Positions 1-35,297 of a DNA stretch of 35,297 nt are shown here, piece after piece. A program made the position numbers and the translations under genes. The notes under the pieces were generated by a model. The model was not told where the DNA came from. It did no database searches and saw only the letters and a list, made by a program, of their open reading frames with translations. This stretch comes from an uncultured Lachnospiraceae bacterium (GTDB lineage Bacteria; Bacillota; Clostridia; Lachnospirales; Lachnospiraceae), in NCBI GenBank assembly GCA_947382625.1, contig CANDAG010000038.1, positions 1 through 35,297 of the forward strand. The letters are read 5' to 3'. Each line of letters starts with the position of its first letter. Positions within the stretch are counted from its first letter, which is position 1.

Positions 1-350
1 GCAGGGCGAAGTCCCGCAAGGATTCCCTGTACCATCTTCAGTCCGCGGAAATGATAATAAATATACGCAAGTGTCATTACGATCAGACAGGACGGGAGAA
101 CACACCCGAATGTAGCAATAACCGCTCCCGGTATTCCGGCAATCTGAATCCCTACAAATGTTGCCGCATTGACAGCGATCGGCCCCGGTGTCATTTCGGC
201 AATCGCCATAATGTCTGCAAACTGTGTCATTGTCATCCATGGGTGGACATCCACAACCTGATTCTGGATCAATGGCATAGCTGCATACCCGCCTCCGATA
301 CTGAACAGACCGATTTTAAAAAAGCTCCACAGTAATTCAAGATAGATCAT
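1..350 (-). CDS. Chromate transporter, half-size subunit (partial, runs off the left edge)
   Basis: The minus strand from an ATG at 350 reads an open frame to the window edge, so only the N-terminal ~116 residues are visible. It carries chromate transporter (CHR) family signatures: FSIGGGYAAMPLIQ near the start, then AEMTPGPIAVNAATFVG, then a hydrophobic stretch. The family exports chromate or related oxyanions across the cell membrane. In Firmicutes the protein is often split into two short genes, each with one CHR domain, and this is the second half of such a pair. It overlaps the upstream half-gene by 14 bp, so the two are probably translationally coupled in one operon. The true substrate may not be chromate; many gut members of the family have no known substrate. 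Family assignment is firm, substrate is not. Confidence 0.9.
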   Translation of the reverse strand, partial: MIYLELLWSFFKIGLFSIGGGYAAMPLIQNQVVDVHPWMTMTQFADIMAIAEMTPGPIAVNAATFVGIQIAGIPGAVIATFGCVLPSCLIVMTLAYIYYHFRGLKMVQGILAGLRP

Positions 351-924
351 GTGCGCCGCACTCCTTTTCCCTTTTTCCCTGATAGAAGGTATCTATTGCC
401 CCTATCAACCCACAGGCTAAAATAAGCAGTATAATGTTAATCCCCAAAAAACGGACTGCAATAAAAGATATTATCAGTACAGCTATCGGGAGAAGACGTT
501 TCTGCCTGATAATTTCTTTTCCCATAGTAATCACCACATCACAGATCACAGCGGCGACTCCTGCCAGCATACCGGCCATAGCCATACTGACAATACGGTT
601 ATCCCGGAAGGCGGTGTAAAAAAGGGAAATTACAGAAATAATGATCAGCGGCGGCAAAATCGTTCCCAAAACAGTAACCATTGCCCCGGCAATCCCTGCG
701 ACACGATAGCCCACAAGAATGGAAGCATTTACCGCTATTGCACCGGGGGAGGATTGGGCGATTGCAGTCAGGTCCATCATTTCCTGTTCCTCTATCCAAT
801 GTAATTCTTCAACAAATTTTCTGCGCATCAATGGTATGATCACAAAACCGCCTCCAAAGGTACAGGAACTTAATTGAAAAGTAGATAAGAATAATTTCCT
901 GTATTGCTTTTTTTTGCATTCCAT
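337..924 (-). CDS. Chromate transporter, half-size subunit
   Basis: A protein of 195 residues with one CHR domain: FGGGFVIIPLMRRKF near residue 25, AIAQSSPGAIAVNASILVGY near residue 55, then several hydrophobic helices (ILPPLIIISVISLF; IAVLIISFIAVRFLGINII). The start at 924 is chosen because TAAGGAGGG lies 6 nt upstream; the frame stays open further upstream but that part has no family similarity and covers the promoter region. It pairs with the overlapping half-gene that ends the window on the left, and the two presumably form a heterodimer in the cytoplasmic membrane. Divergently transcribed from a LysR regulator, the usual arrangement for a transporter controlled by its neighbour. Family is clear; transported anion is inferred only. 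Confidence 0.92.
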   Translation of the reverse strand: MECKKKQYRKLFLSTFQLSSCTFGGGFVIIPLMRRKFVEELHWIEEQEMMDLTAIAQSSPGAIAVNASILVGYRVAGIAGAMVTVLGTILPPLIIISVISLFYTAFRDNRIVSMAMAGMLAGVAAVICDVVITMGKEIIRQKRLLPIAVLIISFIAVRFLGINIILLILACGLIGAIDTFYQGKREKECGAHDLS

Positions 925-958
925 GATATTTCCCTCCTTATATCTGCAAGTATAGCAC

Positions 959-987
959 TTGTATTTCAATATGAAAAATAATATAAT
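959..987 (+). promoter_or_regulatory. Promoter of the LysR gene
   Basis: TTGTAT (959-964), 17-bp spacer, TATAAT (982-987), 40 bp upstream of the LysR start. The divergent transporter promoter probably overlaps: on the minus strand a TATACT lies 23-28 bp upstream of the transporter start. The AT-rich stretch around 981-998 holds an imperfect dyad that could be the LysR site. Confidence 0.6.
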
Positions 988-1027
988 TTTATTAATATCA
1001 TTAGTGTTTTGGTATAAGGAGGGGAAA

Positions 1028-1942
1028 ATGACGATCCGACATTTAAAGATTTTTCTGTCAGTCTGTGAAAGCAACTGTAACACAACAAAAGCCGCCGAAG
1101 AACTTCATATGACGCAGCCGGCGGTCAGCCTTGCCATTAAGGAGCTGGAACAGCACTATGGAGTGATATTGTTTGACAGGATTGGACGGCGGCTGAAAAT
1201 CACGGAAGCAGGACAACGGTTAATGGAATATTCTTCCCACATCCTTTCCCTGTTTGATGACATGGAAAAAGGGATGAAGGATTGGGATTCTTTTGGGATT
1301 ATCAGGATCGGGGCAAGCATAACTATAGGTTCGCAATTTCTTCCAAACTATGTAAAAGCGTTTTATAATCGTTTCCCCGGCACAGAAGTAAATGCAGTGA
1401 TCGGCTCGTCAGAACTGCTGGAACAAAAAATATTAAACAATGAATTGGATTTTGCTTTGATCGAAGGTGTTCCCCATGCTCCTTCCCTTGTAGCAGAGGA
1501 ATACATGGAAGACCATCTGGCTGTCATCTGCCCTGCAAATGGCTGTTTTTATCAGGGGAAACAGTTTTCTGTTGACGAATTCCGTCAGCAGAAATTCCTC
1601 CTCCGTGAGCATGGCAGCGGGACACGGGAAACCTTTGACCGCACCACCGAAGCCGCAGGATTTTCTGTCAGACCTGCCTGGGAAGCTATGAGTACCACTG
1701 CTCTTGTGAACGCTGTCATCAATGGTCTTGGCATTGCGGTACTGCCATATCGTATGGTGATCGGTCCTTTAGAGCGAGGCCTGATCGTCTCCGCCAGCGT
1801 GGAAGGTCTCAGCTTTAAAAGAAAATACCAGATCATTTACCACAGGGAAAAATACCTCACATCATCAGCCAGGAGATTTATCGACTTATGCCGTAATTAT
1901 GAGGCGGATTACCCGCTCCCACGTTATAATGGTTTATACTAA
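1028..1942 (+). CDS. LysR-family transcriptional regulator
   Basis: A 304-residue LysR regulator. The N-terminal winged helix-turn-helix is plain (MTIRHLKIFLSVCESNCNTT, then AAEELHMTQPAVSLAIKELE, and LFDRIGRRLKITEAG), followed by a periplasmic-binding-protein-like effector domain from about residue 90 (RIGASITIGSQFLPNYVKAF; DFALIEG). The length is typical for the family. The start at 1028 has AAGGAGGGG just upstream. It is divergent from the chromate-transporter pair and most likely controls it, with the shared 103-bp gap holding both promoters. The effector cannot be told from sequence; CysB/CysL-like and other anion-responsive members look similar. It ends 12 bp before a strong hairpin that separates it from the convergent TraX-type gene. 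Confidence 0.93.
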   Translation: MTIRHLKIFLSVCESNCNTTKAAEELHMTQPAVSLAIKELEQHYGVILFDRIGRRLKITEAGQRLMEYSSHILSLFDDMEKGMKDWDSFGIIRIGASITIGSQFLPNYVKAFYNRFPGTEVNAVIGSSELLEQKILNNELDFALIEGVPHAPSLVAEEYMEDHLAVICPANGCFYQGKQFSVDEFRQQKFLLREHGSGTRETFDRTTEAAGFSVRPAWEAMSTTALVNAVINGLGIAVLPYRMVIGPLERGLIVSASVEGLSFKRKYQIIYHREKYLTSSARRFIDLCRNYEADYPLPRYNGLY

Positions 1943-1954
1943 GACAAAGCCGGA

Positions 1955-1992
1955 AGTGGATCTTAAAATTCTGTTTTATCTTAAGATCCACT
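1955..1992. terminator. Bidirectional terminator between LysR and TraX genes
   Basis: A perfect 12-bp inverted repeat, AGTGGATCTTAA (1955-1966) and its complement (1981-1992), with a 14-nt T-rich loop. It overlaps the last five codons of the convergent gene, so the hairpin serves both strands. U-tracts are weak on both sides. Confidence 0.65.
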
Positions 1993-2761
1993 CTCTTATT
2001 ATAAAAAGCGCAAGCATATGGGCAGGATAAAAAGCATAACAAAAATACTGAAATGCCTTAGAGTGTATCCCCTGCCGCCCATGATAGAGCCAGATGGGGA
2101 TCAGAGAGAGGAGTGCAAATCCCTGCTGGATGATCTTTGCTTCAAAGCCGAATATCCGGATTTCATAGTAATAACCGCCCAGAACCTTTACATTCAGAAT
2201 ATACAGGCATAAGAACTGGCATATGCGGTTCCTCCAGTTCCGGTTCCGGAAGAAATAGAAGGTCAGGACTGTCAGGACGCCGACGCCGTAATAATCGATC
2301 ATAGTCACATATCCGAGAACAAATCCCAGTATCACAATCCCTGCTGATAAAAGAAATGAAAAGACAGGACGGAGGCGCCCTCTGCCCTGGTCGATCATCC
2401 GGATCAGCAGAAGGCCAAGAAGAAAGGTCCAGAGTACATTTTGATGGTAGGGATAAAAAATGCTGCCGCCATACATCAGGTCAAAGGGGACTTCTGAGAG
2501 AAGCGCCCATACCAGCATCCGGAGCAGATAACGCCGCAGGTCATGGGTGTGCAAATATCCTTCCACGATCATAAACGCAAAAACGGGAAATGCGATCCGG
2601 CCAATGCAGGTAAGCCATTCCTGGGCCGGCAGAAGCATGGCCCACAGATGGTCGCACAGCATAAGTGCCATGGCAAGGATATGGAGGGAGGTGGAGCTGA
2701 TGTTTAGTTTTGAGTCGATCATAGGGCTTGCGCAGCATGACTTCGTTTGATCCTGACGCAT
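1976..2761 (-). CDS. TraX family membrane protein
   Basis: A 261-residue polytopic membrane protein with about seven or eight hydrophobic helices. The N-terminal third (LHILAMALMLCDHLWAML, then IGRIAFPVFAFMIVEGYLHT) is the hallmark of the TraX family (PF05857), as are the later GYVTMIDYYGVGVLTVL and YPAHMLAL motifs. TraX of the F plasmid N-acetylates pilin; chromosomal Firmicutes members are thought to be acyltransferase-like membrane proteins of unknown substrate and have no link to conjugation. The start at 2761 has GAAAGGAAAA 8-9 nt upstream. It stands alone between a regulator and an ATPase gene. No conjugation gene is nearby, so a role in conjugation is not supported. Confidence 0.88.
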   Translation of the reverse strand: MRQDQTKSCCASPMIDSKLNISSTSLHILAMALMLCDHLWAMLLPAQEWLTCIGRIAFPVFAFMIVEGYLHTHDLRRYLLRMLVWALLSEVPFDLMYGGSIFYPYHQNVLWTFLLGLLLIRMIDQGRGRLRPVFSFLLSAGIVILGFVLGYVTMIDYYGVGVLTVLTFYFFRNRNWRNRICQFLCLYILNVKVLGGYYYEIRIFGFEAKIIQQGFALLSLIPIWLYHGRQGIHSKAFQYFCYAFYPAHMLALFIIREWILR

Positions 2762-2833
2762 AAATAGTTTTCCTTTCGGTTTGTATAAAATTATTATAGT
2801 GATTTTGGCAGGAAAAGAAAGAGTGAAATTTTC

Positions 2834-2862
2834 TTGAATAGAAGTTGAAATACGAGTATACT
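2834..2862 (+). promoter_or_regulatory. Promoter of the ATPase gene, with overlapping dyad
   Basis: TTGAAT (2834-2839), 17-bp spacer, TATACT (2857-2862). The -10 box is one arm of a dyad: TATACT and AGTATA flank a 7-nt centre (2857-2875), placed over -10 to about +10, which would suit a repressor site. The repressor is unknown. Confidence 0.6.
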
Positions 2863-2902
2863 ACTTGTAAGTATATTATTCTGCGGAGGAGATGTACCTG
2901 AA

Positions 2903-4291
2903 ATGATCGGACGTGGGGAAGAACTGGGAAGAATTGAAGCATTGTATCAGAGCGATACTTTTGAATTTCTGGTCATGTATGGAAGACGGAGGGTCGGGAA
3001 AACAACGATATTGCAGGAATTTGCCCAAAAACGGGAGGTATTGTTTTATTCTGCCCAGGAAAAAAATGACAGTTTGAATTTACGGGATTTTTCCAGGATG
3101 CTGCAGATGCATTTCGGCAGGCAGTATATTGCGCCTTTTGGTACGTGGGAAGAGGCATTTTCCTATTTGACTGATAATATCAGAGATACCAGGGTAGCAT
3201 TGATCATTGATGAATTTCCTTTTTTAGCCGGCACAAATCCTTCTATTAAAAGCATGATCCAGCATGAGATCGATCATCACTGGAAGGGGCAGAATCTGTT
3301 TTTGATTCTTTGCGGTTCTGCCGTCAGCTTTATGGTAAACGATGTCATGGGGTATGAAAGTCCTTTATATGGGAGGGTTACATCTTCTATGGAGGTATGT
3401 CCTTTTGACTACAGGGACGGCGCAGACTTTTTTCCGGATTACACCAATGAAGAAAAGCTTGTGGCATACGGGATTTTAGGAGGAATCCCGCGATATCTGA
3501 ATGCATTTTCTTCCCGGGATTCTATTTCTGCCAATATTGAAAAGGCGATTTTAAGAAATGGCGCCTTTTTAAATGACGAGCCAATGATGCTCCTTAGGAC
3601 GGAGCTTAGGGAGCCTAATATCTATAACAGCATTTTAGAGGCAATTGCCCGGGGATATAACAGATTGACAGAAATTGCAGATTGTATCCATGAGGAAAAG
3701 AGCAAATGCAGCAAGTATATGACTACGTTGGAGGCAATACGTCTGGTAGAAAAAAGAGTACCCTGTGGAGAAAAGGTGAACAGCAGGAAATCAATCTATG
3801 TTTTGACGGATAATTTTTATCGTTTCTGGTATCATTACATTTTTGTCAACAAGAGCTATTATGAGCTTTTGGGGGCGAAAGATGCCTCACAGGAAATTAT
3901 GGGAGACATTTCAGATTTCATGGGACTGGCTTTTGAAGAGATATGCAGACAGTATCTGGTACGTCAGGCAAAGAAAAAACGCCTGCCTTTTGTCCCGGCA
4001 GAAATCGGAAAATGGTGGGGAAATAATCCGGTCATAAGAGCGCAGGATGATATCGATCTGCTTGCATTAAGCAAAAAGAAAACAGAAGGGCTTTTTGTCG
4101 AGTGTAAATTCACGGGCAGACCAATGCCTATGGAAGAGTATGAGGATCTGGTCATTGCAGCAAAAGCCTTTCCGGAGGAAATGAAAAAATATCTTATGTT
4201 TATCAGCAGGAGCGGCTACACCGCGCCGGTGCAAAGGCGCGCAAAAGAAGAAGGCGCTGTGCTCTTAACCATAGACGACCTGTTTTTGTGA
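2903..4291 (+). CDS. ATPase with DUF234 / PD-(D/E)XK-like C-terminal domain
   Basis: A 462-residue protein of the archaeal-type ATPase family (PF01637 plus DUF234, PF03008). Walker A is GRRRVGKT (G27-T34), Walker B is ALIIDEF (D103, E104), followed by a STAND-like ATPase region with FLILCGSAVSFM. A winged-helix part lies near residues 230-300. The C-terminus has D385 in DIDLL and E400-C-K402 in FVECKF, the spacing of a PD-(D/E)XK nuclease core. Such proteins are abundant in anaerobes; their job is unknown, with defence or DNA handling often suggested. The start at 2903 follows GGAGGAG at 12-nt spacing; an ATG at 2892 gives only four codons. The gene has its own promoter and stands alone. It seems intact. 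Function is inference; family assignment is firm. Confidence 0.88.
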   Translation: MIGRGEELGRIEALYQSDTFEFLVMYGRRRVGKTTILQEFAQKREVLFYSAQEKNDSLNLRDFSRMLQMHFGRQYIAPFGTWEEAFSYLTDNIRDTRVALIIDEFPFLAGTNPSIKSMIQHEIDHHWKGQNLFLILCGSAVSFMVNDVMGYESPLYGRVTSSMEVCPFDYRDGADFFPDYTNEEKLVAYGILGGIPRYLNAFSSRDSISANIEKAILRNGAFLNDEPMMLLRTELREPNIYNSILEAIARGYNRLTEIADCIHEEKSKCSKYMTTLEAIRLVEKRVPCGEKVNSRKSIYVLTDNFYRFWYHYIFVNKSYYELLGAKDASQEIMGDISDFMGLAFEEICRQYLVRQAKKKRLPFVPAEIGKWWGNNPVIRAQDDIDLLALSKKKTEGLFVECKFTGRPMPMEEYEDLVIAAKAFPEEMKKYLMFISRSGYTAPVQRRAKEEGAVLLTIDDLFL

Positions 4292-4322
4292 ACACAGGAA
4301 CGAAAGAAAGGAGATAAAAAGT

Positions 4323-7310
4323 ATGGATGTAAAAAAGAACACCCCCTTCTGGGATGCGTCGCTTCCCATTGAGAAGCGCCTCGACTGGCTGCTGGCGGAA
4401 ATGACTCTGGAGGAAAAGCTTGCTTCTTTGGCGTCACGGGCTCATGACCTGGAGAGACTGGGGATCCCGGATATGTCTGTGGGCGGGGAGGCCGCCCATG
4501 GAGTGGAGGCAAGGAATGACCAGAACGGTCTGGGAGAGCCGGAGAAGACCACCTCTTTTCCACAGCCCATAGGGATGAGCGCTACCTGGGACAGAGAGCT
4601 GATCCGGCAGGCAGGGGCGGTGACAGGGACGGAAGCCCGTGTGATCTGGCATCGTCATCCCGGCGGCGGCCTTAGCAGATGGGCGCCTACTATTGACCTG
4701 GAGCGTGACCCGAGATGGGGAAGGACGGAAGAAGGCTACGGGGAGGATCCGGTGCTGACGGGAGAGATGTCTTCCGCTTATATTCAGGGGATGCAGGGGG
4801 ATGACCCCGGGTATCTGCGGATTGCCGCTACCTTAAAGCATTTTTATGGAAATAATACGGAGGAGGGCCGGGGCTGGAAAAACTCTTCCATTGATCCGAG
4901 AAACCGGTATGAGCTTTACTTAGAGCCCTTCAGGCGGGCGATCGAAAAGGGCGGCGCAGAGGCAGTGATGACGTCCTACAACAAGATCAACGGCATTCCC
5001 GGTATGCTGAATCCGGAAGTGAAGGATATCCTGAAAGAAAAGTATGGCTTACGGCATGCAGTCTGTGACGGCGGGGCTATGGAGCTGGTGGCAGATCTTC
5101 ATCACACCTTTGGTCTTCATGCACAGACACTGGCGGCTTCTCTGAAAGCAGGCGTGGATGCCATGTCAGATGATCCGACGGTGGTGGAGCAGGCTGCGAA
5201 GGAAGCCTGGGAGCTGGGGCTTCTTTCTATGGAAGATATAGATAACGCACTGCGGAATATCTTCCGGACCAAGCTGCGCCTTGGCATTTATGATGCCGAT
5301 CCTCAAAATCCCTACGATCGGGTGACAGAGGCGGATATTAATTCCGAAGAGCATCAGGAGATCTGCAGACAGGTATCACGGGAATCGGTGGTTCTTTTGA
5401 AAAATGAAGGCGGGATGCTTCCTCTTGATCCGCAGTCAGGGGATATCGCCCTCATCGGGCCTTTGGGTGATGCCTGGTATCAGGACTGGTATTGCGGAGA
5501 ACCCTGCCGGAGGACAACGCTGCGCCAGGGGATAGAAAAGCTGCTTGGGACTTCGGTTTCCTTTGAGGAGGGACTTGACCATATCAGGTTTATGTATGAG
5601 GATAAGGGGATCGCAGTGGATGAGGGCGGGGCTTTGTACCTGTCAGAAGAGCCGGATCTCTTTATTAAGGAGGACTGGGGCGAAGGAAGCTTCACCTTTC
5701 GTTGTAAGCGCACAGGCAGGTATATGAACACCAGATTTTATCCGGAAAAGGTCAGACCCGAGGATATGGGAAGAGTGGCAGCAGATATGGATGTCCCCTT
5801 TGACTGGTTTGTGATGGAGATCTTTCATCTGGAGGAGCAGCAGGATGGATCCGTCATACTGACCAACCGCTTTGACGCGCCTGTGCTCCTGGGAGAAGAC
5901 GGCGGTCTGTGGACTATGCGGGGAGGAGAGAAGGTAGGCTCCAGTGTGGGGCTGGATATTGCCTCCGGGACAGCGGCAGAGAAGGGGCTTAGGATGCAGG
6001 AGATCCGGTTCAGGATAGAAACGGCAGTATCAGGCACAGAGCAGGCGGTGCAGCTTGCAAAGGAGAAAAAGAACGTGATCTTGGCCCTTGGCTGTAATTC
6101 CATGATCAATGCCAAGGAGGAGATCGATCGTACCACCATAGCCCTGCCGCCGGTGCAGGAGGCGTTGATGGAGCAGGTGTATGAGGCAAATCCCAATGTA
6201 ACGCTGGTACTCCTTTGCAATTATCCTTACGCAATAGGTTCGGCAAAGGAGAAGCTTCCTGCGATCCTCTGGAGTGCAACGGGAAGCCAGGATATGGGAG
6301 AGGCTGTAGCGGAGACGATTTTCGGGATAAACGCACCTGCCGGACGGTTGAACATGACCTGGTATCAAAGTGACGACCAGCTTCCCGATATAGACGACTA
6401 TGATATCATTAAGGGGAAACGTACTTACCGCTATTTTGACCAGGAGGTGGTCTATCCTTTTGGTCATGGCCTTACCTACTCGGAATTTTCTTATTCTGAT
6501 CTGAAGGCAGAGCTCTCGGACAGGGTAAAAATGCGGATATCCTTTACAGTGACCAACACAGGAGAGAGGGTAAGCGATGAGGTGGCGCAGATTTATGGCA
6601 CAGCTCCTGCATCCAGAGTAAAAAAGCCTTTGAAGCAGCTCCTTGGATTTGAAAGGTTAAAAGCCGTTAAACCGGGGGAAAGCAGGCGGGTGGAATTTTT
6701 GATCCCCATAGAGGAGTTTCGGTTTTTTGATGTGATCAGTCGGACGTTGATGGTAGAAGAGGGATGTTACACCATTTATGCGGGGGCTTCCAGTGCAGAT
6801 CAGGCGCTTACGGCACAGATCTTTCTTCCGGGAAGCAAGCCCGGGCTGCGGGATATGAGTCAAAAAACAGGCGCTGAATTCTATGATGATTATGAAAATA
6901 TGGTTTTAACCCGGGGACAGTTTGGCTATACGGCCGCGGAGCCTATAAGTCCCGATAAGGAGGGATTTCTGCGTTATGGAGACTGCCTGATAGGACCGGG
7001 AGCAAAAACCATTTATCTGCATATGATAAGCGAAGGAGGCTGCCGGCTGGAGATATTGCTTGACGGACAGCGTGTGGGAAGCTGGCAGGGAAATACCAGA
7101 ACCTATACCCAAAAGCCCCGGTTTATCATGGGCCGGAAGATGGAACAGGAGGCCATAGAAAGAGAAAAAACTTGGAAACCGGTGTACGCGGATGTGAAGA
7201 TACCCCTTGTTTCCGGGCAGGCCGTTCAGAATGGCGGGGAAGAAAAGGGCTCTGAGCTTGAGATCCGGATACACGGGGATGGAAAGCTGTGTTATTTTTG
7301 GATAGAGTAA
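4323..7310 (+). CDS. Glycoside hydrolase family 3 (beta-glucosidase/beta-xylosidase-like)
   Basis: A 995-residue GH3 enzyme with no signal peptide, so probably cytoplasmic. The N-terminal barrel (to about residue 330) has WAPTIDLERDPRWGRTEEGYGEDP, LKHFYGNN and VMTSYNKINGIPG, and the nucleophile is the Asp in VCDGGAM (about D248). The alpha/beta sandwich runs from about 345 to 700 but is interrupted at about 415-555 by a beta-rich insertion (SFTFRCKRTGRYMNTR onward) that I cannot assign. A fibronectin-III-like domain follows (PFGHGLTYSEFSY onward to about 840). The last ~145 residues form an extra beta-rich, possibly carbohydrate-binding, extension. The order of motifs resembles the xylosidase branch. 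AAAGGAGAT precedes the start. It would release monosaccharides from short oligosaccharides taken into the cell. Substrate is not determined. Confidence 0.92.
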   Translation: MDVKKNTPFWDASLPIEKRLDWLLAEMTLEEKLASLASRAHDLERLGIPDMSVGGEAAHGVEARNDQNGLGEPEKTTSFPQPIGMSATWDRELIRQAGAVTGTEARVIWHRHPGGGLSRWAPTIDLERDPRWGRTEEGYGEDPVLTGEMSSAYIQGMQGDDPGYLRIAATLKHFYGNNTEEGRGWKNSSIDPRNRYELYLEPFRRAIEKGGAEAVMTSYNKINGIPGMLNPEVKDILKEKYGLRHAVCDGGAMELVADLHHTFGLHAQTLAASLKAGVDAMSDDPTVVEQAAKEAWELGLLSMEDIDNALRNIFRTKLRLGIYDADPQNPYDRVTEADINSEEHQEICRQVSRESVVLLKNEGGMLPLDPQSGDIALIGPLGDAWYQDWYCGEPCRRTTLRQGIEKLLGTSVSFEEGLDHIRFMYEDKGIAVDEGGALYLSEEPDLFIKEDWGEGSFTFRCKRTGRYMNTRFYPEKVRPEDMGRVAADMDVPFDWFVMEIFHLEEQQDGSVILTNRFDAPVLLGEDGGLWTMRGGEKVGSSVGLDIASGTAAEKGLRMQEIRFRIETAVSGTEQAVQLAKEKKNVILALGCNSMINAKEEIDRTTIALPPVQEALMEQVYEANPNVTLVLLCNYPYAIGSAKEKLPAILWSATGSQDMGEAVAETIFGINAPAGRLNMTWYQSDDQLPDIDDYDIIKGKRTYRYFDQEVVYPFGHGLTYSEFSYSDLKAELSDRVKMRISFTVTNTGERVSDEVAQIYGTAPASRVKKPLKQLLGFERLKAVKPGESRRVEFLIPIEEFRFFDVISRTLMVEEGCYTIYAGASSADQALTAQIFLPGSKPGLRDMSQKTGAEFYDDYENMVLTRGQFGYTAAEPISPDKEGFLRYGDCLIGPGAKTIYLHMISEGGCRLEILLDGQRVGSWQGNTRTYTQKPRFIMGRKMEQEAIEREKTWKPVYADVKIPLVSGQAVQNGGEEKGSELEIRIHGDGKLCYFWIE

Positions 7311-7324
7311 ACAGATTGCAACCA

Positions 7325-7355
7325 ACAAGGGATTCCCGTTTTTGGAATCCCTTGT
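7325..7355 (+). terminator. Hairpin after the GH3 gene
   Basis: A perfect 12-bp stem, ACAAGGGATTCC (7325-7336) with its complement (7344-7355) and a 7-nt loop, 15 bp after the GH3 stop. No long T-run follows, so it may stabilise the 3' end rather than terminate alone. Confidence 0.6.
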
Positions 7356-7387
7356 CAGTTGTTACTGTGAAAGTACACTTACAATCA

Positions 7388-7445
7388 GGGCTACTCACTC
7401 GCTGAGTAGCCCGTGCCAGCGCCAGAATGCGTTTTTTGCATTCTG
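7388..7445. repeat. Two short hairpins between GH3 and esterase
   Basis: First a 10-bp perfect stem GGGCTACTCA / TGAGTAGCCC (7388-7397, 7403-7412) with loop CTCGC, then an 8-bp stem CAGAATGC / GCATTCTG (7423-7430, 7438-7445). With the flanking hairpins they fill the whole 205-bp gap between the convergent genes; no gene is present there. Confidence 0.6.
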
Positions 7446-7465
7446 TGTGCATCCCCCGGAGGGGC

Positions 7466-7513
7466 AAAACCCCTTTCATGCATGGTGGAGCCAGGAGCTG
7501 GCATGGGGGTTTT
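7466..7513 (-). terminator. Terminator of the carboxylesterase gene
   Basis: Inverted repeat AAAACCCC (7466-7473) and GGGGTTTT (7506-7513), extended by GCATG/CATGC pairing inside. On the minus strand it starts 2 nt after the esterase stop and its 3' arm ends in UUUU. Confidence 0.6.
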
Positions 7514-7515
7514 GT

Positions 7516-9075
7516 TTAATGTTGGATATTTGCCTCCTGCTCTTCTTTATTTTTCAGATAAACCGGTTCCATATACTTCTTAAAGACAGGCATCAGCTCA
7601 TGGTCAAAGTTTTCCCGTACAACGGTCTTTTCTCCGATCAAAAGCGTATGCTCTGTATCTGCCGTGCAGGGCGGCCAGCCTGGAACCTCCGGATTTTCAG
7701 GATTTCCCTTTTTGGCAAAGGCCATTACCGAGTCGAAGATCAGTTTTTCTATATGTTCGGAAATATCGTCTCCCTGAGTGTAAGGGGCAAATTCGATATT
7801 ATGGAAAAAGTAAGGAATGTCCGCACAATGCCAGGGGGTTCTTCCTCCGTCCACAGCCAGGTCAAGGTTGAAGTAATAGGACCAGGTCCTGTCATTTAAG
7901 GCGCCTCTTTTCCTGAGATAATCAATTTCCGGAGCGCGGAAAATGAAATCAAGGAGCATAAGGTCTACCGGGTTTCGTTCGGGATAAGCTTTCTTAAACA
8001 GAGAGATCAGCTCTTTGGCGGCAGCTTCCCCAAAGGCTTTCTCTATGACCTTAGAGCCTTCTTCCTCTGTCATATGATTGCGGTCATAGGGGCAGGGGAC
8101 AAAGGAGGTAAACTCGCCAAATACACTGCCTACCATCAGAGGGATATGGGCGGTCTCGGGACGGAAGCCGCATACCAGAGGATCTCCTGCATAAAAAGCG
8201 TTGGGGTGAGGCGTATTTCCTACATATTCTCCAGCGGCCTGAAGGGCAGGGCTTACTTTCTGGTAGGCGTCTGCAAGCTGCTGATAGGGAACGGTTTCCA
8301 GGGCCTTTACATCGGAAAGCTTAAGCTCATCCATAAGGGCCTTTACCAGCTTTTTGCCGCTTCCTTTGCTGTCGCCTAAGGTAGGGCCGATAACTCCGCT
8401 CATTACGATGCCCTTTGCATACAGGCCGTCGGCAGCAGGAGTCTGCAAAAGGGTGGTTACCTTCGCGCCGCCGCCGGACTGGCCGAAGATGATCACGTTT
8501 TCAGGATCGCCGCCAAAGCGTTCGATGTTATCATGGATCCATTTAAGGGCAGCCACCAGGTCATCGGTACCTGCGTTGCCGGAATTGGCGTATTCTTCCC
8601 CAAAGTCTGACAGATCGCAGTAACCCAGCACATTTAAGCGGTGGTTTACCGACACTACGACTACCTGTCCTTCTTTACACATATTTTCTCCTTCGTAGGC
8701 GACATGCTCGATGGCGGAGCCTGCAAAAAATCCGCCGCCGTGAAGCCATACCATAACAGGACGTTTTTCGCCGTCAAGGCCTGGAGTCCAGATGTTCAGA
8801 TTCTGGCAGTCTTCGTTCATGACCCAATAGCGGTGAGGTACCAGAAGCTCTCCGTTTGGCTTATCCATATTCATAAGAGGACAGACATACCCGAAGCTTG
8901 TGGTTTCCAGTACGCCATCCCATGACTTGACCGGCTCTGGTGCATGGAAGCGTTTGGCTTTTGCATAAGGGACCCCCTTAAAGATGAACATGTCATCATA
9001 GAAATAACCCCGGATACGGCCCTTGTCGGTGTCCACTATCGCGGTTTGGTCATTGTAAATAAATTTTTTCCCCAT
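7516..9075 (-). CDS. Type-B carboxylesterase
   Basis: A 519-residue alpha/beta hydrolase of the carboxylesterase family (PF00135). Visible features: N-terminal GRIRGYFYDDMFIFKGVPYA, the oxyanion hole WLHGGGFFAG, the nucleophile elbow IFGQSGGGAK with Ser200, and a late PWHCADIPYFF stretch holding the catalytic His. No signal peptide, so cytoplasmic. It hydrolyses carboxylic esters; beside a GH3 gene, removal of acyl groups from imported oligosaccharides is a fair guess, but lipid or xenobiotic esters are equally possible. The start has CAGGAGGG 7 nt upstream. It is convergent with GH3 and divergent from the Rpn gene, with its own promoter. Length is usual for the family. Confidence 0.92.
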   Translation of the reverse strand: MGKKFIYNDQTAIVDTDKGRIRGYFYDDMFIFKGVPYAKAKRFHAPEPVKSWDGVLETTSFGYVCPLMNMDKPNGELLVPHRYWVMNEDCQNLNIWTPGLDGEKRPVMVWLHGGGFFAGSAIEHVAYEGENMCKEGQVVVVSVNHRLNVLGYCDLSDFGEEYANSGNAGTDDLVAALKWIHDNIERFGGDPENVIIFGQSGGGAKVTTLLQTPAADGLYAKGIVMSGVIGPTLGDSKGSGKKLVKALMDELKLSDVKALETVPYQQLADAYQKVSPALQAAGEYVGNTPHPNAFYAGDPLVCGFRPETAHIPLMVGSVFGEFTSFVPCPYDRNHMTEEEGSKVIEKAFGEAAAKELISLFKKAYPERNPVDLMLLDFIFRAPEIDYLRKRGALNDRTWSYYFNLDLAVDGGRTPWHCADIPYFFHNIEFAPYTQGDDISEHIEKLIFDSVMAFAKKGNPENPEVPGWPPCTADTEHTLLIGEKTVVRENFDHELMPVFKKYMEPVYLKNKEEQEANIQH

Positions 9076-9100
9076 TTGTAACCCTCCTGATGTTTTTTGG

Positions 9101-9118
9101 CAGCAGTAAAAACTGCTG
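9101..9118. promoter_or_regulatory. Short dyad in the esterase leader
   Basis: CAGCAGT / ACTGCTG (9101-9107, 9112-9118) with an AAAA loop, between the esterase promoter and its ribosome site. It could be a repressor site or a leader hairpin. Confidence 0.4.
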
Positions 9119-9145
9119 AAACGTTACAGATATGATCTATAGTCT

Positions 9146-9174
9146 ATCTTAATCCTAATGGCGGGGATTGTAAA
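9146..9174 (-). promoter_or_regulatory. Promoter of the carboxylesterase gene
   Basis: Read on the minus strand: TTTACA (9174-9169), 17-bp spacer, TAAGAT (9151-9146). It lies about 70 bp upstream of the esterase start. Confidence 0.55.
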
Positions 9175-9203
9175 GATTTCAGGTATGAAAAGCCAAAAAG
9201 AAC

Positions 9204-9232
9204 TTGCCAGCGACGGATAAAAATGTTATAGT
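9204..9232 (+). promoter_or_regulatory. Promoter of the Rpn gene
   Basis: TTGCCA (9204-9209), 17-bp spacer, TATAGT (9227-9232). Transcription would start near 9240, giving a leader of about 215 nt before the Rpn start. Confidence 0.6.
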
Positions 9233-9341
9233 AAATGCGTTATTGATCAAATATTTAATCACACATTTCTGAAAACGTATGAAATGAAAATCTTGAGTTC
9301 TGGCCTTTCGCCATTAATTCAAAGCAATCTATTAAAATGCA

Positions 9342-9453
9342 GACAGGCGGAAAGACCATTCCTCCTGTCATGTACACACATTGGCGTGACATTCGTTGTG
9401 AATATAGGGATGGCTCGCAGAGCGTGCTATCCGTTGTTTAGACAGGAGGAAAG
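9342..9453 (+). promoter_or_regulatory. Structured leader that can hide the Rpn ribosome site
   Basis: TTCCTCCTGTC (9359-9369) is the exact complement of GACAGGAGGAA (9441-9451), which contains the AGGAGG ribosome site of the following gene. A near-copy of the latter, GACAGGCGGAAAG, occurs upstream at 9342-9354 and can compete for the same anti-ribosome-site strand. Inside the long loop lies a second hairpin, 9408-9432, of the repeated GGCTCG type. The arrangement is that of a two-state translational switch, though a simple inserted inverted repeat is possible. Confidence 0.5.
9408..9432. repeat. Small hairpin repeat, copy 1 (GGCTCGnrrAGCG family)
   Basis: GGATGGC and GCTATCC pair (one G-U) around a loop containing TCGCAGAGCGT, followed by CCGTTGTTT. 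The same loop and the same CCGTTGTT tail occur in two tandem copies at 27630-27703. Confidence 0.65.
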
Positions 9454-9456
9454 TGA

Positions 9457-10536
9457 ATGCAGGAAGAAAGCAGACAGAGAGTAACATCCAAACGCGACAT
9501 CAGCAGTAAGAGGGTATTGGGAAATCCAGTACTCTATGCACAGTTTCTGAGGAATAATTTTAATATTCCATTTCTTAAAAATGTGAAGCCAGAGGATATT
9601 GAGGATGTATCAGAGCGCTATATCCCTTATTTGGGAACGGAATTCGAGTCTGATACGGTAAAAAGGATACGTCTTTGCGTTCCCGGAAAAGAACAGGAGT
9701 TTTTGCAGGAGCCTCTTTTTTTAATATTTTTGACGGAGCATAAAAGCCGGGTAGATTATGATGTTTCTATGCAGCTTTTAAAATATATGCTTTGCATCTG
9801 GTTGGATTATGGCAGGGAAATGGAACAGAAAAAGGAAGGAATATCTCACCGGAAAAGCTTTCGTTATCCGCTTATTATTCCTATTGTATATTATGAGGGA
9901 AAAGCGCCGTGGACGGCAGACCGCCGATTTCAGACAAGGATTGCCTGCGGGGATCTGCTATTTCATGATTGGGTGCCGGACTTTACCTACGAAGTAGTAA
10001 GACTTCATGATTATAGTAATGAAGAATTGCTCGCACGTGGGGATGAGATGTCCCTGATTATGCTGTTTAATAAAATACAGGATGAAGTGGATCTCTCGGA
10101 ATTTATAAAGCTTCCTCCGGATAAACTGGATGAAATGGTAAAGAATACACCGGAAACGATTTTGGATATTATTGTATCTGTAATGGAAAGTCTATGTGTT
10201 AAGATAGGAGCCACGGAGGAAGAGATGCAGGAATGTGTGTCCAGGGTAAGGGAGCGCAGGATGGGATATTTATTTGAGAATATAGAGAAAATGGATATAC
10301 AGGCAGAGCGGCGCAATACTACGGAGGCCAGAAAAGAAGCTCAGAAGGCGAAGGAGGAAGTAAGGGAGGCAAAGAACGAAATTATAAAGACTCAGGAAAA
10401 TATGGTTCGGTCCATTATTGCACTGTGCAGAAAATTAAAGGTTTCAAAAGAGGAGACGGTTAAAGAGGTTATGGAAACCTGTAATATGACTAGAGAGACG
10501 GCTATACAAAAGGTGGATTTATATTGGAAGCAATAG
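9457..10536 (+). CDS. Rpn family recombination-promoting nuclease / Transposase_31-like
   Basis: A 359-residue protein of the Rpn family (PF04754). The nuclease core is seen in PLFLIFLTEHKSRVDYDVSM with E94-H-K96, followed by LLKYMLCIW and the usual YPLIIPIVYYEGKAPW motif. A long charged coiled coil follows (about residues 283-320, rich in EARKEAQKAKEE). E. coli Rpn proteins are DNA endonucleases that raise recA-independent recombination; some family members act in phage defence. The start has AGGAGG 7 nt upstream, part of a strong hairpin. The stop is 14 bp before the next start, so the HExxH gene is probably co-transcribed. The catalytic Asp and Glu positions seem intact, and no frame break is seen. 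Confidence 0.87.
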   Translation: MQEESRQRVTSKRDISSKRVLGNPVLYAQFLRNNFNIPFLKNVKPEDIEDVSERYIPYLGTEFESDTVKRIRLCVPGKEQEFLQEPLFLIFLTEHKSRVDYDVSMQLLKYMLCIWLDYGREMEQKKEGISHRKSFRYPLIIPIVYYEGKAPWTADRRFQTRIACGDLLFHDWVPDFTYEVVRLHDYSNEELLARGDEMSLIMLFNKIQDEVDLSEFIKLPPDKLDEMVKNTPETILDIIVSVMESLCVKIGATEEEMQECVSRVRERRMGYLFENIEKMDIQAERRNTTEARKEAQKAKEEVREAKNEIIKTQENMVRSIIALCRKLKVSKEETVKEVMETCNMTRETAIQKVDLYWKQ

Positions 10537-10550
10537 GAAAGGAATACAAT

Positions 10551-11240
10551 ATGAATTCGTTATTTTCTTTTTTACATTACCTTGGAGTAGATGATATTTT
10601 CGGGATATTGTCATTGATCGGCCTCGCCAGCTTTCTGGTCAGGCGGTTTGTGTTGCATAAATCTCCCGTGCCTGCATCTGCTTTTCAAAAGGTATCCAAA
10701 GAGGTCTTGCAGGAATGTGTTTCTCTTCTTCAAAAAAAGGACAAGGAAGATTATGGAGAGTATGTGGTTCCGGGGGAACTTTTGGCTTTGCTGAAAACGG
10801 AGCCGGGGAATAAGGAGTATCTGAAAGAGCTTTTGTGTGATATCTGTGCCCATTTAGGCATTGATGGAGATTTCATTGAGCTGATCGTGGAAGATGAGCC
10901 GCTGCCTGACCGGGCAGGGGAAATTTCCACGGATTTAGCCTTTACTACGATCCGTCTGGACTTAAAACCCCACCATACCTTAGATGCGGTGGTTGCCGTG
11001 CTTGCCCATGAAGCAATGCATCTGCATCTGTATTATGAGGGAATCCATTTTAAGGATACCTGGAAAAATGAGATCCTCACAGATACAGCGGCGGTTTACT
11101 GCGGTTTTGGGGAATATATTTACAGAGGATATGCGGTTACTCAGGGAGAGTTTGCGCTTTCCTATCAAAAGGTGGGTTATATCCGGCAGGAGGATGTGAG
11201 GTATATCCAGGAGCTTATACGATTGGAAAAAGAAAAGTAA
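10551..11240 (+). CDS. Membrane-anchored HExxH (zincin-like) protein, unknown
   Basis: A 229-residue protein with one N-terminal membrane helix (GILSLIGLASFLVRRFVL, about residues 18-35) and a C-terminal domain with VLAHEAMHLHLYY, a textbook HExxH zinc site (about residues 155-167), followed about 20 residues later by NEILTDTAAVYCGFG, where the E/D could give the third ligand. This is the pattern of small zincin metallopeptidases, but I do not recognise the family. The start at 10551 is preceded by AGGAAAGGA; an in-frame ATG at 10524 lies inside the Rpn gene and has no ribosome site. It sits 14 bp after the Rpn gene and 12 bp before the GH30 gene, so the three may share a transcript. Peptidase activity is inference. 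Confidence 0.75.
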   Translation: MNSLFSFLHYLGVDDIFGILSLIGLASFLVRRFVLHKSPVPASAFQKVSKEVLQECVSLLQKKDKEDYGEYVVPGELLALLKTEPGNKEYLKELLCDICAHLGIDGDFIELIVEDEPLPDRAGEISTDLAFTTIRLDLKPHHTLDAVVAVLAHEAMHLHLYYEGIHFKDTWKNEILTDTAAVYCGFGEYIYRGYAVTQGEFALSYQKVGYIRQEDVRYIQELIRLEKEK

Positions 11241-11252
11241 GCAGGAAAGGAT

Positions 11253-12647
11253 ATGGATATTTGTATGAACAAAAAAGTCAGAGTGATCGAAACGCATTTA
11301 GCATCAAACACCAGATTAAAGGAGCAGCCGGCGATATATTTTGAAAAGGATAAAGAAGGCCCCGATGGCAGGGAAGACAGGCTTCTCAATATCTATGACG
11401 AAGTGCAGTATCAGGAAATTCTGGGATTTGGCGGGGCGTTTACAGAGTCATCATCCCTGAATTTAAGCCGTGTCAGTAAAGAAATGAGAGAAAAAATACT
11501 GGAATTATATTTCAGTACGGAAAGAGGCATTGGCTACAATTTCTGCCGTTCAACGATCAACAGCTGCGATTTTTCAGAGCAGTTCTATGCATATGATCAG
11601 ACAGAAGATGATTTTGAACTGATCCATTTTGATATCGCTCATGATAAGGAAACAGTTATCCCGATGATAAAGGATGCCATGGGATTGGCGGAAGACCTGA
11701 TGATTTTTTCAAGCCCATGGAGCCCTCCGGCATGGATGAAAACTACTGGAAAAATGGACAAGGGCGGGAAACTGAGGACGGATTGCCAGGAGACATGGGC
11801 GAAATATGTGGCAAGATTTATTCAGGAGTATCAAAAGGAAGGAATATTTATCTGGGGAGTGACGGTACAGAATGAGGCAAAAGCTGAGCAGGGATGGGAA
11901 TCCTGTGTTTATTCTGCCGGAGAGGAAAGAGATTTTGTGGCAGGATATTTGAAGCCGGTCTTTGAGAAAATGGGGCTTGGCGATCAAAAAATCTTTTTCT
12001 GGGATCACAATAAAGAGCGAGTGGTGGAGCGGGCAGGGGAAACCTTGTGCAGTAAACGGGCAAGGGACTGTTTTGACGGCGTGGCGGTTCACTGGTATTC
12101 CGGCGATCATTTTACCGCTCTGGATGTAACCCATCAGCTTTTTCCGGAAAAATATATCATTGCGTCTGAGCAGTGTACCGGAAAAGGCGGAGAACCGGAG
12201 CAAGCCGGTGAAAAATATGCCCATGATATTATCGGAGATCTGAATAACTGGGCAAATGCCTGGGTGGATTGGAATATGTTTCTTGATGAGGATGGAGGGC
12301 CAAGCCATTGGCTCGATGAGCAGCGCGCAGAGGGGCGGGAGGAAGAAAAAATATGGATCGGCAGCGCCCCCATTGTCTATAACAGGATAAAGAAGGAATT
12401 GGATATTCAGTCGTCCTATTATTACCTGGGACATTTTAGTAAATATATCCGGCGGGGCGCTAAGAGAATCGGATACAGCGTTTATGATTCCGCCATTGAA
12501 ACCTGTGCATTTGTCAATAAAGATGGCTCCATCGTGTGTGTTGTGCTTAACAGAACAGAAGCCGATAAAGAAATCGGTCTGCGATACAGGCAGGAGATTG
12601 CCGATATTAAAATAAAAGCACATAGTATTGTGACGCTTATATTTTGA
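11253..12647 (+). CDS. Glycoside hydrolase family 30 (glucosylceramidase-like)
   Basis: A 464-residue GH30 enzyme. It shows EILGFGGAFTESSSLNLS, LMIFSSPWSPPAWMKTTG, the acid/base Glu in VTVQNEAKA (E208) and the nucleophile in IIASEQC (E306), then a C-terminal beta domain (ETCAFVNKDGSIVCVVLNRT). No signal peptide, so cytoplasmic. GH30 members cleave beta-glucosyl, beta-xylosyl or beta-fucosyl bonds; closeness to the glucosylceramidase branch suggests a beta-1,6-glucan-like or beta-glucoside substrate, unproven. The start at 11253 has AGGA 6 nt upstream; an ATG at 11265 is the alternative. Together with GH3 and the esterase it makes a loose carbohydrate-use region. Confidence 0.92.
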   Translation: MDICMNKKVRVIETHLASNTRLKEQPAIYFEKDKEGPDGREDRLLNIYDEVQYQEILGFGGAFTESSSLNLSRVSKEMREKILELYFSTERGIGYNFCRSTINSCDFSEQFYAYDQTEDDFELIHFDIAHDKETVIPMIKDAMGLAEDLMIFSSPWSPPAWMKTTGKMDKGGKLRTDCQETWAKYVARFIQEYQKEGIFIWGVTVQNEAKAEQGWESCVYSAGEERDFVAGYLKPVFEKMGLGDQKIFFWDHNKERVVERAGETLCSKRARDCFDGVAVHWYSGDHFTALDVTHQLFPEKYIIASEQCTGKGGEPEQAGEKYAHDIIGDLNNWANAWVDWNMFLDEDGGPSHWLDEQRAEGREEEKIWIGSAPIVYNRIKKELDIQSSYYYLGHFSKYIRRGAKRIGYSVYDSAIETCAFVNKDGSIVCVVLNRTEADKEIGLRYRQEIADIKIKAHSIVTLIF

Positions 12648-12765
12648 CCTGTTGGGTGACAATACCAGAAGAAGCAGATGAACGACAATACCGGGAGAGC
12701 CATGGGAAATATGGCCTGGTTTAAACATTTTATACTGGAAATAATTGTGAGGAGTGGTTGGTAAA

Positions 12766-13326
12766 ATGAGAATAGGAATGGGTTACGATGTACACAGATT
12801 AACCAAAGGACGGAAGCTGGTCATGGGTGGGGTGGAGATTCCTTATGAGAAGGGCCTTCTTGGCCACTCGGACGCGGATGTGCTTCTTCACGCCATTATG
12901 GACGCCCTTTTGGGGGCGGCAGCTTTAGGGGATATCGGGAAGCATTTTCCGGATACGGATCCGGCTTATAAGGGGATTTCCTCCATAAAGCTTTTGGAGC
13001 ATGTGGGCGCCCTTTTGGAAGAAAATCTTTTTCTGATAGAGAATATTGATGCCACGATCATTGCCCAGGCGCCTAAAATGCGTCCCCATATTGATATTAT
13101 GAGAGAGAATATTGCCAGGGCTCTTGGGATTGCCATAGAGCAGGTAAATGTGAAGGCAACCACAGAGGAGGGGCTTGGCTTTACGGGAACAGGAGAAGGG
13201 ATCTCGGCCCAGGCAATCTGTCTGCTCACAAGTCCGGTGAGCCTTGGAAGCGAGGATGTGACGGCCCGCGGGTGCAGCGGATGTGAGGGATGCCCGGTGA
13301 AAGACGGCAGGCAGCTGGAAGGATAA
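12766..13326 (+). CDS. ispF: 2-C-methyl-D-erythritol 2,4-cyclodiphosphate synthase
   Basis: A 186-residue IspF. It catalyses the cyclisation step of the non-mevalonate isoprenoid pathway in the cytoplasm, as a trimer with zinc. Signatures: MGYDVHRL with the metal ligands Asp and His, [32 protein letters not shown], and the C-terminal [19 protein letters not shown]. It is about 28 residues longer than usual because of a tail with three cysteines (GCSGCEGCP). ATG 12766 is preferred over GTG 12754 because the ribosome site TGAGGAG overlaps the GTG. It directly precedes the T-box leader of cysE-cysS, a common neighbour order in Firmicutes. Confidence 0.95.
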
Positions 13327-13354
13327 GACAGGACGTGATCTGAAGAAATTTCAG

Positions 13355-13383
13355 TTGACAAAATCTCTTGTTTTGCATATGCT
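13355..13383 (+). promoter_or_regulatory. Promoter of the cysE-cysS transcript
   Basis: TTGACA (13355-13360), 17-bp spacer, TATGCT (13378-13383). It lies 28 bp after ispF and starts the T-box leader. Confidence 0.75.
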
Positions 13384-13389
13384 GATACT

Positions 13390-13775
13390 ATAAAATTTTT
13401 CTGATCGCAATAAGCAGGAAATGCAGAGAACGGAAAGAGTATATTATCTGTAAATACACAGAGAGGAAATGTGACTGGCTGAGAGCATTTCCGTAAGTAT
13501 AAGGAAGCTGTCCCATTCGGGATGGGTTTCTTACGACAACAGATAGTAGAAGTGCATCCGGGAGCAGGTTTTGTGAAGGGTGATACCGCGGACAAGGGCG
13601 GCGTCTGGTAGCAGGACACGTATTCACACGTTACGTGAAGGAAACAGATTGGTTGTAAAGACCATTGGTATCGGCTATGCGCGACTGTTTCCGGCGAGCG
13701 GGGGCTTTTACAGCCTCTAATAGAGTGGAACCGCGGATAACTTCGTCTCTAACAGGAGATGGAGTTTTTTTGTTT
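13390..13775 (+). promoter_or_regulatory. T-box leader, cysteine-specific
   Basis: A T-box riboswitch in the leader of cysE-cysS. Stem I pairs TATCTGT (near 13453-13459) with ACAGATA (near 13539-13546); the specifier loop after GTAGAAG reads TGC (13553-13555), a cysteine codon. The distal loop region carries AGAGAGG and GGCTGAGAG. The T-box itself is AGAGTGGAACCGCGG (13722-13736); its bulge UGGA would pair with the 3' end of tRNA-Cys bearing discriminator U. The terminator ACTTCGTCTC / GGAGATGGAGT plus seven Ts ends near 13772. Uncharged tRNA-Cys would favour read-through. A second, near-perfect T-box sequence lies inside the leader at 13577-13591. Confidence 0.93.
13739..13772 (+). terminator. 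T-box terminator hairpin
   Basis: ACTTCGTCTC pairs with GAGATGGAGT (with two G-U pairs), followed by TTTTTTT. Its 5' arm overlaps the region that forms the antiterminator with the T-box sequence. Confidence 0.85.
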
Positions 13776-13826
13776 CACAGGAAAATCTGCTGTATTTTTG
13801 CAGGGCGATCGGGATAAGGAGTAAAT

Positions 13827-14543
13827 GTGGGAGTTATTAAGAATTTAAAGGAAGAGATAGCCATTATCAGGCAGAGGGATCCGGCCATCCATTCTTCCAT
13901 GGAGGTTTTTTTATATCCCAGCTTCAAGGTGATGCTGCATTACCGCCTGGCTCACAGGCTGTACCTGAAAAAGCATTATTTCCTGGCGAGATGGATCTCC
14001 CAGCGCGGGGTGAGAAAGACCGGGATCGAGATCCATCCCGGTGCGCAGATCGGAAAAGGCTTTTTTATAGATCATGGAAATGGCGTTATTATCGGAGAGA
14101 CTACGATCATCGGCGATAATGTGACCCTGTATCAGGGGGTAACCCTTGGGGGAACAGGGAAGGAGCAGGGCAAAAGGCATCCGACCATCGGCAATAACGT
14201 GATGATCAGCGCGGGGGCCAAGGTGCTTGGATCCTTTACCATAGGAGATAACTCCAAGATCGGTGCGGGAAGTGTGGTTCTTGCAGAGGTGCCGCCAAAC
14301 TCTACGGTGGTAGGGGTGCCGGGCCGGGTGGTGAAGCGCAATAACATGTCCCTGCCCCAGGAGGATTTAGATCAGGTCAACCTTCCTGACCCCATCAAGG
14401 AGGATTTAAGCATTCTCCATCACGCCAATACAGAGCTGACCAACTGTCTGATCGATTTGGACAGGGAACTGCGGGAGATGAAACACAAATGTGGCAGAGA
14501 GAAGAAATGTCAGGAATGCCAGTACAATAAGGAGGAGACATAA
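13827..14543 (+). CDS. cysE: Serine O-acetyltransferase
   Basis: A 238-residue CysE, which makes O-acetylserine from serine and acetyl-CoA, the first committed step of cysteine synthesis. The left-handed hexapeptide repeats run from about residue 65 ([61 protein letters not shown]), with the conserved D-H pair and [11 protein letters not shown] loop. The start is GTG 13827 with AAGGAG 6 nt upstream; the ATG at 13825 is out of frame. The C-terminus is longer than usual, with four cysteines in its last 20 residues ([10 protein letters not shown]). Controlled by the cysteine T-box and separated from cysS by one base, so cysteine supply and charging are set together. Confidence 0.96.
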
Positions 14544-14544
14544 C

Positions 14545-15954
14545 ATGAAAATCTACAACACACTTTCAGGCAGAAAGGAAGAATTTCAGCCTTTAGAGGA
14601 GGGCAAAGTAAAAATGTACGTGTGCGGGCCTACCGTATACAATCTGATTCATATCGGTAATGCGCGCCCCATGATCTTGTTTGATACGGTGCGCAGATAT
14701 ATGGAGTACAAGGGCTATGAGGTAAACTATGTGTCCAACTTCACCGATGTAGATGACAAGATCATCAAAAAGGCAGTGGAGGAAGGGGTGGATGCTTCCG
14801 TCATTTCCGAGCGTTACATTGCCGAGTGCAAAAAAGACATGGAAGCAATGAATGTAAAGCCTGCCACCGTCCATCCCAAGGCCACCGAGGAGATCGGCGG
14901 AATGCTGGAGATGATAAACACCCTGATCGAGAAAGGGCATGCTTACCGGGCGGAGGATGGAACCGTTTACTTCCGGACCAGAAGCTTTAAGGGCTACGGA
15001 AAGCTTTCCCACAAAAATCTGGATGACCTTCAGGGAGGAAATCGTTCCCTGCTGGTGACAGGAGAGGATCAGAAGGAGGATCCTTTGGATTTTGTACTCT
15101 GGAAGCCCAAAAAAGACGGGGAGCCTTACTGGGAATCACCCTGGTGCCAGGGACGTCCGGGATGGCATATCGAGTGCTCTGTGATGAGCAAAAAGTATCT
15201 GGGCGAGGAGATTGACATTCATGCAGGCGGGGAGGATCTGGTGTTCCCTCATCATGAAAACGAGATTGCCCAGTCAGAGGCCGCCAATGAAAAGCCTTTT
15301 GCAAGATATTGGATGCACAATGCCTTTTTAAATATCAATAACCGGAAAATGTCCAAGTCCCAGGGAAATTTCTTTACGGTAAGGGATGTGAGTGAAAAAT
15401 ACGATCTTCAGGTGCTGCGCTTTTTCATGCTCTCCGCCCATTACAGAAGCCCCCTGAATTTCAGCGAGGAGCTGATGGAGGCTGCAGGGAATGGTTATGA
15501 CAGGATCGTAAACGGGGTCAGCAACTTAAATTATTTGCTGGAAAACTCCAAATCTGATAAAATAAGTGACGAAGAGCAGAGGCTTCTGAAAGAGGCAGCC
15601 GCTTACACTGCCAAATTTGAGGAGGCCATGGAGGATGATTTCAACACGGCGGACGCGCTTTCAGCGATCTTTGAGCTGGTGAAATTTGCAAATTCCCATG
15701 CAGGCGCAGAGGGCAGCAGGGAATTTCTTACAGGTCTTAAGGAGGAAATAAAGGAGCTCTCCGGTATCTGCGGTCTTATTGTTGAGAAAGAGCAGGAGCT
15801 TTTGGACGAGGATATCGAGGCGCTGATCAAAGAGCGGCAGGAAGCAAGAAAGGCCAGAAACTTTGGCCGTGCGGATGAGATACGAAATGAGCTGCTTACA
15901 AAGGGTATCATTCTGGAGGATACCCGAGAAGGGGTTAAATGGAAGAGAGTATAA
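14545..15954 (+). CDS. cysS: Cysteinyl-tRNA synthetase
   Basis: A 469-residue class I aminoacyl-tRNA synthetase that charges tRNA-Cys. The HIGH motif is HIGNARP (H36), KMSKS is exact (K268-S272), and the zinc site residues appear in [18 protein letters not shown] and [11 protein letters not shown]. The C-terminal helical domain ends in [19 protein letters not shown]. The length is standard. ATG 14545 follows AAGGAGGAGACATAAC and lies one base after the cysE stop. An in-frame ATG at 14491 lies inside cysE and is not needed. It overlaps mrnC by 16 bp, so the order is operonic. Confidence 0.98.
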
Positions 15955-16373
15955 GTTTGCTGACAATGATCAAAAACAGCTTTGCACTTGGGGAGGTGGA
16001 TATCAGGACATATTCACCTCTTACCCTTGCGTATATCGGAGATGCGGTTTATGACCTGATCTTTCGTACGGCAGTGGTGCAAAGGGGAAATACTTCGCCG
16101 AATAAGCTTCATATCCGGACCACCAGGTATGTGAAGGCGCCTGCCCAGGCCCGTCTGGTGGAGGCAATCCTGGAGGATTTATCTGCGGAGGAGCTTGCCG
16201 TGTATAAAAGAGGAAAAAATGCAAAGCCTTATACCATGGCAAAAAATGCCACCGCGGGAGAGTACAAGAGAGCTACGGGTTTAGAAGCCCTGGTGGGGTA
16301 TCTGTACCTGACCGATCAGATGGAAAGAGTGCTTTTTCTGATACAGACAGGGCTTAGCAAGATGGAAGAATAA
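15939..16373 (+). CDS. mrnC: Mini-ribonuclease III
   Basis: A 144-residue RNase III catalytic domain without a double-stranded RNA-binding domain. Mini-III matures 23S rRNA in Bacillus. The catalytic signature is LAYIGDAVYDLIFRT, and the second acidic cluster is in GEYKRATGLEALVGYLYL. It overlaps the end of cysS by 16 bp, with GAAGGGG as ribosome site inside cysS. Being next to rlmB makes an rRNA-processing pair, the standard Firmicutes order. Confidence 0.95.
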   Translation: MEESISLLTMIKNSFALGEVDIRTYSPLTLAYIGDAVYDLIFRTAVVQRGNTSPNKLHIRTTRYVKAPAQARLVEAILEDLSAEELAVYKRGKNAKPYTMAKNATAGEYKRATGLEALVGYLYLTDQMERVLFLIQTGLSKMEE

Positions 16374-16398
16374 TTTTTTTATTATAAGGGAAAAGAAA

Positions 16399-17160
16399 AT
16401 GAGTGAACAGAGACAAAAATCGGAACAGGAGGCGTTCCTGATCGAAGGACGAAATGCAGTGACCGAAGCCCTGCGCGCAGGCAGGCCCATAGACCGGATC
16501 TATATTCAGGACGGTGTTCAGGACGGTCCGATCCTTACCATTAAGAGGGAAGCGAAAAAGCGGGATCTGGTAATCAAATATGTGGCCAGGGAACGTCTTG
16601 ACCAGATGTCAGAAACCGGCAGGCATCAGGGGGTCATCGCCTCTGCCGCTGCTTATGAATACGGGACGGTGGAGGAGATGCTGCAGAAGGCGGAGGAAAA
16701 GGGGGAGGCGCCTTTTTTATTCCTTCTGGACAATATTGAGGATCCCCATAATCTGGGGGCGATCATCCGGACGGCAAATCTTGCAGGCGCCCACGGAGTC
16801 ATCATTCCCAGGAACCGGGCGGCGGGACTGACTGCAGTGGTGGCGAAGGCTTCCGCAGGCGCCCTGAATTATACGCCGGTGGCCAGGGTCACCAATCTGG
16901 CCAGAACCATTGAGGAGCTCAAGGAAAAGGGGCTCTGGTTTGTGTGTGCGGATATGGACGGCACCATTATGTATGACTTAAACCTGACAGGCCCTATAGG
17001 TCTGGTAATAGGAAGCGAAGGGGAAGGCGTGGGCAGGCTGGTAAAGGAGAAATGTGACATGATCGCGGCCATTCCCATGAAAGGAAACATTGACTCCCTG
17101 AACGCTTCTGTGGCTGCCGGAGTACTGGGCTATGAGATTGTCCGGCAGAGGATGAAATAG
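16399..17160 (+). CDS. rlmB: 23S rRNA (guanosine-2'-O-)-methyltransferase RlmB, SpoU family
   Basis: A 253-residue SPOUT methyltransferase. An N-terminal substrate-binding domain (FLIEGRNAVTEALRAGRPID) precedes the knotted domain with motif 1 LDNIEDPHNLGAIIRTANLA, motif 2 IGLVIGSEGEGVGRLV and motif 3 IPMKGNIDSLNASVAAGVL. It methylates the 2'-O of a guanosine in 23S rRNA using SAM; the exact nucleotide is taken from the E. coli homologue. It follows mrnC by 25 bp. In most Firmicutes a NYN-domain RNase gene (yacP) comes next; here an SGNH hydrolase is in that place. Confidence 0.95.
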   Translation: MSEQRQKSEQEAFLIEGRNAVTEALRAGRPIDRIYIQDGVQDGPILTIKREAKKRDLVIKYVARERLDQMSETGRHQGVIASAAAYEYGTVEEMLQKAEEKGEAPFLFLLDNIEDPHNLGAIIRTANLAGAHGVIIPRNRAAGLTAVVAKASAGALNYTPVARVTNLARTIEELKEKGLWFVCADMDGTIMYDLNLTGPIGLVIGSEGEGVGRLVKEKCDMIAAIPMKGNIDSLNASVAAGVLGYEIVRQRMK

Positions 17161-17184
17161 CCGGATTTTGAAGCGAGGTTTGAA

Positions 17185-18600
17185 ATGGGAAAGATCAACA
17201 GAGCTTTGCTGATGCTGATCGCCATGGGAGCGATCATGCTTACCGCAGTGGGGATCGACAGAGGCATGCAGCACGTGAAGGATCAAAGGCTGGAAGCAGA
17301 ACGGCTGGAGAGATATGAAAAGGCCTATGCGGATGTGGCAGATATCGAAATGACCATCAGAGAGCTGGCCCGTGACCAGGAGGCGCTTGAGGCATATCTG
17401 GAGGAACACAGGGAATATTTTGACGATATGGCGGGTTTTGTGGAGGATGCCGATGGAAGCGGTGAAGATGACAAGTCTTTTTCAGAAGAGGACATGCAGA
17501 ATATCTCAGGCAATCGTGCGGAGGATACCGTCAGCGGGATGAAGCCAGGCTTCGAAGAGGCTTTGGATGTGTCCGGCAATGAGACGGGCAGCGTCTCTGA
17601 GAACGGGATATGGGGAGTTTCCGGCAATGGCGCAGACGATGTCTCTGCCAATGGGATCCTTCAGGTATCCGGCAATGAGCTGTGGAGTCTGAATGGAGAT
17701 TATCTGTGGGATGCAGATGAAAATGTGTGGCGGGATATTTCAGGGAATATCATAGACCCTGCCGGGGAAAGCAAGGGGACGGTTTCCGGGAATGTTCAGG
17801 AGGAAATAGCAACGGAGACGACGCTGTCCCTCCAGGAAAAACGTAAGATCCGCGGCTCTTACATGGAGACACGGATGCAGAATGAGCTTGACCAGGAGAT
17901 CATAGCCGGAGGCAGGGTGGATTTTTCCGATGTCTCCATTGCCTGTCTGGGAGACAGTATTACGGAGGCCGCCAATTTGAGCGACAAGGAGGACTATAAG
18001 CAGTATTCCTATCCGACCCGGCTGGGAGAGCTGTTAGGAGCAGAGAGCGTAACCAATCTCGGGATCGGAGGATCATCTATCGGCAGATACTGGGATAATG
18101 CTTTTGTGGACAGATACCGGGAAATACCTCAGGATACAGATCTGATCCTGGTGATGGGTGGTACCAATGACGGTTTTTGTATGAATCAGGAGGAGTTAGG
18201 GACCATGGAGGAGAGGAAGGCGCGCACCTTCATCGGCGACCTGGACGAGCTCCTTAAGGGATTGAAAGAGGATTATCCGGATGCAGAGGTTGTGCTTGTG
18301 ACGCCGCTGCCTAATGTGCTTCATGATATTTTAAGGAAGGAAAGAGATTACCTTCTTCCCCAGAGCATCATCGTAAACGCCATGAAGACATTGGCCGGGG
18401 AGTATGGGATACCGGTGATCGATCTTTATAATTCCAATATATTGGATACCCATGATGCGGCAGTGATCTATAATTATATGCCGGATGGCGTGCACTGCAA
18501 TGAGAGCGGCTATACCCTGCTGGCAGAGCATCTTGCGGCGGAGCTGATCCGGATGTATGAGGCAAAAGCTCCGGCAGATGATATTCTGCCGGAGCTTTAA
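17185..18600 (+). CDS. Membrane-anchored SGNH/GDSL hydrolase with VSGN-repeat linker
   Basis: A 471-residue protein in three parts. Residues 6-22 are a membrane helix (ALLMLIAMGAIMLTAVG), followed by a coiled coil to about 85. Residues about 105-205 are a low-complexity linker with nine variants of V/I-S-G-N (VSGNGADDVSANG and similar). From residue 250 there is an SGNH hydrolase domain: block I CLGDSITEA with Ser258, block III VMGGTNDG, and block V PDGVHCNESG with Asp434 and His437. The catalytic domain should be outside the cell, where such enzymes remove acyl groups from glycans or wall polymers; the substrate is unknown. The start has only a weak site (GCGAGG). It lies 24 bp after rlmB, so probably transcribed with it. 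Confidence 0.87.
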   Translation: MGKINRALLMLIAMGAIMLTAVGIDRGMQHVKDQRLEAERLERYEKAYADVADIEMTIRELARDQEALEAYLEEHREYFDDMAGFVEDADGSGEDDKSFSEEDMQNISGNRAEDTVSGMKPGFEEALDVSGNETGSVSENGIWGVSGNGADDVSANGILQVSGNELWSLNGDYLWDADENVWRDISGNIIDPAGESKGTVSGNVQEEIATETTLSLQEKRKIRGSYMETRMQNELDQEIIAGGRVDFSDVSIACLGDSITEAANLSDKEDYKQYSYPTRLGELLGAESVTNLGIGGSSIGRYWDNAFVDRYREIPQDTDLILVMGGTNDGFCMNQEELGTMEERKARTFIGDLDELLKGLKEDYPDAEVVLVTPLPNVLHDILRKERDYLLPQSIIVNAMKTLAGEYGIPVIDLYNSNILDTHDAAVIYNYMPDGVHCNESGYTLLAEHLAAELIRMYEAKAPADDILPEL

Positions 18601-18624
18601 CGAAGCATGCTGATGCATGCGTAG

Positions 18625-18668
18625 GTCATAAGGAATCCTCCCACCTACGGCGGGTCCCTCCTTATGAC
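18625..18668. terminator. Hairpin between the SGNH gene and the small secreted protein gene
   Basis: A perfect 10-bp stem, GTCATAAGGA (18625-18634) and TCCTTATGAC (18659-18668), with an inner CCACC/GGCGGG pairing. It overlaps the stop of the minus-strand gene. There is no T-run, so termination is unsure. Confidence 0.5.
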
Positions 18669-18952
18669 ATGTGACAGCTATGTCTTCTGCCGTGATGTTT
18701 TCTGGCAGATCGGACAGCTGTCTGGCAGGAACCGTCACAGTAGCCGCCTTCATGGTCATAGCCACAATAGTATTCATCGTCGTGGAGATGATGCCCCTTT
18801 TCCGTGCAGTCCTCCACCGTGCAGACCGGATAACGGGTATCCGTCGTGGTCTGGCTCTGGCGATGATGGCCATGAGCAGAAACCGGAACGACCAAAAGGG
18901 CAGAGAGCATAAGGCCTGCCATTCCTGCCATCAGCGTTTTTTTGAGACACAT
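18662..18952 (-). CDS. Small secreted His/Cys-rich protein, unknown
   Basis: A 96-residue protein with a clear signal peptide (KKTLMAGMAGLMLSALLVVPVSA, cut after about residue 26). The mature part is rich in His and Cys: AHGHHRQ, then CTVEDCTEKGHHLHDD, YYCGYDHEGGYCDGSC and a basic tail KHHGRRHSCH. The Cys/His spacing suggests metal binding outside the cell, perhaps zinc or copper. I do not recognise a named family. AAAGGAGG lies 10 nt upstream and a good promoter lies beyond it, so the gene is real. It is placed opposite to the cysE-sigH direction and breaks up the usual rlmB-sigH order. Confidence 0.78.
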   Translation of the reverse strand: MCLKKTLMAGMAGLMLSALLVVPVSAHGHHRQSQTTTDTRYPVCTVEDCTEKGHHLHDDEYYCGYDHEGGYCDGSCQTAVRSARKHHGRRHSCHMS

Positions 18953-18982
18953 AGCTACAGCGCCTCCTTTCTTTATAGGGAG

Positions 18983-19011
18983 ATTATACTATTTAGCAGG
19001 GAGAAAAGCAA
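18983..19011 (-). promoter_or_regulatory. Promoter of the small secreted protein gene
   Basis: On the minus strand: TTGCTT (19011-19006), 17-bp spacer, TATAAT (18988-18983), about 30 bp upstream of the start codon. Confidence 0.7.
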
Positions 19012-19018
19012 GACAGGA

Positions 19019-19109
19019 GTTACTTTTCACACGTACGCCAGCGGGCTGCCCGGACGTAGGCAAAGTCCTACGTCCGATCTGGTTTTCTGGCGTGCCCGTG
19101 AAAAGTAAC
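19019..19109. repeat. 91-bp nested inverted repeat upstream of sigH
   Basis: Outer arms GTTACTTTTCAC (19019-19030) and GTGAAAAGTAAC (19098-19109) are perfect complements. Next come ACGCCAG / CTGGCGT (19035-19041, 19087-19093), and in the centre CGGACGTAGG / CCTACGTCCG (19051-19060, 19067-19076) with loop CAAAGT. It ends 16 bp before the sigH start codon, just before its ribosome site. It may be a small mobile hairpin or a leader element. Confidence 0.65.
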
Positions 19110-19125
19110 AGACAGGAGGAGGGGT

Positions 19126-19749
19126 ATGGCAAGATCCTACGAAAAATACACAGATGAGGAGCTGATCGTACAGCTCCGGGACGGGGAATCCGCTATCACC
19201 GATTATATTATGGATAAATACAAAAATCTCGTGCGCCGCAAGGCGAAATCCATGTATATTTTAGGGGCTGACCGGGAGGATCTGATCCAGGAGGGGATGA
19301 TCGGCCTCTTTAAGGCTATACGGGATTATGATACGGGACGGGATGCCAGTTTTTCCACCTTTGCCGATCTGTGTGTGTCAAGACAGATGTATACGGCGGT
19401 CCAGGCAGCAGGCAGGCAGAAGCATGCGCCTTTAAATACCTATATTTCCCTCTATGCAGGCAGTGCGGAAAATGATGGGAGCGGTAAGGGGGAGGAATGG
19501 GAGCTCATCGATTCCGTGGCTTCCCGATTCGAAAAGAACCCGGAGGAGCTTTTGATCGATAAGGAAAATGTGGAGCTTTTGGAGAAGGTGATCGACAGAG
19601 AGCTAAGCAGCTTTGAGAAGCAGGTGCTGGATCTGTATCTTACAGGGATGACCTATAGCCAGATTGCAAGAGTGTTAGGGCGGGATGATAAATCCACGGA
19701 CAATGCCCTCCAGAGGATCAAATCCAAGCTGAAGCGGGCGATCCTATAG
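19126..19749 (+). CDS. sigH: RNA polymerase sporulation sigma factor SigH
   Basis: A 207-residue sigma-70 family factor. Region 2 is YIMDKYKNLVRRKAKSMY with LGADREDLIQEGMIGLFKAI and SFSTFADLCVSRQM; region 4 is FEKQVLDLYLTGMTYSQIAR with LGRDDKSTDNALQRIKSK. In Firmicutes SigH (Spo0H) directs early sporulation and stationary-phase genes. The location after cysE-cysS-mrnC-rlmB fits the standard gene order, which supports SigH over another sigma factor. CAGGAGGAGG lies just upstream. The stop codon is embedded in a 16-bp perfect hairpin. Confidence 0.92.
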   Translation: MARSYEKYTDEELIVQLRDGESAITDYIMDKYKNLVRRKAKSMYILGADREDLIQEGMIGLFKAIRDYDTGRDASFSTFADLCVSRQMYTAVQAAGRQKHAPLNTYISLYAGSAENDGSGKGEEWELIDSVASRFEKNPEELLIDKENVELLEKVIDRELSSFEKQVLDLYLTGMTYSQIARVLGRDDKSTDNALQRIKSKLKRAIL

Positions 19750-19885
19750 TGGGCGACAAACTATTTTGTCGCCCACTATAGACCCTCCGGGGGATGCGCA
19801 CGATTTTGCAAAGGTAAATGCTGCGCTTTGCGCAACGCAAAATCGGCGCAGTGAACGCCAAAAACAAAAATTTTTGGCGTTCACT
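19745..19885. terminator. Three consecutive hairpins after sigH
   Basis: (1) TATAGTGGGCGACAAA (19745-19760) with its complement (19765-19780), 16 bp perfect, loop CTAT, overlapping the sigH stop. (2) A longer imperfect hairpin around 19795-19849: TGCGC-ACGATTTTGC against GCAAAATCG-GCGCA. (3) AGTGAACGCCAAAAA (19850-19864) with its complement (19871-19885), 15 bp perfect. Together they fill the gap before the RND promoter; no gene is present. Hairpin 3 has a T-run inside its 3' arm and could terminate. Confidence 0.6.
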
Positions 19886-19934
19886 AAAATAATTCTAAAA
19901 ATATAAAAATTAAGTTAAAAAACAAAAGGGTATA

Positions 19935-19963
19935 TTGACAGAAAAAGAGTTTGTCAATATACT
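19935..19963 (+). promoter_or_regulatory. Promoter of the RND exporter gene
   Basis: TTGACA (19935-19940), exactly 17 bp, TATACT (19958-19963): near consensus. The -35 and -10 boxes lie in the two arms of a dyad, GTATATTGACA and TGTCAATATAC, followed by a T-run, so the same bases could also form a hairpin. Confidence 0.75.
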
Positions 19964-19973
19964 TTTTTTGGTG

Positions 19974-19989
19974 CCGACCGACTGGTCGG
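19974..19989 (+). promoter_or_regulatory. TetR-type operator near +1 of the RND promoter
   Basis: The palindrome CCGACCGACTGGTCGG (6-bp arms, 4-bp centre) lies 11 bp after the -10 box, where bound repressor would block initiation or escape. Dyads of this CGACC-GGTCG kind are common TetR-family sites. The TetR gene two steps downstream is the likely ligand-controlled repressor. Confidence 0.65.
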
Positions 19990-20049
19990 ACGGAAAGAAA
20001 AATATTTTGCAGAGCAGCTTTTCGAATAAAAAAGAAAGGACAGGTACAT

Positions 20050-23000
20050 ATGCTATCAAAATTCAGTGTTAAGAAGCCGTACACCGTGCTGGTGGCGGTG
20101 GTGCTTGTGATCGTTCTGGGAGTCGTTTCTTTTATGAAAATGACCACAGACCTTTTGCCTAATATCAGTCTGCCTTACGTGATCGTAATGACAGCCTATC
20201 CGGGGGCCAGCCCGGAAACGGTGGAGACGGTGGTCACCAAGCCGGTGGAATCATCTATGGCAACGGTGAGCAATATTGAGAGCATCAGCTCTGTATCCAG
20301 CGAAAACTATTCCATGGTGATCCTTGAATTCGCCCAGTCTGCAGATATGAATGCGGTGTCATTGGAGATCAGGGAAAACCTGGACCAGATCAAGAGCTAT
20401 TGGGATGATTCTGTGAGCAATCCCATTATCATGAAGCTGAATCCCGATATGCTCCCGGTGATGATCGCAGCAGTGGGCGGCCATGATATGGATGCTTCTG
20501 AGGTCACCCTTATGACAGAAAATACTATCATACCCGCGTTAGAGAGTATTGACGGGGTGGCATCTGCCAGTGCAACAGGTCTTTTGGAGGAGAGCGTCAA
20601 TGTTATTATCCGGCAGGAAAAGGTGGATAAGATCAACAGACAGGTATTTGGCTCTATCGACGAAGAGATTGATGAGGCAAAGGAAGACCTGAATGAAAGC
20701 AGAGAAGAGGTCTATGATGGCCAGGCGGAGATCGATAACGCACGCAAGGAGCTTGCAGATTCCAAAAGAGAGCTTGCCGACAAGCGTCAGGAGCTTGTAG
20801 ATTCCAAGGCGGAGCTTGAGGATTCCCGTAAGGAGTTAGAGGATGGCAAGGCAGAGATCGCAGAGAACAGGGTGAAGCTTGAGGAAGGAAAGACAGAGCT
20901 TGCCAATCAGAAGGAGGCCGCTACCCGCCAGCTGGCAGAGACAGAAACCAGGCTCATGACTGCCAAATCAGAGAATGAGGCGAGGAAGGTTCATATCCAG
21001 ATGGAAATAGAAACCTTCAGAATGCTTTTGGACGAGGCCGAAAAGAAGCTGGAAGAAATGGAATCCGAAACCGGCACGCCGGAGGACACGCCGGAGATGG
21101 CTCAGATCAGCGCCAGTATCCAGGAGGGAAACGATCTTTCCTCACTGATAGAAGAACGATACGGGGATCTGGAATATTCTTTGTGGGAGGAGTCTGACCG
21201 GGTCAGGATCGAGCAGTATCTGTCTACCAGCTTTGACGATAATGCGGGAATGGGAGATGTGCTGTCCCAGATCTTTGAAGTAATCCAGGGATATCAGGGG
21301 CAGTACGATGCGCTTCTGGAGATTCTGATGAGCGGCTGGGAGGCCCAGAAGGCGGAAGCCGTTATCAAGGCCAAAGAAGCAATCCTGGAATATCGGGGAA
21401 AGATTGACGAGCTGGAAGGGATACTGTCTATGATTGATGACGGGCTTGCCCAGATCGATGAAGGCTTAAGCCAGCTCTATAAGGGCAATATAACAGCAGC
21501 CACAGAGTTTGCCAATGCGCAGACCACAATCAGCCTGGGAGAGCTGCAGTTAGGCACAGCGGAGGCTCAGCTTGACGCAGGCAAGTCCCAGCTGGAGGCA
21601 GCAGAAAAGCAGTTAAAGTCCGGAGAAGAGCAGTTAGAGGCCGGAGAAGAACAGATCAAAGACGGGGAAAAGCAGCTCGACGATACGGCGGAGCAGCTGG
21701 CGGACGCCCTTCAGCAGATCCTTGATGGGGAGGAGCAGCTGGAGGAAAGCCGGGAGGAGGCCTATGACAAGGCGGATATGCACAGCATCCTTACCGTGGA
21801 GACCGTTGAAAAGCTGCTGATGGCCCAGAATTTTTCCATGCCTGCAGGCTATGTTACAGAAAACGGGATCTCCTATCTGATCCGTGTGGGAGATAAGCCG
21901 GAGGATATTGAGGAACTGAAGAAAATGCCGCTCATGAATCTGGAGATGGACGGCGTGGACGTGATCACCTTAGGGGACGTGGCGGATGTGTTTATGACGG
22001 ATAATTCCGCAGACATCTATGCCAATGTAAACGGAGCCCCCGGCATTATGGTGACCCTGCAGAAGCAGACAGGGTACTCTACCGGAGATGTGTCGGACAG
22101 GATCCTGGAGAAGTTTGAGGAGCTTATGGAGGAAAATGAGGATCTGATGCTGATCACCCTGATGGATCAGGGGATTTACATTGATCTGGTCATGGATTCC
22201 ATTATCAATAACATCCTTTTTGGAGCCGTGCTTGCGATCATTATCCTGATCCTGTTCCTGAAGGATCTGCGTCCTACGGCTGTGATCGCCTTTTCCATTC
22301 CGATCAGTCTTGTGACGGCCATCGTCTGCATGTACTTTTCGGGAGTTACTTTAAACGTAATTTCGTTATCCGGCCTGGCGCTGGGGATCGGTATGCTGGT
22401 GGATAACTCCATCGTGGTGATCGAAAATATTTACCGGCTCCGGAAGGAAGGGTATTCGGCCCGGGAGGCTGCCATCGAAGGAGCTGGGGAAGTGGCAGGG
22501 GCTATTATGGCCTCCACACTTACCACTGTGTGCGTATTTTTGCCGATTGTGTTTACGGAAGGGATCACCCGGCAGCTCTTTGTGGATATGGGCCTGACCA
22601 TTGCTTACTCTCTGCTTGCCAGTCTGGTGATCGCCCTTACGGTGGTGCCGGCAATGGCCTCCGGCATGCTGACAAAGACCAGAGAGACCTCGGACGGGAA
22701 ATTTTTTGCGGCGCTTTCCGGCGGATACGAGAAGCTGCTCGCCCTTGCCCTTAAGTGGAAGCCGGTGGTACTGATCCTGGTGGTGGCTCTGCTGGGGATC
22801 AGCGCCTATGCTTCTTATTCTAAGGGGACGGCTTTTATGCCGGATATGGACAGCACCCAGTTTAATATGTCCATCACCATGCCTAAGGATACGCCTCTTT
22901 CGGAAACTGCAAAGGTGACAGATGAGGTGGTGGAGAGACTTCTTGCAAGGGAGGATGTGGCGGATGTAGGAGCCATGGCTTCTTCCTCCTCCATGACCAT

Positions 23001-24303
23001 GCTTACCGGCGGGGGAAATACGGCCACCAATGCTACTACTCTTTATCTTTCCATGCGTGAGGATAAAGAAAAATCCAATGAGGTGATCGCTGATGAGATC
23101 ATGGAGGAATTATCGGACATTTGCGAGGAAAATGATGCGGAGATCGTGATCGATACCTCCTCCATGGATATGAGCGCCTTAGGAGGCAGCGGTATCACTG
23201 TGCAGGTGAGAGGGCGTGATCTTGACCGGATGCAGGAGATTGCCAGAGATATTGCCGCCATCGCAGAGGGCGTGGAGGGAACGGAAAATGTTTCTGACGG
23301 CTTAGAGGAGTCTACCGGAGAGCTGCGTGTTCTGGTGGATCGGGATAAGGCCATCGAGCATGGAATGACTGTGGCTGAAATCTTCAGTCAGCTGGCGGAA
23401 AAGCTTGCGGAAAGCACCAGCGCAACCACTTTGGAGACCGCAGATAATGAATTTGAGGTTTTTGTGAAGCATGGGACGGATATTGCCCTTACCAGAGAGC
23501 TGGTAAAGGAAGTGGTTCTGGAGAGGACGAAGCAGGATGGTACAAAGGAAAAGATCCCTCTGTCAGAGGTGGCGGATTTTGAGGATACCATTTCTCCGGA
23601 TTCCGTCAACAGGGTGGATCAGAACCGTTATATTGCCGTATCTGCAGGGATTGCAGACGGTTACAATGTAGGTCTGGTATCGGATGCTTTGGAGAAGGAG
23701 CTGGCCGGATATGAGATGCCTTCCGGCTACAGTCTTGTGATGAGCGGTGAGAATGAGATGATCACAGACGCCATGGAACAGCTTTACCTGATGCTGCTGC
23801 TTGCGCTGATCTTTATGTATCTGATCATGGTGGCACAGTTCCAGTCGCTGTTATCGCCCTTTATCATCATGTTTACCATTCCTCTGGCTTTTACCGGCGG
23901 ATTTTTGGGACTGGTGGTCAGCGGAAGCGAGCTCAGCGTCATTGCACTTATTGGATTTGTGATGCTTTCCGGTATTATTGTAAATAATGGTATCGTGCTG
24001 GTGGATTATACCAATCAGCTCCGCAGTGAAGGAATGGGGAAACGGGAGGCTCTCATGGAGGCGGGAAGGACCAGGATGCGTCCGGTACTGATGACGGCGC
24101 TGACAACGATCCTGGCGCTCTGCACCATGGTATTCAGTCACGACATGGGGGCCGAGATGGGAAGGCCTATGGCTATCGTTACGATCGGCGGACTTACCTA
24201 TGGTACGGTGCTTACCCTGGTAGTGATCCCGTGTATTTATGATATTTTCCATAAGGAGAAAAAATCGCCTGATCAGGCGAAAGCGGCAAATGAGGAGGTT
24301 TAG
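20050..24303 (+). CDS. RND superfamily exporter with large coiled-coil insertion
   Basis: A 1417-residue RND transporter (ACR_tran type). Residues 9-29 are the first membrane helix; PNISLPYVIVMTAYPGASPE is the usual porter-domain motif. After residue ~198 a long heptad-like insertion occurs (KELADSKRELADKRQEL and so on), with a second helical part to about 576. The membrane bundle (about 713-877) has LALGIGMLVDNSIVVIENIY, with a single Asp in place of the paired DD of AcrB; the second bundle is at about 1241-1394. ATG 20050 is chosen because in-frame codons further upstream run through the promoter. No membrane fusion protein or TolC is nearby; the coiled coil may replace such a partner or span the wall. 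Controlled by the TetR gene 3 bp downstream, so it probably expels toxic amphiphiles. Confidence 0.9.
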   Translation: MLSKFSVKKPYTVLVAVVLVIVLGVVSFMKMTTDLLPNISLPYVIVMTAYPGASPETVETVVTKPVESSMATVSNIESISSVSSENYSMVILEFAQSADMNAVSLEIRENLDQIKSYWDDSVSNPIIMKLNPDMLPVMIAAVGGHDMDASEVTLMTENTIIPALESIDGVASASATGLLEESVNVIIRQEKVDKINRQVFGSIDEEIDEAKEDLNESREEVYDGQAEIDNARKELADSKRELADKRQELVDSKAELEDSRKELEDGKAEIAENRVKLEEGKTELANQKEAATRQLAETETRLMTAKSENEARKVHIQMEIETFRMLLDEAEKKLEEMESETGTPEDTPEMAQISASIQEGNDLSSLIEERYGDLEYSLWEESDRVRIEQYLSTSFDDNAGMGDVLSQIFEVIQGYQGQYDALLEILMSGWEAQKAEAVIKAKEAILEYRGKIDELEGILSMIDDGLAQIDEGLSQLYKGNITAATEFANAQTTISLGELQLGTAEAQLDAGKSQLEAAEKQLKSGEEQLEAGEEQIKDGEKQLDDTAEQLADALQQILDGEEQLEESREEAYDKADMHSILTVETVEKLLMAQNFSMPAGYVTENGISYLIRVGDKPEDIEELKKMPLMNLEMDGVDVITLGDVADVFMTDNSADIYANVNGAPGIMVTLQKQTGYSTGDVSDRILEKFEELMEENEDLMLITLMDQGIYIDLVMDSIINNILFGAVLAIIILILFLKDLRPTAVIAFSIPISLVTAIVCMYFSGVTLNVISLSGLALGIGMLVDNSIVVIENIYRLRKEGYSAREAAIEGAGEVAGAIMASTLTTVCVFLPIVFTEGITRQLFVDMGLTIAYSLLASLVIALTVVPAMASGMLTKTRETSDGKFFAALSGGYEKLLALALKWKPVVLILVVALLGISAYASYSKGTAFMPDMDSTQFNMSITMPKDTPLSETAKVTDEVVERLLAREDVADVGAMASSSSMTMLTGGGNTATNATTLYLSMREDKEKSNEVIADEIMEELSDICEENDAEIVIDTSSMDMSALGGSGITVQVRGRDLDRMQEIARDIAAIAEGVEGTENVSDGLEESTGELRVLVDRDKAIEHGMTVAEIFSQLAEKLAESTSATTLETADNEFEVFVKHGTDIALTRELVKEVVLERTKQDGTKEKIPLSEVADFEDTISPDSVNRVDQNRYIAVSAGIADGYNVGLVSDALEKELAGYEMPSGYSLVMSGENEMITDAMEQLYLMLLLALIFMYLIMVAQFQSLLSPFIIMFTIPLAFTGGFLGLVVSGSELSVIALIGFVMLSGIIVNNGIVLVDYTNQLRSEGMGKREALMEAGRTRMRPVLMTALTTILALCTMVFSHDMGAEMGRPMAIVTIGGLTYGTVLTLVVIPCIYDIFHKEKKSPDQAKAANEEV

Positions 24304-24306
24304 GCT

Positions 24307-24936
24307 ATGGAGGGGGAAAAGCTGGCACCGAAGGCAAAGGCGGTTTATCATGCTGTGATCGCGCTGTTTGCGGAGGGCGCGGATCTAAACAGCCTTACGG
24401 TTGCAGAAATCGCCGAAAAGGCGGGGATCGGAAAAGGTACGGTCTATGAGTATTTTAAAAATAAGGAGGAGATGATCGCAGGGGCTCTGTTTTACCAGAT
24501 GAAGGAGTCCTGCGAAAATCTCTATGAGGAGCTTGGCCGGGAAAAGAATATGTATGATAAGATGGACAAGATCCTTTCGAATATGGAAAAGGAAATGACA
24601 GAGATCTCCTTTTTTATCCGGGCTCTGTACGTGATGCTGGATAATTCTTCCATAAGCGGCAGACTCAGGGAGCTGTGGTGCGCAAAGGGCAAAAAAGAGG
24701 TACCGGTGGTCGATCTGATGCGCCGGGTCATCGATGATGAGATCGGAACAGAGGAAGGGGTGGGCGAGGAGGACAGGGATTATCTGGTGATGACAGTTTT
24801 GTCCCGGCTTGCCTGCTTTGCCATTTATCAGTTTGGTACCGGGGAAAGGCTCAGTGTGGACAAAAAGACCATGCGGGAGCGGATCTGCAGGGATGCATGC
24901 AGGGATGTGGAAAACGCAAAAAGCTTTTGCAGGTAA
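24307..24936 (+). CDS. TetR/AcrR-family transcriptional regulator
   Basis: A 209-residue TetR-family protein. The helix-turn-helix is TVAEIAEKAGIGKGTVYEYFKNKEEMI (shown in two parts: TVAEIAEKAGIGKG and TVYEYFKNKEEMI), near residues 27-53. The remaining helical part is the variable ligand-binding domain. It starts 3 bp after the exporter stop with GAGGAGG inside that gene, so the two form an operon. It most likely binds the palindrome at 19974-19989 and controls its own operon. The ligand is unknown. Confidence 0.9.
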   Translation: MEGEKLAPKAKAVYHAVIALFAEGADLNSLTVAEIAEKAGIGKGTVYEYFKNKEEMIAGALFYQMKESCENLYEELGREKNMYDKMDKILSNMEKEMTEISFFIRALYVMLDNSSISGRLRELWCAKGKKEVPVVDLMRRVIDDEIGTEEGVGEEDRDYLVMTVLSRLACFAIYQFGTGERLSVDKKTMRERICRDACRDVENAKSFCR

Positions 24937-24998
24937 GCGGAAGTCAGCGCTTTGGGTCTGACGGAGGCATAGAGAGAAGAAAGGAAAAGAGGGCAGAG

Positions 24999-25616
24999 AT
25001 GGGAATATGCTATATCGTAGGGGCCGGGGAATTCGGAGACGAAACCTTTGTTCCACAAAAGGAGGATCTGGTGATCGCCTGTGACGGCGGATATGCCCAT
25101 CTGGCCGGGCGGGGAGTCAGGATCGATCTGGTGGTGGGAGATTTTGATTCTCTGGGCTACCTTCCGGAGCATCCTGATGTTATCCGTCTGCAGCCGGAAA
25201 AGGACGATACGGATACGGGCTGGGCTGTGAAGGAGGGCTGGCGCAGAGGCTTTCGTGAGTTCGTGATCTGTGGGGGGACCGGAGGAAGAGCCTCCCACAC
25301 CATGGCGAATATCCAGCTTTTGACGGATCTTGCGGCCAGGGGCGGCCGGGGACTTATGATAGGAAAAGACTCCTGGTATCGTGTGATCTGTGACGGGGAA
25401 ATCTTTTTTGATTCTGAAGAAACAGGTTATCTTTCGGTTTTTTGTCTGGGAGATAAAGCGGAAGGGGTTTTTGAGAGCGGTCTGAAGTATGAGCTTGCAG
25501 ATGCAGTGCTCACAAAGGAGTATCCGGTAGGGGTGAGCAACGAATTTATGGGGAAAGAGAGCAGGGTAGCAGTGCGAAAGGGCACGCTGCTCCTGATCGG
25601 GGAAAGGAAGAGATAG
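24999..25616 (+). CDS. thiN: Thiamine pyrophosphokinase
   Basis: A 205-residue TPK, which converts thiamine to thiamine pyrophosphate with ATP. Signatures: IACDGGYAHL, LVVGDFDSLGY, the acidic QPEKDDTDTGWAV and ICGGTGGRASHTMANIQLL, with a C-terminal beta domain that has the VGVSNEF motif. ATG 24999 is chosen since the family begins with a CYIVGAGE-like strand; the in-frame ATG at 24897 lies inside the TetR gene. It is followed after 3 bp by the spermidine-synthase-like gene. In Bacillus the same enzyme is YloS. Confidence 0.9.
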   Translation: MGICYIVGAGEFGDETFVPQKEDLVIACDGGYAHLAGRGVRIDLVVGDFDSLGYLPEHPDVIRLQPEKDDTDTGWAVKEGWRRGFREFVICGGTGGRASHTMANIQLLTDLAARGGRGLMIGKDSWYRVICDGEIFFDSEETGYLSVFCLGDKAEGVFESGLKYELADAVLTKEYPVGVSNEFMGKESRVAVRKGTLLLIGERKR

Positions 25617-25619
25617 AGG

Positions 25620-27218
25620 ATGGAAGGGAAGAGTATATTAAAAAGTAAGGCTTACTTATATTTGACAGAGTTTTTTGCCGGGATGAGCGTGATGGCGGTG
25701 GAGATGGGAGCAAGCAGACTGCTGGCCCCCTATTTCAGCTCCTCCCAGATTGTGTATACCATTGTGATCGGAACGATCATGATCGCTATGGCCCTTGGAA
25801 ATGTGTGGGGCGGACGCAGTGCGGATAAGGATCCTGATCCGGACAGGCTCTATCGACGGATCCTGATCGCAGCGGTATGGATCGCCGCGATTCCTTTGGC
25901 AGGGAAATATGTGATCCTGGGGGTTTCGGGACTGCTGATCCTGACGGTGAGCAACAATTTTCTGGTACTGGCGGCGTTTATTGCCTGTATGGTAATTTTT
26001 GTGTTCCCTCTGTTTTTGCTGGGAACAGTGACGCCTTCTCTTGCCAAATACACGGTAGGAAGTCTGGAGGACAGTGGTAAGATCGTGGGAGCTCTGGGAG
26101 CCTTTAACACCATCGGAAGTATCCTGGGTACCTTTCTGCCCACCTTTGTGACCATACCGGAGGTAGGAACCTCTGTGACCTTCCTGATCTTCTCCGGAGT
26201 GTTGCTCCTGCTTGCGCTGATCTACTTTATCAATAAGAGGACAGGACGGGCCGGTATGGCGGCAGCAGTGCTCCTGTTTGTGCTCTGCAGTATCTTCGGC
26301 CATTCGGACAGCTTTGCCTTTTGGGAAAAGGACCTGGCTTATGAAGGGGAATCGATTTACAATTATCTTCAGGTAAAAGAAAATGACAATAGTGTCATTT
26401 TGTCTACCAACGTACTTTTTGGCGTTCAGTCTATCCTGAAAAAGGATGATTCCCTGACAGGAATGTATTATGATTATGCTCTGGCGGCGCCCCTTATGAC
26501 GGAAGGAGATCTGCAGGAAAAGGAGGTGCTCATTCTGGGAATGGGTACCGGAACCTACGCCAGACAGTGCCGGAGGTACTTTGACGGTATTGCGGTGGAG
26601 GGTGTGGAGATCGATGAGAGGATCACGGATCTGGCTCATCAGTATTTTGAACTTCCGGAGGAGGTAAAGGTTACCACCTATGACGGACGTGCTTATCTTC
26701 AGGCAGTAGATAAAAAATATGATGTGATCATGGTGGATGCTTATCAGGATATTACGATCCCCTTTCAGATGTCTTCTGTGGAGTTTTTTACTATGGTGCA
26801 GGAGCATCTGAAGGAGGACGGCGTCATGGTGGTGAATATGAACATGCAGTCCGGGGAAGAAGGAAGCATCAACCAGTACCTGACGGACACCATTGCCAGC
26901 GTGTTTGATACGGTTTATACCGTGAATGTAGCAGGCTCTACCAACCGTGAGCTGTTTGCCTCCTCCAACAGCCGTATGGAAGAGGTGCTTGCCCAAAATA
27001 CCAGTGCGCTTTCGGATCCGCAGCTGAAAGCAATGATGGAGCGGGTATCGGAGAATCTGGAAGGATGTGGGAGGGGAGAGCGGATCCTTACGGATGACAA
27101 AGCGCCGGTGGAGCTTTTGGGGATGAAGGTGATCGACAGCATTATCCGGGATGAGATCGGTTATTACAGAGACATCTTTAAGGAGCAGGGGATTTCGGGA
27201 CTGCTGGAGTCTATGTAA
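25620..27218 (+). CDS. Membrane protein fused to a spermidine synthase-like domain
   Basis: A 532-residue protein. The N-terminal ~220 residues carry six to seven hydrophobic helices (EFFAGMSVMAVEMGASRLLA is typical of this fused family; also FLLGTVTPSLAKY and GALGAFNTIGSILGTFLPTF). The C-terminal part is a Rossmann SAM-binding domain with VLILGMGTGTYARQC, VEGVEIDERI and DVIMVDAYQD. This is the bacterial fused MFS/spermidine-synthase family. Lack of a neighbouring speD or an obvious putrescine pathway leaves true spermidine synthesis unsure. It starts 3 bp after the TPK gene and stops 5 bp before the convergent AraC-type gene. Confidence 0.85.
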   Translation: MEGKSILKSKAYLYLTEFFAGMSVMAVEMGASRLLAPYFSSSQIVYTIVIGTIMIAMALGNVWGGRSADKDPDPDRLYRRILIAAVWIAAIPLAGKYVILGVSGLLILTVSNNFLVLAAFIACMVIFVFPLFLLGTVTPSLAKYTVGSLEDSGKIVGALGAFNTIGSILGTFLPTFVTIPEVGTSVTFLIFSGVLLLLALIYFINKRTGRAGMAAAVLLFVLCSIFGHSDSFAFWEKDLAYEGESIYNYLQVKENDNSVILSTNVLFGVQSILKKDDSLTGMYYDYALAAPLMTEGDLQEKEVLILGMGTGTYARQCRRYFDGIAVEGVEIDERITDLAHQYFELPEEVKVTTYDGRAYLQAVDKKYDVIMVDAYQDITIPFQMSSVEFFTMVQEHLKEDGVMVVNMNMQSGEEGSINQYLTDTIASVFDTVYTVNVAGSTNRELFASSNSRMEEVLAQNTSALSDPQLKAMMERVSENLEGCGRGERILTDDKAPVELLGMKVIDSIIRDEIGYYRDIFKEQGISGLLESM

Positions 27219-27223
27219 AAAGG

Positions 27224-28153
27224 TCATCGGTACTGTGAGGGCGAAACCCCGTACCATTTCCTGAAAAAACCGGAAAAATGATGGTAGTCCGAAAATCCCA
27301 GACGTTCAGAGATTTCCTGGATGGAGAGACTGGTACATTTAAGCAAGGTGCAGGCAAGCTCTCCCTTTTGGTTTAAATAGTAATGATAGGGGGTGACGCC
27401 GTAAACCTCCTTGAAGAGATGAATGGCCCGGGAGCGGGACAGATGTACGTATTCGGCCATATCATCAATAGAAAGAGAGCGCATCAGGTTTTGCTCAATG
27501 TAGTTTTTGAGGGCAAGGGCCTGGTCGGGGCATTGTTTTGACTGTCCTACAAAAAGGGACAGCTTTTGGATATATTGATGCAGATAAAGGGCCAGCTCCT
27601 CCGTGCAGGGGGACTGGTCTTTTTGATTCAACATAAGGACAGCTCGCGGAGCGGGCTGTCCGTTGTTAACATAAGGATGGCGCGAAGAGCGGCATCCGTT
27701 GTTTGATACAGAACTGGCCTGTGAAGCGTGAGAGCGTTTGATCGTGTCATATATTGCTGTCAGATAGCTGTCATCCCCGAAGGACGGGATTTTGACCTGT
27801 GTATCTAACCCATAGTCTGAGATCAGATGCCGCACCAGGCTTCCGCTTACGTTAAACCAGATTTTTTTCCAGGGATCCTTTTTGTCGGAAAAATAATGAT
27901 GGGATTCTCCCTCGTGAAGAATGTAGGCGTCTCCCTTTTCCAAGGTGAACTGTACATCCCCCTGCCGGACATAGCCTTTACCTTCCATCACATATTCAAA
28001 AACATAACATTCGCTTCTCTCTCGTCTGATCTCATAGGACGGATTAGGCCAGGTGATACCGGCAAGGAAAGGGGTAAAGCCCGGCCTTGCCGGCCCTGTG
28101 TAGGGAGCAAATTCTTCTTTTATAAAAGGACGGGAAGCAGGTGTCTGTGCCAT
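27224..28153 (-). CDS. AraC-family regulator with hairpin-repeat insertion in the coding sequence
   Basis: A 309-residue AraC-type activator. An N-terminal cupin domain (GYVRQGDVQFTLEKGDAYIL; HEGESHHYF) is joined to the usual two helix-turn-helix units (LSIDDMAEYVHLSRSRAIHL, LSIQEISERLGFSDYHHFSG, ending YGVSPSQYR). The start at 28153 has GGAGG 6 nt upstream; the frame is open further up but without a ribosome site. Residues about 144-174, between the two domains, are not conserved-looking (VSNNGCRSSRHPYVNNGQPA) and are coded by two tandem hairpin repeats plus flanking repeat-like sequence, apparently an insertion that stayed in frame. It is divergent from the GH2 gene and likely activates the GH2/GtaA operon in response to a sugar. 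Confidence 0.88.
   Translation of the reverse strand: MAQTPASRPFIKEEFAPYTGPARPGFTPFLAGITWPNPSYEIRRERSECYVFEYVMEGKGYVRQGDVQFTLEKGDAYILHEGESHHYFSDKKDPWKKIWFNVSGSLVRHLISDYGLDTQVKIPSFGDDSYLTAIYDTIKRSHASQASSVSNNGCRSSRHPYVNNGQPAPRAVLMLNQKDQSPCTEELALYLHQYIQKLSLFVGQSKQCPDQALALKNYIEQNLMRSLSIDDMAEYVHLSRSRAIHLFKEVYGVTPYHYYLNQKGELACTLLKCTSLSIQEISERLGFSDYHHFSGFFRKWYGVSPSQYR
27630..27703. repeat. Tandem small hairpin repeats inside the AraC-type gene (copies 2 and 3)
   Basis: Two head-to-tail units, 38 bp (27630-27667) and 36 bp (27668-27703), each beginning AACATAAGGA and ending TCCGTTGTT. Unit one folds as GGACAGC / GCTGTCC around TCGCGGAGCGG; unit two as GGATG / CATCC around a loop with GCGCGAAGAGCG. 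A degenerate third unit, CTGGCCTGTGAAGCGTGAGA, follows at 27713-27732. Confidence 0.75.
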
Positions 28154-28357
28154 AATAAGCCTCCATGCTGCTGGCATTTGCCAATTTGAACGCCTATGCA
28201 GCTTACTTGGGAATGTTTTGGATGAACAATAACAGTATAGCACTTTTTTATACATATACAAGAATAATTTCCATGGTGTTTCCCCAAAAGAAAGGCTATA
28301 ATTGGAATATCATATATGGTAACAGACAGGATTTTTACACACATGGAGGAGAAGACA
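28154..28357. promoter_or_regulatory. Divergent control region between AraC-type and GH2 genes
   Basis: 204 bp without a gene. Toward GH2 there is a good -10 box, TATAAT (28297-28302), but no matching -35 box at 16-18 bp, as expected of a promoter that needs an AraC-type activator. AraC sites probably lie in 28200-28280 but cannot be pinned down. Confidence 0.5.
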
Positions 28358-30082
28358 ATGGGAGTAATACCAAGACCGGAGCATCCGCAGCCTCAGATGG
28401 AGCGGAAGAACTGGATGAATCTGAACGGAGAGTGGGATTTCACATTTGATTTTGGAAACAGCGGGGTCGAACGGAAATTATTTGAGAGAACAGAGCTGGA
28501 TCAAAAGATTACAGTGCCCTTTTGCCCGGAAAGCGATTTAAGCGGGATCGGCTATAAGGATTTTATGCGGGCGGTGTGGTATCACCGCACAGTTACTCTT
28601 ACAGGAGAGCAGCTAAAGGGCAGGGTTCTGCTGCATTTCGGCGCAGTGGATTATGAGTGCCGTGTATGGATAAACGGCGAAGAGGTTGGGAACCACAAGG
28701 GAGGATATACCTCTTTTTGCATGGATATCACATCTCTGGTGAAGGAAGGAGAGAATCATCTGTCCGTTTATGCCGGGGATGATACCAGAAGCGGGCGGCA
28801 GCCAAAGGGAAAGCAGAGCGGATTATATTATTCGGTTGGCTGCGATTATACCCGTACTACCGGTATCTGGCAGACGGTGTGGCTGGAGTTTGTGCCTGAG
28901 CACTACATTGAAAAGGTACAGTACTATCCTAATATTGCGGAGGGGACACTGACCATTAAGGCTGTCATCAAAGGAGGCAGCGGAATCGGCGAACTGACAG
29001 CAAAGGCATTTTATGAAGGAAGAGAATGCGGAAGCGCGGCGGCAAAGGTAAGTGTCGGCGTGGCAGTGCTTACAATTCCTCTTTCGGAGCTGCATTTATG
29101 GGAACCGGGAGCAGGAAGGCTTTATGATCTTTCACTTAGCCTTGGAGAGGATGAGGTAAGCAGCTACTTTGGAATGCGTGAGGTCAGCATTCAGGGAGAG
29201 AAGGTGCTGATCAACGGCAGATCTGTTTTCCAGAGGCTGGTACTGGATCAGGGCTTTTATCCGGACGGGATCTATACGGCGCCTGACAGGGAAGCCTTGA
29301 GGAGGGATATCGAGCTGTCCATGGCCGCAGGCTTTAACGGAGCCCGTCTCCACGAAAAGGTATTCGAACCGGCATTTTTGTATTATTGTGATAAACTGGG
29401 CTATCTGGCATGGGGAGAGCAGGGAAACTGGGGATTGGATGTAAGTGCGCCTCAGGGACTCAAATGCTTCCTTCCGGAGTGGATGGAGGCCATGGACCGG
29501 GACTTCAATCACCCTGCGATCATCGGCTGGTGCCCCTTTAATGAAACCTGGAACTATGAGGGACGCAAGCAGGATGACGAGCTTCTGGAGATCGTCTACC
29601 GTATGACAAAGCTTTTTGACCCCACCAGACCCTGTATTGATACCAGCGGTAATTTCCATGTAAGGACGGATATTTACGATCTTCACGATTATGAGCAGGA
29701 TCCTGCGGTCTTTGCCTCTCACTATCAGGAGTTCGCAGAGGGCGGAGAGCTTTTGGATACCCATCCGGACAGGCAGACACCGGTAAAGGGGGTTCCTGTG
29801 TTTATCAGTGAGTACGGCGGCATCAAGTGGGATGTGGAAAGCGGAAATGAGCAAAGCTGGGGCTATGGCCAGGGACCTGAAACAGAGGAAGCCTTTATCC
29901 AGAGATATAAGGGACTGACAGATGCTCTTTTGGACAATCCTCATATGTTCGGATTCTGCTACACACAGCTTTATGATGTGGAGCAGGAGGTAAACGGTCT
30001 GTATACCTATGAGAGAAAGCCGAAGTTCGATATGGAGATCTTTAAGGCCATTAACAGCCGTAAGGCGGCGATTGAAGACTGA
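28358..30082 (+). CDS. Glycoside hydrolase family 2 protein
   Basis: A 574-residue GH2 enzyme: jelly-roll domain (LNGEWDFTFDFGNSG; AVWYHRTV; HFGAVDYECRVWINGEEVG), Ig-like domain, and TIM barrel with the acid/base Glu in PFNETWN (E396) and the nucleophile in ISEYGG (E485). No signal peptide, so intracellular. Length is that of short GH2 members (beta-glucuronidase or beta-mannosidase/galactosidase-like), lacking the extra C-terminal domains of LacZ. No NxK motif of gut glucuronidases is evident, so glucuronide activity is not supported. ATG 28358 has GGAGGAG 6 nt upstream. It forms an operon with the GtaA-like gene and is divergent from the AraC regulator. Confidence 0.92.
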   Translation: MGVIPRPEHPQPQMERKNWMNLNGEWDFTFDFGNSGVERKLFERTELDQKITVPFCPESDLSGIGYKDFMRAVWYHRTVTLTGEQLKGRVLLHFGAVDYECRVWINGEEVGNHKGGYTSFCMDITSLVKEGENHLSVYAGDDTRSGRQPKGKQSGLYYSVGCDYTRTTGIWQTVWLEFVPEHYIEKVQYYPNIAEGTLTIKAVIKGGSGIGELTAKAFYEGRECGSAAAKVSVGVAVLTIPLSELHLWEPGAGRLYDLSLSLGEDEVSSYFGMREVSIQGEKVLINGRSVFQRLVLDQGFYPDGIYTAPDREALRRDIELSMAAGFNGARLHEKVFEPAFLYYCDKLGYLAWGEQGNWGLDVSAPQGLKCFLPEWMEAMDRDFNHPAIIGWCPFNETWNYEGRKQDDELLEIVYRMTKLFDPTRPCIDTSGNFHVRTDIYDLHDYEQDPAVFASHYQEFAEGGELLDTHPDRQTPVKGVPVFISEYGGIKWDVESGNEQSWGYGQGPETEEAFIQRYKGLTDALLDNPHMFGFCYTQLYDVEQEVNGLYTYERKPKFDMEIFKAINSRKAAIED

Positions 30083-30097
30083 AAAATTGCAATAGGG

Positions 30098-30144
30098 GAT
30101 CCGCCGGGACAGTTCGGCTAAAGGCTGAGCTATCCCGGTGGATC
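30098..30144 (+). repeat. Intercistronic hairpin between GH2 and GtaA-like genes
   Basis: GATCCGCCGGGA (30098-30109) pairs with TCCCGGTGGATC (30133-30144) with one G-U, and the inner AGTTCGGCT / AGGCTGAGCT extends the stem. No T-run follows, so it probably sets mRNA stability or partial read-through. Confidence 0.55.
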
Positions 30145-30175
30145 ATAATAACGTGTCTGAAAGGATTTATTTCAT

Positions 30176-32227
30176 ATGAGAAAAGAGAATTTACGCTCTA
30201 TGGAGCGCATTCCTGCGGTTCCTCTGATCACCTGTGATCCTTATTTCAGCCTTTGGTCCGGAAGCGATTGCCTGTATGAGACGGATACCATGCATTGGTG
30301 CGGGATCAAAAAGCCCATAAAGGGGCTGCTTCTGGTGGATGGAGAAGTCTTCCGGTTTGCAGGAGACGGGACCGAGGCGGTTATGGAGCAGAAAGGCCTG
30401 CAAGTAACGGCAACCCGCACGCAATATTACTTTGAAGGGGATAAGGTAGGACTTACGGTAGATTTCTGGACGCCGCTGCTTCTGGATGACCTGGAGCTGG
30501 TCTCCCGTCCCTGTTCCTACATTGATACGGAGGTCTCCTCCTTAGATGAAAAAGAACATAAGGTGGAAGTGGTCTGGAAATTTGACCAGGCCTTTTGTAT
30601 GGACGGGGAGGAGCCGAAGCCCGTGGGCGGCGGCAGCTACCTTCATGAAGACCATCAGATTGCCTGGATGGGACAGCGCAGGCAGACGCCCTTAGGACAC
30701 AGTGGAGACGGGGTTACCATTGACTGGGGATATCTGTATCTTGCCGGAAAAGATGCGGAAAAAACCTGCATTTCATATCAGAAGGAGACCTATGAGAAGG
30801 AGTCCTGTGGGACTTCGGGGGAAGCGGCGTATCTTTCGGCAAGATTTTCTTTTGATCTGGAAAAGGGAAAAGAAAGCAGAGCTACCCTCGTGGCGGCGTA
30901 TGACGATATCGCATCCATCTTTTATTTTGGCAAAATGATGCCGGGGTATTGGGCAAGAGATGGCAAGACGATTCTCACAGCCATTGATGAGGCCTTACGG
31001 CAGCATGAGGAATTAAGGAAAAGATGTGCAGAATTTGATGAGAAGCTGCAGAAGGATGCCGAAAGCTTTGGCAAGGCATATGCAAAAATCTGTGCAGTAG
31101 CTTATCGCCAGTCTATTGCCGCCCATAAGCTGATTACTGATGAGGAAGGAAAGCCCGTCTTTTTATCAAAGGAATGCTTCTCTAACGGTTGCATTGGTAC
31201 AGTGGATGTCACTTATCCTTCAACGCCGTTGTATTTTTGCTATCAGCCGGAGCTGGTGCGGGCAATGATGCGTCCGGTTCTGCGTTTTTCGCGGATGCCG
31301 GTGTGGAGCTTTGATTTTGCGCCCCACGATGTAGGGCGATACCCCTATGTGTCAGGCCAGGTGTATGGGCTTGAGCCACATCAGAAGGCCTATGCGGAGA
31401 TGGAGGAAGAGCAGAAGCAGGGACAGGTTTTCCCTATGTTTTATCAGATGCCCCGGGAGGCGGCTCCCTACGGGCTAAAAGACCAGATGCCGGTGGAGGA
31501 GAGTGGAAACATGTTGATCCTGGCGGCAGAGCTGATCAGGCTGGAACCGGAGAAAGGGAAGGATGTCACCCTGGAAAGCATGGATCTGTATGAAAAATGG
31601 GTGAAATATCTTTTAGAGTACGGCAGTGATCCGGGAGAGCAGCTTTGTACCGATGATTTTGCGGGACATCTGGCTCACAACGTAAATCTGGCCATTAAAG
31701 CGATTATGGGGATAGAGTCCTATTCCATTTTGCTTGACGCGGCAGGAAAAAAGGATGAGGCGGCGGAATATCATCAGAAGGCAGTAAGGATGGCAGGGGA
31801 TGTCTATGAGAGGGCCAGGGCGGAGGCACATACCCGATTAACCTTTGATGGACAGGAAGAGAGCTGGAGCCTGAAATATAATGCAGTCTGGGATCGGCTG
31901 TTTCAGTCCGGGCTGTGGCCGGAGAGTTTTTATGAGCAGGAGATTTCCTGCTATATACAGAAGCAGAATGACTACGGAACGCCATTAGACTCTCGTGATA
32001 CCTATACAAAAAGTGACTGGCTGATGTGGTGCGCAGCCATGGCAGGGAAGCCGGAAACTACAGAGCGATTTGCAGAAAGGATTCTGAAGTTCCTGGAAGA
32101 AAGCCCTGACCGCGTTCCTTTTTCAGACTGGTACGATACAGTGAGCGGCAGGCAGATCGGATTCCAGAACAGAACGGTTCAGGGAGGGTTATTTATGCCT
32201 TTGCTGTACAAAAAACATTTGTCATAA
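30176..32227 (+). CDS. GtaA-like protein (DUF4964-DUF5127-DUF4965)
   Basis: A 683-residue protein of the glutaminase A-like family. The N-terminus (IPAVPLITCDPYFSLWS; MHWCGIKKPIKGLLLVDG) is DUF4964; the middle beta-sandwich is DUF5127; the C-terminal half is the six-hairpin helical domain (SFDFAPHDVGRYPY; LCTDDFAGHLAHNVNLAIKA; YNAVWDRLF; DTVSGRQIGFQNRTVQGG). The fungal member was called a glutaminase, but the (alpha/alpha)6 fold and constant placing beside glycosidases in bacteria suggest a carbohydrate enzyme. No signal peptide. A weak ribosome site, AAAGGA, precedes ATG 30176. It is second in the GH2 operon and is followed by a good terminator. Confidence 0.88.
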   Translation: MRKENLRSMERIPAVPLITCDPYFSLWSGSDCLYETDTMHWCGIKKPIKGLLLVDGEVFRFAGDGTEAVMEQKGLQVTATRTQYYFEGDKVGLTVDFWTPLLLDDLELVSRPCSYIDTEVSSLDEKEHKVEVVWKFDQAFCMDGEEPKPVGGGSYLHEDHQIAWMGQRRQTPLGHSGDGVTIDWGYLYLAGKDAEKTCISYQKETYEKESCGTSGEAAYLSARFSFDLEKGKESRATLVAAYDDIASIFYFGKMMPGYWARDGKTILTAIDEALRQHEELRKRCAEFDEKLQKDAESFGKAYAKICAVAYRQSIAAHKLITDEEGKPVFLSKECFSNGCIGTVDVTYPSTPLYFCYQPELVRAMMRPVLRFSRMPVWSFDFAPHDVGRYPYVSGQVYGLEPHQKAYAEMEEEQKQGQVFPMFYQMPREAAPYGLKDQMPVEESGNMLILAAELIRLEPEKGKDVTLESMDLYEKWVKYLLEYGSDPGEQLCTDDFAGHLAHNVNLAIKAIMGIESYSILLDAAGKKDEAAEYHQKAVRMAGDVYERARAEAHTRLTFDGQEESWSLKYNAVWDRLFQSGLWPESFYEQEISCYIQKQNDYGTPLDSRDTYTKSDWLMWCAAMAGKPETTERFAERILKFLEESPDRVPFSDWYDTVSGRQIGFQNRTVQGGLFMPLLYKKHLS

Positions 32228-32243
32228 GGAAAAGAGGCACACA

Positions 32244-32283
32244 AAAAAGCGGAATCTTTGTAAATTCAAGGGTTCCGCTTTTT
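32244..32283 (+). terminator. Terminator of the GH2/GtaA operon
   Basis: AAAAAGCGGAATC pairs with GGTTCCGCTTTTT (one G-U); the T-run is part of the 3' arm. It starts 17 bp after the GtaA-like stop. Confidence 0.85.
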
Positions 32284-32371
32284 ATAGAGTAGGCCTGATC
32301 TTATCTGATACGAGGTTTTATAGATGGTTGGAGGAGTGACAATGAAATCAGAATAAATGTTCTGACTACCT

Positions 32372-32391
32372 TTTTGATTACTTTTGATTAC
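32372..32391 (+). repeat. Integrase arm-type repeats, left pair
   Basis: TTTTGATTAC twice in tandem (32372-32381, 32382-32391), with a degenerate CTGACTACC just before. They lie about 40 bp left of the tRNA 3' fragment. Confidence 0.6.
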
Positions 32392-32399
32392 ATGCAATA

Positions 32400-32428
32400 A
32401 AAAAACCCTTGAAAATCAAGGGTTTTTT
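32400..32428 (-). terminator. Probable displaced terminator of tRNA-Thr
   Basis: AAAAACCCTTG (32401-32411) and CAAGGGTTTTT (32417-32427), a perfect 11-bp stem. On the minus strand it follows the 29-bp tRNA 3' fragment directly and has a T-rich tail, as expected for the original tRNA terminator. Confidence 0.65.
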
Positions 32429-32457
32429 AAGCTGCTGACGGGAATCGGACCCGTGAC
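32429..32457 (-). repeat. tRNA-Thr 3'-end fragment, left attachment site
   Basis: 29 bp identical to 35245-35273: the acceptor 3' strand and whole T-arm of tRNA-Thr (GCTGCTGACGGGAATCGGAC and the next 7 bases). The identity stops sharply after GTGAC. This is the footprint left by an element integrated at a tRNA 3' end. Confidence 0.8.
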
Positions 32458-32501
32458 TGAAAGCTGATTTTTGGCTTAAAATCAAGGTTTTTGCTTTCGG
32501 A

Positions 32502-32532
32502 TTTTGATTACTTATGATTACCTGTTGATTAC
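32502..32532 (+). repeat. Integrase arm-type repeats, right triplet
   Basis: TTTTGATTAC (32502-32511), TTATGATTAC (32512-32521), TGTTGATTAC (32523-32532), spaced about one helical turn, about 45 bp right of the tRNA fragment and in the same direction as the left pair. Confidence 0.6.
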
Positions 32533-32570
32533 TTTATATCAATTAAGGAAGGAGGAAATTCCTGCGCTGG

Positions 32571-32684
32571 GATAAGCAGGGAGTCCTATATCTAATGCAA
32601 GATTTTATAGCCGTTTGGAAGTGTGCCGTGTTTGATCTTTTGCTGTACAAAAATGTCAAGATTGGTTATATTATAAGTATAAAG
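32571..32684 (+). promoter_or_regulatory. Rpn cassette leader, copy 1, with promoter
   Basis: About 110 bp that recur at 33742-33853 with about 90% identity. The conserved part includes TTTGATCTTTTGCTGTACAA and a likely promoter, TGTACA, 17 bp, TATATT, kept in both copies. Apart from this the 497-bp gap 32228-32724 holds the terminator, arm repeats and attachment site, and no gene. Confidence 0.7.
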
Positions 32685-32724
32685 CAAAAGGCGTGACAGC
32701 CGAATGCTGGAAGAGGAGAGGATA

Positions 32725-33651
32725 ATGGTAAATACACCATATGATGACGTGTTCCGGACACTGCTGAATGATTGCAGCAGCCTTATATTGCCGTTGCTTA
32801 ACGAGGTCTTTGACGAGCAGTATAAGGGACAGGAAGAGATTATATTTTCCCCTAATGAGCATTATGTAAACCGTCAGGACGGGGGGGAAGAGAAACGAAT
32901 TACGGATACCTGTTTTATAGTGACAGGAGAAGGAACAAAGAAATATCACTGGGAATGCGAAAGTACGACAGACAACAGTATTCTTGTGCGGATCTTCGAG
33001 TATGCTGCTCAGATTGCGCTGGATGACGGCAGCAGGGAAGGGAATATACTAAAGGTGAGATTCCCCCATTCAGCAGTACTTTCCCTACGGGCAGGAAAAA
33101 GAGCACCGGAAAAGATGAAGGTGCAGATTGAAACGCCGGGAGGTGTACTTACTTATGATATTCCGGTGATGAAAATAAAATCCTATGCAAAGGAGGATAT
33201 TTTTGAAAAGGGTTTGCTGTTTCTGATCCCGTTTTATATATTTACGCGGGAAACGAAATTTAAGGAATACGAGGAGGATGACGAAAAGCTGGCTATGCTG
33301 GTAAAGGAATATGAATTTATCCGAGCCCGTCTGGAAGAACTGGAGAGAAGTGGTACGATCAATGAATATACGAAATGTACGCTGATAGATATGACGAATA
33401 AAGTCTGTGAGAATATAGCGGCGAAATATCAGAAGGTCAGGAAAGGAGTGAAGGATGTTATGGGCGGACAGATACTGGAATATGAGGCAAAGTTGATTAA
33501 AAAAGAAGGCATGAGAGAGGGAAAAATGGAGGAACGTATCATATCAATCAAGGAGCTGATGAAAAACCTTCATCTCACAGCAGAGCAGGCTATGTCGGCA
33601 TTAGGGATACCGGAAGCGGAACATGCGGAGTATGCCGGGAAACTGATTTAG
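32725..33651 (+). CDS. Rpn/PD-(D/E)XK nuclease family protein A
   Basis: A 308-residue protein of the PD-(D/E)XK 'transposase-like' group that is expanded in Lachnospiraceae. The core is RITDTCFIV with D61 and KYHWECEST with E77-C-E79, then VRIFEYAAQIAL, which matches the usual YHIECQS...R.xEY signature of the group with Glu in place of Gln/Lys at the third position. A helical tail with EGMREGKMEERI follows, then AEQAMSALGI, like the C-termini of other Rpn proteins. ATG 32725 follows GAGGAGAGG; ATG 32704 upstream is in frame but its ribosome site is poor. It is the first gene of the tRNA-Thr island, flanked by the duplicated leader and terminator. Nuclease activity is inference. Confidence 0.8.
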   Translation: MVNTPYDDVFRTLLNDCSSLILPLLNEVFDEQYKGQEEIIFSPNEHYVNRQDGGEEKRITDTCFIVTGEGTKKYHWECESTTDNSILVRIFEYAAQIALDDGSREGNILKVRFPHSAVLSLRAGKRAPEKMKVQIETPGGVLTYDIPVMKIKSYAKEDIFEKGLLFLIPFYIFTRETKFKEYEEDDEKLAMLVKEYEFIRARLEELERSGTINEYTKCTLIDMTNKVCENIAAKYQKVRKGVKDVMGGQILEYEAKLIKKEGMREGKMEERIISIKELMKNLHLTAEQAMSALGIPEAEHAEYAGKLI

Positions 33652-33683
33652 ATATGCTGGTTGATATAATTTGATTAAGTTAA

Positions 33684-33732
33684 GTTTTCAGGGAAGAGCA
33701 TTTGGGACGAAAGTAGTCCTAGATGCTCTTTT
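33684..33732 (+). terminator. Rpn cassette terminator, copy 1
   Basis: AAGAGCAT...ATGCTCTT with inner GGAC/GTCC pairing and a short T-run, part of a 49-bp sequence that recurs at 34924-34972 with one substitution (CCTAGAT versus CCTGGAT). Confidence 0.8.
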
Positions 33733-33741
33733 GGCTGTGAG

Positions 33742-33853
33742 GATAAGCAGGGAATCCTATATCTAATACAAAGTTTTATAGCCGGTTGGAAGTGTGCCGA
33801 TGTTTGATCTTTTGCTGTACAAAAATGACAGGATTGGGTATAGTATAAATTAG
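33742..33853 (+). promoter_or_regulatory. Rpn cassette leader, copy 2, with promoter
   Basis: Second copy of the 32571-32684 leader, starting GATAAGCAGGGAATCCTATA. The promoter reads TGTACA, 17 bp, TATAGT. Between it and gene B (33854-33993) I see no gene; an in-frame ATG at 33904 lacks a ribosome site. Confidence 0.7.
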
Positions 33854-33993
33854 AAGGTGCTGGCTGAACAGAATTTGGTACAACATGGGAAAGATTTTAC
33901 GGGATGCCAAATTGGGTAAGGAATTATTGCGTATTTCCTGCAAAAGTATATGACCAAGAAAAACAGTGCTATAAACAGACACAGGAGAAGTTT

Positions 33994-34803
33994 ATGAATG
34001 AAATGATAGATATAAAAGAAGATTTTACAGTATGGGAAGAGCTTGGAATCTCTAATGATTTCCTGTTTGGGAAGGTTATGCAAGATCCGGAGCTGTGTAA
34101 AGAGCTGCTCACGAGAATACTTCCTGACCTTGATATTGACCATGTGGAGTATCCAGAATTACAGAAAGGAATTAAGCTTGATGCGGATGCAAAAAGCGTC
34201 AGGCTGGATGTGTATGTAAGGGATGGGAAAGGGACAATTTATGACATAGAAATGCAGGTGGCAGATACAAAAGAACTGCCGAAAAGAACAAGATATTACC
34301 AGAGTATGATTGACCTTCAAATGATTGATAAGGGTCAGTCTTACAAGAGGTTAAATCCCAGCTATGTAATCTTTATCTGCCAGTTCGACCTTTTTAATAT
34401 GGGAAGACATATCTACACTTTTGAGAATATCTGCAAAGAAGACAAAGATATTTTTCTGGGGGATGGTGCGGTAAAGATATTTTTAAATACAGATGGAAAA
34501 TTAGATGATGTAAGCAGGGAATTAAAAGCTTTTCTGGATTATGTGGCAGGGAAGGAATCAGAGGATTCATTTGTAAGAAGGTTGGAGGAAGCTGTAGAGG
34601 CAGCGAAGAGAAATCGGGAATGGAGGCATGAATATATGACGTTATTAATGAGAGATCAGGAGAATATTGAAAAGGGAATTAAAAAGGGAATTGAGGGTAC
34701 TGTATCGGTACTGAGAAAATACAATATTGCGGATGCGGAGATAGTTCAGGAAATACAGAAAGAATATAATCTGACAAGAGAAGAAGCGGAAGAATATTTA
34801 TAA
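33994..34803 (+). CDS. Rpn/PD-(D/E)XK nuclease family protein B (PDDEXK_2 type)
   Basis: A 269-residue protein of the PD-(D/E)XK family transposase group (PF12784-like). The N-terminus NDFLFGKVMQDPELCKELL is the usual opening; the nuclease core is VRLDVYVRDGKGTIYDIEMQ with D72 and E86-M-Q88, followed by KRTRYYQSMIDLQMIDKGQSY and YVIFICQFDLF, all standard for the family. The end has EGTVSVLRKYNIADAEIVQE and NLTREEAEEYL, a typical regulatory tail. ATG 33994 has AGGAG 7 nt upstream. It shares leader and terminator repeats with gene A but not its coding sequence. Such proteins promote RecA-independent exchange or act in phage defence; the role here is unknown. Confidence 0.87.
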   Translation: MNEMIDIKEDFTVWEELGISNDFLFGKVMQDPELCKELLTRILPDLDIDHVEYPELQKGIKLDADAKSVRLDVYVRDGKGTIYDIEMQVADTKELPKRTRYYQSMIDLQMIDKGQSYKRLNPSYVIFICQFDLFNMGRHIYTFENICKEDKDIFLGDGAVKIFLNTDGKLDDVSRELKAFLDYVAGKESEDSFVRRLEEAVEAAKRNREWRHEYMTLLMRDQENIEKGIKKGIEGTVSVLRKYNIADAEIVQEIQKEYNLTREEAEEYL

Positions 34804-34922
34804 CCGGATGCTGGAAGAGAGGGATAATGTCAGGCAAAATTAACGGAAGAAGTATTTCAGGAAAAATTGCAGAGTATAATGGATAAGATCAGAAAAAGGA
34901 TGGAACTGGTAAAATCTGATTC
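34804..34922 (+). pseudogene. Remnant of a third Rpn-type cassette gene
   Basis: The bases CCGGATGCTGGAAGAGAGGG and ATAATG (34804-34829) copy the ribosome-site block of gene A (32699-32727). Behind them only about 100 bp remain: one frame opens as KLTEEVFQEKLQSIMDKIRK and continues RMELVKSDSVFREE into the terminator, but is out of frame with the ATG. It looks like an internal deletion that kept the start block and the last codons. Confidence 0.45.
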
Positions 34923-34923
34923 A

Positions 34924-34972
34924 GTTTTCAGGGAAGAGCATTTGGGACGAAAGTAGTCCTGGATGCTCTTTT
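34924..34972 (+). terminator. Rpn cassette terminator, copy 2
   Basis: Same 49-bp sequence as 33684-33732 with one change; stem AAGAGCAT / ATGCTCTT followed by TTTTTG. Confidence 0.8.
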
Positions 34973-34983
34973 TGTTTTTCAAT

Positions 34984-35009
34984 AAGCTGGCTCGTGAAGC
35001 GTGACAGAG
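34984..35009. repeat. Degenerate member of the small hairpin family
   Basis: CTGGCTCGTGAAGCGTGACA shares the GGCTCGnrrAGCGTG core with 9408-9432 and matches 27713-27732 (CTGGCCTGTGAAGCGTGAGA) at most positions. The outer stem is not kept. Confidence 0.45.
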
Positions 35010-35095
35010 TTTGAGGTTGAAATGTAAAGTATTTATTTTATAGTGAGAAGGCAGAGGATGGGCAGGAGCAATTCTCGTCTGAATGATGCCCCGTA

Positions 35096-35138
35096 CTTGT
35101 ACTTCTTTGGCTTCTTTGATCAGCGTGTCATATGCCAT
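35096..35138 (-). pseudogene. Truncated antitoxin-like N-terminus
   Basis: On the minus strand AAAGGA precedes an ATG at 35138 that codes MAYDTLIKEAKEV. This opening is like those of small DUF2281/RelB-type antitoxins, but after about 14 codons the sequence changes to low-complexity residues and no family match continues. It is probably the stump of a toxin-antitoxin gene cut by rearrangement. The rest of 34980-35194 holds nothing else I can support. Confidence 0.35.
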
Positions 35139-35194
35139 TAAAACACATCCTTTCAAATTCTTGATGCCAATACAATTAAGATATAACAAAATAA

Positions 35195-35228
35195 AGACTT
35201 TCCAAAGGATATTTCCCTGAAAAGTCTC
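35195..35228 (-). terminator. Probable present terminator of tRNA-Thr
   Basis: AGACTTT (35201-35195 complement) and AAAGTCT pair across 20 nt; on the minus strand the hairpin is followed by TTATTTTG. It begins about 17 bp past the tRNA 3' end. Confidence 0.4.
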
Positions 35229-35245
35229 GTCTCAATTTTTATAAA

Positions 35246-35297
35246 GCTGCTGACGGGAATCGGACCCGTGACCTCCGCACTACCAATGCGACGCTCT
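35246..35297 (-). tRNA. tRNA-Thr (GGT), partial at the window edge
   Basis: On the minus strand the 3' two thirds of a tRNA are present: anticodon arm CGCATTGGTAGTGCG with loop TTGGTAG, giving anticodon GGT (Thr); variable loop AGGTC; T-arm ACGGG-TCCGATT-CCCGT; acceptor strand CAGCAGC and discriminator T. No CCA is encoded. The 5' part lies outside the window. Its 3' end matches 32429-32457 exactly. Confidence 0.85.

Follow-up and report, generated by a model that had tools for sequence, protein, structure and literature searches.

The 2.8-kb segment at the end of the window (the whole stretch of DNA analysed, 35,297 nucleotides, contig C38 of an uncultured Lachnospiraceae bacterium) is probably a decayed, integrase-less remnant at a tRNA-Thr(GGT) hotspot, where two or more integrations would have been stacked in tandem. 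It looks like a known kind of thing, the broken leftover of stacked mobile elements, with odd details. In the order of events that we infer, elements with tyrosine recombinases would have brought copies of the tRNA 3′ end and a terminator to tRNA-Thr(GGT), and the distal of the two 29-bp copies present here (Table 1) would be an internal, attP-like junction of the stack, with arms on both sides, the inner arm set coming from the Rpn-bearing segment and the outer one from a second element of which some tens of bases are left. The proximal copy would restore the tRNA, with a terminator from another element type and with its matching arms lost or never present. By now the segment would depend on a foreign integrase for any movement.

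Table 1. Features of the segment and its surroundings (positions in the window)
Feature	Position	Strand	Remarks
Flank genes	19939..25613	+	In 10 of 30 relatives, homologues follow tRNA-Thr on its downstream side
Left flank, two genes	28316..32227	+	28316-30082, GH2-like (by reading); 30176-32227, glutaminase-A-type; homologues beyond attR-like site in G020
Proposed end of second, mostly deleted element	32345..32371	-	Matches G007 DNA adjoining tRNA-Gly
GTAATCA x2, outside terminator (P′ arm)	32375..32391	-	Third, one mismatch off, at 32363-32369
Distal terminator hairpin	32400..32428	-	Folding prediction; 32399-32457 equals the G024 tRNA-Thr end, 59/59
Distal 29-bp copy	32429..32457	-	Putative core of attP-like internal site
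GTAATCA x3, period 10-11 (P arm)	32505..32532	-	~45-50 nt inside distal copy
Leader duplicated between both Rpn genes	32570..32676	+	Shared with 33741-33848
Rpn-like gene 1 (Rpn1)	32704..33651	+	No curated family match; best relatives 59-63% identical
Rpn-family nuclease gene 2 (Rpn2)	33904..34803	+	PF12784, TIGR01784
Remnant, 3′ end of Rpn1-type gene	34830..34887	+	95% to C2:116444-116502 of the same genome
ORF beginning MAYDTLIKEAKEVQ, putative antitoxin stump	34857..35138	-	No Pfam match
Dispersed 37-bp palindromic repeat copy	34978..35014	+	37 of 41 matches in the similarity table fall on this stretch
Proximal terminator-like hairpin	35194..35228	-	Fold and alignment; type D, as in G028, G001, G029
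Proximal 29-bp copy (tRNA 3′ end)	35244..35272	-	No adjoining GTAATCA
tRNA-Thr(GGT), 3′ part	35245..35297	-	Rfam tRNA cut at 5′; remainder on contig C75

Paired ends of tRNA-Thr(GGT)

The exact repeat of the last 29 bp of tRNA-Thr(GGT), in the same direction, is present as a sequence-only reading of this DNA had described it, with a start-to-start distance of 2,815 bp instead of the 2,816 bp given there. The number of exact 29-bp repeats expected by chance in 35 kb is ~2e-9 (an estimate from position pairs x 4^-29 with even base composition). With up to 3 mismatches allowed, the genome contains these two copies only (reversed-pattern control, 0), and more than one copy is found, among 61 genomes, in this genome and in G009, in which the extra copies are stacked and enclose different cargo. 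Relatives carrying both copies but no Rpn genes at the site, the observation that the sequence-only reading had set against itself, were not found, unless G009 is counted as one.

The window stops within the tRNA, and contig C75 overlaps C38 by 32 bases; on the joined contigs ARAGORN calls tRNA-Thr(GGT), so that the tRNA is restored, and no tRNA was called at the distal copy, which rules out a second tRNA gene there. We infer this join, because the tRNA in which the two contigs meet has one and the same sequence in 27 of 30 loci, and the flank genes on C38 are consistent with it. It is very unlikely that the contig ends were wrongly joined in a chimera: many species share the tRNA sequence unchanged, the contig ends inside it, assemblies G011 and G023 break there too and that of G018 is interrupted by a run of N (an intron in the G018 tRNA is ruled out, being this gap), but C38 spans the two 29-bp copies, each with unique sequence around it, and also carries the genes that should flank tRNA-Thr. 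The contig break was set aside as a sign of active excision, since a tRNA identical across many species may break metagenome assemblies.

Occupation of the site in relatives

Judging from genome comparison, integrations in this Parablautia-like genus of gut bacteria have a hotspot at the tRNA-Thr(GGT) 3′ end, and its documentation here comes beside a literature search in which no report on integrative elements at tRNA genes in Parablautia was found. That the tRNA 3′ end is the target of integration, as had been supposed, is borne out by integrase-bearing elements at the same tRNA and by an essentially empty site in three relatives (G006, G016 and G026), in which the tRNA 3′ end lies 44, 49 and 62 bp, respectively, from the conserved flank genes. 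This distance is 9.6 kb here, and in a further seven relatives it ranges from 3.9 to 27.6 kb, the flank being reached in 11 of 31 genomes (this one included) on the stretches fetched. The locus thus has what is expected of an element, or of its remnant, integrated at a tRNA 3′ end, namely a far boundary marked by a directly repeated tRNA end, a restored tRNA, and a site that is empty or otherwise occupied in relatives.

Elements of 8,894 bp (G012) and 7,094 bp (G035) are bounded by 23-bp repeats of the tRNA-Thr end, have an integrase gene ~100 bp from the tRNA, and both have genes for a replication protein (PF02407) and for an ATPase with a weak match to the FtsK/HerA type; in G001, 7,286 bp with integrase pieces lie between 49-bp repeats. 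Arm-like repeats, read by eye, match end to end in all three. Among 80 loci of the MATE gene, which lies upstream of the tRNA, 27 have a tRNA-Thr(GGT) called by ARAGORN, and a tRNA-end repeat within the stretch covered occurs in three of these 27, the same G012, G035 and G001; the 12-14-base repeats of G028, G025 and G027 were taken as chance. Over 30 loci, the 60 bp downstream of tRNA-Thr are near random (0.568 vs 0.537 shuffled) and the 40 bp upstream are not (0.690 vs 0.521 shuffled).

Arm-like repeats and mismatched ends

The distal copy bears GTAATCA repeats on both sides, an arrangement equal to that of a complete attP, in which arm repeats stand on both sides of the core, and has no adjacent integrase gene; near the proximal copy no GTAATCA was found. 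Pairs of GTAATCA at a spacing of 3-4 occur 15 times across 37 genomes (reversed control, 0), and all three of those in this genome are at the distal copy. By reading, a tRNA 3′ end or fragment lies within ~160 nt of 11 of the 15 pairs and not of the remaining 4; outside this genome, from which the pattern was derived, the count is 8 of 12. In G019 the repeats adjoin an integrase gene and a tRNA 3′ fragment, and in G001 two contigs, taken as both ends of one tRNA-Met insertion, carry them in the same sense as here. The repeats are putatively regarded as integrase arm sites, and their recurrence across the genus next to several kinds of tRNA would be a sign of one arm specificity with varied target cores. 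The sites with such arms at tRNA-Gly in G007 and G028 show no integrase and no second core within 20 kb each, and the elements that they flank may be relics as well. The viral contig L221, considered as an exact match of the distal site, was weakened as a candidate by GTAATCA arms that are reversed relative to its tRNA fragment. Near the proximal copy, the only direct repeat in the 200 nt scanned is the 8-base CAAAGAAG (offset 9, ~126 nt inside), which was discounted because it has no distal counterpart and similar isolated repeats occur in G022 and G005.

Since the proximal copy is without GTAATCA and the distal copy carries both sets, the segment would be a composite or a decayed remnant, and the single small passenger with matching ends, as first proposed, is not sustained. 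One self-contained passenger that brought both of its ends and relied on an integrase in trans is improbable. The exact 29-bp repeats, the lack of an integrase inside, the low G+C of the segment (0.395 vs 0.488 in positions 1-32399 of the window) and the 11 integrases found elsewhere in the genome are all compatible with it, but its ends do not match, as the arms in G012, G035 and G001 do, and the genome shows no integrase close to the GTAATCA-associated one. A search of the whole window with 12 integrase queries agreed with the earlier remark that the segment has none (best E 0.028 over 20 residues), and no close relative of the G019 integrase was found in this 88%-complete genome, in which two of the 11 integrases align with it (29.7% over 172 residues and 31.9% over 72 residues). 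As none of the 11 is close to that of G019, movement in trans found no positive evidence.

The two ends differ in their terminators too. The hairpin reported beside the distal copy is supported by the predicted fold, and the predicted join of tRNA and terminator is found in G024, in 59 of 59 bases, with divergent sequence past the terminator. By contrast, the suggestion that an insertion had pushed away the tRNA's own terminator did not hold, there being no loss: the tRNA carries a different terminator, in a region (35185-35297) that is 84% identical to G028. Neither this proximal hairpin nor the GTAATCA repeats around the distal copy had been mentioned in the sequence-only reading.

The attP-like site could also stem from a tandem of one element, not of two different ones. 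Tandem copies of a single element or prophage, with their bodies deleted and the Rpn genes arriving later in some other way, are unlikely: the complete attP layout, the viral contigs L248, L249 and L243, which have the same 24-bp core and arms flanking core and terminator on both sides (by eye), and the wide occurrence of Rpn genes, which are not tied to tRNA-Thr, point in this direction, but nothing left over from a repeated element body is seen and the proximal terminator type is unlike the distal one.

Outer side of the distal copy

For a stack of different elements, the outer member would lie beyond the distal terminator. Positions 32345-32421 are 79% identical to G007. Because no third exact core copy of at least 12 bp was found on the outer side of the locus, the second element is proposed from the arms and ~27 similar bases only. 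The left flank (25.6-32.3 kb) is possible as the second element and is not favoured, as G020 has homologues of both enzyme genes, in the same order, also past an attR-like site (C15:98); that site would be linked to tRNA-Thr, with the tRNA on another contig.

Comparison with known elements

According to the parts consulted of two papers (PMC5704250, PMC7563491), streptococcal CIMEs take part in tandem accretion with ICEs and IMEs; classical ones are 1.2-13 kb long, and gene-less microCIMEs of 130-220 bp are also described. As a CIME does in these accounts, the segment holds cargo only, flanked by copies of the 3′ end of a tRNA gene or other gene, lacks integration genes and retains an attR with arm sites at the distal copy; an internal att junction, a stack at one target gene and decay that is most advanced at the greatest distance from the target recall CIME accretion. 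It departs from these CIMEs at the proximal end, where arm sites like those of attR are absent and attL would be incomplete, and unlike their accretion, a functional partner element is absent here and the outer piece has lost its far core. The stacked ssrA islands of Dehalococcoides are similarly tandem and bounded by direct repeats of an RNA-gene 3′ end, but differ in their serine recombinases and in the target, a tmRNA gene (PMC3146451, in the part consulted). With regard to IMEs that use a tyrosine integrase at tRNA 3′ ends, G012 and G035 have them at the same tRNA, but their integrase, PF02407 and FtsK/HerA-like genes were not found in the segment, and no genes shared between it and the IME-like elements filling the site in relatives were seen.

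Arm repeats can help to separate a simple island from a collapsed stack. With an attB-like proximal and an attP-like distal copy in direct repeat, there is a slight chance that an integrase of the GTAATCA-arm family could delete the 2.8 kb through its normal integration reaction, without an excisionase. If this reading were true, a related element would, on arriving, itself eliminate the Rpn genes, which may act against phages, a reversal of excision logic; if the asymmetry is real, it offers a case, open to testing, in which integrase needs no helper to remove an island.

Genes within the segment

Of the two Rpn-type genes proposed earlier, Rpn2 stands, exceeding the cut-offs of PF12784 and TIGR01784, and belongs to the family by sequence, whereas Rpn1 matches no family in Pfam, NCBIfam or PADLOC at the curated cut-offs. 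Of 37 genomes from the genus, 23 (this one included) have matches to the Rpn1 family, some of which are weak; no relatives were found in viral contigs (close relatives only), in plasmid and phage collections or among solved structures. Rpn genes are reported, in the parts consulted of PMC10327210 and PMC5350276, to be horizontally mobile and to encode toxic anti-phage proteins with an internal antitoxin. As hallmark cargo of the tRNA-Thr site they are ruled out by 32 tRNA-Thr sequences (31 genomes), across which Rpn1 matches only the sequence of this genome and Rpn2 also G021 (30%, some 22 kb off). The ORFs of the segment leave no obvious room for transfer genes (Pfam scan of both Rpn ORFs and the 34857..35138 ORF). 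The suspected gene ghost proved to be the 3′ end of another Rpn1-type gene, and the terminator-like stretches at 33680-33732 and 34920-34972 are duplicates.

The tRNA-Thr(GGT) end and the enclosed segment

The sequence-only reading had proposed an exact repeat of the tRNA-Thr(GGT) 3' end in the same direction, and this is borne out, with the two copies lying 2,815 bp apart. No further copy was found at up to three mismatches in the window's own genome (GCA_947382625.1; one assembly, 113 contigs, 88% complete). The tRNA gene runs off the window end and continues at the start of another contig, C75, with a 32-base overlap; ARAGORN calls the gene in the joined sequence, and the possibility of a second tRNA gene at the distal copy, raised earlier, did not hold, none being called there. 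Breaks or an N gap inside this tRNA occur in assemblies of several species (the own genome G000, G011, G023 and G018; window 35297, L062, L085, L084); the probable reason is that many species share an identical tRNA.

The segment between the copies has a G+C content of 0.395, versus 0.488 for window positions 1-32399. It holds two Rpn-type genes with duplicated leaders and terminator-like ends, the second assigned to PF12784/TIGR01784 and the first to a family without a curated model, with matches, some of them weak, in 23 of 37 genus genomes (own included). In line with the claimed absence of an integrase between the copies, 12 integrase queries found none in the window. On own contig C2 (L010 2964-4499), a truncated tyrosine integrase is directly followed by a gene paralogous to the first Rpn-like one. 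The segment also carries a 37-bp palindromic repeat (ATCAATAAGCTGGCTCGCGAAGCGTGACAGCGTTTGAT-like), present in at least 37 other places in the own genome and as a 22-copy tandem array in relative G029 (L268 782-1602); it folds mildly better than shuffles (z -1.8) and looks like a REP-type element.

Features of the tRNA-Thr(GGT) locus in the window
Feature	Position	Strand
Stretch resembling G007 DNA next to tRNA-Gly	32345-32371	
Distal terminator	32400-32428	
Distal copy of tRNA end	32429-32457	
First Rpn-type gene	32704-33651	+
Second Rpn-type gene	33904-34803	+
Remnant of third gene, 58 bases	34830-34887	
ORF without Pfam match	34857-35138	
37-bp palindromic repeat	34978-35014	
Proximal terminator	35194-35228	
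Proximal copy, tRNA-Thr(GGT) end	35244-35272	

The same tRNA in relatives

Sequences 3' of tRNA-Thr(GGT) were gathered from relatives, and in 11 of 31 genomes, counting the own one, they extended as far as conserved flank genes; in the remaining 20 the contig or stretch ended before them or the flank was different. The distance from tRNA to flank gene is 44 bp in G006, 49 bp in G016 and 62 bp in G026 (identity to the window's genes 36-40% for the first and ~65-72% for the long gene behind), 3.9 kb in G030, 4.3 kb in G013 and G019, 5.8 kb in G004, 9.6 kb in the window, 12.1 kb in G035, 16.0 kb in G021 and 27.6 kb in G012. Among 30 loci, the 40 bases 5' of the tRNA are conserved (0.690 vs 0.521 shuffled) and the 60 bases 3' are near random (0.568 vs 0.537); therefore the terminator-like sequence directly 3' is unlike between many species, which is what elements supplying their own terminators would produce. 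The tRNA itself occurs in three versions in this comparison, with a clearly different sequence at the same locus in G001 (L082 2420-2493) and G029 (L083 969-1042).

G012 carries an element of 8.9 kb and G035 one of 7.1 kb, both bounded by 23-bp repeats of the tRNA end. In each, an integrase lies ~100 bp away from the tRNA; two arm-like repeats follow the tRNA terminator, and repeats matching them stand ~45 nt ahead of the distal core. Both elements code for PF02407 proteins and for ATPases weakly similar to FtsK/HerA, which we take to be coupling proteins. PMC7563491 lists PF02407 for IMEs. G020 has a nearly identical integrase near the tRNA (95.6% over 250 residues) and an attR-like site at C15:98, G001 has 7.3 kb with integrase pieces between 49-bp repeats, and G009 has several stacked tRNA-end copies and an integrase remnant. 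In G009, three tRNA-Thr ends lie 3-4 kb apart on one contig, C55 (L081 2430, 6464, 9467; also L058), two with terminators, and the remnant is the final portion of a tyrosine integrase.

Arm repeats and mismatched ends

On its inner side the distal copy has three GTAATCA repeats at 10-11 nt spacing; outside the terminator there are two at 10 nt and a third with a mismatch. With such arms on both sides, the distal copy thus has the arrangement of a complete attP, the arm repeats being recognised mostly by eye and their role putative. GTAATCA pairs at 3-4-base spacing occur only three times in the own genome, all around the distal copy, and 15 times in the genus, 11 of them (8 of 12 once the own genome is set aside) judged by reading to adjoin tRNA 3' ends or fragments and 4 elsewhere. 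Thr is among these tRNAs; next to Gly (two kinds), Met and a fragment that is presumably Leu, such arm-like repeats occur in other species of the genus (L203, L208, L209, L104, L103, L087, L088), which may reflect a single arm specificity serving several targets. The pairs adjoin an integrase gene in G019, and in G001 GTAATCA stands in the same sense as in the window, on two contigs resembling both ends of one tRNA-Met insertion. Viral contigs that share this tRNA-Thr core have other arm repeats on either side of core plus terminator; IMG/VR contigs L243, L248, L249 and L252 have an integrase near this core, the first three with arm repeats on both sides.

At the proximal copy no GTAATCA was found, and a scan within 200 nt turned up a single, isolated 8-base direct repeat that nothing at the distal site matches. 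The proximal terminator differs in type from the distal one and is like those of G028, G001 and G029. A single passenger element, as suggested earlier, fits poorly: the ends are unlike here, whereas they match in the single elements of G012, G035 and G001, so we interpret the locus as a stack of elements that has collapsed. The Rpn genes would belong to one remnant, lying between the tRNA and an attP-like internal junction; past that junction a few tens of bases would be left from a second element, a proposed trace that includes the G007-like stretch. This arrangement comes close to the accretion of cis-mobilizable elements (CIMEs), in which, according to PMC5704250, a decayed element keeps its att sites and another then integrates next to it; a complete attL, one of the defining features of a CIME, was looked for at the window locus and not found, so the locus is not filed as one.

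None of the 11 integrases found in the 88%-complete own genome is a close relative of the GTAATCA-associated integrase and the segment has none of its own, so it is probably now fixed. Should a GTAATCA-type integrase enter the cell, the proximal site, which lacks matching arms, would act as attB and the full distal site as attP.
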